From the NCBI RefSeq assembly GCF_008274215.1, contig NZ_VTPS01000004.1, forward strand, positions 62,001 to 126,000: a stretch of DNA of 64,000 bases. Direction: 5' to 3'. This document shows positions 1 through 64,000 of the stretch, piece by piece; the first letter of the stretch is position 1, and every line of letters begins with the position of its first letter. The DNA is from Calorimonas adulescens (GTDB taxonomy: Bacteria > Bacillota > Thermoanaerobacteria > Thermoanaerobacterales > UBA4877). Under the pieces are notes generated by a model. The model saw nothing but the letters and a program-made list of their open reading frames with translations, had not been told where the DNA came from and searched no databases. Made by a program: the position numbers and the translations under genes.

Positions 1-407
1 GACAGTTTAGAAGGTATTTTGAAGAGGCCGAGCGCATGAAGGGCATGACCGGCGATAATTTGTTCCATTTACTGGAGAGAAGGCTGGATAATGTGGTATA
101 TAGAATGGGGTTTGCTTCATCCCGGGCTCAGGCCAGAGAGATGGTAAGTCATGGATATTTTAAGGTAAATGGCAAAAAGGTTGATGCACCAGCCTACAAT
201 GTAAAGTTAAATGATGTGATAACCGTAGTTGAGAGACACAGGGATAACGAGACAGTAAAGGGTAATCTTGACATTCAAAGAACCATTCCAGCCTGGCTAT
301 CTGTTGACAGAGATAAAATGGAGGGTATTGTTGTTGGTTTGCCTAAGAAGGAGGATATGGATATACAGTTTGAGGATCACCTTATAGTAGAGCTTTATTC
401 TAAGTAA
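1..407 (+). CDS. rpsD: 30S ribosomal protein S4 (5' end outside window)
   Basis: This is the C-terminal two thirds of ribosomal protein S4, a primary 16S rRNA binding protein of the small subunit. The reading frame is open from the window edge (codons from base 3), so the start lies upstream. The S4 RNA-binding domain is clear: LERRLDNVVYRMGFASSRAQ followed by ARxMVxHG and FKVNGKKVD. The protein ends ELYSK, a normal S4 terminus. It is followed 44 bp later by rpoA with an AAGGAGG ribosome binding site, the usual rpsK-rpsD-rpoA-rplQ order in Firmicutes. In many Firmicutes S4 also regulates translation of its own operon; nothing here tests that. Confidence 0.97.
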   Translation, partial: QFRRYFEEAERMKGMTGDNLFHLLERRLDNVVYRMGFASSRAQAREMVSHGYFKVNGKKVDAPAYNVKLNDVITVVERHRDNETVKGNLDIQRTIPAWLSVDRDKMEGIVVGLPKKEDMDIQFEDHLIVELYSK

Positions 408-451
408 TGATGCCCTCGAAATTTTGCCAGCAATTAAGGAGGGTTATATAA

Positions 452-1399
452 ATGTTAGAAATAGAAAAACCAAAAATTGACAGGGCAGAGGTTTCTGAGG
501 ATGGTTGCTACGGTAAGTTTATAATAGAACCTCTGGAAAGGGGATACGGCATAACTCTGGGTAATGCGTTGAGGAGGATAATGCTCTCATCATTGCCTGG
601 GGCTGCTGTATCATCTATAAAAATTGATGGGGTGCTTCATGAGTTTTCAACAATACCTGGTGTAAAAGAAGATGTGGTAGAGATTATTTTAAATTTAAAA
701 GAACTGGCAATTAAATTATATGGTTCAGAGGCAAAAATTGCCAGGATTGAGGCGGTGGGGCCGGGAGTTGTAACCGGTGGAGACATAAAGACAGATGGCG
801 ATGTTGAGATTTTTAACACTGACCTGCATATAGCGACATTAGAAGAAAATGCTGTATTAAACATGGAGATTACAATAACACCTGGACGCGGCTATGTTAC
901 AGCAGAGAGGAATAAAAAACAGGACCAGGCGATAGGGGTTATACCTGTAGATTCTATATATACTCCGGTCAAACGTGTGAATTTTAGTGTGGATAATACC
1001 AGGGTGGGACAGATTACAGACTATGATAGATTAACCTTAGAGGTCTGGACTAACGGTACATTGAAGCCTGATGAGGCTATCAGTCTTGCAGCTAAGATTA
1101 TGATTGAACATTTGAATTTATTTGTTGGGTTAACTGAAAAGGTTGATGAAATAGAAATTGTTGAAGAAAAGGAAGAGGACAAAAAGGACAAAGTCCTTGA
1201 CATGACCATTGAAGAGTTAGATCTTTCAGTGCGGTCATATAACTGCTTGAAGAGAGCTGGTATTAATACTGTTGAAGATTTGATTCAGCGCACAGAAGAG
1301 GATATGATGAAGGTGCGGAATCTCGGGAAAAAATCCCTTGAAGAGGTACAACAGAAGCTTGCACTTCTGGGGCTTAGTTTAAAGAAAAGCGATGAATAG
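452..1399 (+). CDS. rpoA: DNA-directed RNA polymerase alpha subunit
   Basis: RNA polymerase alpha subunit, 315 residues, the family's usual length. The N-terminal assembly domain (about 1-230) carries [20 protein letters not shown], the dimerisation motif that nucleates core assembly. An acidic linker ([10 protein letters not shown], about 240-250) leads to the C-terminal domain, which contacts UP elements and activators and ends in the helix-hairpin-helix stretch [14 protein letters not shown]. The start is set by AAGGAGG at 436-442. It sits between rpsD and rplQ (14 bp gap), which is the standard placement. Confidence 0.99.
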
Positions 1400-1413
1400 G
1401 GAGGAGGTAAAAT

Positions 1414-1752
1414 ATGGGATATAGAAAGCTGGGAAGACCTTCTTCTCACAGAAGAGCCATGCTCAGGAACATGGTTACCTCGCTGCTGATGCATGACAGA
1501 ATAATTACTACAGAGACAAGAGCAAAAGAGGTTAGATCCCTTGCTGAACATATGATAACACTGGGGAAAAGAGGAGATCTGCATTCAAGAAGACAGGCTC
1601 TAGCGTTTATGATGGACGAGACCACAGTGAAAAAATTATTTGATGAAATAGCCCCCAAGTATGCAGAAAGAAATGGTGGTTACACTAGAATAATTAAACT
1701 TGGCAACAGAAGGGGTGACGGTGCACCAGAGGCAATAATAGAGCTTGTATAG
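1414..1752 (+). CDS. rplQ: 50S ribosomal protein L17
   Basis: Large-subunit protein L17, 112 residues, typical of the short Firmicute form. It opens [20 protein letters not shown], the family signature, and continues with [11 protein letters not shown] and ends [24 protein letters not shown] site lies just upstream. It is the last gene of the rpsD-rpoA-rplQ block; a strong hairpin follows, then the ECF transporter genes. Confidence 0.99.
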
Positions 1753-1758
1753 TCCATT

Positions 1759-1792
1759 AAATAGGGATTAAGTCTTTCTTAATCCCTATTTT
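1759..1792 (+). terminator. hairpin terminator/attenuator after rplQ
   Basis: A 14-bp perfect stem (1759-1772 with 1778-1791) with a five-base loop follows the rplQ stop and is trailed by a short T-rich stretch. It may end or attenuate ribosomal operon transcription before ecfA1. No separate promoter for ecfA1 is obvious, so partial read-through is likely. Confidence 0.75.
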
Positions 1793-1816
1793 AAAATTAT
1801 TTAAGAGGGTGTGCCA

Positions 1817-2656
1817 ATGGATGATGTTTTCATAGAGGTAAGAAATGTAGGATATGTATATGGGAAAGATAAAAAGCAAAAACCCGCTCTGCATGATATC
1901 AGTATAAGTATAAAAAAGGGTGAGTTTGTAGCTATCCTTGGGGAAAATGGTTCGGGTAAATCAACCTTTGCACGTCTTTTAAATGCACTTTTGATTCCTA
2001 CTGAGGGAGATGTGTATATAAATGGCATGAACACAAAGGATAGCAGAAGGACCTGGGATATTAGACAGAATGTAGGTATGGTTTTCCAGAATCCCGACAA
2101 TCAGCTTGTTGCCACCGTTGTAGAGGATGATGTGGCGTTTGGACCTGAGAACCTTGGTGTACCGCAAAGTGAGATAAGGGAAAGGGTAGACATGGCGCTT
2201 AAAGCGGTAGATATGTATGAGCATAGATTAAGAGAACCTTACAGGCTCTCTGGGGGTCAGAAGCAGAGGGTTGCCATTGCCGGTATTATAGCTATGAAGC
2301 CGAAGTGCATAGTCCTTGACGAACCGACAGCTATGCTGGATCCTCTGGGAAGGGCTGAGGTGATGGAAACCATAATGAAATTGAATAGAGCTGATGGAAT
2401 CACTATAATACTTATAACACATTTTATGGAAGAAGCCGTTCTGGCTGACAGGGTTATTGTAATGAATAAGGGGGAGATTAAAATGGACGGAACTCCTAAA
2501 GAGGTTTTTGAGGACGTGGAAAGGATAAGGGCCTTTGGCTTAGATGTTCCTCAGGTAACAGAGCTTGCATATCTTTTGAGGCAGTCTGGAGTTGACATCC
2601 GGCCTGAGATACTTACAGTGGATGAAATGGTGGAAAGCCTATGTCAATTAAGATGA
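1817..2656 (+). CDS. ecfA1: ECF transporter ATPase EcfA1
   Basis: First ATP-binding subunit of the energizing module of energy-coupling factor vitamin/metal importers, acting at the inner face of the membrane. Walker [10 protein letters not shown] is at residues 42-50, a Q-loop QNPDNQ follows, then the ABC signature [13 protein letters not shown] and Walker [11 protein letters not shown]. About 279 residues, normal for the family. GTG at 1811 abuts the AAGAGGG site at 1803-1809, so the ATG at 1817 is the better start. The gene overlaps ecfA2 by 16 bases. Group II modules such as this one serve several substrate-binding S components encoded elsewhere; none is in the window. Confidence 0.97.
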
Positions 2657-3498
2657 AGAATGTAAGCTACATATATGGGAAGGGTACCCCTTTCGAGACG
2701 ATAGCCCTGGATAATATAGACCTTGAGATAAATGACGGAGAGTTTATAGGTTTGATCGGGCATACAGGTTCTGGAAAATCCACGTTGATACAGCATATGA
2801 ACGGCCTCTTAAAACCTACCAGTGGTAAAATATTTGTGGATGGCACTGATATAACAGAGCATGGTGTAAACCTGAAAGAGATCAGACGCAAGGTAGGTCT
2901 TGTTTTTCAATACCCCGAGCATCAATTGTTTGAGGAGACTGTATTTAAAGATGTGGCTTTTGGTCCAATGAACCAGGGAGTGGGTGCTGAAGAGATTGAA
3001 GAAAGGGTAAAGTGGGCGCTTACGGAGGTTGGTCTTGATTATGATTCAATAAAAGACGTGTCACCCTTTGAACTTTCAGGTGGAGAGAGAAGACGTGTGG
3101 CTATTGCAGGTGTGCTGTCTATGCATCCCGAGGTTTTAATTCTTGATGAACCTACGTCAGGACTTGATCCACGTGGCAGAGACGATATTTTGGAGAAAAT
3201 AAAGTCTTTAAACAGTGAAAATGGTATCACAGTAGTATTGGTCTCCCACAGCATGGAGGATGTTGCAAGGTTATCAGACAGGCTGATTGTGATGAACAGG
3301 GGTAAAATAATATTGACGGGTAGGCCAAGAGAGGTTTTTAAGGAGTCAAAGCTTCTAATGTCTGTTGGACTTGGTGTACCGCAGATGACACTGTTGTTTG
3401 AAAGGTTGAGGGAAAGAGGCTGGGATGTGCGTGACGATGTGTTGACTGTGGAAGAGGCAAGGGATGACATATTAAAGAAGGTGGGTTTGGATGCTTAG
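2641..3498 (+). CDS. ecfA2: ECF transporter ATPase EcfA2
   Basis: Second ATPase of the ECF energizing module, 285 residues. Walker [10 protein letters not shown] is at 40-48, Q-loop QYPEHQ, signature [15 protein letters not shown] and Walker [14 protein letters not shown] are all intact. It pairs with EcfA1 as a heterodimer that drives EcfT. It starts inside the 3' end of ecfA1 and its stop overlaps the start of ecfT (ATGCTTAG), indicating translational coupling of all three subunits. Confidence 0.97.
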
Positions 3499-4294
3499 AG
3501 ATATTACGATTGGACAGTATGTGCCTGGAGAGTCTGTCATACATCGTCTTGATCCGCGAACAAAAATTTTATTGACACTTATTTTTATAATTTCCCTTTT
3601 TATTATTACAAGGTTTTCAGGTTATATAATAGCAGCAGCATTTCTATTTACTGTAATTTATCTTTCGCGTATACCTGCAAGGTATATCATAAAAGGCCTA
3701 AGGGGTATAATTATAATTCTTCTCATAACGGTTTTAATTAATATGTTTATGACACCAGGAAGGGTGTTATGGTCATTTCTGTTTTTGAAGGTTACTTACG
3801 AAGGACTTACTCAGGCTGCTTTTATGGGATTGCGGCTTGTCTTTTTAATCGTTGGTACTTCAATTTTGACCCTTACCACGCCGCCTATTATAATGACTGA
3901 TGGGATCGAGTATTTGCTAAAACCCTTAAGACCAATTGGTGTACCTGCCCATGAGTTGGCGATGATGATGACAATAGCCTTGAGATTTATACCAACATTG
4001 ATGGAGGAGACAGATAAGATTATGAAGGCTCAGATGGCAAGAGGGGCAGATTTTGAGAGTGGCAATGTGCTGAACAGGGCAAGGAATATGGTGCCTCTTC
4101 TTGTGCCGCTATTTATAAATGCATTTAGAAGGGCGGATGAACTGGCGATAGCTATGGAGGCAAGGTGTTACAGGGGTGGAGAGGGAAGGACAAGACTTCA
4201 TGAACTTATATATAACAGGAATGACTATCTGGCTTATGTTTTTGCAACCGTGATGGTAGGTTTGTTTATATGGAACAGATATTGGGTATGGTAG
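3491..4294 (+). CDS. ecfT: ECF transporter transmembrane subunit EcfT
   Basis: Membrane scaffold of the ECF importer, 267 residues with about five to six hydrophobic segments. It links the two ATPases to interchangeable S components. The two coupling-helix motifs that dock on the ATPases are visible: QMARGADF (about residues 178-185) and MEARCYRGG (about 220-228), where the usual Gly of the second Ala-Arg-Gly is Cys. It overlaps ecfA2 by eight bases and is followed immediately by truA, the order seen in many Firmicutes. Confidence 0.95.
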
Positions 4295-4296
4295 GT

Positions 4297-5031
4297 ATGA
4301 GGAATGTAAAAATTAAAGTGAGGTATAAGGGTACGAATTATTGTGGTTGGCAATCTCAGAAGAATGGTGTTGCTATTCAGGATGTGTTAAAGGCTGCTAT
4401 CGACAAGATCACAGGCGAAGATGTTAAACTGATTGGAGCAGGCAGGACAGATGCTGGTGTTCATGCTATGGCCCAGGTGGCAAATTTTGTAACTGGCTCA
4501 TCTATACCTGCTGAGAGGTTTCCCCATGCATTGAATGCCGTCCTGCCTGACGACATATCGGTATTTCATGCTGAAGAGGTGGATATGAATTTTAATGCCA
4601 GGTATGACGCTATCGGAAAACACTACAGGTATTATATATGGAATTCTAGATTCAGGCCTGGCCTTTTTGAGGAATATTGTTACTGGTGTCCATATCAGTT
4701 AAATATGGAATTGATGCATACAGCATCAAAACTTTTTGTTGGCACCCATAATTTTAAAAACTATATGTCTACTGGTGGCAGTGCAAAGACCACTATAAGG
4801 AATCTGTGGAGTGTGGAGGTAGGCAGAGAAAGTGATATCATTTATATTGATATAAAAGGGAACGGGTTTTTATATAATATGGTGAGAAGGATCGCAGGTT
4901 GTCTTGTAGAGGTAGGAAGAAGAAAAAAGACAGTCCAAGAAGTAAAAGACATGGTTGAAGGGAAAAACACGCCTGCAAGCTATCTGACACTCCCTTCGAA
5001 GGGGCTGTTTCTTATGGAGGTTTACTATTGA
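4297..5031 (+). CDS. truA: tRNA pseudouridine synthase A
   Basis: Pseudouridylates positions 38-40 in the tRNA anticodon arm. The catalytic aspartate sits in GRTDAGVHA (Asp52 with this start), after YKGTNYCGWQ, the usual TruA opening. At 244 residues it has the normal length. ATG codons at 4270 and 4288 are in frame but would add atypical residues and overlap ecfT; 4297 matches family starts. The stop codon TGA (5029-5031) lies inside the -35 box of the rplM promoter. Confidence 0.95.
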   Translation: MRNVKIKVRYKGTNYCGWQSQKNGVAIQDVLKAAIDKITGEDVKLIGAGRTDAGVHAMAQVANFVTGSSIPAERFPHALNAVLPDDISVFHAEEVDMNFNARYDAIGKHYRYYIWNSRFRPGLFEEYCYWCPYQLNMELMHTASKLFVGTHNFKNYMSTGGSAKTTIRNLWSVEVGRESDIIYIDIKGNGFLYNMVRRIAGCLVEVGRRKKTVQEVKDMVEGKNTPASYLTLPSKGLFLMEVYY

Positions 5032-5056
5032 CAGGATAAAGAAACTTTATTATACT
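5028..5056 (+). promoter_or_regulatory. sigma-A promoter of rplM-rpsI
   Basis: TTGACA (5028-5033), a 17-bp spacer and TATACT (5051-5056) form a near-consensus vegetative promoter. The -35 box overlaps the truA stop. It leaves a leader of about 60 bases before rplM, room for an L13-type autoregulatory leader, though I cannot fold one with confidence. Confidence 0.8.
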
Positions 5057-5120
5057 TGAAATAGTGTCTTGGAAGCCCCGCTAATTCTGGATACTAAACA
5101 CACATTCAGGAGGGAAAAAA

Positions 5121-5558
5121 ATGCAGAACACATACATGGCGAAGCCGCAGTCAGTCGAGAGAAACTGGTACGTAATTGATGCAACGGGCAAACCTCTTGG
5201 AAGGCTGGCAAGCGAAGTGGCAAAGATTTTGACAGGCAAGACCAAGCCGATATACACTCCCCATGTAGACACAGGGGATTATTGCATAATAATCAATGCG
5301 GAAAAGGTCGTCCTTACAGGTAAAAAGTTAAATCAGAAGCTTTACAGGCATTATTCTGGTTATCCTGGGGGATTGAAGGAGACACCATACAGGGTGTTAA
5401 TGGAGAAGAAACCCGAGTTTGTAATATATGAAGCAGTGAAGGGTATGCTGCCAAAGAACAAGCTCGGCAGACAGATGATAAAAAAATTAAAGGTTTACAA
5501 GGGCTCAGAACATAAGCATGAAGCTCAGAAGCCACAACCTTTAGAGCTACACATATAA
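5121..5558 (+). CDS. rplM: 50S ribosomal protein L13
   Basis: Large-subunit assembly protein L13, 145 residues. Family features include [32 protein letters not shown] and the [10 protein letters not shown] motif. Start fixed by AGGAGGG at 5109-5115. It forms an operon with rpsI 14 bp downstream, the universal bacterial pairing, driven by the promoter overlapping the truA stop. Confidence 0.99.
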
Positions 5559-5572
5559 GAGGAGGTATATGA

Positions 5573-5962
5573 ATGGCAGCTTTTTACTATGGTACTGGGA
5601 GAAGGAAAAATGCTGTAGCCAAGGTTAGACTTTACCCGGGGACCGGCTCCATTACTGTAAATGGACGTAATGTGGATGACTATTTTCGTCTTGAGACATT
5701 GAAACAGATAATCAGGCAACCGTTAGAGCTTACCAATTCATTAAACAGATTTGACATAGTGGTCGATGTACTGGGAGGCGGTATATCTGGCCAGGCTGGT
5801 GCTATCAGACACGGCATTGCCAGGGCACTTGTTGAGGCTGAACCCGGTTTAAGGCCTGTCATTAAGAAGGCAGGGTTTCTAACAAGAGATCCAAGGATGA
5901 AAGAAAGACGCAAATATGGCTTAAAAAAAGCAAGGAAGGCACCACAGTTTTCAAAGAGATAA
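5573..5962 (+). CDS. rpsI: 30S ribosomal protein S9
   Basis: Small-subunit protein S9, 129 residues. It shows [16 protein letters not shown] at the start, [19 protein letters not shown] in the middle and the basic tail [12 protein letters not shown], whose terminal Lys-Arg reaches the P-site tRNA in bacterial ribosomes. It is the end of the operon, with a strong terminator 11 bp downstream. Confidence 0.99.
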
Positions 5963-5973
5963 TTACTGGTGGA

Positions 5974-6000
5974 GGGACGAGCGAAGGCTCGTCCCTTTTT
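5974..6000 (+). terminator. rho-independent terminator after rpsI
   Basis: A 9-bp GC-rich perfect stem (5974-5982 with 5987-5995), GAAG loop and a run of five T. It ends the rplM-rpsI transcript. Confidence 0.95.
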
Positions 6001-6066
6001 CACATATATGTGCCGCTACAATGGATTTTTAGATATGGTACAAACTCCTAAAATCAGAACCAGGGT

Positions 6067-6108
6067 ATGAATTTTATAATTCATAAGTATACAGAGTGAA
6101 TTAATTCA
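6067..6108. promoter_or_regulatory. pair of TGAATT palindromes upstream of FadR-type regulator
   Basis: Two inverted repeats lie 27 bp apart centre to centre: ATGAATT-N4-AATTCAT (6067-6084) and TGAATTAATTCA (6097-6108). They sit in the intergenic region before the GntR gene at 6224, about 120 bp from its start. The spacing (close to 2.5 helical turns) and shared half-site suggest a repressor operator, possibly autoregulatory. The cognate protein is inferred, not shown. Confidence 0.4.
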
Positions 6109-6223
6109 TTATCATTGTCAAGAAAATATTTAATAATATTCTCAAAAGTTATGAAGGAATCTTTAGTTATCTATAGAAATATATATTACAAAAGTGGATG
6201 GTCCAGTTAAGGGAGTGCTATAA

Positions 6224-6943
6224 ATGGGGTCGTCTCCTATAAAAAATATCAGGCTTTACGAAGTTTTAGTCGATAGAATTAAAGGTCTAATAAAATCAGA
6301 AAAATTAAGACCAGGAGATAAGCTACCATCAGAGAGAGAAATGATGGATATGTTTGGCGTAAGCAGAAGTGTAATAAGGGAAGCATTTCGCGTATTAGAA
6401 TCCAGGGGTATAGTAGACAGCAGACCAGGGGGCGGCAGATACCTTATGTCAGAGATTGATAGGCCCGCTGGTTTGATGCCTCTATATAATATGGAATACG
6501 GTACAATAGCTGACCTTCTGGAAGCTCGTGAAATTGTTGAGGCAGATGTGGTAAAATTAGCCTGTGTAAGGGCAGAAAGAAAAGACATAAACAGACTGAG
6601 GAGTATTGTAAATGATCTGATATACAGAGATAATTTAAAGTTAAAGGAATATAGGGAAAAGGATATGGACCTTGAGTTCCATATTGCCCTTGCTGGTGCA
6701 ACACACAACTTTATGCTGAAGGAAATTTTAAATATACAGATGCAGTTTGCCAGGAATTTAAACATAAAGGGCTATATAAATGATAAAGAATGGCTTGTAC
6801 TTTGTGAAGATCATATAGATATTTTAAGGGCTGTAGAGGATAAAAATATAGATAAGGCTCATGCCCTTATAAAAAGACACATTGAGTCGCTAAAAAAAAC
6901 AATACTTTCGGAAGATGTTAGCTCAAGACATAGAAAGGGGTGA
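6224..6943 (+). CDS. FadR-subfamily GntR transcriptional regulator
   Basis: DNA-binding regulator of 239 residues. Residues about 10-75 form the GntR winged helix (KLRPGDKLPSEREMMDMFGVSRSVIREAFRVLESRG), then a basic wing RPGGGRY. Residues about 85-225 are an FCD ligand-binding domain, with the LEFHIALAGATHN helix and later His residues (EDHIDIL, IKRHI) that bind a metal in this family. It is directly upstream of the NSS importer, so control of amino-acid uptake is the likely role. It resembles the regulator at 8685 and the pair may be paralogues. The ligand is unknown. Confidence 0.88.
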   Translation: MGSSPIKNIRLYEVLVDRIKGLIKSEKLRPGDKLPSEREMMDMFGVSRSVIREAFRVLESRGIVDSRPGGGRYLMSEIDRPAGLMPLYNMEYGTIADLLEAREIVEADVVKLACVRAERKDINRLRSIVNDLIYRDNLKLKEYREKDMDLEFHIALAGATHNFMLKEILNIQMQFARNLNIKGYINDKEWLVLCEDHIDILRAVEDKNIDKAHALIKRHIESLKKTILSEDVSSRHRKG

Positions 6944-7010
6944 TGCACAGGGCAGTACAAATGTCGAAAGAGATTTAAGCATTTATTTTAGAAAAAAAGG
7001 GGGAAAATTT

Positions 7011-8483
7011 ATGGAGAAAAAGGATACCTTTGCAACCCGCTTTGGCTTTATTGCTGCAGCAATGGGCCAGGCCATTGGTACGGGGAACATATGGAGATTT
7101 CCCAGAGTTGCAACAGCCAATGGTGGAGGACCATTTATGGTGGCGTACATCGTGGCACTGCTGGTATGGTCTGTACCGCTTCTTATTGCTGAGGTGGTTA
7201 TAGGCAGGCGTACCAGAGAAGGTACAGTAGGTGCTTTTAGAGATTTCATGGGTGAAAAGTACACGTGGATGGGCGGCTGGATGGTATTTGTATGCCTTGC
7301 TTTAGGAGCATATTATTCTGTTACCATGGGTTGGACTCTTAAATATTTCACCTTGGGTCTTTCAGGGGCGTTAAAACCAGGGGTAAATACTGAACTGCTG
7401 TGGAACAACTTTGTAGCGTCACCATGGCAGGGCATTTTATTTCATACCATATCTGTAGCCCTTGCTGCATATGTGGTATTCAGAGGTGTTAACAAAGGTA
7501 TAGAGGCAGCATCTAAGTTTATGATACCCACACTCTTTGTGCTTTTAATAGTTGGAATGATTCGTGCGTTGACACTTCCAGGCGCAGTGGGCGGCCTTAA
7601 TTATCTCTTTAATCCTGATTTCAGTCAGCTTTTAAACGGTAAGGTATGGCTGGAGGCATTTACGCAGTCGGCATGGTCAACCGGTGCTGGATGGGGATTC
7701 ATGATAACCTATGCTGTGTACACCCGTGAGAGAGAGGATGTTGCATGTAACGGTTTTATTACAGGTTTTGCAGATACATCGGCTGCACTGATTGCATCAA
7801 TGACGGTAATACCCACTATATTTGCACTGGCGCCCGAAAATTTAAATGAGGCTATTGGCGCAGGAAATACAGGTCTTACCTTTATATGGCTTGCAAGACT
7901 ATTTCCCAAAATGCCTGGTGGTTCAATAATAGCCACCATCTTTTTCCTGGCGATGGGATTTGCGGCACTTACATCACTATATGCGATGTATGAGGTTGGC
8001 ATAAGAAACTTCATGGATGCAGGTTGGAGCAGGAATAAGGCAGCGGCGTTTGTGGTAACCTTATGTTTCCTTGGTGGACTTTCATCCGCCATAAATATAA
8101 AGTTTTTAAACAACCAGGACCAGGTATGGGGTGTCGGGTTATTGGTAAGTGGCCTCTTTGTTTCACTGGCAATGATGAGATATGGTCTTGAAAAAGCAAG
8201 GCTGGAGGACATCAATCCTGTGTCTGACATAAAAATAGGGAAATGGTGGAACTATTGTATAATGCTTTTCCCTCTTATGTTTGCAATCATCTGCGGATGG
8301 TGGATATATCAGGAATTCGTCTTGTATCCGGATACATGGTGGAATCCATTGGAGACATACAGCCCTGCTACTATGTTTTTGCAGTGGGCATTGGTTATAA
8401 TAGTATTTGTGCTGTTTAACAATACACTGGCAAAGGCAATAAAAGCAAAGAACCCTGAATTCCTGCAGAAGGAGGGGAAATAA
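7011..8483 (+). CDS. NSS-family sodium-dependent amino acid importer, large subunit
   Basis: Sodium-coupled neurotransmitter:sodium symporter (LeuT fold), 490 residues with about 12 membrane helices. The unwound TM1 motif appears as AMGQAIGTGNIWRFPRVATANGGGPF, which builds the substrate and Na+ sites in this family. The frame extends upstream to 6915, but ATG 7011 after AAAAAGGGGGAAA is the proper start. It is followed without a gap by a 36-residue single-helix protein, the arrangement of Corynebacterium MetP-MetS (methionine/alanine importer). Substrate is probably a small amino acid, possibly the one oxidised by the dehydrogenase operon downstream. Confidence 0.92.
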   Translation: MEKKDTFATRFGFIAAAMGQAIGTGNIWRFPRVATANGGGPFMVAYIVALLVWSVPLLIAEVVIGRRTREGTVGAFRDFMGEKYTWMGGWMVFVCLALGAYYSVTMGWTLKYFTLGLSGALKPGVNTELLWNNFVASPWQGILFHTISVALAAYVVFRGVNKGIEAASKFMIPTLFVLLIVGMIRALTLPGAVGGLNYLFNPDFSQLLNGKVWLEAFTQSAWSTGAGWGFMITYAVYTREREDVACNGFITGFADTSAALIASMTVIPTIFALAPENLNEAIGAGNTGLTFIWLARLFPKMPGGSIIATIFFLAMGFAALTSLYAMYEVGIRNFMDAGWSRNKAAAFVVTLCFLGGLSSAINIKFLNNQDQVWGVGLLVSGLFVSLAMMRYGLEKARLEDINPVSDIKIGKWWNYCIMLFPLMFAIICGWWIYQEFVLYPDTWWNPLETYSPATMFLQWALVIIVFVLFNNTLAKAIKAKNPEFLQKEGK

Positions 8484-8594
8484 ATGAGCACGGGAAGTTT
8501 GATTACAATGATTATAATACTTGGGCTGACTTTTGGAGGGATGATTTATTTCCTCAATATAGCATTTACCAGTGAGGATAAAAAAGGGGATTAA
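8484..8594 (+). CDS. NSS importer small subunit, MetS-like
   Basis: A 36-residue protein starting directly after the importer stop (TAAATG), with GGAGGGG 8 bases upstream. It is a single hydrophobic helix (about residues 5-28, rich in Ile, Leu and Gly) followed by a short charged tail SEDKKGD. This matches the MetS-type small subunits found beside NSS transporters (for example MetPS), which are needed for transport. It is short and easily missed. Assignment rests on size, topology and position. Confidence 0.8.
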   Translation: MSTGSLITMIIILGLTFGGMIYFLNIAFTSEDKKGD

Positions 8595-8601
8595 AAATAT
8601 G

Positions 8602-8621
8602 GCGGGCCATTACTGGCCCGC
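8602..8621 (+). terminator. GC-rich hairpin after NSS small subunit
   Basis: An 8-bp stem, GCGGGCCA (8602-8609) with TGGCCCGC (8614-8621), four-base loop. No T-run follows, so it may stabilise the 3' end or be a weak terminator rather than a classical intrinsic one. Confidence 0.55.
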
Positions 8622-8653
8622 ACTGTAAATCAATTAAACTGGTCTGCTGAGTA

Positions 8654-8670
8654 TACTTGGTTTACTTGGT
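8654..8670 (+). promoter_or_regulatory. TACTTGGT direct repeat before second GntR gene
   Basis: TACTTGGT occurs at 8654-8661 and 8663-8670, nine bases apart, immediately upstream of the GntR gene, with a further TGGT at 8640-8643. TGGT is the half-site of FadR-type operators (TGGT-N3-ACCA), but no ACCA partner is seen. A candidate operator only. Confidence 0.3.
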
Positions 8671-8684
8671 CGGGGAGTGAGTAT

Positions 8685-9374
8685 ATGTATATTAAGCCAG
8701 TGAAGAGTACCAAACTCTATGAAGTGGTCATTGACTACATAATGGAAATGATAAACAATGGCGAGATTAAGCCAGGAGAAAAACTATATACCGAAAATGA
8801 ATTTATGAAGATGTTTAAGGTAAGCAAGAGTGTATTGCGGGAGGCCTTCAGGGTATTAGAGAACAGGGGGATAATTGAAACCCGCCCTGGTGATGGAAGA
8901 TATATGCGCTTGTTAACTGTAGGGGTAGAGAGAGATAGGGACTACTATCAAAAATATAAAGAATCTGCCATTATTGATATATATGAATGCAGACAAATAA
9001 TTGAAGTGAATATTGTAAGATTAGCGGCTATGAGGGCCACATCAGATGATATTGATGCGCTGGATAAAATAAACCGTGAAATGAAATTAATGATATCCGA
9101 CACCAGAGAAACTGACCTGGATATGGAGTTTCATCTGGCGATCTCCAAGGCTGCACACAACATCATACTTTTTGAGTCGATGCAAAACATTATTAACACA
9201 TTGAAAGATATAAATGAAAAATATATTTTGCCACATCAGGAATGCAGGACATTGTGTGCTGAACATCAGGACATTTTTGAGGCAATTGCATCAAGAGATG
9301 AAAACAGGGCCGTGTATGCAATGCGCAACCATCTTATGCATTTTAGAGATATGATAGGCGAAACGCTAACATAA
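8685..9374 (+). CDS. FadR-subfamily GntR transcriptional regulator
   Basis: Regulator of 229 residues. It has a winged helix at about 8-75 (EIKPGEKLYTENEFMKMFKVSKSVLREAFRVLENRG) and an FCD domain at about 90-220 with DMEFHLAISKAAHN and AEHQDIF, the metal-binding His pattern of the family. It lies 29 bp before the iron-sulfur flavoprotein operon on the same strand, so it is likely its local, possibly autoregulated controller. It differs from the 6224 regulator throughout but has the same architecture. Confidence 0.88.
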   Translation: MYIKPVKSTKLYEVVIDYIMEMINNGEIKPGEKLYTENEFMKMFKVSKSVLREAFRVLENRGIIETRPGDGRYMRLLTVGVERDRDYYQKYKESAIIDIYECRQIIEVNIVRLAAMRATSDDIDALDKINREMKLMISDTRETDLDMEFHLAISKAAHNIILFESMQNIINTLKDINEKYILPHQECRTLCAEHQDIFEAIASRDENRAVYAMRNHLMHFRDMIGETLT

Positions 9375-9403
9375 ACCATTTTTGATAATAGGAGGTAATT
9401 GAT

Positions 9404-9709
9404 TTGAGGATAGAGAGTCATCCAATTTTAGAGTTCAAAAGAGGCCATGCATTAAAGTTTATATTTGATGGTCAGGAAATGATTGGATATGAGGGTGAGA
9501 CCATCGCAGCAGCACTGCACGCCAATGGGGTAAAGGTGCTTTCACACAGCATTAAAGAGGGGCGTCCGAGAGGCTTTTACTGTGCTATTGGCAACTGTTC
9601 CTCGTGTCTTATGAAGGTAAACGGGACACCTAACGTAAGGGTGTGCATAGAACCTTTAAGGGATGGTATGATAGTCGAGACACAGCATGGCAAGGGGGTT
9701 ATAAAATGA
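9404..9709 (+). CDS. 2Fe-2S subunit of amino acid dehydrogenase, HcnA-like
   Basis: A 101-residue ferredoxin-fold protein of the Fer2_4 type that forms the N-terminal part of multi-subunit glycine, proline, sarcosine and opine dehydrogenases and of hydrogen cyanide synthase (HcnA). Four cysteines can ligate a 2Fe-2S cluster: Cys60, 65, 68 and 81 (CAIGNCSSC...VRVC). The start is TTG at 9404, fixed by GGAGG at 9391-9395. Its stop overlaps the start of the next gene (ATGA), so the two are coupled. It probably passes electrons between the flavoprotein subunits. Confidence 0.88.
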   Translation: MRIESHPILEFKRGHALKFIFDGQEMIGYEGETIAAALHANGVKVLSHSIKEGRPRGFYCAIGNCSSCLMKVNGTPNVRVCIEPLRDGMIVETQHGKGVIK

Positions 9710-10794
9710 TTAATACGGATGTTGCTGTTATAGGGGGAGGGCCTGCTGGACTTTCAGCTGCCATAGCAGCAGCTGATATGGGAGCCCACGTAACTATCAT
9801 AGACAGGAATCACGAACTTGGGGGTCAGCTTTTAAAGCAGACCCATATGTTTTTTGGCTCTCGAGAGGAATATGCGTCTACCAGGGGCTTTGACATTGCA
9901 AATATATTAAAAGAAGAACTTAAAGAAAGAAGTGTAGAGGTGCTTTTAAACACTACTGCAGTTGGATATTACAAAGATGACGGTGTCTGGGCTCTGGAAG
10001 AAGGTGAGGATAAGTTTGTAAAACTGAAGGCTAAAAAGACCATTGTTGCTACAGGGGCAATGGAAAGGCATCTATTGTTTCCAAATAATGACTTACCGGG
10101 GATATATGGTGCCGGTGCCGTGCAGACTTTGATGAATCAATATGGTGTGATGCCCGGCAAAAAGGTCTTGATGGTTGGGGCTGGAAATATCGGACTTATT
10201 GTCAGTTATCAGCTTTTACAGGCAGGTGTTGAGGTTTCTGCAATAATTGACGCCGCACCTGCAATAGGTGGTTATCTTGTCCATGCGTCAAAGGTAAGGA
10301 GACAGGGGGTGCCGATACTAACATCCTATACAGTGAAGAGGGCTTACGGAAATGAAGTGCTTGAAGGAGCGACAATAGTTAAAGTAGATGAAGGGTTTAG
10401 ACAAATACCGGGTACTGAGATAGATATGGATATTGACACTATGTGCATAGCGGTTGGCCTAAACCCGTTGGTAGAATTGCTATGGCAGGCGGGCTGCAAA
10501 ATGAGGTACATACCTCAACTCGGTGGGCATGTCCCGGTCAAGGATGAAGATTATGAGACAACTGTAAAGGGGATATACGTAGCCGGCGATGCAGCAGAGA
10601 TAGAGGAGGCTACATCGGCAATGGTAGAGGGAAGGTTAGCCGGTCTTAATGCTGCTCATGCTATAGGGTTTGATAACGGAAATTACGCCAGAGAAAAGGA
10701 CAATGCCTTGAAGAGATTGAACGCCCTCAGGTCAGGCCCGGTTGGAGCAAAAATTAGAAATGGTTTATTAAAACTTGCTGAGGAGGCCGTTTGA
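9706..10794 (+). CDS. FAD/NAD(P)-binding oxidoreductase subunit, HcnB-like
   Basis: Flavoprotein of 362 residues with two Rossmann folds: FAD motif VIGGGPAGLSAA near the N terminus and a second dinucleotide motif MVGAGNIGLIVSYQ at about 150-165. ATG AERHLLFP-type and GDAAEIEEATSAMVEGRLAGLNAA motifs place it with HcnB and the alpha subunits of archaeal dye-linked proline dehydrogenase, which act as the NADH-side diaphorase. An upstream TTG/ATG extension exists but ATG 9706, coupled to the preceding stop and preceded by AAGGGGG, is preferred. Confidence 0.87.
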   Translation: MINTDVAVIGGGPAGLSAAIAAADMGAHVTIIDRNHELGGQLLKQTHMFFGSREEYASTRGFDIANILKEELKERSVEVLLNTTAVGYYKDDGVWALEEGEDKFVKLKAKKTIVATGAMERHLLFPNNDLPGIYGAGAVQTLMNQYGVMPGKKVLMVGAGNIGLIVSYQLLQAGVEVSAIIDAAPAIGGYLVHASKVRRQGVPILTSYTVKRAYGNEVLEGATIVKVDEGFRQIPGTEIDMDIDTMCIAVGLNPLVELLWQAGCKMRYIPQLGGHVPVKDEDYETTVKGIYVAGDAAEIEEATSAMVEGRLAGLNAAHAIGFDNGNYAREKDNALKRLNALRSGPVGAKIRNGLLKLAEEAV

Positions 10795-10795
10795 T

Positions 10796-11293
10796 ATGGT
10801 GTCACAAAGACTTTTGAGGGAAGGAGTAGCAGATGAGACCGATTTAAAAGAGATTATCCCACCTGACTACGCATTAGATAAGGGGCCTGTGGCTGTAGCA
10901 GAGTGCTTTCAGGAGATTCCATGTAATCCATGTTCAACTTATTGCAGGAGAGGGGCTATAGTACTTGAAAACATCAATGACAGACCGATAATTGACTATG
11001 ATAGATGCAATGGTTGCACCCTTTGTGTAAGCAAATGCCCGGGCCTTGCCATTTTTGTGATAAACAAAAATTTTTCAGAAGATGAGGCTACTGTAACGCT
11101 TCCATATGAGTTTTTGCCGCTGCCCAAAAAGGGCGACGTGGTTATAACCCTTGACAGATACGGCAGTCCAGTGGGGAAAGGCAAGGTGGTCAGGGTCCAG
11201 AACACCAGATATAACGATAAGACCCCTCTCATAACTGTGACAGTACCTAAGGATATGATAATGAATGTAAGGAATATAAAGGTGGAGGCGTAA
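10796..11293 (+). CDS. ferredoxin-type 2x[4Fe-4S] electron transfer subunit
   Basis: A 165-residue protein with eight cysteines in two cluster motifs: Cys37, 43, 46, 50 (CFQEIPCNPCSTYC) and Cys71, 74, 77, 81 (CNGCTLCVSKCP). The C-terminal half (about 95-165) has no cysteine and looks like a beta-rich domain. The in-frame TTG at 10775 would cover the GAGGAGG site at 10780-10786, so ATG 10796 is chosen. Position and size match the gamma-type electron carrier of proline dehydrogenase complexes; likely the link between the two flavoproteins. Confidence 0.85.
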   Translation: MVSQRLLREGVADETDLKEIIPPDYALDKGPVAVAECFQEIPCNPCSTYCRRGAIVLENINDRPIIDYDRCNGCTLCVSKCPGLAIFVINKNFSEDEATVTLPYEFLPLPKKGDVVITLDRYGSPVGKGKVVRVQNTRYNDKTPLITVTVPKDMIMNVRNIKVEA

Positions 11294-11296
11294 ATT

Positions 11297-11575
11297 ATGG
11301 AGGGAAAGACCATAGTATGCAGATGTGAGGATATAACCCTGGAAGAGATAGAAGAACTCATCGACCTTGGTTATGACGATCTGGAGGAAATAAAGAGGCT
11401 TACCAGATGTTCTATGGGGCCATGTCAGGGCAGGACCTGCAGGAATCTCTTGGCTCAAGTAGTAGCATCTAAGACAGGTAAGAGCATAGATGAGCTCCAT
11501 ATACCGACATACAGGCCGCCGGCTAAGAACATAAAGATGACTGCCCTTGCTGGGGGTGATGAGGATGAAGAATAG
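11297..11575 (+). CDS. BFD-like [2Fe-2S] subunit
   Basis: A 92-residue protein with the bacterioferritin-associated-ferredoxin fold, cluster ligands Cys8, Cys10, Cys38 and Cys43 (CRC...CSMGPCQGRTC). Such domains are found fused to or beside FAD amino-acid dehydrogenases, where they shuttle electrons. It follows the ferredoxin subunit by three bases and its end overlaps the next gene. The C-terminal tail is acidic (GGDEDEE). Confidence 0.87.
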   Translation: MEGKTIVCRCEDITLEEIEELIDLGYDDLEEIKRLTRCSMGPCQGRTCRNLLAQVVASKTGKSIDELHIPTYRPPAKNIKMTALAGGDEDEE

Positions 11576-12713
11576 TGCTGAGATAGTTATTATAGGAGGT
11601 GGGATATCAGGCCTGGCCACGGCATACAATTTAGCTGCCAGAGGCATGAAGGACATAATTGTGGTGGAAAGAGGATATATAGCCAGCGGTTCTACTGGAC
11701 GATGCGGAGCGGGGATAAGACAGCAATGGGGAACGGAGATGAACTGCCGACTCTCCAAGGCAAGCTGTGAGATACTGGAGAACTTAGAGGAAATTTTAGA
11801 CTATAAAAGAAGTATAGAATTCAAACAGGGTGGATACCTGCTTTTTGCGACGACTGAAAAGGAGGTAGAACAGTTTAAAAAGAATGTTGCATTGCAAAAC
11901 AGCCTTGGTATAAACTCTAAAATACTTTCTATTGAAGAAGCGCTGGAGATTGTGCCCGATATGAATACTGAGGGAGTAATGTCGTTCGCATTTCATCAAA
12001 AGGATGGTCATGCCAACCCATTTCAAACCACTTTTGCATATGCAGAGGCAGCAAAGAGACTTGGTGTTGAAATATATACCTATACAACAGTGAGGGGTAT
12101 AGAGGTAAAAAATGATAGAATAGAATCAGTTATCACAGATAAGGGTGAAATCAAAACCCATAGGGTGTTAAACGCCGCAGGTGGCTTTGCTAAGGATATA
12201 GGGCGAATGGTAGGGGTGGAGCTTCCATTAAAGCCCGAAAGGCATGAAATTCTGGTGACGGAACCAGTGGAGACAATCCTGGGCCCAATGCTTATGTCCT
12301 TTTCATGGAATTTCTATATACAGCAGGAACCCAACGGGACATTCATAATGGGCTATGGCGAACAGGATAACCCTGAAAGTCAGGGCGTGAACTCATCATG
12401 GCACTTTGCTCAGGAAATGGCCAGAAAAGCTATCCGCATATACCCACCGCTTTCAAAGGTAAGGGTAGTCAGGCAGTGGGCAGGCCTATATACGATGACG
12501 CCTGACTCTCAGCCCATATACGGCAGTGTCCCGGGCTTGGATGGATTTTATATAGCGGCGGGTTTCAGTGGCCATGGCTTTATGTTTGGACCAATAACAG
12601 GTGTACTGATGGCGGAATATATACTGGGCGAAGAGCCTGAAATACCTATAGACATGCTGGATGCAGGAAGGTTTGAAAGGGGAGAGCTTATCTATGAGCC
12701 CTCTGTTGTATAA
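11565..12713 (+). CDS. DAO-family FAD amino acid/amine dehydrogenase catalytic subunit
   Basis: A 382-residue flavoprotein of the D-amino-acid oxidase family (glycine oxidase, sarcosine oxidase beta, proline dehydrogenase beta). The FAD motif IIGGGISGLATAYNLA is at 9-24, followed by VVERGYIASGSTGRCGAGIRQQWG. The C-terminal GFYIAAGFSGHGFMFGPITG is the flavin-binding signature of the family. It is most likely the substrate-oxidising subunit of the five-gene complex. Substrate candidates are proline, sarcosine, glycine or another imino acid. Start chosen among several in-frame codons because GGGGG lies 9 bases upstream of 11565. Confidence 0.87.
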   Translation: MKNSAEIVIIGGGISGLATAYNLAARGMKDIIVVERGYIASGSTGRCGAGIRQQWGTEMNCRLSKASCEILENLEEILDYKRSIEFKQGGYLLFATTEKEVEQFKKNVALQNSLGINSKILSIEEALEIVPDMNTEGVMSFAFHQKDGHANPFQTTFAYAEAAKRLGVEIYTYTTVRGIEVKNDRIESVITDKGEIKTHRVLNAAGGFAKDIGRMVGVELPLKPERHEILVTEPVETILGPMLMSFSWNFYIQQEPNGTFIMGYGEQDNPESQGVNSSWHFAQEMARKAIRIYPPLSKVRVVRQWAGLYTMTPDSQPIYGSVPGLDGFYIAAGFSGHGFMFGPITGVLMAEYILGEEPEIPIDMLDAGRFERGELIYEPSVV

Positions 12714-12843
12714 GCTTGAGAAGATTACGGAAATAGATTATATAAATGGTGCTGTGGTAAGGGAGGGGGGCAAAACTCGGCATACCAACACCTGTAAATG
12801 AAGTCCTGTAAATCTGGTTAAAGCCATTGAGGAAGGATATTGA
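12694..12843 (+). pseudogene. C-terminal remnant of ketopantoate reductase
   Basis: Conceptual translation across two frameshifts gives a stretch that matches the C-terminal end of 2-dehydropantoate 2-reductase (PanE/ApbA): TEIDYINGAVVREGG in one frame, then KLGIPTPVNEVL in the next, then VNLVKAIEEGY and a stop at 12841-12843. The Rossmann half of the enzyme is absent; upstream sequence is the end of the flavoprotein gene, so only about 48 codons survive. The first piece could start at ATG 12694, but no intact frame exists. This is a decayed fragment, probably left by recombination. Confidence 0.72.
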
Positions 12844-12853
12844 AACGTCTAAC

Positions 12854-12900
12854 GGTTATAAGGGAAAAATTTATAGATATAACCTTATAGCCATTTTTTT
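12854..12900 (+). terminator. terminator closing the dehydrogenase operon
   Basis: A 10-bp stem (12854-12863 with 12883-12892, one G-T pair), 19-base loop and a run of seven T (12894-12900). It overlaps the last codons and stop of the convergent corA-type gene, so the two transcription units end on top of each other. Confidence 0.7.
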
Positions 12901-13811
12901 CGTTTAAAATATATAATCTGTATAATAGTGATAATAGCCATAACGGCGAGAGTAATAAAATAACCGTACCTCCACCTCAGTTCTGGCATATTGTTAAAAT
13001 TCATCCCATATATTCCACTTATCACCGTAAGAGGCATAAGAAGTGTGGCTACTATAGTCAAAAACCGCATCTGTTCGTTAGCTTTAAGATCCATTATGGA
13101 CACGTAGGATTCAATGACATTATTAGCGGACTCCAGCACAAATCGCAGCCTTTCAGAAGCATCCCTGTATTTTTCATTTAATACCATCGATAGAGAATCT
13201 TTACTCTCTGCAAGCATATCAATTTCATTCAGGTCGTCGACCACATACTTGCTCAGGTTTACTATATGAGCATATCTGTATACCATATTTTTAAAGTTTA
13301 ATAAGTTGCGCAGATATGATATAGAATATACATCGTAGATTTTACTTTCCAGCTTTTCAAGTTCAGACATAAACCAGTCGCTGAGGCTGTAGTAATTCTC
13401 ACAACATTCTTCCAATATGTAGAACAATAGCTTGTTCACATTCAATTTTCCTATCTTTTTGTTTTTTATATCGTGTTCTATGCCTTTAAAAAACTCAGGT
13501 TTTTCCTTATACAGGGTTACAATATAACCGTCTTCTCTATAGATATAGTAAATGTATTCTACTAAATAACCTGAATGATGTCGTGTAAAATAAGGCATTA
13601 CAAAAAAATAATCGTCATTTATTCTATGTAACTTAATCTTTGGTCGGTCAGCATTTATCAGTTCTACTATTTTTTCTGTTAAATTAATCTTTTCATCGAG
13701 CTTTTTTGACAAAAACTCCTCAACACTGGACATTACCCATAGCACATCTACTGTATCCAATGTTTTATCAATATAGTCTTGATAAATAAGATCTTTAGTG
13801 ATATATTGCAT
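12885..13811 (-). CDS. CorA-family divalent cation transporter
   Basis: A 308-residue CorA-type Mg2+/Co2+ channel of the inner membrane. A long cytosolic alpha-helical region precedes two C-terminal membrane helices. The signature GMN is at about residues 269-271 (IYGMNFNNMP), at the end of TM1, followed by an acidic loop, TM2 and a basic tail KRKKWL. ATG 13811 is preceded by AGAGGTG on the minus strand and a TATAAT (13831-13836). It is one of two candidate Mg2+ uptake systems in the window (see the M-box operon at 46095-48935); this one has no M-box. Confidence 0.9.
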   Translation of the reverse strand: MQYITKDLIYQDYIDKTLDTVDVLWVMSSVEEFLSKKLDEKINLTEKIVELINADRPKIKLHRINDDYFFVMPYFTRHHSGYLVEYIYYIYREDGYIVTLYKEKPEFFKGIEHDIKNKKIGKLNVNKLLFYILEECCENYYSLSDWFMSELEKLESKIYDVYSISYLRNLLNFKNMVYRYAHIVNLSKYVVDDLNEIDMLAESKDSLSMVLNEKYRDASERLRFVLESANNVIESYVSIMDLKANEQMRFLTIVATLLMPLTVISGIYGMNFNNMPELRWRYGYFITLAVMAIITIIQIIYFKRKKWL

Positions 13812-13915
13812 TTAGCCACACCTCTTTTTTATTATACCACACCATGGGCAGAACACAGTATATCATAATATGGCAAACTTAATTTTTACATTAAAAAGCG
13901 AGGAGGGAAATAGCA

Positions 13916-14215
13916 GTGGAGAAGAAAACTTTTAAAGAAGACCCGAGATATAGACAGACCAATAAAGAGACACTCTCTATGGTAATCCTGCTCATTGCAA
14001 ACATCATATGGTGGTATGTGTTTGCATATGGTTTAGGGTCCAGACCCCCGGAAGAATATACCTATATAATGGGTTTTCCGGCATGGTTTTTTTGGAGCTG
14101 CATAGTGAGCTTTGTGCTTTTCAGTATACTTGTCTGGATAGTGGTCTCAGTGGTTTTCAAAGACATACCCTTAGATTCTTTTGAAGATGAGAAGAAGGGG
14201 GGAAAGGGGAAATGA
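13916..14215 (+). CDS. yhdT: YhdT-like small subunit of pantothenate symporter
   Basis: A 99-residue protein with two membrane helices (about 22-40 and 55-80) and a charged tail. It belongs to the YhdT/DUF997 family, which occurs next to panF in Escherichia coli and many other bacteria. Start is GTG, set by AGGAGGG at 13901-13907. Its last bases overlap the panF start (GGGGAAATGA), indicating coupling. The role beside PanF is not well established. Confidence 0.85.
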   Translation: MEKKTFKEDPRYRQTNKETLSMVILLIANIIWWYVFAYGLGSRPPEEYTYIMGFPAWFFWSCIVSFVLFSILVWIVVSVVFKDIPLDSFEDEKKGGKGK

Positions 14216-15708
14216 ACCTTAGCAGCTCCTATCTGATCCAGCTCTGGATACCATTGGGTTTGTATCTTTTAATCATGCTCTATATCGGTTTTTACAGCAA
14301 TAGAGTGGTAAGCACTGTAAGCAAAAGGAACTTTTTGGGAGAATATTTCCTGGGCAATAGGAACTTTGGTGGATATGTCCTGGCCATGACTCTGGTTGCA
14401 ACGTATGTCAGTGCATCCAGTTTTTTAGGTGGGCCAGGCACTGCCTACAGTCAAGGATTGGGTTGGGTCCTTCTTGCAATGACACAACTTCCAACAGCAT
14501 ATATTACCCTCGGTATACTTGGCAAAAGGTTTGCCATTGTATCAAGGAAAGTAAATGCAGTAACAATTATTGATGTAATACGTGAGAGGTATGATAACAA
14601 TCCACTGGTGGTCTGGATTGCCTCGATGGGGGCAATTATATTTTTAATAGTTGCAGTTGTTGGGCAGTTTGTAGGAGGAGCAAAATTATTTCAGACCATT
14701 ACAGGCCTACCGTATATATGGGGACTCATACTGTTTGGCAGCATTGTTCTGATTTATACAACAGTTGGTGGGTTCAGGGCAGTGGTCCTGACTGACGCTG
14801 TACAGGGGACAATTATGGTCTTTGGTACGGTAGTTATATTAATTGCCACTATAATGGCAGGTGGGGGCATTTCAAATATAATGCACACCTTAAAGACTAT
14901 TAACCCGGACCTCTTGACACCATATGGAGTTGATAACTTTATCGCTGTGCCGTGGATTTCATCTTACTGGGTGCTTGTCTGCATAGGGATACTCGGGCTC
15001 CCACAGAATGCTATAAGGGCCATGGCATATAAAGATTCTAAGTCCATGCATAGAGCAATTATAATTGGTACCGTAGTATCGGGTGTATTAATGCTTGGCC
15101 TTCATCTAACCGGCGTGATGGCAAGGGCGATTGTCACTGAGATACCACAAGGGCTTACCACGGACAATGTTATGCCATTACTTGCCATGAGGTTATTTCC
15201 TGCTTGGTTTGCTGGCATATTTTTGGCTGCCCCGTTGGCAGCTATAATGTCTACTGTGGACTCACAGCTTATACTTATATCCAGCACTATAGTTAAAGAC
15301 CTTTATCTAAATTATATAAATCCTAAAGTAAATGATGACCAGAGAAAACTTACCAGTACCAGCATGATAATAACTGCTCTACTGGGGCTTATTGCAATTT
15401 TGGCATCTATAAAGCCACCATCACTTATCATATGGATAAACCTGTATGCTTTTGGTGGCCTTGAGGCTACATTTTTCTGGATGCTTATACTTGGTCTTTA
15501 CTGGAAAAGAGCTAATGCAGCTGGTGCTATAGCATCTATGATTACTGGCATAGTGAGTTTTATCGTTATTAGCAGGGTATGGCCGAGGCCATTTGGCACA
15601 CATCCAATAGTTTTAACCTTGATTTTAGGCCTAATAGCTTTTTTAATTGCTACCTATGCTACAAAACCGCCAAAAGAGGAAACTATAGAGAAGTTTTGGG
15701 GTGTGTAA
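14212..15708 (+). CDS. panF: sodium/pantothenate symporter
   Basis: Sodium:solute symporter (SSS, LeuT fold) of 498 residues with about 13 helices. YFLGNRNFGGYVLAMTLVATYVSASSFLGGPGTAY near the N terminus is the PanF-type TM2 region. Pairing with YhdT supports pantothenate uptake. The decayed ketopantoate reductase fragment 1 kb upstream suggests that this lineage may rely more on import than on synthesis, but that is inference. Confidence 0.88.
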   Translation: MNLSSSYLIQLWIPLGLYLLIMLYIGFYSNRVVSTVSKRNFLGEYFLGNRNFGGYVLAMTLVATYVSASSFLGGPGTAYSQGLGWVLLAMTQLPTAYITLGILGKRFAIVSRKVNAVTIIDVIRERYDNNPLVVWIASMGAIIFLIVAVVGQFVGGAKLFQTITGLPYIWGLILFGSIVLIYTTVGGFRAVVLTDAVQGTIMVFGTVVILIATIMAGGGISNIMHTLKTINPDLLTPYGVDNFIAVPWISSYWVLVCIGILGLPQNAIRAMAYKDSKSMHRAIIIGTVVSGVLMLGLHLTGVMARAIVTEIPQGLTTDNVMPLLAMRLFPAWFAGIFLAAPLAAIMSTVDSQLILISSTIVKDLYLNYINPKVNDDQRKLTSTSMIITALLGLIAILASIKPPSLIIWINLYAFGGLEATFFWMLILGLYWKRANAAGAIASMITGIVSFIVISRVWPRPFGTHPIVLTLILGLIAFLIATYATKPPKEETIEKFWGV

Positions 15709-15969
15709 AATGGATTGTATGAAAGTCCATTAGTGAGGGTGAGTTAATATCTTTTGAGGGGTAAACTGGTCTAAATTGAATTTCGTATGTATACTGGATT
15801 GATTGCATCTGCGGGTATGGCGGTTGAAGTCATAAAAGACTGCTGTATTGATATCCCTGGCCAAATTATCACCTGTATACAGGATATCTTCCATGGGGTG
15901 GTTTTGAATTGTAGTGTGACATAAGGCTTATCTTAAAATTGTATCACATAGAGCAACGTTAAATCAAAA
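15709..15969 (+). other. intergenic region without convincing gene
   Basis: After panF there is an imperfect hairpin (AATGGA ... TCCATT, near 15709-15732) and an open frame of 45 codons from ATG 15787 to 15924 that lacks a ribosome binding site and resembles nothing I recognise, though it is not obviously random (GMAVEVIKDCCIDIPGQI). It may be a gene relic. No promoter or RNA was identified. Confidence 0.4.
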
Positions 15970-16015
15970 GGTTGGGACTACACAATGTCTTTGATATCAA
16001 AGTACAGTCCCAACC
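15970..16015. repeat. compound palindrome, possible bidirectional terminator
   Basis: GGTTGGGACT (15970-15979) and AGTCCCAACC (16006-16015) form a perfect 10-bp inverted repeat that encloses a second perfect palindrome, CTTTGATATCAAAG (15989-16002). It lies between the convergent ends of panF and the HdrA-like gene. The lack of a clean T-run makes a simple terminator uncertain; a mobile-element end is the alternative. Confidence 0.5.
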
Positions 16016-16123
16016 ATTGTTGTATTTTCAGCTAATAGGAATTATCAACTCAATATTGTAGATGAGGGTAGACCTGTTGCGATTGATATACATACACACC
16101 GTACCTGGCAAATTTGCATGATT

Positions 16124-16489
16124 TTAAGCATGTTCTCTTTCTGAGACGGCTTTCTTTATCGCATCAACAGCTTGCTGTGTATTCATGTTTCTTATCTCCA
16201 CGCCTATATGTTTGTCTCTTGCAAATCCCGCATCTTCGAAGGCGTCTCTGTACATCTTTCTCTGCATTGTGGGGTCGCAACCGGCGACGTATAATTCATC
16301 GATTTCACACCCTCGCAGCATATCCCTTAAATATTTATCGCCATCGTCAGCACATAGTTGCGGGTGAAGACCTACCCACTCAAATATATTTTCCCTTCTC
16401 AGTGAATTTAATACTTCAAACACATTCATCTCCTGAAACGACGGACATGTGCCCTGACAGACACATAACAACAGTCCTTTTTTACTCAT
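16124..16489 (-). CDS. HdrA N-terminal-like cysteine-rich redox protein
   Basis: A 121-residue protein resembling the N-terminal iron-sulfur part of heterodisulfide reductase HdrA: CVCQGTC (Cys9, 11, 15), LHPQLCADDG (Cys46), Cys61 and VAGCDPTMQRKMYRDAFEDAG (Cys71), where HdrA has VASCTPRTHEPLF. It lacks the FAD domain. ATG 16489 is preceded by AGGAGG; a longer frame to 16510 would cover that site. It follows the ferredoxin gene by four bases and so likely exchanges electrons with it. Specific function unknown. Confidence 0.65.
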   Translation of the reverse strand: MSKKGLLLCVCQGTCPSFQEMNVFEVLNSLRRENIFEWVGLHPQLCADDGDKYLRDMLRGCEIDELYVAGCDPTMQRKMYRDAFEDAGFARDKHIGVEIRNMNTQQAVDAIKKAVSEREHA

Positions 16490-16493
16490 GGCT

Positions 16494-16700
16494 TTACCTC
16501 CTATTTCCAAAATATGTTATTGCCTCACTGGGGCAAATTTTTGAACATCCTTTACAAAACTCTACACAGTTGTCGGGATTAACCACTTTAGGATATCCCT
16601 CATCGTCAATGGTATAGACATCGTGTGGACAAAAGTTAACACATTCATGATCCTGAATGCACTTATCCTTACTTATGATTGGATACCAGTTCTTTGCCAA
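16494..16700 (-). CDS. 2x[4Fe-4S] ferredoxin
   Basis: A 68-residue ferredoxin with two cluster motifs: Cys14-x5-Cys20-x3-Cys24-Pro and Cys45-x3-Cys49-x2-Cys52-x3-Cys56-Pro. Both motifs deviate from the textbook CxxCxxCxxxCP spacing. A GTG at 16709 is in frame but overlaps the AAGGGGGG ribosome binding site, so TTG 16700 is preferred. It sits between the NifX-like and HdrA-like genes and is presumably part of one redox unit. Confidence 0.8.
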   Translation of the reverse strand: MAKNWYPIISKDKCIQDHECVNFCPHDVYTIDDEGYPKVVNPDNCVEFCKGCSKICPSEAITYFGNRR

Positions 16701-16749
16701 TAAGTTCACCCCCCTTCACTGGAAATAAAGATTATTCATTGAACGCTAA

Positions 16750-17073
16750 TTAATCAAATGAATTCAATACATCGGCTATTCTGCCGTTTGCCCCTTCTAT
16801 AACACTAATATTATTTTTACTTAACTTTTCTTTTACAGCGGGATCATCAATTTTAAATAGGACTAGTTTATCAATTTTTAAAGATTGAATAAATTTAATA
16901 AATTCATTGTCGTCAATATTTTGATGTCCATAGAAGATATTTTCGATATTTTGCACTTTTTTTAGCTCCTTATCTTCTATATCAGCAACAGTAAAGTATT
17001 CTGATCCGGATATGCTTGTACCCACCTCACTGTTTAAACCCAGATGATTTTTTGAAGCGAAAGCTATTTTCAC
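16750..17073 (-). CDS. NifX/NifB-type dinitrogenase cofactor-like protein
   Basis: A small protein (about 107 residues) of the dinitrogenase iron-molybdenum cofactor superfamily (ribonuclease H-like fold): MKIAFASKNHLGLNSEVGTS, then SEYFTVADI and later ISVIEGANGRIADVLN. Members bind metal clusters or iron-sulfur cofactors. The frame opens further upstream, but GGAGG at the upstream ATG (17088) is spaced 8 bases from GTG 17073, which gives the family-like start. A copy of the ArsR-type operator lies 22 bp upstream. No nitrogenase genes are nearby, so nitrogen fixation is not implied. Confidence 0.7.
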   Translation of the reverse strand: MKIAFASKNHLGLNSEVGTSISGSEYFTVADIEDKELKKVQNIENIFYGHQNIDDNEFIKFIQSLKIDKLVLFKIDDPAVKEKLSKNNISVIEGANGRIADVLNSFD

Positions 17074-17094
17074 TTTTTTCACCTCCATAAACGA

Positions 17095-17115
17095 ATATTC
17101 GAATAAACGAATATA
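17095..17115. promoter_or_regulatory. ArsR-type operator, copy 1
   Basis: ATATTCG-N7-CGAATATA region: the 21-bp sequence here is identical (reverse complement) to that at 17456-17476. Its core is the inverted repeat ATATTCG-N6-CGAATAT. It lies between the arsR stop and the NifX-like start, giving that gene its own control point. Confidence 0.75.
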
Positions 17116-17136
17116 CTTGATAAAAAATAACACGGA

Positions 17137-17433
17137 TTAAACATACTTGAATAGGTCTTTTTTAACAAGCTCTATTATAGTAACAATTGATTTATCGATA
17201 AGAGTATAAAAAATTTTATTTCCATCTCTTGAATCCTCTACTATGTTATTATTTCTTAATACCGTTAAATGTCTTGAGATGTGCGATTGATCTAAATTGA
17301 GTTCGGCCATCATCTCACATACACACATATCTCTTTTGCTCAATAGCTCTATTATTTTTATCCTGGTAGGGTGGGATAAGGCTTTAAAGTATTCGGCCGA
17401 ACTTTCATACACATCAAAATTATTGTGAATCAT
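17137..17433 (-). CDS. ArsR/SmtB-family metalloregulator
   Basis: A 98-residue winged-helix repressor. It has FKALSHPTRIKIIELLSKRD, then the metal-sensing pair Cys37-Val-Cys39 at the start of the recognition region (MCVCEMMAELNLDQSHISRHLTVLRNNNIV). The CVC pair matches the alpha-3 site that senses As(III), Sb(III), Pb or Cd in ArsR/CadC-type proteins, though redox or persulfide sensing is also possible. It is first in the minus-strand cluster and flanked on both sides by the same 21-bp operator, so autoregulation plus control of the redox genes is likely. Confidence 0.88.
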   Translation of the reverse strand: MIHNNFDVYESSAEYFKALSHPTRIKIIELLSKRDMCVCEMMAELNLDQSHISRHLTVLRNNNIVEDSRDGNKIFYTLIDKSIVTIIELVKKDLFKYV

Positions 17434-17455
17434 ATGACCATCCTTTCATACTTAG

Positions 17456-17476
17456 TATATTCGTTTATTCGAATAT
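17456..17476. promoter_or_regulatory. ArsR-type operator, copy 2
   Basis: Second copy of the 21-bp palindromic site, 23 bp upstream of the arsR start, in opposite orientation to copy 1. This is the expected place for autoregulation. Confidence 0.78.
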
Positions 17477-17684
17477 TGTCAAGGGTAATCTTAAAGAATT
17501 GGTTAAAAAGGGCATTACGGATGGCTCATAAGGTTATCGGCAGGTATTGGATAACATGATGATATAGTTGAGCACTTAGTGCAGAGATGGATATCATTAG
17601 ACGGAGTAGAGGCGAAAGGGAAAGAAATATAAAGATATTAGAAACTATGTAGAGATAAACCCGTGTAAATGGATTTTTATATTT
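17477..17684 (+). other. intergenic region, possible gene relic
   Basis: No intact gene. One plus-strand frame from about 17490 reads like protein interrupted by five stops (LKELVKKGITDGS*GYRQVLDNMMI* and, further on, RRKGKKYKDIRNYVEINP), so this may be a decayed gene. I cannot name the family. Confidence 0.3.
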
Positions 17685-17713
17685 TTGACTAAAATAGAAT
17701 TCTCGTATATACT
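17685..17713 (+). promoter_or_regulatory. promoter of tRNA operon
   Basis: TTGACT (17685-17690), 17-bp spacer, TATACT (17708-17713), 13 bp before tRNA-Asp. A strong vegetative-type promoter, as expected for stable RNA. Confidence 0.8.
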
Positions 17714-17726
17714 TATTATGTCAAAC

Positions 17727-17804
17727 GGCCCGGTAGTTCAGCTGGTTTAGAACGCTAGCCTGTCACGCTAGAGGTCGAGGGTTCGAACCCCTTCCGGGTC
17801 GCCA
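17727..17804 (+). tRNA. tRNA-Asp (GTC)
   Basis: Complete cloverleaf: acceptor GGCCCGG/CCGGGTC, D arm GTTC...GAAC, anticodon loop CTGTCAC (anticodon GTC), T arm GAGGG-TTCGAAC-CCCTT, encoded CCA. First of four clustered tRNAs. Confidence 0.97.
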
Positions 17805-17812
17805 TATTATCT

Positions 17813-17888
17813 GCCCAGATAGCTCAGTTGGTAGAGCAGGGGACTGAAAATCCCCGTGTCGGTGGTTCGATTCCACCTTTGGGCACCA
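17813..17888 (+). tRNA. tRNA-Phe (GAA)
   Basis: Acceptor GCCCAGA/TTTGGGC, anticodon stem GGGGA/TCCCC with loop CTGAAAA (anticodon GAA), T arm GGTGG-TTCGATT-CCACC, encoded CCA. Confidence 0.97.
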
Positions 17889-17893
17889 TATAT

Positions 17894-17969
17894 GCGGATG
17901 TAGCTCAGTTGGTAGAGCATCGCCTTGCCATGGCGAGTGTCGCGAGTTCGAGTCTCGTCATCCGCTCCA
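17894..17969 (+). tRNA. tRNA-Gly (GCC)
   Basis: Acceptor GCGGATG/CATCCGC, anticodon stem TCGCC/GGCGA with loop TTGCCAT (anticodon GCC), T arm GCGAG-TTCGAGT-CTCGT, encoded CCA. Confidence 0.97.
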
Positions 17970-17978
17970 TTTTTTTAT

Positions 17979-18054
17979 GGCGACGTACCCAAGTGGCTAA
18001 GGGAGAGGTCTGCAAAACCTTTATGCCCCGGTTCGAATCCGGGCGTCGCCTCCA
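17979..18054 (+). tRNA. tRNA-Cys (GCA)
   Basis: Acceptor GGCGACG/CGTCGCC, anticodon loop CTGCAAA (anticodon GCA), T loop TTCGAAT, encoded CCA. Last tRNA of the operon. Confidence 0.97.
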
Positions 18055-18071
18055 TACATAAGAAAAAGTTA

Positions 18072-18096
18072 AAGGGTGATTTTTATCACCCTTTTT
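18072..18096 (+). terminator. terminator of tRNA operon
   Basis: Stem AAGGGTGAT (18072-18080) with ATCACCCTT (18085-18093), TTTT loop, then T residues. Classical intrinsic terminator. Confidence 0.93.
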
Positions 18097-18259
18097 GTAT
18101 ATTATTTGTAATTCATATGCTCATTAGATTTTTTGACATGGATTGAATAAAAAAAGTAAAATATATATAATAGATATTAGATACAAAATGCAGCATAAAA
18201 CATATACAACATAAGTATAATATATTGAAGTATTATTTGGGTGGGGCGACGATTGATAA

Positions 18260-19201
18260 ATGGAAGAGAAAAAGAAAAAGATATTGGTAGCCGATGACTC
18301 CGTGCTGGCGAACAAAATAACAACAGATATCTTAAAAAAAGCCGGTTATGATGTTGTGAACGCCTTTGATGGGGAGGAGACATTAGAACTGATACAGAAG
18401 GAGCGACCTGACCTGCTGCTTACAGATATTGTTATGCCGAAGCTGTCTGGATTGGACGTGTGCAAGATAATCAGAGATGACCCGGTATACAACCTGATGC
18501 CTATTATCATACTTACCATGCAGGGGCAAGAAGAGGATAAGCTGCGAGGACTGGAGCTTGGCGCTGATGATTACATAGTAAAGCCATTTAATGAAAAAGA
18601 GCTTCTAATCAGGGTAAGAAATCTGTTCAAAAGAATTGACAGAAACAGACTTGCCAACCCTCTTACAGGTCTTCATGGTAACCTTGACATAACCATGGAG
18701 ATGACAAGGCGGCTTGAGGCAGGTGAGAAGTTTGCTGTCCTTTACATAGACCTGGATAATTTTAAAGCATTCAATGACTATTATGGTTTTTCACGCGGCG
18801 ACAGGGGAATAAAACTGCTGGCAGACATCATAGTAGAGGCCGACCATAAAGTGGGGGATACCAGGGACTTTATAGGCCATATTGGTGGCGACGATTTTGT
18901 TGTTATTACTACTACCGACAAAATGGAGCTACTGAGTCAGGAGATAATTAAAGCGTTTGATAGTTCAATCAAACTGCTTTACAATGAGGAGGATATTAAA
19001 AGAGGGTATATAATAACTAAAGATAGGCGCGGCCATGAAATGAAATACCCAATTATGACTGTTTCAATAGGGATAGTTGTAAATGAAGACCACAGGTTTA
19101 AGAGCCCTTTGGAAATAGGTGAAGTTGCAGCAGAGCTAAAGGCTGTAGCTAAGAATATGGCATTTAAGAGTAGTTATTTCATTGATAGAAGAAGGAGATG
19201 A
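18260..19201 (+). CDS. response regulator with GGDEF-like output domain
   Basis: A 313-residue two-domain protein. Residues about 7-125 are a receiver domain with ADDS at the acidic pocket, phospho-acceptor Asp56 (LLLTDIVMPK), the conserved Thr (IIILTMQ) and Lys of IVKPFN. Residues about 140-310 are a GGDEF fold, with FAVLYIDLDNFKAFNDYYGFSRGD (Mg-GTP binding region) and the signature GGDDF at 209-213 instead of GGDEF. The Glu-to-Asp change may lower or abolish diguanylate cyclase activity, so it could be a c-di-GMP enzyme or a pseudo-enzyme receptor. No sensor kinase is adjacent. Confidence 0.88.
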   Translation: MEEKKKKILVADDSVLANKITTDILKKAGYDVVNAFDGEETLELIQKERPDLLLTDIVMPKLSGLDVCKIIRDDPVYNLMPIIILTMQGQEEDKLRGLELGADDYIVKPFNEKELLIRVRNLFKRIDRNRLANPLTGLHGNLDITMEMTRRLEAGEKFAVLYIDLDNFKAFNDYYGFSRGDRGIKLLADIIVEADHKVGDTRDFIGHIGGDDFVVITTTDKMELLSQEIIKAFDSSIKLLYNEEDIKRGYIITKDRRGHEMKYPIMTVSIGIVVNEDHRFKSPLEIGEVAAELKAVAKNMAFKSSYFIDRRRR

Positions 19202-19226
19202 AACTCCTTCTTTTTGAGGCGATAAC

Positions 19227-19952
19227 ATGGAAAAAAATTACAAATACTTTCTTGTGGATTATAGGGCAAAAAAACAGATTAAAGCATTAAGAAATATGGG
19301 AAATAATGTAATACCAGTGTATAGTCATCCACATTTACAGTCTCCTGTGTCAGCTCACCCTGACATGTTGATATATTCAATATATAATCACGTAATATAT
19401 GCACCGGGTACATCATATACTACATTAAGGGCTATTCGTTCACTTGGATTTAACTTAATAAAGGGCGCCACAACCTTGACATGCAATTATCCTGGAGATA
19501 TAGCATATAATATAGCAAGAATTGGAAATAAAATTTTTCATAACCTTAAACACACAGACAATGTCCTTAGAGATATACTAGAAAAATATGGTTTCACCTT
19601 TGTGCATGTAAATCAGGGCTATACAAAATGCAATGTCTGTATCCTGAATGACTATGCTGTCATAACAGAGGATAAAGGTATCGCAAGTGTATTGGAAAGA
19701 GAAGGTATAGATACATTGTTGTTACCACCTGGCAATGTCAGATTGCCGGGATACAGTTATGGGTTTATTGGTGGAGCCAGTGGTGCTTTAAACGATGATA
19801 TTCTTGTTTTCACAGGCAGGATACGGGATAAGGCTGTTTCTAAAAGAATTGAAGGGTTTGCAGAAAAGCATAATAAAATAATAAAATATTTATCTGACAA
19901 TGAAATAATAGACATAGGTTCAATTATTTCTCTAAATCAGGAATCATTATGA
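19227..19952 (+). CDS. DUF6873-like protein with possible guanidino-modifying-enzyme fold
   Basis: A 241-residue soluble protein without signal peptide or membrane segment. It opens KNYKYFLVDYRAKKQIKALRNMGNNVIPV and contains KGATTLTCNYPGDIAYNIARIG, VNQGYTKCNVCILND and YGFIGGASGALNDDILVFTG. I associate this pattern with clostridial proteins annotated as DUF6873 (GME fold, the amidinotransferase/deiminase fold); Cys in GYTKCN and the GGASG stretch would suit an active site. This is recall from the family, not a search. It lies 25 bp after the response regulator and 54 bp before ytxC. Confidence 0.55.
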   Translation: MEKNYKYFLVDYRAKKQIKALRNMGNNVIPVYSHPHLQSPVSAHPDMLIYSIYNHVIYAPGTSYTTLRAIRSLGFNLIKGATTLTCNYPGDIAYNIARIGNKIFHNLKHTDNVLRDILEKYGFTFVHVNQGYTKCNVCILNDYAVITEDKGIASVLEREGIDTLLLPPGNVRLPGYSYGFIGGASGALNDDILVFTGRIRDKAVSKRIEGFAEKHNKIIKYLSDNEIIDIGSIISLNQESL

Positions 19953-20006
19953 CAGCATAAAGAATATGAGGATACACATACTACAGGAGAAAGGAAGTGA
20001 ATTTAA

Positions 20007-20888
20007 GTGGCTTATTTCTCCGTGATACTCAACGATAATAGAGACGAGTTTTTAAGGCAACTGTGTAAAGGCCTGGCCAGGATTAAAGACGGCGAATTTT
20101 TTAAGATAAAAAAGCAGATCGTTGATAAAAAGACATGTATTTATTCACTGGAATGCATAGATGGATATATACCGACGAGGGACTCTTATAATGCTGCTAT
20201 GGGGCTGATAGCCAGTACTTTAAGTGCCTATATTGTTGATGTCCATGAAAAAACCATATTAAAAAAAGTAATAGATAGATACTATTATTATTTTAACAAA
20301 GAAGAAAAGGAAATTATCTATGCCAATGCAATTTCTTTTTCTGACGAATATAACAGGGAACTTAGAGAATATAAAATAGAGGGGTTGAGAAAAAGTATAA
20401 ACGATTTCTTGTGTGAAATGCATGAGATAAATCTTGAAGGCTTTATATCATTCAGAGGCCAGAATTATTTAAAGTGCCTGCGTGAGATCGCTGATAGGGC
20501 AGTAGACGAATATCTTATGGAAAGGGAATATAACGATTTTATAAAATTATTAAAGTATTTTGTTGACCTGCAAAGCCCTAAACTGGATACAATAAATATA
20601 ATAATAAAGGATGACACGTATCAACTTCTTGATGGGGACATGAATGAACTGGATAACCATTTTATTGAATCGGCGATACAGGACAGTATAGAGGCAGAAA
20701 TGAACAGGGATGATATATTAATAAGCTTTTTACTTACAATGGCGCCAGTAAAAATTTATATACACTCAGTTGAAAAAGCGGTAAACAAAGAGATAATAGA
20801 GACCATTATAAATGTGTTTGGAGGCAGGGTTTCCATTTGTGGTGGGTGCAACTTATGCAATGATATAAGGAGCATGATAAAAAAGTAG
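20007..20888 (+). CDS. ytxC: YtxC-like sporulation protein
   Basis: A 293-residue protein matching the YtxC family of spore formers: long helical central part (EFNDFIKLLKYFVDLQ-type stretch near residue 170-190), then IDIIIKDD-like YQLLDGDMNELDN and a C-terminal Cys-rich end GGCNLCNDI. Start is GTG 20007 after AAAGGAAG. Function is not known beyond sporulation association. In Bacillus subtilis ytxC is immediately upstream of thrS; here 14 kb of sugar-acid genes separate them. A terminator follows. Confidence 0.78.
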   Translation: MAYFSVILNDNRDEFLRQLCKGLARIKDGEFFKIKKQIVDKKTCIYSLECIDGYIPTRDSYNAAMGLIASTLSAYIVDVHEKTILKKVIDRYYYYFNKEEKEIIYANAISFSDEYNRELREYKIEGLRKSINDFLCEMHEINLEGFISFRGQNYLKCLREIADRAVDEYLMEREYNDFIKLLKYFVDLQSPKLDTINIIIKDDTYQLLDGDMNELDNHFIESAIQDSIEAEMNRDDILISFLLTMAPVKIYIHSVEKAVNKEIIETIINVFGGRVSICGGCNLCNDIRSMIKK

Positions 20889-20892
20889 TAGA

Positions 20893-20922
20893 GGATAGCA
20901 AAAGGCAGCTATCCTTTTGTTT
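20893..20922 (+). terminator. terminator after ytxC
   Basis: Stem GGATAGC (20893-20899) with GCTATCC (20908-20914), followed by TTTTGTTT. An inner AAAAGG/CCTTTT pairing is an alternative fold. Confidence 0.82.
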
Positions 20923-21014
20923 ATTTGATAAAAAGATATCAAAAAAATTTTTGAAGGGCAGGGAGGATTTTTTGATTTTATGTAGAATACATATATTACA
21001 AAAATAAAACTCAA

Positions 21015-21029
21015 TTTTATATTATGAAA
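21015..21029. promoter_or_regulatory. IclR operator candidate, copy 1
   Basis: TTTTATATTATGAAA, one mismatch from the perfect palindrome at 21902-21916. It covers the first in-frame ATG (21024) of the regulator gene, which favours ATG 21042 as the true start and suggests autorepression. Confidence 0.6.
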
Positions 21030-21041
21030 CAGGTGCTATCT

Positions 21042-21824
21042 ATGAATGACTCATATAATGTTCAGGTCTTAGAGCGTACAATAAAGATACTGGAGATAAT
21101 GGCTAAATACCCTTATGGCATTGCGCTAACTGACCTCTCGAAGGAGGTAGGGCTTAATAAAAGCACTGTCTTTCGAATTCTTGCAACATTCCAGTATTAT
21201 GGATATATCATGCAGGACAGCGATGGTAAGTATAAGCTGGGTTATAAGTTCATGGAACTATCCAGTGCTGTGATGGAAAGACTTGATATCAGGAAAATCG
21301 CCCACCCATACCTTGATGAATTATCAAAAATCACTGGTGAGGTAGTCCATCTGGTTGTACTTGACGGGTATGAGGGTGTCTATATCGATAAGGTAGATAA
21401 CTCTTTCGGCACGATAAGAATGTATTCGCAGGTAGGAAAACGTGTGTCACTGCACAGCAGTGGAGTAGGGAAGGTTCTTCTTGCCTCTTTAAGTGAGGAA
21501 GAAGTTGATAAATTCATTATAGAGAAAGGGTTACCGAAGAAAACTGAAAATACTATTACAGACCCTGTCAAATTGAAGGAAGAGCTGGCCAGGATAAGGA
21601 ATCAGGGTTATGCAATTGACGATATAGAGAATGAGGAAGGGATAAGGTGTGTGGCAGCACCAATATTAAATTACAATGGAGAAACAGTTGCAGCAGTTAG
21701 CATATCTGGTCCTACGATACGTGTTACAAAAGAAAGGATTCCAGAATTAGTACATTTGATAAGGGAGTACACAATAAAGATATCGAGGGAAATGGGCTTT
21801 TTGATAAAGGAAAGAGGTGTGTAA
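21042..21824 (+). CDS. IclR-family regulator of sugar-acid catabolism (KdgR-like)
   Basis: An IclR-type repressor of about 260 residues. The winged helix covers about 5-65 (ALTDLSKEVGLNKSTVFRILATFQYYGYI) and the effector domain about 75-255 (GEVVHLVVLDGYEGVYIDKV, SSGVGKVLLASL, GIRCVAAPILNYNGETVAAVSISGP). The last is the ligand-binding IclR signature. It heads the catabolic island and lies 120 bp before dctP, with near-identical palindromes before both, so it probably controls itself and the transporter operon. Inducer probably 2-keto-3-deoxygluconate or a related acid. ATG 21024 is an alternative start but falls within the operator. Confidence 0.9.
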   Translation: MNDSYNVQVLERTIKILEIMAKYPYGIALTDLSKEVGLNKSTVFRILATFQYYGYIMQDSDGKYKLGYKFMELSSAVMERLDIRKIAHPYLDELSKITGEVVHLVVLDGYEGVYIDKVDNSFGTIRMYSQVGKRVSLHSSGVGKVLLASLSEEEVDKFIIEKGLPKKTENTITDPVKLKEELARIRNQGYAIDDIENEEGIRCVAAPILNYNGETVAAVSISGPTIRVTKERIPELVHLIREYTIKISREMGFLIKERGV

Positions 21825-21901
21825 CATGCTGGATTAAACAATAGATGTATTAGTCTATTTTAAAAGGGGTGGTAAAAATATAAACATAATCTAAAACCAT
21901 A

Positions 21902-21916
21902 TTTCATATTATGAAA
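21902..21916. promoter_or_regulatory. IclR operator candidate, copy 2
   Basis: TTTCATATTATGAAA is a perfect 15-bp palindrome centred 36 bp upstream of dctP. It has the ATGAAA half-sites typical of IclR/KdgR-type operators and matches copy 1 at 14 of 15 positions. Confidence 0.75.
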
Positions 21917-21944
21917 CAAAATATAGGGAATTAGGAGGGGTAAA

Positions 21945-22982
21945 ATGAAAAGGTTTTTAGTTATTCTTTTTTTGGCTATTTTGGTTATATCCACTATAAC
22001 TGGTTGTGGCAGCAGCCAGAATACAGCACCAAATGGTAATGCTCAACAGTCCTCTCAGGAACAGGCAAAACAACTAACAATTAAGTTTGCAACATATTTT
22101 CCACCCGATCACCCTCAAAATGTAGCATTAAGGGAAGTATTTAAAAAACAAGTAGAGGAGAAGAGCAACGGTTCTATCAAAGTAGAAATTTATGATAATA
22201 ATCAATTGGGCGACGAGAAAACATTTACAGAGGGTGTAAGAATGGGCACTATTGAGATGGGACTTCCCGGTCTCATTCAAGGTGAATCATTACCAAAGCT
22301 GAATATACTTCAATTTTCATATTTGTTTGATTCTTATGAGCATGCAATTAAAGTGTTGAAGAATGAAGAAATTATGAATAAAGTTACTGAAGGTATGACA
22401 GAGATGGGGACAAGACCTCTTGCATATTCTGTTAACGGCTTTAGAGTGGTCTCCAACTCAAAGCACCCAATAAACGCTATAGACGATACTAAAGATATTA
22501 AGTTAAGGGTTCCTCAAAATCAGATATTTATAGATTCTTTAAGTGCATTGGGATTTAGTACAGTTACGATGCCAATGACAGAGTTATTTACTGCATTACA
22601 ACAAAAGACAGTTGATGGCCAGGAAAACCCTGCCGTGACTTTGTATACTTCAGGGTGGTATGAGGTTCAGCCATACTTAGCAATCACAAATCATATCTTT
22701 GGACCAAACATTTATGTTATAAATGAAAAATTTTGGCAAAGCCTGACCCCTGAACAACAACAAATTATTTCGGATGCAGCAAAGGCATCCGCAGATTACG
22801 AAATTAATTTATTCTTGGAGCAGGAAAAGGATATATTAAAGACTTTGAATGAAAAGGGCATTGAGATTACTTATCCTGATTTAGAGCCTTTTAGAGAGGC
22901 TTCCCAACCAGTTTATGAAAAATGGTATAAGCAATATCCTGATATTAAACCTATAGTTGAGGAAATAAAATCCGTAAAATAG
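21945..22982 (+). CDS. dctP: TRAP transporter substrate-binding lipoprotein DctP
   Basis: Extracytoplasmic solute receptor of 345 residues. A signal peptide ends in the lipobox ITGC (Cys about 21), followed by a Ser/Gln-rich linker. The DctP fold shows ATYFPPDHPQNVALREVFKKQVEEKSNG, then KLRVPQNQ (the conserved Arg that binds the substrate carboxylate) and VDGQENPAVTLYTSGWYEVQPYL. It likely captures an organic or sugar acid, matching the enzymes downstream. It is first in a dctP-dctQ-dctM operon. Confidence 0.95.
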   Translation: MKRFLVILFLAILVISTITGCGSSQNTAPNGNAQQSSQEQAKQLTIKFATYFPPDHPQNVALREVFKKQVEEKSNGSIKVEIYDNNQLGDEKTFTEGVRMGTIEMGLPGLIQGESLPKLNILQFSYLFDSYEHAIKVLKNEEIMNKVTEGMTEMGTRPLAYSVNGFRVVSNSKHPINAIDDTKDIKLRVPQNQIFIDSLSALGFSTVTMPMTELFTALQQKTVDGQENPAVTLYTSGWYEVQPYLAITNHIFGPNIYVINEKFWQSLTPEQQQIISDAAKASADYEINLFLEQEKDILKTLNEKGIEITYPDLEPFREASQPVYEKWYKQYPDIKPIVEEIKSVK

Positions 22983-22989
22983 GTTTTTT

Positions 22990-23016
22990 GATGAGCGGCT
23001 TAAAGCGCCGCTCATC
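22990..23016 (+). terminator. intercistronic hairpin between dctP and dctQ
   Basis: Perfect 10-bp GC-rich stem (22990-22999 with 23007-23016), 7-base loop, no T-run downstream. Such hairpins after binding-protein genes usually protect the upstream mRNA or partly attenuate, raising receptor level over permease level. Confidence 0.75.
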
Positions 23017-23043
23017 TTCAAATGCTTTAAGGAGGTGTTATGC

Positions 23044-23523
23044 ATGAAATTATTTGAAAAAAGTTTAAAAGTAATAATTAAGGGCTTAAATTATATTTGT
23101 GCATTACTTTTGGGTTTAATGGCTGTAATAGTTTTTATTAATGTTATAGAACGTTTTATCTTGTCTTCGTCAATACCATGGGCTGAAGAAGTAGCTCGCT
23201 TTTTACTAATCTGGGTTGTCTTTATAGGTGCAGTTATAAATTTCTATTATGACGAACATCTTGGTCTGGATATCTTAACGGCAAGGCTGCATGGTAATTT
23301 AAAAAAATTTATTTCGCTTATTGCATATTTAGTTATAACTTTTATTTTAATATTGGTCATTTATTATGGATATCAGTTTTCCGCATTAAGTCTTGATTGG
23401 CCTGCTCCAGCAAGTAAAATTCCTTTTGGATATGTTTACATGATTGCTCCAATTTCATGTATGATAATGTTAATTGTATTAATATACAAATTAATTAAAT
23501 TGTGGGTTAAAGGGGGTGAATAA
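23044..23523 (+). CDS. dctQ: TRAP transporter small permease DctQ
   Basis: A 159-residue membrane protein with four hydrophobic segments. WAEEVARFLLIWVVFIGA is the DctQ signature in the second helix. GGAGG at 23031-23035 selects ATG 23044 (an in-frame GTG at 23035 lies in that site). It forms the permease together with DctM. Confidence 0.93.
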   Translation: MKLFEKSLKVIIKGLNYICALLLGLMAVIVFINVIERFILSSSIPWAEEVARFLLIWVVFIGAVINFYYDEHLGLDILTARLHGNLKKFISLIAYLVITFILILVIYYGYQFSALSLDWPAPASKIPFGYVYMIAPISCMIMLIVLIYKLIKLWVKGGE

Positions 23524-23525
23524 TA

Positions 23526-24806
23526 ATGGTCATAGCTTCTTTTTTAATATCGCTTTTTGCCTTTTTACTTATTGGTGTTCCTGTCTCCTTTTCTCTTTTA
23601 TTAACTAGCTTTGTGTTGATGCTGGTATTAGATTTGAATACATTTCAGGTTATACCACAAAACATGATTGTTGGTACTGATAACTATGCTTTAATGGCTA
23701 TACCATTTTTTATGATGGCAGGCGAGATAATGACTGCAGGTGGATTATCGAAAAGAATAGTTGACTTTGCAAATGAACTTGTAGGATATGTGAGAGGTGG
23801 TCTTGGCTATGCAACAGTTATTTCAGGGATGATCTTTGCTGGTGTATCTGGAACTGCAGTAGCTGATACCTCGGCAATTGGTTCTATATTAGCACCAGTT
23901 ATGTTAAAAGAAGGATATGATAAAGAAAAAAGCACAGCTCTTATTTGTGCTGCTGGATGTATTGGCCCTATAATTCCTCCAAGCTATCCAATGATTCTAT
24001 ATGGCGTTTTGGCTGGCGTCTCAATCGCAAAATTATTTTTGGGCGGTTTCTTGCCAGGAATAATTGCCGGACTGGGTATTATGTCGATTTGGTATTTTAT
24101 TGTTAGAAAAGAGGGCTATCAACCTAAAACCACTATCAAATTTTCTGGTAAAAGGCTTTTAAAAAGTTTTTTAGGAGCAATATGGGCGTTGATTTTACCT
24201 GTAATAATTTTGGGTGGTATAGTAAGCGGTGTGTTTACTCCTACGGAGTCGGGGGTTATAGCAGTCTTTTATGCTTTATTTGTATGCTTGTTTATTTATA
24301 AAGAACTTTCAATAAAAGACATTCCACAAATTTTAATCAAATCAGCACGTTCTACAGCGGTAGTTATATTTGTAGCTGCTACGGCCTCTTCTGTAGCGTA
24401 TATGGTAACTGTTGGCCATGTACCACAGGACTTAGCATCCTTTTTACTTGGCATTACCCAAAATAAGTATGCAATTTTACTTTTAATTGACATTCTTCTA
24501 TTAGCTGTAGGCTGTGTTTTAGACTTGACACCCGCTATGCTTATATTTGGTCCAATATTTGTACCGTTGGTTAAGAGCATTGGTATTGATCCTCTGTTCT
24601 TCGGCATAATCATGGTTATCGTACTGTGTATTGGTTTGATTACACCGCCAGTTGGCACAGTCCTTTATGTAGGATGTGGGCTGACGAAAATTACTATGAT
24701 GAATCTTGCTAAAGCCTTATTACCTTATATACTTCTGTATGTTGCATTATTATTTTTCCTTACATTGATGCCACAATTAGTGTTATTTATTCCAAATCTA
24801 TTTTAA
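23526..24806 (+). CDS. dctM: TRAP transporter large permease DctM
   Basis: A 426-residue permease with about 12 helices that imports the acid with sodium ions. Conserved DctM stretches include AIPFFMMAGEIMTAGGLSKRIVDFA, GVSGTAVADTSAIGSILAPVM and the C-terminal GLITPPVGTVLYVGCGL. It starts directly after dctQ with GGGGGTG as ribosome binding site and is followed 15 bp later by the FAH-family gene. Confidence 0.95.
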   Translation: MVIASFLISLFAFLLIGVPVSFSLLLTSFVLMLVLDLNTFQVIPQNMIVGTDNYALMAIPFFMMAGEIMTAGGLSKRIVDFANELVGYVRGGLGYATVISGMIFAGVSGTAVADTSAIGSILAPVMLKEGYDKEKSTALICAAGCIGPIIPPSYPMILYGVLAGVSIAKLFLGGFLPGIIAGLGIMSIWYFIVRKEGYQPKTTIKFSGKRLLKSFLGAIWALILPVIILGGIVSGVFTPTESGVIAVFYALFVCLFIYKELSIKDIPQILIKSARSTAVVIFVAATASSVAYMVTVGHVPQDLASFLLGITQNKYAILLLIDILLLAVGCVLDLTPAMLIFGPIFVPLVKSIGIDPLFFGIIMVIVLCIGLITPPVGTVLYVGCGLTKITMMNLAKALLPYILLYVALLFFLTLMPQLVLFIPNLF

Positions 24807-24821
24807 GGAGATGGTTATCTA

Positions 24822-25586
24822 TTGGAAATATTTGTTAAAATCAATGACAAGACACATAAAGATTTCTTTGGCTTGTTAGAAAACAATCAAGTTTTGAAGG
24901 TTAATGGAGATATTTTTACTGAGTACACTGTAACAGAAGAATCATATCCTTTGGATGAAATAAAACTTTCAGCCCCATGTGAGCCCTCAAAAATTGTTGG
25001 TATTGGCTTGAACTACAAAGATGCGGTGGAAAAGACCAATGCAAGCACACCTGTAGAGCCAATCGTGTTTTTAAAACCGCCAACGACCATAATAGGTCCA
25101 TATGACCCTATCATCTACCCTGCAATGAGCAAAGTGGTGACGTATGAGGTAGAACTGGCTGTGGTAATTGGGAAAAAGGCAAAAAATGTTTCTGAAGATA
25201 AGGCTTTGGACTATGTTTTTGGTTATACAATTGCCAATGATGTTACTGCTAAAGACCTTTTGGGAAAGTATGGTCCATGGGACATAGGGAAGGGGTTTGA
25301 TACATTTTTGCCACTGGGGCCCTATATAGTTACAGGTATAGACCCATCTAAACTCAGGATAACTATGAGGCAGAATGGCGTTACCACACAGGATTCATGC
25401 ACCTGCAACATGATTTTTAGTGTTCCATACCTTATAGGTTATGTATCTAAAATAATGACTTTACTGCCTGGTGACGTAATTATTACCGGCACTCCGGCTG
25501 GAGCCTCTGAGTTAAAGATTGGGGATGTACTGGAAGGAAGTATAGAGAACATAGGCACTATTACAAATAAGGTCATAGGAGGATAA
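24822..25586 (+). CDS. fumarylacetoacetate hydrolase family protein
   Basis: A 254-residue FAH-superfamily enzyme with metal-binding acidic residues in VVTYEVELAVVIGKKAKNV and the family stretches IVGIGLNYKDAVEKTN, GYTIANDVTAKDLL, GKGFDTFLPLGPYIV and PGDVIITGTPAG. These enzymes hydrolyse or decarboxylate 2,4-diketo acids or dehydrate keto-deoxy sugar acids. In this cluster a 2,4-diketo-3-deoxy-aldonate hydrolase role is plausible. Start TTG 24822, AAGGAG 11 bases upstream, is slightly wide. It is two bases before the next gene. Confidence 0.85.
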   Translation: MEIFVKINDKTHKDFFGLLENNQVLKVNGDIFTEYTVTEESYPLDEIKLSAPCEPSKIVGIGLNYKDAVEKTNASTPVEPIVFLKPPTTIIGPYDPIIYPAMSKVVTYEVELAVVIGKKAKNVSEDKALDYVFGYTIANDVTAKDLLGKYGPWDIGKGFDTFLPLGPYIVTGIDPSKLRITMRQNGVTTQDSCTCNMIFSVPYLIGYVSKIMTLLPGDVIITGTPAGASELKIGDVLEGSIENIGTITNKVIGG

Positions 25587-25588
25587 CG

Positions 25589-26554
25589 ATGGCGAAATAT
25601 AAGGTTTATGTGACTGACTATGAGTATGAGACGCTGGAAAATGAAAGGAGTGTAATATCGAGGATTGATGCTGATTTTATACCACTGCAGTGCAGAACTG
25701 ATGAAGATGTTATTAATATGGCGAAAGATGCTGATGCTCTTCTGGTACAGTATGCACCTGTTACAGAGAGTGTGTTCGAGGAGCTAAAGAATCTCAGGAT
25801 AGTTGTAAGATACGGTGTTGGTGTGGACTGTGTTGATGTAGAGTCTGCTACGAGACATGGAGTGTATATATGCAATGTCCCGGACTATGGTGTTGAAGAG
25901 GTATCGACCCATGCCATGGCACTTATTTTAGGGTCCATTAGGAAAATAACAGAAATGTCAAATATTGTTAAACGTGGAACATGGGACTTTAAGCTTTCAA
26001 AACCAATTTACAGGACTACTAAATTGACCCTTGGCATAACAGGTTTTGGGAGGATACCGAGAGAGGTTGCAAGGAAGGCCAGGCCATTCGGCTTTAATAT
26101 CTTGGTATACGATCCCTACGTAAATGATGATATTTTGCATCAATATGAGGTTAAAAGGGTTGAGTTCGAGACACTGCTCGAGGAATCGGATATAATTACT
26201 GTGCATACTCCGCTAACAAGGGATACCTATCACCTGTTTGATAAGGAAACATTTTCAAAGATGAAAAGAGGTTCATATTTAGTAAACACATCGAGAGGAC
26301 CCGTTGTAGACGAGGAAGCACTGGCTGATGCCATTGAAAATGGTGTTCTATCAGGGGCGGCTCTTGATGTTACAGAGAAAGAGCCTCTGGGTAAAGACAG
26401 CAGATTGCTATCTTTTGACAATGTGATAATCACACCACACATGGCATGGTACTCTGAAGAGGCTCAGGCAGACCTGCAGAGAAAGGCCGCTGAAGAGGTA
26501 GTAAGGGTTTTGACAGGGAATAAACCATTAAATTCTGTAAACATCAGGGATTAA
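25589..26554 (+). CDS. D-isomer 2-hydroxyacid dehydrogenase, CtBP-like
   Basis: A 321-residue NAD-dependent dehydrogenase. It has the substrate-domain VVRYGVGVDCVDVESATRHGVYICNVPDYGVEEV, the nucleotide motif GITGFGRIPREVARKARPFGF (the second residue after GxG is Arg-Ile-Pro rather than the common Gly-Xaa-Gly), the catalytic Arg region NTSRGPVVDEEAL, Glu in DVTEKEPL and catalytic His in ITPHMAWYSEEA. The pattern fits C-terminal-binding-protein-type or hydroxypyruvate/glyoxylate reductases. It may oxidise or reduce a sugar acid at C2 or reduce side products of aldol cleavage. Confidence 0.88.
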   Translation: MAKYKVYVTDYEYETLENERSVISRIDADFIPLQCRTDEDVINMAKDADALLVQYAPVTESVFEELKNLRIVVRYGVGVDCVDVESATRHGVYICNVPDYGVEEVSTHAMALILGSIRKITEMSNIVKRGTWDFKLSKPIYRTTKLTLGITGFGRIPREVARKARPFGFNILVYDPYVNDDILHQYEVKRVEFETLLEESDIITVHTPLTRDTYHLFDKETFSKMKRGSYLVNTSRGPVVDEEALADAIENGVLSGAALDVTEKEPLGKDSRLLSFDNVIITPHMAWYSEEAQADLQRKAAEEVVRVLTGNKPLNSVNIRD

Positions 26555-26571
26555 TCTTAGGAGGTATAAAA

Positions 26572-27522
26572 ATGCCGGAAGTTGTTACGATCGGTGAAAC
26601 CATGATACTATTCAGCCCGACATGTACCGGTTCGTTGCAGTATGTCAACTACTTTCAGAAACAGGTAGGCGGTGCTGAATCGAATTTTGCTATTGGGATA
26701 GTCAGGTTGGGCCACACTGCTGGCTGGATAAGCAAGGTAGGCGATGACCCTTTTGGTAAATATCTGGTCTCCTTTATACGGGGTGAGGGAGTGGATACAA
26801 GCAGGGTAAGGGTCGATAATGAGGCGCCCACTGCTGTGTATTTTAAGGAATTCCACGAGATGAGAAACCCCAAGGTATACTATTACAGGGCTGGTTCTGC
26901 GGCGAGCAGGATGAGACCCGAGGACCTGGATGAAGATTATATGTCAAAGGCAAAAATTCTTCATATTACAGGCATAACACCGGCACTGAGTACGAGTGCC
27001 AAAGAGACTGTATATAAGTCAATAGAGATTGCCCGTAAACATAACCTTACTATAAGCTTTGACCCAAACATAAGGAAAAAGCTGTGGAGCGAAGAGGAAT
27101 GCAGAAATACCATACTGGATATAGCTGGTAAGGTGGACATTATAATGCCGGGCATTGAAGAGGCGAGGTTTTTGTTGGGAGAAGGAAGCCCGGAAGACTA
27201 TTGCAGGAAGTTCCTGGGTATGGGTATAAAGACTGTTGCCATGAAGATGGGTAAGGATGGATGTGTTGTGGCAGAAAAGGATATTATTCAAAGGGTACAC
27301 GGAAGGGTTATTGATAATATAGTTGACCCTGTAGGTGCCGGGGACGGATTTGACGCTGGTTTTATTACAGGAATCTTAAACGGCTGGGACATTATAGAGT
27401 GTGCCAAACTGGCTAATGATGTTGGGGCGTTTGTTGTTACTGTAAATGGTGATGTGGAGGGACTGCCAACGATGGAAGAGGTCATGGAATTTAGAGGAGA
27501 ACGGAATGTGGTTGACAGATAG
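26572..27522 (+). CDS. kdgK: 2-keto-3-deoxygluconate kinase, PfkB family
   Basis: A 316-residue ribokinase-family sugar kinase. N-terminal VTIGETMILFSP, GGAESNFAIGIVRLG and GWISKVGDDPFGKYL and the C-terminal DPVGAGDGFDAGFITGIL (anion hole and catalytic Asp) are intact. Among PfkB kinases the context, next to KDPG aldolase and sugar-acid dehydratases, points to KDG kinase, which makes KDPG from 2-keto-3-deoxygluconate with ATP. AGGAGG precedes the start. Confidence 0.88.
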   Translation: MPEVVTIGETMILFSPTCTGSLQYVNYFQKQVGGAESNFAIGIVRLGHTAGWISKVGDDPFGKYLVSFIRGEGVDTSRVRVDNEAPTAVYFKEFHEMRNPKVYYYRAGSAASRMRPEDLDEDYMSKAKILHITGITPALSTSAKETVYKSIEIARKHNLTISFDPNIRKKLWSEEECRNTILDIAGKVDIIMPGIEEARFLLGEGSPEDYCRKFLGMGIKTVAMKMGKDGCVVAEKDIIQRVHGRVIDNIVDPVGAGDGFDAGFITGILNGWDIIECAKLANDVGAFVVTVNGDVEGLPTMEEVMEFRGERNVVDR

Positions 27523-27656
27523 CAGTATCAAAGTGGATATCAGTATTTTCAATGGTTCTGAGCGGTGTTATGAAAAGAGGACAACTGGAGCAATCAGGGC
27601 GGGACATGGTATTATTGGTTTTGTTGTATAAGTAAAGGAAAAAGGAGTGGTGATTA

Positions 27657-28292
27657 ATGTATAAGTATGAGATTCTTAATCGGTTAATAGAGAATGGTAT
27701 AGTAGCTATAATGAGAAGGGTAGATAAAGATAGGTTTGATGGGGTGTTAAAGGCCTTGACTGATGGAGGCATCAAATGCGTCGAGGTAACGGCAGACAGC
27801 GATGGGGCTTTTGAGTTTATCAGAGATATGGCATCAATGTATGGGGATAGGCTCTGCATAGGTGCCGGGACGATACTGGACCCTGAGACATGCAGGATAG
27901 CCATTATATCTGGGGCCCAGTATATTGTAACCCCTACGTTAAATATTGATGTAATCAAGACAGCCAACAGGTATGGGAAACCCTGCATACCTGGAGCCAT
28001 GACGCCGACAGAGATACTGACTGCATATGAAAACGGTGCTGAGATGGTAAAGGTATTTCCAGCCGGTTCTCTGGGTCCATCCTATTTTAAGGAGGTGCTG
28101 GGACCATTATCTCATATACCGCTGATGGCCACAGGGGGAGTAACAATAGATAATATCTCTGAATTCAAGAAAGCAGGGGTTAAAGCATTTGGTATTGGCT
28201 CTGCGCTTATAGACAGGGAGGCCGTCAGGGTCGGTGACTTTGATAAGATAGAGGATATAGCAAGAAAATTTGTGGAGGCCTGTGTGCTATGA
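27657..28292 (+). CDS. eda: KDPG / 4-hydroxy-2-oxoglutarate aldolase
   Basis: A class I aldolase of 211 residues that splits 2-keto-3-deoxy-6-phosphogluconate into pyruvate and glyceraldehyde-3-phosphate. Active-site elements are present: Arg in IMRR, Glu43 (VEVTAD), CIPGAMTPTE and the Schiff-base Lys132 (MVKVFPAG). Phosphate loop GGVTIDNISEF and GIGSALI. The 134 bp between kdgK and this gene contain a short overlapping open frame without support. It overlaps the next gene by four bases. Confidence 0.94.
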   Translation: MYKYEILNRLIENGIVAIMRRVDKDRFDGVLKALTDGGIKCVEVTADSDGAFEFIRDMASMYGDRLCIGAGTILDPETCRIAIISGAQYIVTPTLNIDVIKTANRYGKPCIPGAMTPTEILTAYENGAEMVKVFPAGSLGPSYFKEVLGPLSHIPLMATGGVTIDNISEFKKAGVKAFGIGSALIDREAVRVGDFDKIEDIARKFVEACVL

Positions 28293-29197
28293 AAGTCCTT
28301 ATAACCTCGAAATCATTTGGCCATGGGACTGACGGTGTTAAAAGACTGAAGGAGATGGGGCTTGAGGTGCTCTACGACTATAATGAATTATCAGGTGCGG
28401 ACATCTGCATTGCTGGTAATGAAAGATGTAGCAGGGATTTTTTTGAGGCAGCCAAGAACCTGAAGCTTTTATGCAGGAGAGGTACAGGTATAGACAATAT
28501 CGATGTTAAAGAGGCACATAAAAGAGGTATCATTGTAACCAGGGTCGCATCCGTTATGAAAGAAGCTGTAGCAGAGTTAACCTTTGCCCTTATGCTCATA
28601 TTGTCGAGGAAATTGCTCTTAAATATAGAGGATGCCAGAAATGGCCGTTGGGGAAAGATGATGGGCGTAGACCTTTCCGGTAAGACCATAGGTATTGCAG
28701 GCATGGGTGAGATCGGTAGAGAGGTGGCACGGAGGGCCAATGCCTTTAATATGAATATTATTTATTACAACAGGAGCAGAAAGGAGGATGTGGAAAAAGA
28801 CTATAGGGCAAGGTATGTGAATATAGAAGAGCTTATGAGTTCTGCAGACTTTATTACGTTGCACCTGCCACTTGGTGTGGAAACAATGGGTATCATAAAT
28901 GCCGACAGATTAAATCTTATGAAAAGGACTTCATATCTTATAAATGTTGGCAGGGGAGCTCTTGTAGATGAGGAGGCCCTGTATTACGTATTAGAAGAGG
29001 GCAGGATTGCTGGTGCTGCCAGTGATGTTTTCATAAATGAACCTCCTGTGGGTAGTCCACTTTTAAGACTACCAAACTTTGTGCCGACGCCACATATAGG
29101 TTCTGCCACCATTGATACTGCTAAAAAAATGGATGATGCCGTCGTTATGGAAATTGACAGGTTCTTAAAGGGCGAATCAAATATAAACGTGGTATAG
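28289..29197 (+). CDS. D-isomer 2-hydroxyacid dehydrogenase, SerA-like short form
   Basis: A 302-residue NAD-dependent 2-hydroxyacid dehydrogenase. It has LLCRRGTGIDNIDVKEAHKRGIIVTR, the NAD motif GKTIGIAGMGEIGREVARRA, NVGRGALVDEEAL (catalytic Arg), FINEPPVGSPLL (Glu) and TPHIGSAT (His). No ACT domain, so not a full phosphoglycerate dehydrogenase. Translationally coupled to eda (ATGA-type overlap). Likely works on a keto-acid intermediate or product such as glyoxylate, hydroxypyruvate or tartronate semialdehyde. Confidence 0.86.
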   Translation: MKVLITSKSFGHGTDGVKRLKEMGLEVLYDYNELSGADICIAGNERCSRDFFEAAKNLKLLCRRGTGIDNIDVKEAHKRGIIVTRVASVMKEAVAELTFALMLILSRKLLLNIEDARNGRWGKMMGVDLSGKTIGIAGMGEIGREVARRANAFNMNIIYYNRSRKEDVEKDYRARYVNIEELMSSADFITLHLPLGVETMGIINADRLNLMKRTSYLINVGRGALVDEEALYYVLEEGRIAGAASDVFINEPPVGSPLLRLPNFVPTPHIGSATIDTAKKMDDAVVMEIDRFLKGESNINVV

Positions 29198-29302
29198 GCG
29201 TGATTTTACAGAAATAATTTAGTGAGGTATGTTATTGACACGAATGGATGGGGGCTATTGTATTGAAATGTTAATGATGCGTAACAAAAGGGGGTTGGCA
29301 AA

Positions 29303-30988
29303 TTGTTTTGGAGGAGTAAGGATATACTGGCCAGGCCGGAATGGTCATTGAACCGGTCGCTGTATAAGTCAATGGGGTATACTGATGAGGAACTGGCCAG
29401 GCCGATTGTAGCCATAGTCAATTCTTGGAATACCATAGTACCGGGACATTTTATGCTAAATGATATTGCGAGAGCAGTGAAGGAAGGCGTTATTGCTGCT
29501 GGTGGTACGCCGGTAGAGTTTTCTACCATAGCAGCCTGTGATGGTGTAGCCCAGGGTCATCTGGGAATGAGATATATTCTGCCAACAAGGGACCTTATAG
29601 CAAACAGCATAGAGATGATGATTCAGGCCCACAGACTGGACGGCATGGTGCTCATTGGCTCATGCGATAAGGTGGTCCCGGGCATGCTTATGGCTGCTGC
29701 AAGGTTGGACATGCCCTCTATATTCATAAATGGTGGACCAATGCCCTCGGGGAAATTTAAAAAAGAGAACCCCTATGGTGGAGAGATGGTGGATAGTTCG
29801 GCTGTGCAAGAGGGATTGGGTGCCTTACAGGCAGGAAAGCTGACGCTGAATGACTACTGCCTGCTTGAGGATACGGCATGTCCTTCCCCTGGCTCCTGTG
29901 CTATGCTGGGGACTGCTAACACCATGTGCTGTGTGGCTGAGGCCATGGGGATGAGCCTGCCCGGCAGTGCCATGATACCGCCGACGGAGGCGCTGAGACT
30001 GCGAGCAGCGAAGGAGACAGGGAAGGCTATAATGCAGCTTATTGAAAAGGGTATCACGGCAAGAGATATAATAAATAAAATGTCTATAGAGAATGCCATA
30101 AGACTCGCACTGGCCATAGGTGGTTCTACAAACCTGGCCATTCATATCATAGCAATAGCCATGGAGGCTGGGGTTGACCTTACGTTAGACGACTTAGATA
30201 GGCTTGCCAGAGAAACTCCGCATGTGGCGGCTATAATGCCGGCGAGTCCGTATGGATGTGCCGAGTTCTACTATGCAGGAGGTGTACCTGCAGTCATGAA
30301 ACAGATAGAGAGTCTCCTACACAAAGGTGCGTTGACTGTAAATGGCAGGACTGTTGGGGAGAATATCTCCGGTGCAGAGGTTAGGGATGATAGGATTATC
30401 AGGAGTATAGATAGTCCGTTCCACAGGGACAGTGGCCTGGCCGTACTTAAAGGAAACCTGGCACCTGATGGCTCTATAACAAAGCCTGCTGCTATATCTG
30501 AAGCCCTGTGGCATTTTAGGGGCAAGGCAAAGGTATTTGACAGTGAGCAGGATGCCATAGACTATATAGAGGCAGGAAAGGTGGAAAAAGGTATGGTGCT
30601 GGTCATAAGATATGAGGGGCCTAAGGGAGGACCTGGTATGCCTGAGATGTTCAAACCCATGAAGCTTTTAGCCGGCATGGGACTTGCAAAAGACGTTGCT
30701 CTAATAACCGATGGCAGATTTTCGGGTTCTAACAATGGATGTTTTGTGGGACATATATCTCCTGAGGCTTTTGAGGGTGGCACCATAGCGCTTGTGAAAG
30801 ACGGGGATATCATTGATATAGACATAACAAACGGAAGCTTGAATATAGAGTTAAGTGATGATGAGCTTAACGCAAGAAAAAAAGAATGGGTGCAGCCAGA
30901 GCCTAAGATTAAGGAAGGATATCTTTACCTGTATTCTAAACTGGCAAGTTCTGCTGACAAGGGGGCTGTGCTGCGATATGACAGGTAG
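29303..30988 (+). CDS. IlvD/Edd-family sugar-acid dehydratase 1
   Basis: A 561-residue iron-sulfur dehydratase of the IlvD/Edd family. Three cluster ligands are visible: Cys79 (AACDGVAQGH), Cys121 (IGSCDKVVPGM) and Cys199 (SPGSCAMLGTANTM). Other motifs: IGGSTNLAIHI, YEGPKGGPGMPEM and TDGRFSGSNNG. Genomic context among KDG/KDPG enzymes favours an aldonate dehydratase (gluconate, galactonate, xylonate or arabinonate) over branched-chain amino acid synthesis, as no ilv or leu genes are near. Start TTG 29303 with GGGGG 8 bases upstream. Overlaps the second dehydratase by 11 bases. Confidence 0.88.
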   Translation: MFWRSKDILARPEWSLNRSLYKSMGYTDEELARPIVAIVNSWNTIVPGHFMLNDIARAVKEGVIAAGGTPVEFSTIAACDGVAQGHLGMRYILPTRDLIANSIEMMIQAHRLDGMVLIGSCDKVVPGMLMAAARLDMPSIFINGGPMPSGKFKKENPYGGEMVDSSAVQEGLGALQAGKLTLNDYCLLEDTACPSPGSCAMLGTANTMCCVAEAMGMSLPGSAMIPPTEALRLRAAKETGKAIMQLIEKGITARDIINKMSIENAIRLALAIGGSTNLAIHIIAIAMEAGVDLTLDDLDRLARETPHVAAIMPASPYGCAEFYYAGGVPAVMKQIESLLHKGALTVNGRTVGENISGAEVRDDRIIRSIDSPFHRDSGLAVLKGNLAPDGSITKPAAISEALWHFRGKAKVFDSEQDAIDYIEAGKVEKGMVLVIRYEGPKGGPGMPEMFKPMKLLAGMGLAKDVALITDGRFSGSNNGCFVGHISPEAFEGGTIALVKDGDIIDIDITNGSLNIELSDDELNARKKEWVQPEPKIKEGYLYLYSKLASSADKGAVLRYDR

Positions 30989-32711
30989 GGAACTGAAGAG
31001 TCAGAAACTCAGAGGGGTTGGGTCAGAGATTGACCCTTTGAGGCATGGAATGGACTGGTCTGAAGAGGATCTTGAAAAGCCCCAGATACTTGTGGAGAGT
31101 ACCTATGGACAGAGTCATCCGGGGAGCTTTCATTTAGATCTGTTGGTAGGTGAAGTGGATAAAGGGGTATGGGAATCGGGCATGAAGCCTGCAAATTCCT
31201 ATGCTACAGATATATGTGACGGTATAGCCCAGGGACATGATGGTATGAACTTCTCCTTAGCTTCCAGGGAGATAATTGCCGATATGGTAGAGATACATGC
31301 TACAGCAGAACCCTATGATGGCCTTGTGTTGATATCATCATGCGATAAGGCAATACCAGCCCATCTTATAGCTGCGGCCAGGCTGGATATGCCTACGATT
31401 CATGTGCCGGGTGGCAGCATGATTACAGGCTTTGGCGGCCTCACACTGGAACAGGTAGGGACTTTTGCTGCAGATTATGAGCGGGGAAAGATGTCGGCAG
31501 ACGAATATAGGTTCTACAAGCTAAACGTATGCCCGTCATGTGGGGCCTGTCAGTTTATGGGAACAGCCAGTACCCATCAGGTACTGGCAGAGGCACTGGG
31601 CCTGGCCCTGCCCGGCAGCGCCTTGATCCCAACCTCATTCAATACCCTTGGTAAGATGGCACGCAAGGCAGGCAAACAGATTAAGTATCTCATAGAGAAT
31701 AACATAACAGCACGTACCATCCTTACCAGAGAAGCGTTTATAAACGCCATCATTGTACATGCGGCAATTGGAGGCTCTACCAATGCACTTTTGCACCTGC
31801 CTGCGGTGGCCCATGAGGTGGGGATAGAGCTTGAGCCTGAGGTGTTTGATGAGATAAACAGAAGGATACCTTACCTGGCAGATGTAAAGCCTTCTGGGAA
31901 ATACCCTACAGAGTATTTTTATTATGCCGGTGGTGTACCTGCGGTTATGAGAGAGTTGAAAGGCTATCTGAATCTGAATGTGATGACAGTTACCGGCAAG
32001 ACTTTTGGTGAGAACCTAAAGGATTTAGAGGATAGTGGGTACTTTAAACTTTCCGCTGGTTACTTGAGTAAATTCGGGTTAAAAAGAGAGGATGTTATAA
32101 GGCCAATAGATAACCCGATACAGTCCAATGGCTCTATTGCAATACTGAAGGGGAATCTGGCTCCTGATGGTGCTGTGGTAAAACACTCGGCAGTGTCAAA
32201 GGATATGCTGGTACACAAAGGCCAGGCCAGAGTGTTTGACAGCGAAGAAGATGCCTTGAATGCGATTATAAAGAGGACAGTTAAACCGGGGGATGTCATT
32301 ATAGTAAGATACGAAGGACCTAAAGGGTCTGGCATGCCCGAGATGTTCTATGCCACGGAGGCATTAGCCTCAGACCCGGAACTGGTCTCTACAACTGCAC
32401 TGGTCACTGACGGCAGGTTTTCTGGTGCGTCACGGGGGCCATGCATAGGCCATGTATCGCCCGAAGCCGCAGAAGGAGGGCCTATAGCTCTTATAGAAGA
32501 TGGCGACATTATTTTAATTGATATACCCGGGAGAATGCTGGATATAGTAGGAATAAATGGCAAGGAACTTCTTCCTGAAGATGTTGAGCGCATACTGGTT
32601 GAGAGAAAAAACAAATGGATTAAACCTGAAAGCAGGTTCAAGTCCGGTGTGCTGGGTGTGTATTCAAAACTTGCTGTATCTGCAATGAAGGGTGGATATA
32701 TGGAGATATAA
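30978..32711 (+). CDS. IlvD/Edd-family sugar-acid dehydratase 2
   Basis: A second, divergent dehydratase of 577 residues. Cluster ligands are Cys80 (DICDGIAQGH), Cys122 (SSCDKAIPAH) and Cys191 (CPSCGACQFMGTAST, with extra Cys185 and 188). It also has IGGSTNALLHLPA and YEGPKGSGMPEM. Its N-terminal part (EIDPLRHGMDWSEEDLEKPQILVESTYGQSHPGSFHLD) differs from IlvD and the first dehydratase. ATG 30978 lies inside the end of the previous gene, implying coupling; a much longer upstream frame is excluded since it would overlap that gene by 130 bases. The two proteins may act on different epimers or form a hetero-oligomer. Confidence 0.87.
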   Translation: MTGRELKSQKLRGVGSEIDPLRHGMDWSEEDLEKPQILVESTYGQSHPGSFHLDLLVGEVDKGVWESGMKPANSYATDICDGIAQGHDGMNFSLASREIIADMVEIHATAEPYDGLVLISSCDKAIPAHLIAAARLDMPTIHVPGGSMITGFGGLTLEQVGTFAADYERGKMSADEYRFYKLNVCPSCGACQFMGTASTHQVLAEALGLALPGSALIPTSFNTLGKMARKAGKQIKYLIENNITARTILTREAFINAIIVHAAIGGSTNALLHLPAVAHEVGIELEPEVFDEINRRIPYLADVKPSGKYPTEYFYYAGGVPAVMRELKGYLNLNVMTVTGKTFGENLKDLEDSGYFKLSAGYLSKFGLKREDVIRPIDNPIQSNGSIAILKGNLAPDGAVVKHSAVSKDMLVHKGQARVFDSEEDALNAIIKRTVKPGDVIIVRYEGPKGSGMPEMFYATEALASDPELVSTTALVTDGRFSGASRGPCIGHVSPEAAEGGPIALIEDGDIILIDIPGRMLDIVGINGKELLPEDVERILVERKNKWIKPESRFKSGVLGVYSKLAVSAMKGGYMEI

Positions 32712-32792
32712 TATTCTATCAGGTGCATGGATGTTGCTATCATTCGCAGGTAGACTTCTTGCACCAGGATTAAGAAAGGGATGATCGTAAAC

Positions 32793-34067
32793 ATGAGTGT
32801 AATTGAAGACTTAATCAAAGATGTGGAAATACCAAAAATGGTTAAGATAAAACAACACTTCAAATCGGACAGGATTGTCCCTGAAGACATTCCTGATGCC
32901 ATACATCACGAACTGCATAAAGGCGATATCATTGAAAGGATAAGGCCTGGCCAGAGGGTAGGAATTACTGCCGGCAGCCGTGGCATAGCCAATATAGCAC
33001 TTGTATTAAGAGAGATTGTAAAAAACATAAAATGCGTCGGTGCAGAACCATACATAATCCCCTGTATGGGAAGCCACGGCGGAGCAACAGCCCTGGGACA
33101 AAAAGAAGTCTTAGAAAGCCTTGGTATTACGGAAGAGTATACAGGGGCACCCATCCTCTCTTCAATGGAGGTAGTAAAGATAGGAGAGACGGCAAATGGC
33201 CTTGACGTATACCTTGATAAGTATGCCTCAACAATGGATGCTATTATCCTCTTAAACAGGATAAAACCGCATACTGCTTTCAGGGGTGATGTAGAAAGCG
33301 GCCTTCAGAAGATGATAGCCATAGGACTTGGCAAGCAAAAGGGTGCAGAAACGTGTCACGCAGCGGGTTTTGGCGAAATGCACAGAAACATAACCCAGAT
33401 AGCTGATGTGGTACTTCAGAAGGTAAACATACCATTTGCCGTAGGCCTGATTGAAAACGCCTATGATGAAACGGCGAAGATAGTTGCACTCAGAAAAGAA
33501 GAAATAAGGGCTGAGGAACCAGCACTGTTAAGAATAGCCAAAGAAAATATGCCGCGTATCATGTTTAATGAGATAGATGTCCTGGTGATTGATGAAATAG
33601 GGAAGAACATCAGTGGGGATGGAATGGACCCTAATATAACAGGGAGATATCCTACTCCCTATGCATCAGGCGGACCAAAGGTATCAAAGATGGTGGTACT
33701 GGACCTTACCAGCGAATCCCATGGCAACGGCAACGGTATAGGCACTGCGGATTTTACAACCAGAAGATTTATGAATAAGATGAAATTGGAAGAGACATAT
33801 CCCAATGCCCTGACATCCACCGTTACTGGCCCTGTCAAGATACCAATGATATTAAAAAATGACGAACTTGCTATAAAGGCTGCAATTAAGACATGCAACA
33901 GAAATCCGGCGGAGGGTATAAGGATGGTAAGGATAAAGAACACACTTAAATTGGAGGAAATATGGATCTCTGAGGCACTGCTCCCGTTGGCCAAGGAAAA
34001 TAAAGATATTGACATAATTGAAGTTCCTCATGAAATGGATTTTGATGATGAAGGCAACCTGTTCTAA
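32793..34067 (+). CDS. LarA-like (DUF2088) putative 2-hydroxyacid epimerase
   Basis: A 424-residue protein of the lactate-racemase (LarA) superfamily. His95 in CMGSHGGATA and His160 in NRIKPHTAFRG sit where LarA has its catalytic histidines; VESGLQKMIAIGLGKQKGAETCHAAGFGEM follows. LarA relatives use a nickel-pincer nucleotide to epimerise 2-hydroxy acids, including D-gluconate C2 epimerases. That fits a sugar-acid operon: converting an unusable epimer to the dehydratase substrate. No larB, larC or larE for cofactor synthesis is in the window. Two starts are possible (32781 and 32793). Confidence 0.72.
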   Translation: MSVIEDLIKDVEIPKMVKIKQHFKSDRIVPEDIPDAIHHELHKGDIIERIRPGQRVGITAGSRGIANIALVLREIVKNIKCVGAEPYIIPCMGSHGGATALGQKEVLESLGITEEYTGAPILSSMEVVKIGETANGLDVYLDKYASTMDAIILLNRIKPHTAFRGDVESGLQKMIAIGLGKQKGAETCHAAGFGEMHRNITQIADVVLQKVNIPFAVGLIENAYDETAKIVALRKEEIRAEEPALLRIAKENMPRIMFNEIDVLVIDEIGKNISGDGMDPNITGRYPTPYASGGPKVSKMVVLDLTSESHGNGNGIGTADFTTRRFMNKMKLEETYPNALTSTVTGPVKIPMILKNDELAIKAAIKTCNRNPAEGIRMVRIKNTLKLEEIWISEALLPLAKENKDIDIIEVPHEMDFDDEGNLF

Positions 34068-34165
34068 ATTTTTCTCTTCTCTTTACTTTGATACAATTTC
34101 CGGTTAAAATGTAATTAGAGGAATCGTTTTTCTGGTTCCTACTATGTACGGATGAGGTGGTTAAA

Positions 34166-35050
34166 TTGTTTAAAGGAGTTATTGTCCCAACGGTTACCCT
34201 CTTTGATGATGATAGGAAAATAGATTTCAAGGCCAATGAGATTCAGATGAACAGGTTAATAGAAAGCGGTGTGAACGGCCTTTTCTATATGGGTACCACA
34301 GGTGAATTTATGCACATGAATACCGATGAGAGAAAACAAATTATCAAATGGGCTGTAGAAGCTGCTGGTAAGAGGGTTCCCATACTGGTTGGGACAGGCT
34401 CAACAAACATTTATGAAACGGTGGAGCTTACCAATTATGCAAAAGAAGTAGGGGCAGACGCCGCTGTTGTCATTACGCCATATTATCTGCGGCTTACTCA
34501 AGAGGAGCTTTACCACTACTATAGAAAGATTTTTAAACATACTGACATACATATACTTATATATAACTATCCTGACCTTTCCGGAAATAATATATCTCCT
34601 CAAACTGTTTCCCACCTTGCCATGGAGTACGAAAATCTGGTTGGTATCAAAGAGACCATTGAGAGTGTTTCACATATCAGGAAGATGATACTGGAGGTCA
34701 AGTCTATACGCCCTGATTTTTCAGTATTATGCGGATATGATGACCACACAATCAATACCCTTATCATGGGTGGAGATGGTGTAATAGGTGCACTGGCCAA
34801 CATACGTCCCGATGTGTTTGTGTCTTTATACAAGGCCTTCATTGCTGGTGATTGGGAATCCATTAGAGAATACAATTCAAAGATATTGAAACTCATGAAG
34901 CTGTATGACTTTAACCCGGTGTCTATGGTTGCCTTGAAGAAGGCATTAGAGATATTAAATATTACAAGAAATCCAAAGGTGAGGTTGCCCCATGCCAGCC
35001 TTACAGAGGTAGAGGTAAGGGATATACAGAGCATACTGGAGGACATTTAA
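34166..35050 (+). CDS. DapA/NAL-family aldolase (KDG aldolase-like)
   Basis: A 294-residue class I aldolase/lyase of the dihydrodipicolinate synthase family. It has MGTTGEFMHM, Tyr133 in YNYP and the Schiff-base Lys162 in VGIKETIESV. No lysine biosynthesis genes are near; in this context a 2-keto-3-deoxy-aldonate aldolase (giving pyruvate plus an aldehyde) is more likely. It would offer a non-phosphorylating branch beside KdgK-Eda. GTG 34157 is part of the GAGGTGG ribosome binding site, so TTG 34166 is preferred. Last gene of the island. Confidence 0.87.
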   Translation: MFKGVIVPTVTLFDDDRKIDFKANEIQMNRLIESGVNGLFYMGTTGEFMHMNTDERKQIIKWAVEAAGKRVPILVGTGSTNIYETVELTNYAKEVGADAAVVITPYYLRLTQEELYHYYRKIFKHTDIHILIYNYPDLSGNNISPQTVSHLAMEYENLVGIKETIESVSHIRKMILEVKSIRPDFSVLCGYDDHTINTLIMGGDGVIGALANIRPDVFVSLYKAFIAGDWESIREYNSKILKLMKLYDFNPVSMVALKKALEILNITRNPKVRLPHASLTEVEVRDIQSILEDI

Positions 35051-35062
35051 ACGTTCAGGGTG

Positions 35063-35090
35063 TTGACAATACTTTAATATATGCTATAAT
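35063..35090 (+). promoter_or_regulatory. promoter of thrS T-box leader
   Basis: TTGACA (35063-35068), 16-bp spacer, TATAAT (35085-35090): both hexamers are consensus. It starts the T-box transcript. Confidence 0.88.
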
Positions 35091-35097
35091 ATATCAC

Positions 35098-35321
35098 AAT
35101 AAAAGCGATGAAGAGAAGAGTAACCCTGGGAGGCTTTAAAGAGAGAAGGTACCACCGGCTGAAAGTACCTTTAAGCGACAAACAGGGCGAAGACCATCTC
35201 GAAGCTGTGGGCTGAAATATAGTAAGCCTCACCGGCAGAGCCGTTATCTTATTGAGAAGTAATTAGGGTGGAACCACGAAGACCCCTTCGTCCCTGCATG
35301 GGATGAAGGGGTTAATTTTAT
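35098..35321 (+). promoter_or_regulatory. T-box riboswitch of thrS
   Basis: Untranslated leader with the T-box sequence AGGGTGGAACCACG at 35265-35278, whose GGNA bulge pairs with the CCA end of uncharged tRNA. Upstream are the GAAGAGAAGAGTAA stem I motif and GGCTGAAAG apical element. The downstream terminator is a 13-bp stem (35282-35294 with 35300-35312) followed by TAATTTTATT. A likely specifier codon is ACC (Thr, about 35193-35195), but I could not fold stem I rigorously. Uncharged tRNA-Thr should induce thrS. Confidence 0.92.
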
Positions 35322-35340
35322 TGTGAAGGAGTGATTTTGT

Positions 35341-37251
35341 ATGGTTAAAGTGACATTGCCAGATGAAAGCATAATAGAGGTAGAAGAGGGCACAAGAGTG
35401 ATAGATGTAGCAAAGATGATAGGTAGTAGCCTGGCAAAAAATGCCTTGGGTGGTATGGAGGACAACCGTGTAGTTGGGCTAAGGCACCCTCTGAATAAGG
35501 ATTGCCGTTTAAGGATACTCACATTTGAGGATGAAGACGGCAGAAGGATACTCAGACATACTGCCTCACACGTCATGGCACAGGCAGTAAAGAGACTTTT
35601 CCCGGGAGCAAAGCTGGCAATTGGTCCGGCAATTGAAACGGGTTTTTACTACGATTTTGATATCGATAGGCCCTTTACGCCTGAAGATTTTGCAGCCATA
35701 GAGGCAGAGATGAAGAAGATTGTTGAGGCAGACTATCCAGTAATAAGGGAAGTAAAGACAAAAGAAGAGGCACTGCAGTTTATGAGAGAAAAGGATGAGC
35801 CGTATAAGGTAGAGCTTATAGAGGCACTTCCTGATGATGCTACAATCACCTTTTATACTCAAGGGGAATTCACTGACCTGTGTGCGGGCCCGCATCTGCC
35901 ATCCACTGGCATGGTAAGGGCGTTTAAACTGCTCTCTGTAGCGGGTGCTTACTGGAGGGGTGATGAGCATAACAAGATGCTGCAGAGGATATACGGCACA
36001 GCCTTTGTAAGACAAAAGGACCTGGATGATTACCTGAATATGTTAGAAGAGGCTAAAAAGAGAGACCACAGGAAACTGGGCAAGGAGCTGGATCTCTTCA
36101 GCATACAAGAAGAGGGGCCTGGCTTTCCTTTCTTTCATCCTAAAGGGATGATCCTGCGAAATGAACTGGAGGATTTCTGGAAGGCAGAGCATATTAAGAG
36201 AGGCTATCAGGAGATCAAGACCCCTATAATATTAAATGAGGAACTGTGGCATCGTTCGGGACACTGGGACCACTATAAAGACAACATGTATTTTACAACA
36301 ATAGATGAGGCTACCTACGCTATAAAGCCGATGAACTGCCCTGGCGCCATACTGGTCTACAATACCCATCTTCACAGCTACAGGGAACTTCCCATAAGGC
36401 TTGCTGAGCTGGGATTGGTCCACAGGCACGAGCTTTCTGGCGTTTTACACGGCCTCATGAGGGTGAGGTGCTTTACTCAGGATGATGCCCATATATTCAT
36501 GACGCCTGAGCAGGTAAGGGATGAGATACTTGGTGTGATTGACCTTGCAGATTATGTCTACAATCTTTTTGGATTTGACTACCATGTTGAGCTCTCCACA
36601 AGGCCGGAAAATTCTATGGGCACCGATGAGCAGTGGAACATGGCTACAGATGCTTTGAGAGACGCATTAGAGGCAAAGGGGATAAACTATAAGGTGAATG
36701 AGGGCGATGGCGCATTTTATGGGCCAAAGATTGACTTCCATTTAAAAGACAGCATAGGCAGGACATGGCAGTGCGGTACCATACAGCTGGACTTTCAGAT
36801 GCCCGAAAGGTTTGACCTGGTATATATTGGGCCGGATGGTGAAAAACACAGGCCGGTAATGGTTCACAGGACAATCCTTGGTAGCATAGAGAGATTTATA
36901 GGAATCCTCACCGAGCAGTTTGCAGGGGCCTTCCCTGTGTGGCTGTCACCAGTTCAGGTCAGGGTTATACCGATTACAGACAGGCATAAGGATTATGCGG
37001 CCTGCGTATTAAACAGGATAAGAGAGACAGGGATAAGGGCTGATATGGATGACAGGAATGAAAAGGTAGGGTACAAGATAAGGGAGGGTGAAATGCAGAA
37101 AATACCGTACATGCTGATTGCAGGAGATAAAGAGGTGGAAGCCAGTGGTGTCTCAGTGAGAGAAAGAAAAGGCGGAGACATGGGATGCATGAGTCTGGAT
37201 GCCTTTATAGATATGGTGAAGGAGAAGATAAATACTAAGGCTATAGATTAG
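35341..37251 (+). CDS. thrS: threonyl-tRNA synthetase
   Basis: Class II synthetase of 636 residues with all domains: TGS (1-60), editing/second additional domain (about 60-240, with HTASHVMAQAVKRLFPGAKLAIGP and the SVAGAYWRGDEHNKMLQRIYG end), catalytic core (about 240-530: motif 2 region, zinc ligands in MNCPGAIL and the later His residues, VHRTILGSIERFIGIL motif 3) and the anticodon-binding domain (530-636, VRVIPITDRHKDYA). Regulated by the T-box leader. Confidence 0.99.
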   Translation: MVKVTLPDESIIEVEEGTRVIDVAKMIGSSLAKNALGGMEDNRVVGLRHPLNKDCRLRILTFEDEDGRRILRHTASHVMAQAVKRLFPGAKLAIGPAIETGFYYDFDIDRPFTPEDFAAIEAEMKKIVEADYPVIREVKTKEEALQFMREKDEPYKVELIEALPDDATITFYTQGEFTDLCAGPHLPSTGMVRAFKLLSVAGAYWRGDEHNKMLQRIYGTAFVRQKDLDDYLNMLEEAKKRDHRKLGKELDLFSIQEEGPGFPFFHPKGMILRNELEDFWKAEHIKRGYQEIKTPIILNEELWHRSGHWDHYKDNMYFTTIDEATYAIKPMNCPGAILVYNTHLHSYRELPIRLAELGLVHRHELSGVLHGLMRVRCFTQDDAHIFMTPEQVRDEILGVIDLADYVYNLFGFDYHVELSTRPENSMGTDEQWNMATDALRDALEAKGINYKVNEGDGAFYGPKIDFHLKDSIGRTWQCGTIQLDFQMPERFDLVYIGPDGEKHRPVMVHRTILGSIERFIGILTEQFAGAFPVWLSPVQVRVIPITDRHKDYAACVLNRIRETGIRADMDDRNEKVGYKIREGEMQKIPYMLIAGDKEVEASGVSVRERKGGDMGCMSLDAFIDMVKEKINTKAID

Positions 37252-37275
37252 AGCGGGGTATTTCCCCGCTTTTTT
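37252..37275 (+). terminator. terminator after thrS
   Basis: Stem AGCGGGG (37252-37258) with CCCCGCT (37264-37270), five-base loop, then T-run. It starts at the base after the stop codon. Confidence 0.93.
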
Positions 37276-37305
37276 ATGGTATAATCTTGAATGGAGGTGG
37301 TATTT

Positions 37306-38388
37306 GTGCCAGGAGTAAAACATGGGGGCGATATATATTCCATAGCGAGAGAATATGGTTTTAAGCCTGAGGATATTTTAGACTTCAGCGGGAATATAAA
37401 CCCGCTGGGTATGCCTGAATCGGTAAAGAGGGCAATAATAGAGAATCTCGATATCCTTTCCAAGTATCCCGATCCTGAGTATCTGGATTTAAGGCAGGCG
37501 ATCTATAAGTACTCGGGAGTTAGACCTGAAAATATTATTGTGGGAAATGGTGGCACAGAGCTGATATCCCTTTTCTTTAAGATCTTAAACCCCCGATCTG
37601 GGTTGATACTGATGCCCACATACTCTGAATATGAGAGGGAGATTATGATAAATGGTGGTAGATACGAGTACTACAGATTGAAAGAAGAGAGGGACTTTGT
37701 ACCTGAGGTGGATGATATAATAAATTGCATAGCAGGTCATGATCTTTTGGTTGTATGCAATCCAAATAATCCAACCGGCCAGGCCATTTATACTGACGAT
37801 ATGATAAAAATTTTAGCGAAGGCTAAAAAATGTGGCTGCTTTGTCTTTGTAGACGAGACATATGTCGAGTTTGTAGAGGATATTGATAGTGTAAGTGCAG
37901 CCAGACTTGTGAATGAATTTGACAACCTGTTTATAATAAGGGGTATTTCCAAGTTTTTTGGCACTCCTGGTCTAAGGATAGGGTATGGACTTACAAGTAA
38001 CAAAGAGATCATGGAAAAGATGCTCTTCATAAAGGACCCATGGACTGTAAGTTCTATAGCACAGGTTGCTGGCCAGGCCGTATTTGGTGATATAGAATAT
38101 CAGGAGAGATCTAAAAAATTGATCAGGGAAGAAAGAGAATATATTTCTAAAGAAATGAGCCGCTTTACAAATATAAAAGCTTACAATACTACAGCTAACT
38201 TCTTTTTGTGCAAAATACTGGATAACCACAGTGCCTCTGCTTTAAGGGAACATCTTTTAAGATATGCCATGGATGTGCGGGATGCGTCAAATTTTCCGTA
38301 TCTCAGTGATGCTTTTTTTAGATTTTGTATACTCGATAGGGAAGATAACGAGAAATTAATAAAATTACTTAATGTTTTCTTTAACTGA
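37306..38388 (+). CDS. CobD/HisC-like pyridoxal phosphate aminotransferase
   Basis: A 360-residue class I/II aminotransferase-fold enzyme. N-terminal KHGGDIYSIAREYGFKPEDILDFSGNINPLGMP is the opening of L-threonine-O-3-phosphate decarboxylase (CobD), rather than of HisC. PLP residues: NPNNPTG, DETYVEF and the Schiff-base Lys in RGISKFFGTPGLRIGY. No cobalamin or histidine genes are adjacent. Decarboxylation of threonine phosphate for the cobamide side chain is one possibility; histidinol-phosphate transamination is the other. GTG 37306 is preferred because GGAGGTGG (37293-37300) overlaps the upstream in-frame ATG. Confidence 0.8.
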   Translation: MPGVKHGGDIYSIAREYGFKPEDILDFSGNINPLGMPESVKRAIIENLDILSKYPDPEYLDLRQAIYKYSGVRPENIIVGNGGTELISLFFKILNPRSGLILMPTYSEYEREIMINGGRYEYYRLKEERDFVPEVDDIINCIAGHDLLVVCNPNNPTGQAIYTDDMIKILAKAKKCGCFVFVDETYVEFVEDIDSVSAARLVNEFDNLFIIRGISKFFGTPGLRIGYGLTSNKEIMEKMLFIKDPWTVSSIAQVAGQAVFGDIEYQERSKKLIREEREYISKEMSRFTNIKAYNTTANFFLCKILDNHSASALREHLLRYAMDVRDASNFPYLSDAFFRFCILDREDNEKLIKLLNVFFN

Positions 38389-38390
38389 TG

Positions 38391-38419
38391 TTGACAGCTT
38401 CAATATAAGATGCTAAAAT
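38391..38419 (+). promoter_or_regulatory. promoter of infC operon
   Basis: TTGACA (38391-38396), 17-bp spacer, TAAAAT (38414-38419), directly after the preceding gene. Confidence 0.85.
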
Positions 38420-38427
38420 TGTTTTGA

Positions 38428-38524
38428 ACAATAAAGTAGAAGCATCCGCTTCTCACCCGACCTTCAGGCTACGGGTCAATACATGTTTTGATGTATTGGA
38501 GCGGGTGTTTTACCTGCTTTTTTA
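38428..38524 (+). promoter_or_regulatory. L20-type attenuator leader of infC-rpmI-rplT
   Basis: Structured leader ending in an intrinsic terminator AGCGGGT-GTTTT-ACCTGCT (38500-38518) with a T-run to 38523. An upstream CACCCGA (38454-38460) can pair with CGGGTG (38502-38507) to form an alternative antiterminator. This arrangement is that of the Firmicute L20/IF3 leader, in which free L20 favours termination. A short open frame through it has no ribosome binding site. Confidence 0.75.
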
Positions 38525-38551
38525 TTGGGAAAAATTAGGAGGTGTATTTTT

Positions 38552-39067
38552 ATCAGCAAAGAACTTCAGGTTAATGAAGAGATTAGAGACCATGAAGTGC
38601 GTCTTATTGACGTAGATGGAAAACAGCTTGGGATAATGTCGTCAAAAGAAGCCCTTGCCATTGCAGAAGAGAAACATTTAGACCTGGTCAAGGTATCTCC
38701 AGATGCCAAACCGCCTGTCTGCAGGCTGATGGATTATGGCAAGTACAGGTATGAACTCAGTAAGAAAGAAAAGGAAGCCCGTAAGAAGCAGAGGGTTATC
38801 AATGTAAAAGAAATCAGGATGAGACCTTCTATAGAAGAGCATGACTTTATGGTAAAGGTCAAGAGTGCAATCAGGTTTCTGGAAGATGGCGACAAGGTAA
38901 AAGTAACTATCAGGTTTCGTGGTAGAGAAATGGACCATGCTTCTCTTGCAGAAGAGCTTTTATACCAGTTTGCAGACAAGCTAAAGGAAGTAGGAAAAGT
39001 TGAAAAAAAACCGGAGTTAGAGGGCAAGAATCTAAGTATAGTGGTTTCACCAATCAATGCAAAATGA
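38552..39067 (+). CDS. infC: translation initiation factor IF-3, ATC start
   Basis: Initiation factor 3, 171 residues, binds 30S subunits and rejects non-canonical start codons. It starts ISKELQVNEEIRDHEVRLIDVDGKQLG and ends with GRVEKKPELEGKNLSIVVSP-type sequence. No ATG/GTG/TTG is suitably placed: AGGAGG at 38537-38542 is nine bases from ATC 38552, and the in-frame TTG at 38525 lies upstream of that site. A rare ATC (AUU-class) start is the known device by which IF-3 represses its own translation. Confidence 0.93.
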   Translation: MSKELQVNEEIRDHEVRLIDVDGKQLGIMSSKEALAIAEEKHLDLVKVSPDAKPPVCRLMDYGKYRYELSKKEKEARKKQRVINVKEIRMRPSIEEHDFMVKVKSAIRFLEDGDKVKVTIRFRGREMDHASLAEELLYQFADKLKEVGKVEKKPELEGKNLSIVVSPINAK

Positions 39068-39079
39068 GGAGGAATATTT

Positions 39080-39280
39080 ATGCCAAAAATGAAGACCCAC
39101 AGGGGTGCAGCCAAACGCTTCAGATATACAAAGAATGGCAAAATAAAAAGGTTTAAGGCTTATAAGAGCCATTTGCTGAGCGGTAAAACCAGAAAGCGGA
39201 AGAGAAATCTTCGCAAAGCTACACTGGTGCATGCCTCAGATATGAAACGAGTAAAGATTTTATTACCATATGCAAAATAG
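39080..39280 (+). CDS. rpmI: 50S ribosomal protein L35
   Basis: A 66-residue basic protein with [32 protein letters not shown], the L35 signature. GAGGAGG precedes the start. In the conserved infC-rpmI-rplT operon. Confidence 0.98.
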
Positions 39281-39292
39281 GAGGAGTTATAT

Positions 39293-39652
39293 ATGGCTAG
39301 AATAAAGGCAGGCAAGGTGACACATAAGAGACATAAAAAGATCTTAAAACTGGCAAAGGGATATTACGGGGCAAAGAGCAAGAGATTCAGGATGGCAAAT
39401 CAGGCTGTCATGAAGTCTCTTCAGTATGCATATATTGGCAGGAAGCTTAAGAAGAGAGATTTCAGAAAACTCTGGATTACCAGGATAAATGCTGCGGCCA
39501 GAATGAATGGCATTTCGTACAGCAGACTGATAAATGGCCTTAAGCTGGCAGGGGTAAATATCAACAGGAAGATGTTGGCAGATATGGCCGTCAATGATTC
39601 TAATGCGTTTGCTGAACTGGTGGCACTGGCAAAAGAAAAGCTAAATGCATAA
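39293..39652 (+). CDS. rplT: 50S ribosomal protein L20
   Basis: L20, 119 residues, early large-subunit assembly protein. It has [42 protein letters not shown] and [26 protein letters not shown]. It is also the likely repressor acting on the leader at 38428-38524. A hairpin overlaps its stop. Confidence 0.98.
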
Positions 39653-39670
39653 AGGCCTTATGGCCTTTTG
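39651..39670 (+). terminator. terminator after rplT
   Basis: AAAGGCC (39651-39657) with GGCCTTT (39662-39668), four-base loop, starting in the stop codon; only two T follow (with A/G), so it is moderate. Confidence 0.7.
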
Positions 39671-39681
39671 TAGTTTTCAGC

Positions 39682-41049
39682 ATGGAAGGTGATAAAATTT
39701 TAGTAAATATCAAGAAATTAATAAGACCATGGATACAACCCACAAGGGTTGTTGTTTTCAGTTTTGGAGTTCTAATATTAGCAGGTACTATCTTGCTTAT
39801 GCTTCCAATTTCGTCAAAAAGTGGTGATGTTACACCGTTTATCAATGCACTTTTTACTGCTACTTCAGCAGTTTGTGTAACAGGGCTTGTTGTGGTAGAT
39901 ACAGCCAGTTACTGGTCAACCTTTGGACAGTTTGTTATATTGTGCCTCATACAGGCAGGCGGGCTTGGCACGATGATGATAGTTACTATGTTTGCGCTTC
40001 TTATGGGGCGTAGGATTAGCTTGCGAGAGAGACTTACCATGCAGGAAGCATTTAACCAGTATTCCATGGCAGGCCTTGTCCGGCTGGCTAAGGAAATAAT
40101 GGAGGTAACCATCATATTTGAAGGGATTGGGGCCCTGGTCTTATTTATAAGGTTTTTAAGAGAAATGCCGCCTGTCAAAGCCATTTATTATGGTGTATTT
40201 CATGCTGTTTCTGCTTTTAATAATGCAGGTTTTGACCTTATGGGCGGGTTTAATAGTTTTACTGGATATACAGAAGATATTGTTATCAATATTACGCTCA
40301 TGGTCCTTATAGTTGTTGGTGGCATAGGCTTTACGGTAATAGTAGATATAATCCAGCGGAAAAAATTCAGAAAACTAACCCTGCATTCAAAGCTTGTAAT
40401 AACGATAACTATATTTTTAATACTAGCATCATCTATAGTATTCTTTATACTTGAACACAACAATGCTGCTACAATGGGAAAACTGAGCCTAAAGGGCAAG
40501 ATACTGGCTTCGCTATTTCAGTCAGTAACACCGAGGACGGCAGGTTTTAATACGATACCAGAGGACAGTATGAGGACAGCAAGCATTTTTACTACCCTGA
40601 TCCTTATGTTCATAGGGGCATCACCTGGTGGTACTGGAGGTGGAATTAAAACATCCACCTTTGGGGTAATCCTGTTTACTGTTATATCGATAATTAATGG
40701 CAGAGAAGATACCGAGATATATAAGAGGAGAATCCCTAAGTTTGTTGTATACAGGTCCCTGGCCATAGTTTTTATCTCAATGCTCATAGTTATGGGCACT
40801 ACCGCTGTTTTGTCAATTGTTCAAGATGCGGATTTTATGACCTTGCTGTTTGAGTCTACATCAGCCTTTGCTACTGTGGGACTGAGTTTGGGTTTAACCC
40901 CTCACCTTACAACAATAGGGAAAGCATTCATTATTTTTAATATGTATGCTGGAAGAGTGGGGCCACTTACACTTGCTCTGGCCATAGGGCACAGAAGGAA
41001 AAATATAAATGGCTATAAATATCCAGAGGAAAAGATTATAGTAGGATAG
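39682..41049 (+). CDS. ktrB: Trk/Ktr-type potassium uptake membrane subunit
   Basis: A 455-residue potassium channel-like transporter of the TrkH/KtrB/NtpJ family with four M1-P-M2 repeats. The selectivity-filter regions appear as TATSAVCVTGLVVVD, HAVSAFNNAGFDL, SVTPRTAGFNTI and ESTSAFATVGLSLG. It pairs with the downstream NAD-binding KtrA-like protein (11 bp gap). The ATG at 39682 lacks a good upstream ribosome binding site, so the exact start is uncertain. Confidence 0.93.
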   Translation: MEGDKILVNIKKLIRPWIQPTRVVVFSFGVLILAGTILLMLPISSKSGDVTPFINALFTATSAVCVTGLVVVDTASYWSTFGQFVILCLIQAGGLGTMMIVTMFALLMGRRISLRERLTMQEAFNQYSMAGLVRLAKEIMEVTIIFEGIGALVLFIRFLREMPPVKAIYYGVFHAVSAFNNAGFDLMGGFNSFTGYTEDIVINITLMVLIVVGGIGFTVIVDIIQRKKFRKLTLHSKLVITITIFLILASSIVFFILEHNNAATMGKLSLKGKILASLFQSVTPRTAGFNTIPEDSMRTASIFTTLILMFIGASPGGTGGGIKTSTFGVILFTVISIINGREDTEIYKRRIPKFVVYRSLAIVFISMLIVMGTTAVLSIVQDADFMTLLFESTSAFATVGLSLGLTPHLTTIGKAFIIFNMYAGRVGPLTLALAIGHRRKNINGYKYPEEKIIVG

Positions 41050-41060
41050 AAGGTGAAATA

Positions 41061-41723
41061 ATGAAACAGTTTGGAGTTATAGGGCTTGGCAGGTTTGGAT
41101 TCAGTGTTGCCACCTCTCTTTACGAGATGGGATATGATGTACTTGCAGTAGATATTGACGAGCAGATTGTTCAGGACATATCAGACCGGGTTACACATGC
41201 GGTGCAGGCTGACGCTACAGATGAGAACATTATAAGGTCACTGGGCATAAGGAATCTGGATGTTGTAATTGTAACAATAGGTTCTAATATTCAGGCCAGT
41301 ATAATGGTGACCATGATAGTAAAAGAACTGGGCGTAAAATTTGTTGTTGCCAAGGCACAAAGCGATTTACATGCCAAGGTCCTTTACAAGGTCGGGGCTG
41401 ACAGGGTGGTGTTTCCAGAGAGGGATATGGGAATCAGGGTAGCGAGAAATCTTGTATCATCCAAGGTTTTAGACTATATTGAATTATCAAAGGATTACAG
41501 TATCGTGGAGATAGAACCTATGATAGAGTGGATAGGCCTGTCACTAAAAGAGATAGGTATACGCCAGAACCATGGCCTTAATGTGGTGGCTGTGAGAAAA
41601 AATAAAGAGGATATAGTGGTGTCTCCAGGTCCAGAGTATGTGATAAATGAGGATGATATACTGGTGGTTATAGGGGAAAATCGCAACCTGCGCAAGTTTG
41701 AGAAAAAGGATGAGGGAGAATGA
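41061..41723 (+). CDS. ktrA: Ktr-type potassium uptake regulatory subunit
   Basis: A 220-residue cytosolic RCK protein. The Rossmann motif GVIGLGRFGFSVATSL with acidic VDID binds nucleotide (ATP/ADP or NAD) and residues about 140-215 form the TrkA-C domain (LSLKEIGIRQNHGLNVVAVRKN, INEDDILVVIG). It gates KtrB. Its end overlaps the start of the methyltransferase gene. Confidence 0.95.
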   Translation: MKQFGVIGLGRFGFSVATSLYEMGYDVLAVDIDEQIVQDISDRVTHAVQADATDENIIRSLGIRNLDVVIVTIGSNIQASIMVTMIVKELGVKFVVAKAQSDLHAKVLYKVGADRVVFPERDMGIRVARNLVSSKVLDYIELSKDYSIVEIEPMIEWIGLSLKEIGIRQNHGLNVVAVRKNKEDIVVSPGPEYVINEDDILVVIGENRNLRKFEKKDEGE

Positions 41724-42496
41724 TTGTCATCTCAAGCAGGCAGAACCCTCTTGTCAAAAAAGTCATTTCTCTGAAACAGAAAAAATGGCGGGAGGAATAC
41801 AGAAAATATATAATTGAAGGCTTGAAAAACGTGCGCGAGGCCTTAAGCTTTGGAGTGGATATAGACTATATATTCATAGACAGTGGACAGGATTCACTTA
41901 TAGAAGAATTTGCATATTTAACCGACAGAGTAATCCTTGTGGCTGAAAGCATTTTTAAAGAACTAAGCGATACAAAAACGCCGCAGGGTGTAATAGCATT
42001 AGCTTCATTTTATTCCTATTCCTTAGATAATATCCTCAGGGATGGGAATATTTTTTTAGTGCTGGACAGGATTCAAGACCCCGGCAATATGGGCACACTT
42101 ATAAGGTCGGCAGATGCTTTTGGAGTAGAGGGAATACTGATATCTAAGGGCAGCGTTGATATATATAGCCCTAAGGTTGTCAGGGCGGCTATGGGTTCTA
42201 TCTTCCATGTACCTTTTGTATATGCTGATATATGGGAAATAATAAAAACGTTGAAAGAGAACAAGATAGTGACACTGGCAACAACCCCATACGCAGAAAA
42301 AAATATAAGGGATGCATATATAAAACCTCCTGTGGCCATATTTCTTGGGAATGAGGCCAATGGTCTTGACGGAAACATCATTGATGCATGTGATGAAAAG
42401 GTAAGGATATATATGAAAGGGAAGGCGGAATCGCTCAATGTATCTATAGCTGGTTCAATAATTATGCATGAAATTCTATTAAAAATTCATAGATAA
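41720..42496 (+). CDS. SpoU/TrmH-family RNA 2'-O-methyltransferase
   Basis: A 258-residue SPOUT methyltransferase. The N-terminal substrate-binding domain (about 1-95) starts SSRQNPLVKKVISLKQKKWREEYRKYIIEGLKNV. The knotted domain has motif 1 LDRIQDPGNMGTLIRSADAFG, motif 2 IFLGNEANGL and motif 3 SLNVSIAGSI. It resembles the YsgA-type rRNA methylases found close to rplT in Firmicutes. Target nucleotide unknown. Confidence 0.92.
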   Translation: MIVISSRQNPLVKKVISLKQKKWREEYRKYIIEGLKNVREALSFGVDIDYIFIDSGQDSLIEEFAYLTDRVILVAESIFKELSDTKTPQGVIALASFYSYSLDNILRDGNIFLVLDRIQDPGNMGTLIRSADAFGVEGILISKGSVDIYSPKVVRAAMGSIFHVPFVYADIWEIIKTLKENKIVTLATTPYAEKNIRDAYIKPPVAIFLGNEANGLDGNIIDACDEKVRIYMKGKAESLNVSIAGSIIMHEILLKIHR

Positions 42497-42580
42497 AAAG
42501 AGGAAATTTCGTCTTTTCGGCGAATATATATAAAATATATATAATATATCCAATTTTAAAGAAAATGGAGGGATTAGTTT

Positions 42581-43582
42581 ATGAAGAATTTTTTTGTGTT
42601 TTTTGTAGTCTTAATTATGGTTCTTGCTTTTGTTGCCGGATGCGGAACACAACAGACTCAGCAGCAGGCACAACAAGGCGAAACCCAAGAACAGAAACCT
42701 GCTGAACAGAGGTTTTTAAACATTGCCACAGGTGGTACAGCAGGTACCTATTATCCGCTTGGTGGTGCTATGGCAGATATATGGAAAAACAATATACCTG
42801 GGCTCAATCCATCTGTGCAGAGCACAGGAGCAGCTGTGGCCAACGTGAATATGCTCAAGGATGGCAGTGTAGATGTGATATTTGTGCAGAATGATATTGC
42901 ATATTATGCCTTCAGCGGCGAAGAGATGTTTAAGGACAATAAATATGAAGATATCAGAGGGCTTGCGTCTCTTTACCCTGAGACCATTCAGATTGTGGCC
43001 TTGAAAGATAAAAATATCAAAACTGTTGCTGATTTAAAGGGGAAAAGGGTAGCTGTAGGTGCTGCTGGTAGCGGTACTGAGGCCAATGCGAGGCAGATAT
43101 TAGAAGCCGCAGGACTGTCATATAATGATATAAATGTACAATACCTGTCCTTTGGTGATGCTGCAAACAATATGAAGGATGGCAATATTGACGCTGCTTT
43201 TGTCACTGCAGGGATGCCGACTGCCGCAGTCACAGATATTTCTGCGACAAAGGATATTAATATCGTTGAGATAGGCGATGATATTGCAGATAATCTGATT
43301 AGAAAGTATCCCTTCTATGTAAAGACAACCATTCAAGGTGGCACCTATAAGGGGCAGGATTCAGATGTAAAGACTGTGTCTGTCATGTCAATGCTGGCAG
43401 TATCAAAGGATATGGATGAGGAACTTGCATATAACCTTGTTAAGTCACTTTTTGAGAATACAGACAGGTTAAAGGCTGCTCATGCTATGGGTGTGAAGAT
43501 TACTATTGATACAGCAAAAGAGGGTATGTCTATAGACCTTCATCCTGGCGCTGCAAAATATTATACTGAACAGGGCAAATAA
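42581..43582 (+). CDS. TAXI-family TRAP transporter solute receptor (lipoprotein)
   Basis: A 333-residue extracytoplasmic receptor. Signal peptide with lipobox VAGC (Cys about 21), Gln-rich linker, then the TAXI-type fold: LNIATGGTAGTYYPLGGAMADIW, VFVQNDIAYYAFSG-like, KGKRVAVGAAGSGTEANARQILEAAGL. TAXI receptors bind glutamate or dicarboxylates in the few characterised cases. It is followed by a DUF1850 gene and a fused DctQM permease, the standard set. Confidence 0.94.
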   Translation: MKNFFVFFVVLIMVLAFVAGCGTQQTQQQAQQGETQEQKPAEQRFLNIATGGTAGTYYPLGGAMADIWKNNIPGLNPSVQSTGAAVANVNMLKDGSVDVIFVQNDIAYYAFSGEEMFKDNKYEDIRGLASLYPETIQIVALKDKNIKTVADLKGKRVAVGAAGSGTEANARQILEAAGLSYNDINVQYLSFGDAANNMKDGNIDAAFVTAGMPTAAVTDISATKDINIVEIGDDIADNLIRKYPFYVKTTIQGGTYKGQDSDVKTVSVMSMLAVSKDMDEELAYNLVKSLFENTDRLKAAHAMGVKITIDTAKEGMSIDLHPGAAKYYTEQGK

Positions 43583-43624
43583 TTCAGGAGGCCGGGCATT
43601 GTCTGATCAATGCCCGGAATATAA

Positions 43625-44122
43625 ATGACAGAGGGGAAAATAATTTATATAATCATTCTATTAGTTTTTTTGTTGATGATTGGATTTTATTTAGCCAGGA
43701 TTGATGTATTAAGTGTTTATGACCAGACCACAGGTAAGTTGCTTTTCGAGGTGCCTCTTTTAGATGATAGGTTTTCGCTTTGGTATATTCATTCAATACA
43801 ACTTACCCCATCCTACGAGAACTTTATGGTCAAGAATGGAAAAATGATACTCTATGAGACAGTATACGAGACAGTGGGTGTAGGATTGCCATCAATCAAT
43901 GAGGGTAGTTTCTATATGAAGGATGGCAAGATGGTGATGAAATTGCACAGGGAATTTAAAGAAATCCTGTTGAGGATATATCCAAAGCCGGACAATTCAA
44001 TTGTCGTCAGAGGCAAAAAGTTCAGGTTAATGAATTATGCAGGTTCTGAAGATCTTATACGGTTGAGTATTCATAAAGGCTATAATCCTCTATACTTAAT
44101 TTGGCAGAAAGTGAGGTCATGA
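43625..44122 (+). CDS. DUF1850 protein of TAXI-TRAP cluster
   Basis: A 165-residue protein with one N-terminal membrane helix (about 5-22) and an extracytoplasmic beta-rich domain: FSLWYIHSIQLTPSYENFMVKNGKMILYET. The sequence W/WIHSI...P..E is typical of DUF1850, found between TAXI receptors and fused TRAP permeases. Function not known. It lies 1 bp before the permease gene. Confidence 0.87.
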   Translation: MTEGKIIYIIILLVFLLMIGFYLARIDVLSVYDQTTGKLLFEVPLLDDRFSLWYIHSIQLTPSYENFMVKNGKMILYETVYETVGVGLPSINEGSFYMKDGKMVMKLHREFKEILLRIYPKPDNSIVVRGKKFRLMNYAGSEDLIRLSIHKGYNPLYLIWQKVRS

Positions 44123-44123
44123 C

Positions 44124-46058
44124 ATGGAGAGCAGAGAAAATGAGACAGTAGACATCCAGGAATTCATGTCTAAGGTTGATAGAGAGTCTGATTACAGAAA
44201 ATTAAAAGGCTTTGCCGGGCGTTTTGTGTGGGCGTTAGCCATAGCCTTTTCTGTGTTTCAGGTTTATACGGCAGCCTTTGGAGTCTTAGATGCCATGATA
44301 CAGAGGTCTATACACTTAGGGTTTGGCCTTTCATTGATATTTTTATTATATCCTGCCAGAAAGTCCTGGCCCAGAAACAGGCTTCACTGGTTTGACGTCC
44401 TTTTGTCGGTTCTGGGAGCGGCAGCGCCGGCCTATATAGTAATATTTTATAAAGACCTGGTACTCAGGGCAGGTACAGTAACAACCACGGATATGATAAT
44501 TGGTGTCATAGGCATACTGTTAGTGCTGGAGGCAGCCAGAAGAATAGTGGGTTGGCCGATGGTTATAATTGCACTGATTTTTTTGTCCTATGCCTTTTTA
44601 GGGCCATATGTGCCGGGTGACCTTGCCCATAGAGGGGTGACTGTCTCAAAACTGGTGGGCCATATGTTTTATACCACAGAAGGCATATTTGGCATTCCGC
44701 TGATGGTATCGTCTACCTTTATATTCCTGTTTATACTCTTTGGAGCCTTTCTGGAAAAGACAGGCATGGGTAAGCTGTTTATAGACCTTTCCAATGCTAT
44801 TGCGGGTTGGGCTGTGGGCGGACCGGCCAAGGTTGCGGTTTTGTCCAGCGGTCTTATGGGCACAATCTCTGGCAGTTCTGTTGCCAATGTGGTTGGTACA
44901 GGCAGTTTTACCATACCAATGATGAAAAAATTGGGTTATAAACCTGAATTTGCAGGGGCGGTCGAGGCAACCGCTTCAACGGGAGGCCAGCTTATGCCAC
45001 CTATAATGGGTGCAGCAGCCTTTCTCATGGCTGAGTTTGTCGGCGTACCGTATTTGAGGATAGTTACTGCTGCCATAATTCCTGCTATACTCTATTATAC
45101 CGGTGTATGGATAAGCGTTGACCTTGAAGCTAGGAGGCTTGGTCTGAAAGGAATGAGCAGAGAGGAAATCCCTAAACTCAAGGATATAATCCTTGAAAGG
45201 GGCCACCTGCTTATACCCCTTATAGCTATAATATGGCTCCTTGTAAGTGGATATACCCCTATGAGGGTGGCACTCATAGCTATCCTCTTAGCTGTTTTAT
45301 GCAGTATCTTGAGGAAGAATACCAGGATAAGACCTGTGGATATAATAGATGCCCTGGAGCAGGGTGCCAGATCGGCTCTCGGTGTTGTCGCTGCAACTGC
45401 GTGTGCAGGCATAATAATTGGGGTTGTTACTTTGACAGGACTGGGGCTTAAGTTTGCCACAACAATGGTTGACGCAGCCCAGGGGAATTTGTTTTTGACA
45501 TTAATATTTGTAATGTTTGCTTCTCTTGTGTTGGGGATGGGTGTCCCTACCACGGCCAATTATGTGATAACATCGACCATAGCAGCGCCGGCCTTGATAC
45601 TCATGAAGGTTCCTACTTTGGCGGCACATATGTTTGCGTTTTATTTTGGGATAGTTGCGGACATAACACCACCGGTTGCTTTAGCTGCATATGCGGGGGC
45701 CGGCATAGCACGGGGGAATCCTATGAAGACAGGTATAAACGCTACAAAAATAGCTATAGCAGCGTTCCTGATACCATATATTTTTGTCTATAACCCTCAA
45801 ATGCTGTTGATTGATGCGCAGCCTTTAGAAGTTATCTGGATGATAATAACGGCATGTATAGGTATGTATGGTGTGGGTGCCTCAATGATCGGCTATATGC
45901 TCACCAATGCTTCAATAATAGAGAGGGTTTTGATGTTTGTTGGTGGCGTATTGATGGTTACACCAGGCCTCAGTACTGATTGTATAGGTTTTGTATTGCT
46001 TCTTTCCATATTTATTTTCCAGAGGAGAAAAAAAGCATTATTAGCTAAGGGTGCATAA
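44124..46058 (+). CDS. TRAP transporter fused permease (DctQM fusion)
   Basis: A 644-residue membrane protein with the small DctQ-like part (about 25-170) fused to the large DctM-like part (about 190-600). Key stretches: FGAFLEKTGMGKLFIDLSNAIAG, SGLMGTISGSSVANVVGTGSFTIPMMKKLGY, ATASTGGQLMPPIMGAAAFLMAEF and the C-terminal ITPPVALAAYAGAGIARGNPMKTG. It imports the acid bound by the TAXI receptor. A bidirectional terminator follows. Confidence 0.95.
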   Translation: MESRENETVDIQEFMSKVDRESDYRKLKGFAGRFVWALAIAFSVFQVYTAAFGVLDAMIQRSIHLGFGLSLIFLLYPARKSWPRNRLHWFDVLLSVLGAAAPAYIVIFYKDLVLRAGTVTTTDMIIGVIGILLVLEAARRIVGWPMVIIALIFLSYAFLGPYVPGDLAHRGVTVSKLVGHMFYTTEGIFGIPLMVSSTFIFLFILFGAFLEKTGMGKLFIDLSNAIAGWAVGGPAKVAVLSSGLMGTISGSSVANVVGTGSFTIPMMKKLGYKPEFAGAVEATASTGGQLMPPIMGAAAFLMAEFVGVPYLRIVTAAIIPAILYYTGVWISVDLEARRLGLKGMSREEIPKLKDIILERGHLLIPLIAIIWLLVSGYTPMRVALIAILLAVLCSILRKNTRIRPVDIIDALEQGARSALGVVAATACAGIIIGVVTLTGLGLKFATTMVDAAQGNLFLTLIFVMFASLVLGMGVPTTANYVITSTIAAPALILMKVPTLAAHMFAFYFGIVADITPPVALAAYAGAGIARGNPMKTGINATKIAIAAFLIPYIFVYNPQMLLIDAQPLEVIWMIITACIGMYGVGASMIGYMLTNASIIERVLMFVGGVLMVTPGLSTDCIGFVLLLSIFIFQRRKKALLAKGA

Positions 46059-46090
46059 AAAACGGATTGCAAAGGGCAATCCGTTTTTTA
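46057..46090. terminator. bidirectional terminator between TRAP and NRAMP genes
   Basis: AAAAAACGGATTGC / GCAATCCGTTTTTT: 10-bp core stem (46061-46070 with 46076-46085) extended by A/T runs on both sides. It serves both convergent operons. Confidence 0.93.
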
Positions 46091-46094
46091 TGGT

Positions 46095-47330
46095 TTAGAT
46101 TACAGAGAATAGCAGTAATAAAACTGTCAGGATGATTATAAAGACAGCAGTAATCCATGCAATAATATTAAAAGTTTTAGAGTTTACATATTCACCCATA
46201 AGCTCTTTATTATTTGCCAGCTTTATTATAAATATGAGGATTATGGGAACCAGTATACCATTTATGACCTGAGATACAAGCATAACCTCAATAAGGTTAA
46301 CACTGAAAAGTGTTATTACACCCGCACCTATAATAATCAGTATTGTATAAAGAGAATAGAAGATGGGGGCTTCAGAAAATTTATTGTCCAAGCCACTTTC
46401 CCACCCAAAGGCTTCACATATTACGTATGATGTGGAAAGTGGAAGTACACTGGCAGCCATTACAGAGGCCCCAAAGAGACCTATGCCGAAGAGAAATGTT
46501 GCATATTTTCCGGCCAGTGGCCTTAATGCTATGGCTGCATCCGCTGCTGTGTTTATTGATATGCCATGAGTGTTAAGCGTCGCAGCTGTGGTGACAATTA
46601 TAAAAAAGGCAATGAAGTCGGCCATTATTGCCCCTGTATAGACGTCTAACCTTTCGTATTTATAATGTTTTATTGTTATTCCCTTATCCACTATACTTGA
46701 TTGAAGGAAAAACTGCATCCAAGGGGCAATAGTGGTGCCTACCATGCCGATAAACAACTGTATAAAATCACGGTCCCACTCAAAAGAGGGGACAAAAGTG
46801 TCATGCAGCACGATATTCCAATCGGGCTTTACTATAAAAGCGGTTATTATATAAGTAAACAAGGCAAGAGAGAGGGAGAGGAAGAACTTTTCCACAGAGG
46901 TATAATTTCCCCTTATTACTATAAACCATATTATTATGGCCATTATGGGCACAGAAATATACTTACTTATGCCAAACAGTTCCATGCTTGCTGCTATACC
47001 TGCAAATTCAGATATAATTATAGTGATATTGGCAATAAGCAGGGCTAACATGGCAAGAAAAGTCCACCTTACGCCAAACTGCTCACGTATGAGTGCTGAG
47101 AGTCCTTTGCCTGTGACGGTGCCCATCCTGGAGCACATCTCTTGGGCTACAGCGAGGCTGAACGTCATGAACAAAAGCCCCCACAGCATTTTATAGCCGT
47201 ATGCTGAACCTACAGTGGCATATGTGGCTATGCCGCCTGCATCGTCACCGGCAGCGGCAGCAACCAGGCCAGGCCCTATTATGCTTAAGAAGGTTAAAAT
47301 ATTTTTCAGTTTATTGTCCCCAGCCCGCAT
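46095..47330 (-). CDS. NRAMP-related divalent cation importer, probably Mg2+
   Basis: A 411-residue SLC11/NRAMP permease with 11 predicted helices. The canonical metal-site motifs are altered: TM1 DPGN is replaced by DDAGG (29-33, in IGPGLVAAAAGDDAGGIAT) and TM6 MPH by Ala202-Pro-Trp. The missing TM6 methionine is the residue that favours transition metals, and its loss is a feature of NRAMP-related magnesium transporters. It lies two genes behind an M-box Mg2+ riboswitch and overlaps a soluble MgtE-N/CBS protein gene. ATG 47330 is inside the end of that gene, so the two are coupled. Mg2+ import is a strong inference. Confidence 0.88.
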   Translation of the reverse strand: MRAGDNKLKNILTFLSIIGPGLVAAAAGDDAGGIATYATVGSAYGYKMLWGLLFMTFSLAVAQEMCSRMGTVTGKGLSALIREQFGVRWTFLAMLALLIANITIIISEFAGIAASMELFGISKYISVPIMAIIIWFIVIRGNYTSVEKFFLSLSLALFTYIITAFIVKPDWNIVLHDTFVPSFEWDRDFIQLFIGMVGTTIAPWMQFFLQSSIVDKGITIKHYKYERLDVYTGAIMADFIAFFIIVTTAATLNTHGISINTAADAAIALRPLAGKYATFLFGIGLFGASVMAASVLPLSTSYVICEAFGWESGLDNKFSEAPIFYSLYTILIIIGAGVITLFSVNLIEVMLVSQVINGILVPIILIFIIKLANNKELMGEYVNSKTFNIIAWITAVFIIILTVLLLLFSVI

Positions 47331-47331
47331 G

Positions 47332-48576
47332 TTAAACACCTGCCATCCTTGTAAACCATCTCCTTCTGATGGTTGAAATCTCATCAAATATGTCATTTAT
47401 TATAACAACACCTGATAAAACATTATTTTCATCAACAACTGGTATTGCTAAAAGACCATATTTTATAAACAGCTCAGATGCATCCCTTATGGAGTCTGTA
47501 TCCTTGAGAGTAATCACATTTGTACTCATAATATGCCTGAGCATGGTATCGGGTGTTGATATTACTAAATCTCTTAAGGATACTATACCCACAAGATGTT
47601 CCTCATTGTCTTGAACATAAAGATAATAAGGCACCTCAGAGGACGGCTTCAATTCCCGTAAGGCATGCAGTGTTTCCTCCACGGTCATTTCTGGGGAAAA
47701 GGCAATATACTCTGTAGTCATTATTGAGCCTACCTCATCGTCTTCATAATCCATCAGCTCCCTTATTTCCTCAGCGTTTTCTGATTCCATATGGTTTAGT
47801 ATAGAGTCTGCCTCTTCCTCATCCAGGGTTTCAAGCAGGTCGGCAGCATCATCACTGGACATATTTTCTATTATCTTTATGGCCTTATCCTCATACAGAC
47901 TTTCAATTATATTTTTCTGTATCTCTGGTTCAATTTCTTCCAATATGTCGGCAGCCCTTTCTTCATCGAGACTGCTTATGAAGTTGGTTCTGTATTCGCT
48001 GCTCATATCTTCAAGTATGTCTGCAAGGTCTGCAGGGTGCATATTTAAGAGCTTTTTATATGGGATTACAAGCTTAAGACTGTCCTCTTCCCTCTCGAGA
48101 GGCTCAACTCCGTGCCACGGTATTAGTATATCCCTGTTTATCTTTTCACTAAGTCCGACAAATCCCAATCTTCTCAGGAGACCGGAGAATCCGGTGTCTA
48201 CGGAATTTATATAAAAGCAGCCCTCTCTATTTACTATTAATATGTCGTTGACCCTTATTACTTTTTTCCCATTTACATCCACAATCTGTTTGTCTAAGAG
48301 ATTTTTTGCAAGAAATATGCCATTGACCGGATGGTTTGATGAGACAGGGCGGTCAACAACAATGGATATGCCCTTCTTCTTTATAATCTGTATTTTTTTC
48401 CATGACAGTTCAATACGGCTGTTTTTCTTGTCTCTGATGATTATGGAAATTATTCTTGGGAAATCCTCGTCGAGATCCGCATACATATCAACCATGTATC
48501 CCAGAAGTATTCCGTTGGTATCATATACAGGTTTTGATAAAAGTGTGCTGAAGTAGACCTCATTCATAAACTCCAT
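47332..48576 (-). CDS. soluble MgtE N-domain/CBS-pair protein, partner of the NRAMP permease
   Basis: A 414-residue cytosolic protein with three parts: two PRC-barrel-like segments (about 1-140, KPVYDTNGILLGYMVDMY and AKNLLDKQIVDVNGKKVIRVNDI), an MgtE N-domain of helical repeats (about 170-285, MHPADLADILEDMSSEYR, LDEERAADILEEIEPE, MSSDDAADLLETLDEEEA) and a CBS pair (about 288-405, VGSIMTTEYIAFSPEMTVEE and HIMSTNVITLKDTDSI). There is no MgtE membrane domain. In MgtE these domains bind Mg2+ and close the channel. Coupled to the NRAMP gene, it may be a detached Mg2+ sensor that gates it. Start fixed by AAGGAGGGG. Confidence 0.9.
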   Translation of the reverse strand: MEFMNEVYFSTLLSKPVYDTNGILLGYMVDMYADLDEDFPRIISIIIRDKKNSRIELSWKKIQIIKKKGISIVVDRPVSSNHPVNGIFLAKNLLDKQIVDVNGKKVIRVNDILIVNREGCFYINSVDTGFSGLLRRLGFVGLSEKINRDILIPWHGVEPLEREEDSLKLVIPYKKLLNMHPADLADILEDMSSEYRTNFISSLDEERAADILEEIEPEIQKNIIESLYEDKAIKIIENMSSDDAADLLETLDEEEADSILNHMESENAEEIRELMDYEDDEVGSIMTTEYIAFSPEMTVEETLHALRELKPSSEVPYYLYVQDNEEHLVGIVSLRDLVISTPDTMLRHIMSTNVITLKDTDSIRDASELFIKYGLLAIPVVDENNVLSGVVIINDIFDEISTIRRRWFTRMAGV

Positions 48577-48588
48577 GAAAACCCCTCC

Positions 48589-48681
48589 TTAAGAGGGATT
48601 CCGTCTCTCCGGTGAGATATGGAACCCCTCTTGATTATTATTTGCATAACATCGGTATATATTACTGCCGTCCGGGTCCAT
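48589..48681 (-). CDS. 30-codon leader ORF, Met-Asp-Pro-Asp start
   Basis: A short frame between the M-box terminator and the MgtE-N/CBS gene. GGAGGTGAGG (48685-48694) gives it a strong ribosome binding site with 8-base spacing from GGAGG to ATG. The peptide starts MDPDGSNIYRCY and ends ERRNPS; its stop overlaps the ribosome binding site of the downstream gene (TAAGGAGGGG). Inverted repeats AAGAGGG...CCCTCTT and GGTTCC...GGAATCC span its second half. The acidic-proline start recalls MgtL (MEPDP) of the mgtA leader, where such codons destabilise ribosomes at low Mg2+. Regulatory role is inference. Confidence 0.6.
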   Translation of the reverse strand: MDPDGSNIYRCYANNNQEGFHISPERRNPS

Positions 48682-48694
48682 TATCCTCACCTCC

Positions 48695-48724
48695 AATAAA
48701 AAATCTTTCACCTGCGGTGAAAGA
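48695..48724 (-). terminator. terminator of M-box riboswitch
   Basis: On the minus strand TCTTTCACC-GCA-GGTGAAAGA (48724-48704), a perfect 9-bp stem, is followed by TTTTTTATT. It is the expression platform of the riboswitch, formed when Mg2+ is bound. Confidence 0.93.
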
Positions 48725-48905
48725 CGAAAATCTCCCACCGTGTGAGCTTTGGCACTATTCGGCATAGGGATAAATCCCAGCTGCATTAAGTAAAACCTTG
48801 ACACGGTAATACCTGTTTACCCATTGGCATCTCTCGATGTTTCCGGGCAGCAGCTTTTATCCGGATAGGAACCTCACCTAACGGTGAATATTTACCTTCT
48901 ACCGC
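48704..48905 (-). promoter_or_regulatory. M-box (ykoK) Mg2+ riboswitch
   Basis: On the minus strand the leader carries the M-box core in order: CGTTAGGTGAGG (48883-48872), a TCC-TAT element, GCTGCTGCCCGGAAA (about 48854-48840), CATCGAGAGATGCCAATGGGT (about 48840-48820), AACAGGTATTACCGTGTCAAGG, CTGGGATTTATCCC and AAAGCTCACACGG before the terminator. These are the conserved Mg2+-sensing elements of the Bacillus ykoK/mgtE leader. High Mg2+ should stop transcription of the MgtE-N/CBS-NRAMP operon. Confidence 0.95.
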
Positions 48906-48906
48906 A

Positions 48907-48935
48907 ATATTAGCACGTTTTAGCTGTTTTTTCAA
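48907..48935 (-). promoter_or_regulatory. promoter of M-box operon
   Basis: Minus strand: TTGAAA (48935-48930), 17-bp spacer, TAATAT (48912-48907). It places the transcript start a few bases before the M-box. Confidence 0.8.
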
Positions 48936-49017
48936 CCATTTATTTGAGTTTTTTTGTTTATTTATAGACTTTTTAACGCTTTGCGTATTAAAATTTACTA
49001 TGGAGAGGAAGAGGATT

Positions 49018-49518
49018 ATGGACAAAGATGATTTTCAAACCTTTGTAGAAGATTATACCGGGAAGATATACAGCACATGCTGCAGGTTGGTCGGAAGGTG
49101 TGATGCTGAAGATGTTTCACAGGACGTCCTCATAAAGATTTACAGAAACATAGATAGGTTTAAGGGCAAATCTGGTTTGTCCACGTGGATCTATAGGATA
49201 ACAGTGAATACATGCAGGGAATACTGGAGGAAGAGCAGGGGATATAATAAAAGGGCGGAGCTTAAAGAAGAGAGTTTAATAATTGATTCTAGGATTGATG
49301 ACAGAATAATAAATGAGGAATTAAAAAAGTATATAACAGAGGCATTGATGGCAATGGATATTGAAAAGAGAGAAGCCGTTGTACTGAGAGACATAGAGGG
49401 GTTGAGCTACGATGAAATATCAAGGGTACTCAACATACCTGTCGGCACAGTAAAGTCAAGGATTGCCCGTGGAAGGGAGTATATAAAAAAGTTTTTGGAG
49501 GAATTGGAACTTTTATAG
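49018..49518 (+). CDS. ECF-family RNA polymerase sigma factor
   Basis: A 166-residue sigma-70 family factor with region 2 (YSTCCRLVGRCDAEDVSQDVLIKIYRNIDRFKGKSGLSTWIYRITVNTCREYWRK) and region 4 (LMAMDIEKREAVVLRDIEGLSYDEISRVLNIPVGTVKSRIARGREYI). No sigma 1 or 3. ATG 49018 follows AGAGGAAGAGG; an in-frame ATG at 49000 would include it. Divergent from the Mg operon. The next gene encodes its probable zinc-finger anti-sigma factor. Confidence 0.95.
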   Translation: MDKDDFQTFVEDYTGKIYSTCCRLVGRCDAEDVSQDVLIKIYRNIDRFKGKSGLSTWIYRITVNTCREYWRKSRGYNKRAELKEESLIIDSRIDDRIINEELKKYITEALMAMDIEKREAVVLRDIEGLSYDEISRVLNIPVGTVKSRIARGREYIKKFLEELELL

Positions 49519-49556
49519 GCAAATTGCATCTAAATAAGTGAAGAGAGGGATTAAAA

Positions 49557-50417
49557 GTGGACTGCAGAGAAGTTAGAGATTACTTGTCGTTATACATTGA
49601 TGGCGCCATAGATGACGATAAGGCATCCGACATTGAAAGACATTTAATAGGGTGCGAGGCATGCCAGCTGGAATTAAAAAAGTATATAAGGATAAAAGAA
49701 GCACTTAACAGTTTTGAGGATTTGCCACTTCCTGAAGGCTACAATGAAAGGCTTAAGAAAAAGCTTCATAGTGTAGAGGCCAGGCCGCCTTTTATTAAAT
49801 GGATTGCTGCAGCAGCAGTAGTTGTGGTTATAGTTTCAGGGGTGCATTTAATCAGTATCAACGGGGCCGGCAGAGAGAGGGTGGCAGATGTACAGCAGTC
49901 CATTGATACCCATGAGTTTCAGGCAGAAGACGCAACGGCGGATAGGCCTGAAGGACAGGTGTCAACCTCACAGTATTCAATGAAGAAGGAGGAGAGCAAT
50001 AGTGTGGGCTCAGAAAAAGATATTGAAATTGAATCTTCGATGAAAGAAGCGGAATCCAGGAAAGATGTGTCAGGTGTGGCTGCAGGCTGTGAAAAAAATA
50101 CTAAAAATGTGACATATGATACGGGAAAGACAGCAGAAGGTTCTAACAGAGATGGAGAAGGGTATGGAATGTTTAAAACGGATATAGCCCAGCAACAAGC
50201 GGAAGATGTCACTACTAAGATAGAAGAAATTATAAAAAAATACAACGGAAAACTTTTGGATGAGGCGGAGGAGAATGGCCTTACTGTATTGACAGTACAA
50301 ATCGAGAGCAGCAATGAAAATGAGTTTATGGAGGAAGTCGGTAAGGAGGCTAAGAAAATAGAAAAGACCAGTGGAGGGATCCTAAAAATATTTCTGGAGG
50401 GTGATAAGAGTGAATAG
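49557..50417 (+). CDS. membrane anti-sigma factor with zinc-finger domain
   Basis: A 286-residue single-pass membrane protein. The cytosolic N-terminal ZAS domain has His-x3-Cys-x2-Cys (RHLIGCEAC, near residues 30-38) plus an upstream Cys3, which bind zinc and the sigma factor. A membrane helix follows at about 80-102 (WIAAAAVVVVIVSGVHLI). The outside part has a Ser/Glu-rich linker and a C-terminal coiled domain (about 215-285). GTG start. It probably holds the adjacent ECF factor until an envelope signal releases it. Overlaps the SIMPL gene. Confidence 0.87.
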   Translation: MDCREVRDYLSLYIDGAIDDDKASDIERHLIGCEACQLELKKYIRIKEALNSFEDLPLPEGYNERLKKKLHSVEARPPFIKWIAAAAVVVVIVSGVHLISINGAGRERVADVQQSIDTHEFQAEDATADRPEGQVSTSQYSMKKEESNSVGSEKDIEIESSMKEAESRKDVSGVAAGCEKNTKNVTYDTGKTAEGSNRDGEGYGMFKTDIAQQQAEDVTTKIEEIIKKYNGKLLDEAEENGLTVLTVQIESSNENEFMEEVGKEAKKIEKTSGGILKIFLEGDKSE

Positions 50418-51141
50418 AAACTTATATTTGGCAATCTCAACAGTACTGATTGTGATGACAATAATTGGATTTACGTTTGTATCGAGTGTGGCCCGTCAGT
50501 CTGTAGCCAGTGCCGATGATGCAAAAAATGTCATAACTGTAAATGGTGAGGGGGTAATAAAGGCAAAGCCGGATATGGCATATATAAATTTGGGAGTAGA
50601 GACAAAAGGTAAGACAGCAAAAGAGGCTCAGGACAGCAATGCCGATACTATGGGCAAGGTAATACAGGCCCTGAAGGGCATGGGCATTACAGAAAACGAT
50701 ATTAGGACAACAAACTATAACATATATCCTGAACAATATTTTGATGATAAGACCAATCAAAGTAAAATTTCTGGTTATCATGTCACTAATATGGTGGAGG
50801 TAACAGTGAGAGATGTGGACAAAGTTGGTAGTGTAATTGATGCCACTGGTAATGCAGGTGCCAACATTATGTATGGTGTGAGTTTTACCATATCGGACAA
50901 CAGCGCATATTATCAGCAGGCACTGCAGTTAGCCGCTAAAGACGCACGCAGCAAGGCAGAAGGCATAGCTAAAGGACTTGGTGTTAACCTGGGAACACCG
51001 TTGAGGATTGTTGAACAGAGTAATAGCGGTGGTACAGTTTACAATATTAATCAGAGTCAGGCAATGAAGGCCGGTGGAACTCCAATAACATCAGGGGAAC
51101 TGGAGATAAAGGCACAGATAACGGTTGATTATAGTTTTTAA
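50410..51141 (+). CDS. SIMPL (DUF541) domain protein, exported
   Basis: A 243-residue protein with an N-terminal signal anchor (about 5-25) and a SIMPL domain: ITVNGEGVIKAKPDMAYINLGVETKGKTAKEAQDSNA, GITENDIRTTNYNIYPEQYFDD, GYHVTNMVEVTVRDVDKVGSVIDA and the C-terminal ELEIKAQITVDYSF. Function of this family is unclear (envelope stress in some bacteria). GTG 50410, with CTGGAGG 9 bases upstream, is preferred over GTG 50401. Coupled with the anti-sigma gene, so probably part of the same envelope regulon. Confidence 0.9.
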   Translation: MNRNLYLAISTVLIVMTIIGFTFVSSVARQSVASADDAKNVITVNGEGVIKAKPDMAYINLGVETKGKTAKEAQDSNADTMGKVIQALKGMGITENDIRTTNYNIYPEQYFDDKTNQSKISGYHVTNMVEVTVRDVDKVGSVIDATGNAGANIMYGVSFTISDNSAYYQQALQLAAKDARSKAEGIAKGLGVNLGTPLRIVEQSNSGGTVYNINQSQAMKAGGTPITSGELEIKAQITVDYSF

Positions 51142-51170
51142 ACGTTCAGATCATTTAGAATCTATTCTTT

Positions 51171-51200
51171 TTGAATATTATTGAAAAAATGTAATATACT
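51171..51200 (+). promoter_or_regulatory. possible promoter of FMN-binding lipoprotein gene
   Basis: TTGAAT (51171-51176), 18-bp spacer, TATACT (51195-51200), about 108 bp before the start. Moderate match in AT-rich sequence. Confidence 0.4.
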
Positions 51201-51308
51201 AAAATAGAAACCAAAATTTTTTTCGTCAAAAAGAAGGATTTGTTATGTTTACGTCGAATTAAATAATTTGTTAAAAGAAAAATAATCAAATTACAAGGAG
51301 GGGTATTT

Positions 51309-52139
51309 GTGAAAAGATTTATTGCATTATTTTGTGTATTGGTCTTAGCACTTGTCCTTGCGGCAGGCTGTGGTGGACAGCAACAGCAACCACAACAGCA
51401 ACCATCACAGCAACAAAACGAACAGGCTCAGCAGCCATCTCAGGAAGAGGCGACTGCTTTAAAGGATGGCGTGTATACAGCAGAGGAGCCTGAGTTTGAT
51501 GACCATGGTTGGAAGGCCATTACCACTGTTGTGGTAAAGGATGGTAAAATCGCGAATGTATTCTATGATGAGATAAACAAGGACAACCAGATTAAGAGCC
51601 TTGATCAGGATTATGCTTCAAATATGAAGGAAAAATCAGGTGAGACTCCATTGGATGCTGTTGCAAAATTAAGTGCATCCCTATTGGAAAAGCAGGATCC
51701 GGCCAATGTAGACACTGTAACGGGTGCTACAAGTACTACAAATAAGTTTAAGACTCTTGTTGCGGAGGCTTTGAAATCGTCACCAGAAGAAAAGGGTGCA
51801 GGTGGATACTATGATGGTATCTTCAAGGCGGAGGAGAAAGACTTTGATGAGCACGGATACAAGGCTTATGCTACTGTAATCATAAAGGATGGCAAGGTGG
51901 CAAATGCCTATTATGATGAGTTGAGTAAGGATACCGGGACATTCAAGAGTAAAGATGAAAACTATCAAAAGAACATGAAAGCTAAGACTGGTGTTTCCAA
52001 TACAGAGGCTATTCCACAGCTTATCCAGTCACTTATAACCAAGCAGGACGCAGAGCAGGTAGACGCTGTGACAGGTGCTACCGGTACCACTCAAAAGTTT
52101 AAGACCTTAATGGGCGAAGCTCTGTCCTTAGCAAAGTAG
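51309..52139 (+). CDS. tandem FMN-binding lipoprotein
   Basis: A 276-residue exported electron-transfer protein. Signal peptide with lipobox LAAGC (Cys21), a Gln/Pro-rich linker (about 24-48), then two FMN-binding domains (about 50-155 and 165-275) that are similar to each other: DGVYTAEEPEFDDHGWKA / DGIFKAEEKDFDEHGYKA. Each ends with a flavinylation motif, DTVTGATSTT (Thr141) and DAVTGATGTT (Thr258), where ApbE-type transferases attach FMN. No ApbE or Rnf gene is in the window. It may be part of an extracytosolic flavin electron-transfer chain. GTG start after AAGGAGGGG. Confidence 0.92.
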   Translation: MKRFIALFCVLVLALVLAAGCGGQQQQPQQQPSQQQNEQAQQPSQEEATALKDGVYTAEEPEFDDHGWKAITTVVVKDGKIANVFYDEINKDNQIKSLDQDYASNMKEKSGETPLDAVAKLSASLLEKQDPANVDTVTGATSTTNKFKTLVAEALKSSPEEKGAGGYYDGIFKAEEKDFDEHGYKAYATVIIKDGKVANAYYDELSKDTGTFKSKDENYQKNMKAKTGVSNTEAIPQLIQSLITKQDAEQVDAVTGATGTTQKFKTLMGEALSLAK

Positions 52140-52246
52140 GTAATAATAGGGTATAGGATTTTCTGGATGAATTTGATAGACGTATATAGGCTGGTTTTAT
52201 GAGATAAATGGTAGGGATATTAGGTTAGTGAAATAAAATTAGCAAA

Positions 52247-52293
52247 AATTATAGCACAAGGCATACCCATTTGGTATGCCTTGTGCTATAATT
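52247..52293. repeat. 21-bp perfect inverted repeat
   Basis: AATTATAGCACAAGGCATACC (52247-52267) and its exact complement (52273-52293), 5-base loop. The hairpin sits between the FMN-binding lipoprotein gene and the csaA-like gene, ending 17 bp before the latter's start. Transcription terminator, operator or mobile-element footprint are all possible; the short AATTAGTT tail is not a convincing T-run. Confidence 0.6.
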
Positions 52294-52310
52294 AGTTATA
52301 GGTGGTTATC

Positions 52311-52649
52311 GTGGTTTCATTTGATGACTTTATAAAACTTGATATAAGGGTAGGGAAAATAATAGAGGTCAATGACTTTCCTGAGGCACGTAGGCCAGCT
52401 TATAAGCTTACAATAGACCTTGGCCCCTTAGGAATAAAAAAGTCCAGTGCCCAGATTACTGACCTGTATGAGAAAGAGGAACTGCTAAACAGGGAGGTTG
52501 TCTGTGTAGTTAATTTTCCGCCCAAGCAGATTGCGGGTTATATATCTGAAGTCCTTGTGCTGGGCGTATATACAGCTCACGGGGTTGTCCTTTTAAAACC
52601 GGACAGGGATGTTCCACTCGGTGGTAAGATCGGCTATATTACCTGTTAA
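52311..52649 (+). CDS. csaA: CsaA-like tRNA-binding domain protein
   Basis: A 112-residue OB-fold protein homologous to the C-terminal beta domain of methionyl-tRNA synthetase. It shows FDDFIKLDIRVGKIIEVNDFPEARRPAYKLTIDLG, SSAQITDLY and FPPKQIAGYISEVLVLG. CsaA is a chaperone-like or tRNA-binding protein. GTG 52311 with AGGTGG 6 bases upstream is preferred over GTG 52302. Confidence 0.92.
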   Translation: MVSFDDFIKLDIRVGKIIEVNDFPEARRPAYKLTIDLGPLGIKKSSAQITDLYEKEELLNREVVCVVNFPPKQIAGYISEVLVLGVYTAHGVVLLKPDRDVPLGGKIGYITC

Positions 52650-52714
52650 TTTTTTTGTGAACTGGGGATTATCAATTGTGTTAAGAGTATATAGCATACA
52701 GGGGGAACCTATTA

Positions 52715-53782
52715 ATGAAAAGACTGCTTATGTTACTGCTTATTGTATTGATGCTGGTTTCAACTGGTTGTGGGATTGTCCCGCCAAAGCAGTCTGAAGG
52801 AGTGGGTGTTAAGCCACAGATACCTGCAGCTAAGGGTGAGGCAGGTAAAGATAATCCACAAACAGAGCAGCAAAAATCTGTAAACTACAGTGAGGTCAAG
52901 CCCAATGAGCTTGGTCAGGTTATGATACTCATGTACCATGAGATAGGTGATAAAGAGGCTGAGTGGGAGAGGACACCAGATAATTTCAGAAAAGACCTTC
53001 AGACTCTTTATGATAAAGGTTACAGGCTTATCTCCTTAAATGACCTGTTGGACGGCAATATAAATGTTGAGGCAGGTTTTACACCAGTTGTACTCACATT
53101 TGATGATGGGGATTTAGGTCAGTTTAAAGTAAAAGTAGTTAATGGCAAACCAGAGCCGGACCCCAACTCGGCGGTGGGTATACTGATGGATTTTTATAAA
53201 GAACATCCTGATTTTGGCAGAGCAGCAACTTTTTATATCTATTATCCATTGCCATTTAGGGAGAGGGAGTATATAGGTTATAAGCTCAAATTTTTGGTAG
53301 ATAATGGTTTTGAGATAGGGAACCACACGGACACTCATGCGAACCTTTCTAAACTTGATGTTAATGGCATTCAAAAAGAGCTGGGATTAAATCTCAGGCA
53401 CACACAGGAATATGTCCCGGGGTATAATGTGAACTCACTGGCACTGCCGTATGGTAGTGTGTTTAAAGAATACTCAAAGTACCTTCTGGATGGAAGCTAT
53501 GATGGTATAAAGTATCATAATAAGGCAGTGCTCATGGTGGGTGCAAATCCTGCAGAGTCACCTTATGATGTGGAGTTTGACCCTTTGAAGGTGCCTAGAG
53601 TGAGGGGAAGCGAGATGAACGTGGATGGTTTGGGGATATATGATTGGATAAAATATTTTGATGAACACCCGGAAAAGAGGTATGTATCCGATGGAGACCC
53701 TGATACCATAGTTGTGCCAAAAGGAACCGATAATAGAATAAACAGGGGAAAATTTACCAACAAGAGGGTTGTTGTTTACTGA
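52715..53782 (+). CDS. polysaccharide deacetylase family lipoprotein
   Basis: A 355-residue exported protein. Signal peptide with lipobox STGC (Cys about 19), a linker, then a NodB-like carbohydrate esterase 4 domain: VMILMYHEIGD, VVLTFDDGD (catalytic Asp and metal Asp) and FEIGNHTDTHANLSKL (metal histidines HTDTH). Likely trims N-acetyl groups on peptidoglycan or a wall polymer. The region PGYNVNSLALPYGSV matches motif 3. Anchored outside the cell. Confidence 0.92.
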   Translation: MKRLLMLLLIVLMLVSTGCGIVPPKQSEGVGVKPQIPAAKGEAGKDNPQTEQQKSVNYSEVKPNELGQVMILMYHEIGDKEAEWERTPDNFRKDLQTLYDKGYRLISLNDLLDGNINVEAGFTPVVLTFDDGDLGQFKVKVVNGKPEPDPNSAVGILMDFYKEHPDFGRAATFYIYYPLPFREREYIGYKLKFLVDNGFEIGNHTDTHANLSKLDVNGIQKELGLNLRHTQEYVPGYNVNSLALPYGSVFKEYSKYLLDGSYDGIKYHNKAVLMVGANPAESPYDVEFDPLKVPRVRGSEMNVDGLGIYDWIKYFDEHPEKRYVSDGDPDTIVVPKGTDNRINRGKFTNKRVVVY

Positions 53783-53865
53783 TAACGAACCTTTTTATAA
53801 TAGCGTAGATGGTTAAAAATTTATCAAATATCTGACCATTGAATAATTTTTTTTGTTGTATGGTA

Positions 53866-53893
53866 TTGATGGCACAATTTTTGCTAATATAAA
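53866..53893 (+). promoter_or_regulatory. possible promoter of crt-hbd-thl operon
   Basis: TTGATG (53866-53871), 16-bp spacer, TATAAA (53888-53893), about 28 bp before the crt start. A moderate match. Confidence 0.5.
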
Positions 53894-53920
53894 AATTTAT
53901 TGAAAGGAGGAGCGCATAAT

Positions 53921-54700
53921 ATGTGGGAAAACATTGTGCTGGAGAAAGAGGGGAATATAGCTGTTCTAAGTATCAACAGGCCCAGGGCATTAAACGCCCT
54001 TAATACGAAGACATTACTGGAGCTTGATGAGGCTTTAGAGAGTGTTTCCAAAGATGGTGAGGTCAGGGCTTTAGTTGTGACGGGCAGCGGTGACAGGGCT
54101 TTTGTAGCCGGGGCAGACATAAATGAGATGAAGGACAAAAATGCTATGGAGGGGAGGGAGTTTGCACTTCTTGGTCAGAGAGTTTTTGCAAAGCTTCAGG
54201 ATATGCCTATACCAACCATAGCGGCTATCAATGGCTATGCACTGGGTGGAGGCTGCGAACTTGCCCTTGCCTGTGATATGAGGATAGCAAGCAGCAAGGC
54301 AAAGATAGGGCAGCCGGAGGTCACACTGGGGATAACTCCGGGTTTTGCAGGGACGCAGAGGCTTGCAAGGACGGTTGGTCCGGCCATTGCCAAAGAACTT
54401 ATATTTACTGGTGCCCAGATAAGCGCTGATGAAGCGTACAGGATCGGCCTTGTAAACAGGGTGGTAGAGCCTGAAAAGCTCATGGAAGAGGCCAAAAATC
54501 TTGCTTTAAAGATAGCTTCCAATGCTCCAATAGCCGTGAGCCTTGCAAAACAGGCTATTAATAAGGGTATTGATGTGGATCTGAGTACAGGTATGGCCTA
54601 TGAGGCGGAGGTGTTTGGACTTTGCTTTTCAACCAGGGATCAGAAAGAAGGCATGGCTGCTTTTGTTGAAAAGAGGAAGGCAGAGTTCAAAAATGAATGA
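53921..54700 (+). CDS. crt: enoyl-CoA hydratase (crotonase)
   Basis: A 259-residue crotonase that interconverts crotonyl-CoA and 3-hydroxybutyryl-CoA in butyrate formation. Oxyanion-hole residues lie in FVAGADINEM and GGGCELALACDMRIAS (Gly), with the two catalytic Glu in this and GQPEVTLGITPGFAGTQRL. ATG 53921 follows AAAGGAGGAG; the upstream TTG 53900 is inside that site. First of the crt-hbd-thl set. Confidence 0.96.
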   Translation: MWENIVLEKEGNIAVLSINRPRALNALNTKTLLELDEALESVSKDGEVRALVVTGSGDRAFVAGADINEMKDKNAMEGREFALLGQRVFAKLQDMPIPTIAAINGYALGGGCELALACDMRIASSKAKIGQPEVTLGITPGFAGTQRLARTVGPAIAKELIFTGAQISADEAYRIGLVNRVVEPEKLMEEAKNLALKIASNAPIAVSLAKQAINKGIDVDLSTGMAYEAEVFGLCFSTRDQKEGMAAFVEKRKAEFKNE

Positions 54701-54790
54701 TTTTGAGACAATATAAATGGACTAACCTGAGTTAGCTATGTATGAATTAAGTACACATGTATGAAATTTAAACACTGGGAGGTATGGGAT

Positions 54791-55639
54791 GTGAAAAAAG
54801 TTTGTGTTGTAGGAGCGGGCACGATGGGGTCCGGGATTGGCCAGGCCTTTGCACAGGCTGGATTTGAGGTATATTTAAGGGACATAGATATAAAATTTGT
54901 AGAGAAAGGTATAGGAAATATAACTAAGAATCTTGACAGAGATGTGGAAAAGGGCAGAAAGAGCAAGGAAGAAAGGGATGCTGTTTTAAATCGTATCCAT
55001 GGCATTACAGACCTGCAAGAAGCTAAGGATGCAGAGTTTGTTGTCGAGGCTGTTATAGAAGATATTGGTCTGAAGAAACAGGTATTCAAAGAGCTTGATG
55101 CACTTTTACCGGGAGATGTGATTCTTGCGTCAAACACCTCATCTCTTTCCATAACAGAGATAGCTACAGCGACATCACGGCCTGACAAGGTAATAGGAAT
55201 GCACTTTTTTAATCCTGTACCAGTTATGAAACTGGTGGAGGTCACAAAGGGAATTGCTACATCGGACGAGACCTTTGAGTTTGTCTATAAACTGGCACAA
55301 GACCTTGGGAAGACCCCTGTAAAGGTTAATGAGGCTCCAGGTTTTGTAGTAAATCGTATACTAATACCGATGATAAATGAGGCTATAGGTGTCCTGGCCG
55401 ATGGGGTTGCCAGTGCCGAGGACATAGATAATGCAATGAAATTGGGAGCAAACCATCCAATAGGACCCCTTGCCTTGGCCGATATGATAGGAAATGACGT
55501 GTGCCTTGCCATAATGGAGGTGCTGCATAATGAGTTTGGGGACTCCAAATACAGACCACACCCACTCCTCAGAAAGATGGTAAGGGGTGGTCTTCTGGGG
55601 AGAAAGACGGGCAAAGGGTTCTATGATTACTCAAAGTAG
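54791..55639 (+). CDS. hbd: 3-hydroxybutyryl-CoA dehydrogenase
   Basis: NAD(P)-dependent dehydrogenase of 282 residues, the normal length. Dinucleotide motif [19 protein letters not shown], catalytic His in [16 protein letters not shown], Asn in [11 protein letters not shown] and the C-terminal [13 protein letters not shown]. The frame opens from ATG 54761, but GGGAGG at 54778-54783 places the start at GTG 54791. Converts acetoacetyl-CoA to 3-hydroxybutyryl-CoA. Confidence 0.97.
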
Positions 55640-55659
55640 AAGGAAGGAGGCTATGAACC

Positions 55660-56838
55660 ATGAATAATGTTGTAATTGTAAGTGCAGCAAGGACTGCCAT
55701 AGGCAAATTTGGTGGCAGCCTGACATCAATCCCTGCACCGGATTTAGGGGCAGCGGTCATAAAAGAAGTATTAAAAAGGGCTGACATAAAGCCAAGGGAT
55801 GTAAATGAGGTTATACTTGGCAACGTTTTACAGGCAGGTTTAGGTCAAAACCCGGCAAGGCAGGCGGCTATAAAGGCAGGCATCCCGGTAGAAGTTCCGT
55901 CCATGACCATAAACAAGGTATGTGGTTCAGGACTGAAATCAGTGATCTTAGGTGCTCAGGCTATAATGCTGGGGGATGCTGATATAGTGGTAGCCGGCGG
56001 CATGGAAAATATGAGCAGGGCACCGTACCTCTTAAATGATGCCCGCTGGGGATACAGGATGAATGATGGCAAGTTAGTGGATGAAATGGTCTATGACGGT
56101 CTTACCGATGTGTTTAATCAGTATCTTATGGGAATAACTGCAGAGAATGTGGCTGTGAAATACAATATAACAAGAGAAGACCAGGACAGGTTTGCCTTAG
56201 AAAGCCAGCAGAAGGCAGAAAGGGCACAAAAAGAAGGAAGGTTTAATGAAGAGATAGTACCTATAGAAATACCTCAGAGAAAAGGAGAACCGATAGTATT
56301 TAAAGAGGATGAATTTCCCAGACACGGAACCACATATGAAGCCCTTGCTAAATTAAAACCAGCCTTTAAAGAAGGGGGTACAGTTACGGCAGGCAATGCT
56401 TCAGGTATAAATGATGGGGCTGCAGCGGTTGTACTGATGTCTGAAAATAAGGCAAAATCTCTTGGTCTGAAGCCTTTGGCAAGGATAAGGTCATACAGCT
56501 CGGCAGCAGGTGAACCCAGTATAATGGGGATAGTACCCATATATGCCACCAGAAAAGCATTGGAAAAGGCTGGTCTAACAGTAGATGATATGGACCTCAT
56601 TGAGGCTAATGAAGCGTTTGCCGCACAGTCTGTGGCTGTGGCAAGAGAACTCAAATTCCCCATGGACAGGGTAAATGTGAATGGTGGTGCCATAGCCTTA
56701 GGGCATCCAATTGGGGCTTCAGGTTGCAGGATACTGGTAACACTCCTGCATGAGATGCAAAAGAGAAACTCAAGATACGGCCTTGCTACACTTTGCATAG
56801 GTGGAGGCCAGGCCTGTGCAGTCGTTGTAGAAAGATAA
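55660..56838 (+). CDS. thl: acetyl-CoA acetyltransferase (thiolase)
   Basis: A 392-residue biosynthetic thiolase that condenses two acetyl-CoA. Active-site residues: Cys88 in [11 protein letters not shown], His in [15 protein letters not shown] and Cys379 in [11 protein letters not shown]. Ends at the usual C terminus. Together with hbd and crt it makes crotonyl-CoA. Confidence 0.98.
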
Positions 56839-56847
56839 CTCGATAGT

Positions 56848-56908
56848 GACAGAATACCTGCAATGGCAGGCGCTCCTGTGGACGGTTGACCTTTGCAGGT
56901 ATCTATAT
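56848..56908 (+). ncRNA. structured element, copy A (upstream of bcd)
   Basis: ATACCTGCA (56854-56862) pairs with TGCAGGTAT (56894-56902); inside is GCAGG-CGCT-CCTGT (56866-56879) and a conserved single-stranded GGACGGTTGACC. It is nearly identical in order and sequence to copy B at 59999-60060. The copy has lost the T-run, and its TTGACC (56886-56891) with TATAAC (56909-56914, 17-bp spacing) looks like a promoter. Probably a conserved terminator/regulatory RNA family; no known class recognised. Confidence 0.55.
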
Positions 56909-56922
56909 TATAACTGCCTGAG

Positions 56923-56970
56923 ATTTAAATTAATAAGGCTGTATCTGAGTGCGGCCCTATTAATTTAAAT
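56923..56970. repeat. AT-rich palindrome upstream of bcd
   Basis: ATTTAAATTAATAAGGC (56923-56939) is complementary to GCCCTATTAATTTAAAT (56954-56970) at 16 of 17 positions, with a 14-base loop. Could be a hairpin in the bcd leader or an operator pair. Confidence 0.6.
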
Positions 56971-56974
56971 AAAG

Positions 56975-56996
56975 TTGTTAATCAACTAACTAACAA
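56975..56996. promoter_or_regulatory. possible Rex-type redox operator before bcd
   Basis: TTGTTAA-TCAA-CTAACTA, then TAACAA: the left half is a perfect Rex half-site (TTGTTAA-N4-TTAACAA), the right half matches 5 of 7. Rex controls NAD(H)-linked fermentation genes including bcd and crt operons in clostridia. It would overlap the leader near the ribosome binding site. Confidence 0.4.
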
Positions 56997-57011
56997 TAAG
57001 GAGGTTTGTAT

Positions 57012-58148
57012 ATGGACTTCACCTTTACCAAACAACAGGAAATGGTCAGGAAGGTGGTAAGCGAATTTGCTAAAAATGAAGTAGCACCTGGTGCCGCTGA
57101 AAGAGACAGCACTGAGGAGTTCCCATGGGATATTGTTAAAAAGATGGCGGACATGGGACTTATGGGAATACCATATCCAGAGGAATATGGTGGATCGGGC
57201 GGAGACTACATCAGCTATATCATAACTGTTGAGGAGATTTCAAAAGCATGTGCCGCCACAGGCGTGATTCTTTCCGCACATACATCCCTTGCCTGCTATC
57301 CATTGTATCAATGGGGCACAGAAGAACAAAAAAGTAAATATCTTGTTCCCCTTGCACAGGGGAAAAAATTGGGTGCATTTGCACTCACGGAGCCTAACGC
57401 TGGTACAGATGCCGCCTCACAGCAGACGACAGCTGTTCTAGATGGTGATAATTACGTGTTAAATGGTTCAAAAGTCTTTATAACCAACGGCGGAATGGCG
57501 GATGTGTATATCGTATTTGCCATGACGGACAGGTCAAAGGGAGCAAGAGGTATAAGCTCCTTCATAGTAGAGAAAGGGTTTAAAGGTTTTTCTATCGGTA
57601 AAATAGAGAAAAAGATGGGTATACGTGCCTCAAGTACTTCTGAACTTGTGTTTGAGGACTGCCTTGTACCAAAAGAAAATTTATTGGGAAAAGAAGGCAG
57701 AGGGTTTTCAATGGCCATGGAGACACTGGACGGCGGAAGGATAGGGATAGCTGCACAAGCACTTGGCATAGCTGAGGCAGCCCTTGAAGAGGTCATCAAA
57801 TATGCCAAAGAAAGGCAGCAGTTTGGGCGTCCAATCGGCAAGTTCCAGGGAATTCAATGGTATATTGCGGACATGGCTACAAGAGTGCAGGCTGCAAGAA
57901 TGCTTGTCTATAGTGCTGCATGGAAAAAACAGACAAATAAGCTTACATCTGCTGATGCTGCAATGGCTAAGCTCTTTGCATCAGAGACAGCGATGTATGT
58001 TACTACTAAAGCAGTGCAGATATTTGGTGGATATGGTTACATCAATGACTATCCAGTGGAAAGGCTTATGAGGGACGCAAAAATTACGGAGATATATGAG
58101 GGAACATCGGAAGTCCAGAAAATGGTTATTTCCGGGAGTTTATTATAG
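57012..58148 (+). CDS. bcd: butyryl-CoA dehydrogenase
   Basis: Acyl-CoA dehydrogenase of 378 residues, reduces crotonyl-CoA to butyryl-CoA, usually as an electron-bifurcating complex with EtfAB. Features: [80 protein letters not shown] and the catalytic Glu in [13 protein letters not shown] 57012, set by AAGGAGG at 56999-57005. Directly followed by etfB and etfA. Confidence 0.96.
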
Positions 58149-58172
58149 TCATAGAAGGGGATGCGGGTGTAT

Positions 58173-58958
58173 ATGGAGATTTTGGTTTTGATAAAACAGG
58201 TTCCAGATACAAGTGAGGTAAGGATTGACCCTGAGACCAAGACACTGATAAGGCAGGGGGTACCCAGTATTATAAATCCCGAAGACAAGAATGCTATTGA
58301 GGAAGCATTGAAGTTAAAAGAGATTGCCGGTGGCAAGGTAACCGTAATAACTATGGGACCCCCTCAGGCGGAGGTTGCCCTGAGAGAAGCCATGGCTATG
58401 GGTGCTGATGAATGCTATCTTTTGAGTGATAGATTCTTTGCCGGTGCTGACACCTATGCCACAGCAAAGACACTGTCAACGGCAATTAAGAGCCTGTTTC
58501 CCAATTTTGACATGATTTTATGCGGAAGGCAGGCCGTTGACGGCGATACAGCACAGGTTGGACCACAGACGGCTGAGCAGCTCGGTATACCTCAGGTGAC
58601 GTACGTAAAAGGCATAAAGCTTGAAAGTGACCATGTGACAGTTACAAGGGTGGTTGAAGACGGGTATGAACTCATAGAGGTGGGAATGCCCGTACTGCTT
58701 ACAATAGTGAAAGAGGCCAATAAACCTCGCTATCCTTCAATAAAAGGCATATTTCATGCCTATGATGCTGAAATAAAGACTATTGGTATAGATGACCTTG
58801 GGCTTGATAGAAATGAGGTTGGACTGAAAGGGTCTCCTACCAAGGTTGTCTCTACAGAGACGCCTGATACCCACAGGAGTGGAGAGATATTTTCCGGCAA
58901 TGCTAAGGAATGTGTTGAAATGCTGCTTCAAAGATTGAAAGAGAGACATCTCGTCTGA
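58173..58958 (+). CDS. etfB: electron transfer flavoprotein beta subunit
   Basis: About 261 residues. It opens MEILVLIKQVPDTSEVRIDPETKTLIRQG, with VNPxDKNAIEEALKL (as INPEDKNAIEEALKL) and CGRQAVDGDTAQVGPQTAEQLGIP, the EtfB signature. It has the AMP/FAD region of bifurcating EtfB. Upstream in-frame starts (58161, 58167) exist; spacing favours 58167 or 58173. Partner of EtfA and Bcd. Confidence 0.95.
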   Translation: MEILVLIKQVPDTSEVRIDPETKTLIRQGVPSIINPEDKNAIEEALKLKEIAGGKVTVITMGPPQAEVALREAMAMGADECYLLSDRFFAGADTYATAKTLSTAIKSLFPNFDMILCGRQAVDGDTAQVGPQTAEQLGIPQVTYVKGIKLESDHVTVTRVVEDGYELIEVGMPVLLTIVKEANKPRYPSIKGIFHAYDAEIKTIGIDDLGLDRNEVGLKGSPTKVVSTETPDTHRSGEIFSGNAKECVEMLLQRLKERHLV

Positions 58959-58971
58959 GAGGAGGATAAAT

Positions 58972-59982
58972 ATGGAAGATAATAAAGATATATGGGTATT
59001 TGCAGAGCAGAGAAACGGGAAAATCATGAACGTTGCTTATGAAATACTTGGTGCTGCAAGGAGACTGGCAGACAAAAAAGGCTGCAAGGTATATGCCGCA
59101 CTTCTTGGGGATGGGGTTGAACGCCTTTCTGATAGTCTTATCCAACATGGCGCAGATAAGGTATGTATAGTGGATAACCCACTTCTTAAAAATTATACTA
59201 CCAGTGCATATACAGATGCTATTGAAGCAGTCATAAAAAATTTTAAACCCGAAATATTCCTGTATGGGGCGACAACTATTGGAAGGGACCTGGCTCCAAG
59301 GGTGGCATCAAGGGTCCATACAGGCCTTACTGCCGACTGTACAGGTTTGGATATAGATGAGGACGGACTGCTTTTACAGATAAGACCGGCATTTGGCGGA
59401 AACCTGATGGCCACAATAAAGTGTCCGGAGAAAAGACCACAAATGGCTACAGTCAGGCCTGGCGTTATGGAAAAACTACCTGCCGATTTAGCAAGAAAAG
59501 GTGATGTAATCAGGTACAATGTAGATCTGGATGAGAAAAATATACGTACAAAGATACTAAATATAGTAAGAGAAGCAAAACATACAGTAAACCTGGAAGA
59601 AGCAAAGATAATAGTATCTGGCGGACGCGGACTCAAAGAACCTGAAGGATTTAAACTTATTGAAGAACTGGCAAACCTATTGGGTGGAGTGGTAGGAGCG
59701 TCTCGTGCTGCAGTAGATTCTGGGTGGATATCCAGCGACCATCAGGTGGGACAGACTGGTAAGACAGTGAGGCCAGAACTCTATATAGCCTGCGGGATAA
59801 GCGGTGCCATACAGCATCTTGCTGGTATGAGCGGCTCAAGGACAATTGTAGCTATAAACAAGGACCCTAATGCACCTATTTTTAAGGTTGCAGATTATGG
59901 TATCGTTGGTGACTTATATAAGGTAATACCAATCCTGATTGATGAAATAAAAAATGCAAAGGATGCATCATCGGTGTCATAG
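58972..59982 (+). CDS. etfA: electron transfer flavoprotein alpha subunit
   Basis: A 336-residue FAD-binding subunit. It has [33 protein letters not shown]-like sequence and the C-terminal FAD motif [48 protein letters not shown]. Normal length and no extra ferredoxin domain. Forms a complex with EtfB and Bcd that can couple butyryl-CoA formation to ferredoxin reduction. Confidence 0.97.
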
Positions 59983-59998
59983 GTTAGAAAGTTTAATT

Positions 59999-60060
59999 TG
60001 ACAAAATACCTGCAGAGCAGGCGATCCTGTGGACGGCTGACTTATGCAGGTATTTTTTAT
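59999..60060 (+). ncRNA. structured element, copy B (terminator after etfA)
   Basis: AAAATACCTGCA (60003-60014) pairs with TGCAGGTATTTT (60045-60056), a 12-bp stem with a T-run (to 60058) that makes a strong terminator. Its 30-base apical part contains GCAGG-CGAT-CCTGT (60017-60030) and GGACGGCTGACTTA, matching copy A except for a few positions. It ends the bcd-etfBA transcript. Confidence 0.65.
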
Positions 60061-60118
60061 TTCTGCATATAGTGATATACTAAATTAATAATCAGTTGAT
60101 AAGGTGTGAGGTGGATTT

Positions 60119-61519
60119 ATGGGTGAGAGTGTATATGATAACAGATGGTACATACTGGCTGCTGTAATGTTTGGGAGTATGCTGGCCCCTATAGATGGAA
60201 GCGTGGTAAATATTGCAATGCCAACTTTATCCAACTATTTTAAAGTGGATATGCTAGTGGTGAGCTGGGTTTCGATGGCATACCTTCTTACAGTCAGCAG
60301 CCTGGTAATGACTTTTGGGAGACTGGGCGATATATATGGCTATAAAAGGATATACCAATATGGGCTGCTGCTTTTTACGCTGGCATCTCTGGGGTGCAGC
60401 CTTTCAAGCGGGATATATATGCTTATAGCCCTTAGAGTAGTACAAGCTCTGGGAGCGTGCATGCTGCTGGCGATGGCACCTGCTATCATAACCTATGTGT
60501 TTCCTTCAAATGAGAGGGGCAAGGCACTAGGCTTTAACGGTATGTCTGTAGCTGTCGGCCTGGCCATAGGACCCAGCCTAGGCGGGTTTTTAATTTCTAC
60601 ACTGGGATGGCCGGCCATATTCTACATAAATATACCCATAGGACTCATAGCATTTTTGTGGGGGAGGGCCATTATACCCGAAAATTTTGAAAAAAAAGAT
60701 GAAAGATTTGACCTGGTAGGAGCCGGCCTGGCCTTTCTGATGCTTTTCTCACTTCTTCTGTATATAAACCAGGGTGGTAATATAGGATGGCTATCTTATG
60801 ATGGCATTATACTTATATCCTTGTTTGTTGTAAGTCTGATGTTCTTTATATACATTGAAAGCAAAATTAAGGAACCCATGCTTGACATAAGCCTTTTTAA
60901 GATACGTTCATTTACTGCCGGTACAATCGGTGCTCTTTTAAACTTTTCTGGGCAATATATAATGACCTTTTTGACACCCTTTTATCTTTCGTGGAGAGGT
61001 TTGAGCCCAGCAGAGGCAGGCATGGTCATGTCTACCTTTCCTCTTTTCATGCTGTTTATGTCGCCGCTGAGCGGTACACTGTCCGACAGATTTGGATCAA
61101 GGCTGTTGAGTGCGCTCGGGGCTTTCATAAGTGCAGCAGCACTTTTCCTTATGTCTACCTTGAGTGCAGGTACATCCAGAATCTATATAATGGTCATCCT
61201 TGCCATGTTTGGTATTGGCAACGGCATATTTCAATCACCAAATAACAGTTCCGTGATGGGTAGTGTACCAAAACAGAGGTTGGGTATTGCATCTTCCTTT
61301 TTAGCCACCATGAGAAATTCAGGTATGGTCATGGGCGTTGCCCTTGGCAGTGCCGTCTTCAGTTATATGAATCAGTATTTTTTATCTACATTGAATCTTC
61401 CTGGGAATATGCTTTCTTCTTTAGCTTTCATATACGCCATTAGGACATCATATGTAACAGGTGCCATGCTTGACATCGCCTGTACAATTATATCTTTACT
61501 CAAGGACAAAAATTCTTGA
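60119..61519 (+). CDS. DHA2-family MFS multidrug exporter
   Basis: A 466-residue major facilitator with about 14 hydrophobic segments. It has the DHA2 motifs FGSMLAPIDGSVVNIAMPTL (TM1), GRLGDIYGYKRIYQYGLLLFTLASLGCSLS (motif A), RVVQALGACMLLAMAPAII (TM4) and GPSLGGFLISTLGWPAIFYINIPIG (motif C). Proton-driven export of drugs or metabolites is expected. No regulator adjacent. RBS GAGGTGG at 60109-60115. Confidence 0.92.
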   Translation: MGESVYDNRWYILAAVMFGSMLAPIDGSVVNIAMPTLSNYFKVDMLVVSWVSMAYLLTVSSLVMTFGRLGDIYGYKRIYQYGLLLFTLASLGCSLSSGIYMLIALRVVQALGACMLLAMAPAIITYVFPSNERGKALGFNGMSVAVGLAIGPSLGGFLISTLGWPAIFYINIPIGLIAFLWGRAIIPENFEKKDERFDLVGAGLAFLMLFSLLLYINQGGNIGWLSYDGIILISLFVVSLMFFIYIESKIKEPMLDISLFKIRSFTAGTIGALLNFSGQYIMTFLTPFYLSWRGLSPAEAGMVMSTFPLFMLFMSPLSGTLSDRFGSRLLSALGAFISAAALFLMSTLSAGTSRIYIMVILAMFGIGNGIFQSPNNSSVMGSVPKQRLGIASSFLATMRNSGMVMGVALGSAVFSYMNQYFLSTLNLPGNMLSSLAFIYAIRTSYVTGAMLDIACTIISLLKDKNS

Positions 61520-61655
61520 TTTAACTTGTAATATAAGTTGCAGGTTTGAGTATAACTCACGTATTCCACAAAGGCCTGATAACATCAGCGACAGGATGGG
61601 GGTAGAGGTTGGTTGTGGCATGGTATTGTACAAGACCTATTGTGAGCATATATAC

Positions 61656-61684
61656 TTGATAATTTATTAATAAAGTTTTATGAT
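61656..61684 (+). promoter_or_regulatory. promoter of aminotransferase-serA operon
   Basis: TTGATA (61656-61661), 17-bp spacer, TATGAT (61679-61684), 28 bp before the aminotransferase start. Confidence 0.6.
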
Positions 61685-61711
61685 AGTGTGTAATAACAGG
61701 GAGGTATGAAG

Positions 61712-62851
61712 ATGGGAGAGAAGATACTTTTGACACCCGGTCCTACTATGTTGCCTGACAGGGTAAAAAAGGCTATGGAAAGCCAGCCTTTGTTTCACCG
61801 TTCTGATGAGTTCTACAGGATATTTTCCGAATTTAATGAGAGTTTAAAGAGGATATTTAAAACCAGCCAGCCCGTTATAACACTTACATCATCGGGTACA
61901 GGGGGTTTGGAGGCTCTGGTTTCCAATATATTTTCACGCGGAGATAAGGCCCTTGGGGTTACAATTGGAGAATTCGGAGATAGGTTTATTGAGATTGCTG
62001 AGTCATACGGGGTGGAAGTAGATGAACTGAGGTATGAATGGGGGACAGCGGCCAGGCCTGATGATATTGAGAGAAGGGTTAGAAGTAATAGTTATAAGGC
62101 CGTGTTAATTACACATAATGAGACCTCAACCGGTGTGGTGAATGATATTAAAACTATTGCAGAGATATGTCATAGATATAATGTGCTCATACTGGTCGAT
62201 GCTGTAAGCTCACTGGGCGGGCTGGAACTGGATATGGATGGCTGGGGGCTGGACGGGGTGGTAACCTGTTCGCAGAAGTGCCTTATGGGCCCACCAGGCC
62301 TGGCCTTTGTAGCTCTATCTGAGAGAGCATGGCAAGAGACAAAAAAGTCTGACCTGCCGCACTTCTATTTTGACCTGAATAAGGCCAAAAAGGGAACTGA
62401 AAAAATAAATCCTGATACACCATACACACCTGCTGTAAACACTATAATGGCTGCTTACGAGGGATTGAACATGCTGGATAAAAACTTGGATGCGGTATAT
62501 ATAAGGCAAAGGATAATAGGGAATGCGGTAAGAAAGGCTGTTGACCACATTGGCCTTAGGATTTTTGCCAGAGAAAATTATTCTGACTGCATTACAGGTA
62601 TTTACCTTCCTGATGGTATCTCATCTAAGGAGATAATTGACTATATGTACAAAGAAGGGGTTGTGATAGCCTCTGGTCAGGGCAGATATAGAGGTAATGT
62701 AATAAGGCTTGGTCATATGGGATACTGTACAAAAGAGATGCTCATCAAGTGTTTTAATGCCTTGGAAGCCGCCCTGACTGGTTCGGGATTTGAACTGAAG
62801 GCTGGTTTATCGATAGAAACTCTGGATAAAGAATTGGGGGAATTAAGTTGA
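61712..62851 (+). CDS. class V aminotransferase (serine-pyruvate/alanine-glyoxylate type)
   Basis: A 379-residue PLP enzyme. It starts MGEKILLTPGPTMLPDRVKKAM, binds PLP through TLTSSGTGGLEALV and VDAVSSLGG, and the Schiff-base Lys is in TCSQKCLMGPPGLAF. Ends with ARG-type RYRGNVIRLGHMGYC. In organisms that lack SerC, enzymes like this make 3-phosphoserine or serine, and the serA gene overlaps the stop by four bases, so serine biosynthesis is likely. ATG 61712 with GGGAGG 7 bases upstream; ATG 61706 is too close. Confidence 0.92.
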   Translation: MGEKILLTPGPTMLPDRVKKAMESQPLFHRSDEFYRIFSEFNESLKRIFKTSQPVITLTSSGTGGLEALVSNIFSRGDKALGVTIGEFGDRFIEIAESYGVEVDELRYEWGTAARPDDIERRVRSNSYKAVLITHNETSTGVVNDIKTIAEICHRYNVLILVDAVSSLGGLELDMDGWGLDGVVTCSQKCLMGPPGLAFVALSERAWQETKKSDLPHFYFDLNKAKKGTEKINPDTPYTPAVNTIMAAYEGLNMLDKNLDAVYIRQRIIGNAVRKAVDHIGLRIFARENYSDCITGIYLPDGISSKEIIDYMYKEGVVIASGQGRYRGNVIRLGHMGYCTKEMLIKCFNALEAALTGSGFELKAGLSIETLDKELGELS

Positions 62852-64000
62852 AGGTATTGATTGCGGAGAGAATATCAGATGCTGGATTGGATGAACTGAA
62901 AAAAGAAACCGATGTAGAGGTAAGACTGGGCCTCAAGCGAGAAAAGCTTTTAGAAATTATAAAGGATTTTGATGCACTTATAGTGAGGAGTGAGATTAAG
63001 GTAGACAGTGAGCTGATGGAAGCAGCTCCCAATCTGAAGGTTGTAGGAAGAGCAGGTAATGGTATAGACAACATAGACCTTAAAGAGGCTACAAGAAGGG
63101 GTATAATTGTAGTAAACACTCCAGACAGTAATGCTATATCTGCCGCAGAACACACCATAGGTCTTATTATAGCTATAGCAAGGAATATTCCCCAGGCAGC
63201 TCATGCAGTAAAGTCACAGGATTTTCATAGGAACAAATACAAAGGTGTAGAGCTTTATGGAAAGACACTGGGTATAATAGGGCTTGGAAGAATTGGTTCT
63301 CTTGTTGCTAAAAGGATGAAGGCCTTCGAGATGGAGGTTATTGCCTATGACCCGTATATTTCCTCGGAAATATTTGATGAGATTGGTGTTAAAAAAGCAG
63401 AAACTCTGGAAGACCTTTTAAGAAACTCTGATATTATAACCATCCATACTCCAAAGACTCGTGAAACAGTCGGCATGATAGGAGAAAAAGAGCTTGCCAT
63501 TACCAAAAAAGGTGTGAGAATAGTAAACTGTGCAAGGGGTGGACTTATAAATGAAAGGGCACTATGTGAATATCTGAAGTCTGGCCATGTGGCAGCAGCT
63601 GCCATAGATGTTCTTGAAAAGGAGCCATCCTATGAGGGCGATAATACAGGATTTTACAACCCACTTATAGAATTGCCCAATGTAGTCATAACACCTCATC
63701 TGGGTGCATCGACCGTAGAGGCACAGAATAATGTAGGCATAACAGTTGCAAGGGAAGTCCTCTCTGCGCTGAAGGGGCAGTTTACGTCCAATGCCTGTAA
63801 CATCCCATCTATTGACAGGGAAATGCTGGATCTCATAAGACCATATATGAAGCTGGCTGAGATAATGGGGAGTTTTTATTATCAAATAGAAAGTACACCG
63901 GTAAAGACAATAGAGGTGCTCTTCAGCAAAGGGCTTTTAAATACGGAAATACTAACCAATGCTATTCTCATGGGTTTGCTTTACCCCATCGTAGAGGAGA
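62848..64000 (+). CDS. serA: D-3-phosphoglycerate dehydrogenase (3' end outside window)
   Basis: Open to the right edge, 384 codons visible. Substrate domain VVGRAGNGIDNIDLKEATRRGIIVVNTPDSNAISAAEHTIGLI, NAD motif GIIGLGRIGSLVAKRM, catalytic Arg in NCARGGLINERAL, Glu in VLEKEPS and His in ITPHLGAS. The residues beyond 310 (VGITVAREVLSALKGQFTSNACNIPS...) continue into the intervening domain of the long SerA type that ends in ACT. Start is TTG, translationally coupled to the aminotransferase stop (TTGA). Catalyses the first step of serine synthesis. Confidence 0.95.
   Translation, partial: MKVLIAERISDAGLDELKKETDVEVRLGLKREKLLEIIKDFDALIVRSEIKVDSELMEAAPNLKVVGRAGNGIDNIDLKEATRRGIIVVNTPDSNAISAAEHTIGLIIAIARNIPQAAHAVKSQDFHRNKYKGVELYGKTLGIIGLGRIGSLVAKRMKAFEMEVIAYDPYISSEIFDEIGVKKAETLEDLLRNSDIITIHTPKTRETVGMIGEKELAITKKGVRIVNCARGGLINERALCEYLKSGHVAAAAIDVLEKEPSYEGDNTGFYNPLIELPNVVITPHLGASTVEAQNNVGITVAREVLSALKGQFTSNACNIPSIDREMLDLIRPYMKLAEIMGSFYYQIESTPVKTIEVLFSKGLLNTEILTNAILMGLLYPIVEE

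Follow-up and report, generated by a model that had tools for sequence, protein, structure and literature searches.

NRAMP-related Mg2+ transporters (NrmT) were defined by Shin et al. (2014) from M-boxes located before NRAMP-related genes, and Mg2+ transport was demonstrated for them. According to that paper (PMC4072509), a common neighbour of nrmT is a gene encoding the cytoplasmic MgtE domain. Sensing of Mg2+ by the M-box has been published for relatives. The ion site of these transporters (NRMTs) has the signature DxxG in TM1 and TxxA in TM6 (PMC8806188). A different principle, based on translation of a leader peptide, is known from enteric bacteria. The MgtL peptide of E. coli begins with the destabilising sequence EPDP, at which ribosomes dissociate when Mg2+ is low, and mgtA is then transcribed (PMC11282234). 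In the mgtCBRU operon of Salmonella, acidic codons of MgtQ and mutually exclusive stem-loops serve to free the ribosome-binding site of mgtB (PMC8092293). For Gram-positive bacteria, the M-box is regarded as enough by itself to regulate the import of Mg2+.

Here we describe an operon on the minus strand of a 64,000-nucleotide stretch of DNA from Calorimonas adulescens (the window, meaning the whole stretch analysed, to which all coordinates refer). We consider it likely, with some reservation, that this is an NRMT-type Mg2+ import operon with two Mg2+ switches in tandem, an M-box and a leader attenuator read by the ribosome. Its features, in the order of transcription, are as follows:

48907-48935, minus strand: promoter-like site TTGAAA-17-TAATAT with TG before the -10 (extended -10), a consensus match only
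48726-48892, minus strand: M-box Mg2+ riboswitch aptamer (RF00380), full length, E 5.7e-34
48703-48725, minus strand: intrinsic terminator-like hairpin of the M-box, 10 pairs of which 4 GC, followed by a T-run, TTTTTATTGG
48688-48694, minus strand: GGAGGTG, the leader ORF's own Shine-Dalgarno sequence, assigned by sequence
48589-48681, minus strand: leader ORF of 30 codons, MDPDGSNIYRCYANNNQEGFHISPERRNPS and stop, of a class that recurs across Bacillota
48621-48632, minus strand: putative attenuator segment A, leader codons 17-21, AAGAGGGGTTCC, mimicking the Shine-Dalgarno region of the gene; A:B -19.0 kcal/mol
48591-48602, minus strand: putative attenuator segment B, GGAATCCCTCTT, able to pair with A or C
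48582-48590, minus strand: segment C, AAGGAGGGG, which is the Shine-Dalgarno region belonging to the PRC/MgtE_N/CBS gene; B:C -12.9 kcal/mol
47332-48576, minus strand: gene for a soluble PRC-barrel/MgtE_N/CBS-CBS protein, 414 aa, matching Thermus MgtE (2yvy, E 4.6e-38)
46095-47330, minus strand: gene for the NRAMP-related Mg2+ transporter (NRMT), 411 aa, Nramp E 3.7e-101
46054-46092, no strand assigned: shared bidirectional terminator at the operon end, 17-pair stem with T-run

The M-box, the permease and its neighbour

The order of elements proposed in the initial annotation, which was made from the DNA alone, was confirmed: M-box, terminator, PRC/MgtE_N/CBS gene and NRAMP-type permease follow one another on the minus strand. 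A covariance search recovered the M-box over its full length with 149.3 bits, compared to a gathering score of 44, and it is the sole M-box in the genome. Its terminator is present as the terminator-like hairpin at 48725-48703, and from aptamer and hairpin together Mg2+-dependent termination is predicted. The promoter claimed upstream of the M-box held in part: a consensus-like site does exist there, and a similar one is found in the closest relative (L007), but the number of promoters over the region (15 found versus 13.1 expected in shuffles) was not above that of shuffled sequence, so that only its position speaks for this site. At the other end, the gene for a TRAP-type DctM permease (44124-46058), whose C-terminus gives a weak FxsA-like match (PF04186), is convergent with the NRMT operon and has the terminator in common with it. 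The window also contains a gene for an NMT1-like solute receptor (42581-43582) and, on the plus strand, a T-box leader (RF00230, 35099-35298, 104.6 bits).

The permease was annotated as an NRAMP protein with altered metal motifs that imports Mg2+, and the alignments agree with this. TM1 reads GDDAGG, in which DAGG aligns with the DPGN of classical NRAMPs, and TTIAPW stands in TM6 where these have MPH; DDAGG and TTIAPW thus conform to the NRMT signature. The best solved relative is the Mg2+ transporter EleNRMT (PDB 7qia, E 4.6e-124), with 50% identity over 402 residues without gaps and 418 bits, versus 98 bits for the best MntH chain. As in EleNRMT, Trp occupies the position of the first TM6 His of proton-coupled NRAMPs. 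These observations support placing the permease with the characterised NRAMP-related Mg2+ transporters, and Mg2+ import is predicted for it on that basis. That it imports Mn2+ or Fe2+ instead, under an M-box whose ligand has changed, we regard as highly improbable. Pfam and NCBIfam assign the protein to the Nramp family at large, which leaves room for such a function, but the identity to EleNRMT and the NRMT signature both speak against it, the MntH score is low (151, cut-off 430), and two other NRAMPs encoded elsewhere in the same genome retain the canonical DPGN and MPH. The reading of an operon with M-box and NRAMP-type permease as a Mg2+ import operon is supported, but it had already been published by Shin et al. 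(2014; PMC4072509). With regard to other Mg2+ importers, searches of the genome found no full-length MgtE, no P-type ATPase above the MgtA cut-off and one CorA gene. The latter lies inside the window (about 12900-13811, minus strand), and neither an M-box nor a leader peptide of the class described below was found at it.

The first gene was initially described as encoding a soluble MgtE-N/CBS protein. MgtE_N and two CBS domains are indeed present, but an N-terminal PRC barrel (PF05239, E 1.4e-10) had been overlooked, and the 414-aa protein thus corresponds to a PRC barrel joined to the cytosolic MgtE domain, the pore being absent. The alignment with relatives spans the entire N-terminal region. 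A gene for the MgtE cytosolic domain adjoins the permease gene in 72 of the 80 related loci sampled; the NrmT paper (PMC4072509) makes no mention of a PRC barrel.

A leader ORF class at Mg2+ importer genes

The initial annotation had missed a short ORF, preceded by its own Shine-Dalgarno sequence, that follows the M-box terminator and comes before the first gene. It begins MDPDG, and it is retained in L007 (MDPDGSNIYRCSVNNNQEGFHIPPMEWIPS). ORFs at the same place in other Bacillota begin with MDSGP, MDSSP, MDTDP, MDAGP, MDGSP, MEGDP, MDLDP, MDSDP and others, the MDSGP leaders being found in relatives that we take to be Caldicellulosiruptor and Thermoanaerobacterium. The codons vary and the residues are kept (Ser as TCT or AGT, Pro as CCT, CCC, CCG or CCA), and Pro5 occurs in 52 of 59 leaders, a set partly selected by the same motif. 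The peptides diverge beyond residue 5-6. Since conservation ends at this point, a small functional peptide was rejected as the role of the leader. At a permissive threshold, Rfam returned no described RNA family across the leader.

When a leader was required to match M[DE]x[DGSN]P and to have a Shine-Dalgarno sequence, it was found at 41 NRMT loci and at none of 180 control genes; this rule was derived from these same loci, many of which are close relatives, so that an independent test was needed. Leaders of this class were absent from the deltaproteobacterial and actinobacterial NRMT loci. In all 29 loci with an M-box signature, here scored by a simple sequence rule rather than by the covariance model, an acidic leader lies downstream of the M-box, whereas the signature is missing at 19 leader loci. 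The leader therefore stands on its own and is separable from the M-box. One contig labelled Ktedonobacter racemifer (L044), which could be mis-binned, has an MDSGP leader with GTG start before an NRMT operon; its attenuator is not significant.

The independent test was a search blind to gene identity, in which 398 genomes of the phylum were scanned for the DNA pattern GGAGG, 3-10 bases, ATG GAY NNN RRY CCN. Of the 46 short MDx[GDSN]P ORFs obtained, 17, from 13 genera, were directly upstream of Mg2+ importers, namely 8 CorA, 6 MgtE and 3 NRMT operons. Pfam was used to check two CorA references. The corresponding pattern with Asn2 gave 1 in 17 before a Mg2+ importer (MNPDP before CorA) among 71 matches examined, and that with Glu2 gave 0 in 15 among 30 loci examined; the difference between Asp2 (17/46) and the two controls together (1/32) has a Fisher p of 0.0003. 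When only the 36 ORFs with a downstream gene are considered, the binomial probability of 17 importers is about 1e-36, or 3e-27 with genera counted once, on the estimate that importers make up 0.2% of genes.

The mgtA genes of relatives have an M-box followed by a leader MDGGGSS, MDDGGNS, MDTGSST or MEGGS; these leaders have no proline, and the group is the weakest of the four importer groups. At the mgtA loci (L170-L178; for example L172, 1140-1320, with M-box and MDGGGSS leader) the architecture is unlike the attenuator described below, the leader ORF being apparently capable of long-range pairing with a later part of the 5' UTR (GGTATATGTAAT with ATTACATATACC). A looser leader pattern, applied to 101 relatives, also matched a repeated sequence in some genomes, probably rRNA.

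The open-access literature contained nothing on leader peptides of this class in connection with NrmT, mgtE, corA or the M-box. As subscription papers lay outside this search, the class before Mg2+ importers is probably, but not provably, new and undescribed.

Alternative helices and the proposed mechanism

In many loci the distal part of the leader ORF (A) closely repeats the Shine-Dalgarno region of the gene that follows (C). Both A and C are possible pairing partners of a segment B that lies between them. Examples of A and C are UGGAGGGGUGCUAA and AGGAGGGGUGCUAA, GAAGGAUGUAUG and AAGGAGGAUGCAUU, UGGGGGGAUGUA and GAGGGGGGAUGUUU and, before an MgtE, GGGGGGAGGAUUU and AAGGGAGGAAGGAAU. The relation between A and C is kept across loci though the sequences differ, and A falls in the distal leader in most of them. 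The A/B/C score exceeded that of shuffles at p<=0.05 for 38 of 57 leaders, about one third thus being without significant structure. With the score as initially defined, the window had p=0.80, because the region taken as C overlapped B; a single post hoc change, by which C was shortened where the leader stop lies within 22 bases of the gene, brought it to p=0.010 and the overall count from 37 to 38. The window leader also folds better than shuffles (z -2.7). Its A:B and B:C helices are mutually exclusive, whereas equilibrium accessibility was negative: over 43 loci, the Shine-Dalgarno region was not freer with A available (mean difference 0.008), and no switch appeared. The direction of the switch was therefore taken from the order of transcription, and a switch of this kind would need co-transcriptional folding.

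By analogy with MgtL, we infer that the leader responds to Mg2+ through the drop-off of ribosomes and that low Mg2+ is the ON state. At high Mg2+ the M-box would halt transcription. A transcript extending past it would then present the leader ORF with its MDPDG start. With ample Mg2+ the ribosome would read through the leader and occupy segment A, leaving B to pair with C, and the importer genes would be poorly translated. At low Mg2+, the acidic/proline start would cause ribosomes to detach or fail, as in E. coli MgtL; A would stay free, A:B would form, C would be exposed, and the PRC-MgtE_N-CBS protein and the NRMT would be made. This proposed direction fits the place of A in the distal leader. 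The reading as a tandem switch draws on the presence of the parts, the conservation of the leader start at the protein level, the link with unrelated Mg2+ importers and the exclusive helices. The missing Pro5 of the window leader counts against it, as do the negative equilibrium result and the third of leaders in which no significant A/B/C structure was seen, and the rarity of Glu2 leaders would be left unexplained by a mechanism based on charge only.

Three other explanations of the leader have to be weighed against this. Asp-Pro and Gly-Pro are slow translation motifs, and the near-invariance of Pro5 (in a set partly selected by motif) would also suit an attenuator that depends on ribosome arrest or on proline/EF-P and reads prolyl-tRNA or the state of translation rather than Mg2+, x-Pro stalling near the start keeping A free. 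Charged tRNA-Pro is indeed read by mgtP of Salmonella (PMC8092293). We nevertheless find this unlikely, as the leader class sits specifically on Mg2+ importers, the MDPDG of the window has its only Pro at position 3, and the EPDP of MgtL responds to Mg2+ (PMC11282234). Rather improbable, in our view, is coupling in the reverse sense, by which the leader ribosome melts the B:C hairpin, turns the gene on and makes the leader a translational enhancer. The window leader stops 15 bases before the gene start, near enough for coupling, and the equilibrium test gave the OFF direction no support; in many loci, however, B lies about 10-70 bases past the leader stop, beyond the reach of a terminating ribosome, and A lies inside the ORF, an arrangement in which occupying A favours B:C.

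It is quite improbable that the locus is an ordinary M-box-NRMT operon in which the small ORF arose by chance or is a functionless relic. Such a reading could point to the divergence of the peptides past residue 6 and to M-box control, which by itself would suffice to account for Mg2+ regulation (PMC4072509). It is difficult to reconcile with leaders at NRMT loci but not at control genes, with the recovery of such leaders before CorA, MgtE and NRMT by a search blind to gene identity, with the A/B/C structure of 38 in 57, and with leaders that exist without an M-box.

Extending the tandem-switch reading beyond the window, we lean towards the view that Bacillota have phylum-wide nascent-peptide Mg2+ sensors, M-D-x-[G/D/S]-P leader ORFs with an attenuator mimicking the Shine-Dalgarno region, which control NRMT, CorA, MgtE and MgtA, alone or under an M-box, and which are convergent with the enterobacterial MgtL principle. 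If so, the cell would gauge two different quantities on one transcript, using RNA folding for free Mg2+ and the nascent peptide for the stability of the ribosome, and MgtL-type sensing would be common among bacteria instead of being peculiar to the enterobacteria. The leader signature could find Mg2+-responsive genes without knowledge of the importer family, and reporter constructs ending right after the M-box would miss the leader layer.

Comparison with described systems

In its gene content the operon resembles that of Clostridium acetobutylicum Ca_c0685, where an M-box, an NRMT and the gene(s) encoding the cytoplasmic part of MgtE are likewise united in one operon (PMC4072509, for this and the following points). 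For Ca_c0685, Mg2+ transport and riboswitch control were demonstrated; the MgtE-domain gene there is split in two, unlike that of the window, and the sections available describe neither a leader peptide nor a second attenuator. The permease is likewise close to EleNRMT of Eggerthella lenta in identity, in the DxxG-TxxA ion site and in the Trp replacing the first TM6 His (PMC8806188), but EleNRMT has a structure and measured transport behind it (PDB 7qia; PMC8806188).

The leader is of the MgtL type in sequence, that is, a short ORF led by a Shine-Dalgarno sequence before a Mg2+ importer, with an acidic/proline N-terminus. Its MDPDG is close to the MEPDP of MgtL, which precedes mgtA in E. coli and Salmonella. 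The likeness is confined to the first five residues, and convergence seems as likely as common descent. Moreover, MgtL acts by Rho-dependent transcription termination in enterobacteria, whereas the class described here has a hairpin with a Shine-Dalgarno mimic and occurs in Bacillota before several importer families. With MgtQ the window leader shares an acidic short ORF and mutually exclusive stem-loops that would free or hide the ribosome-binding site of the importer; MgtQ differs in being 8 aa long and located within the operon, with Asp2, Pro4 and Glu5 and four stem regions, whereas in the window the Shine-Dalgarno mimic is part of the leader ORF itself.
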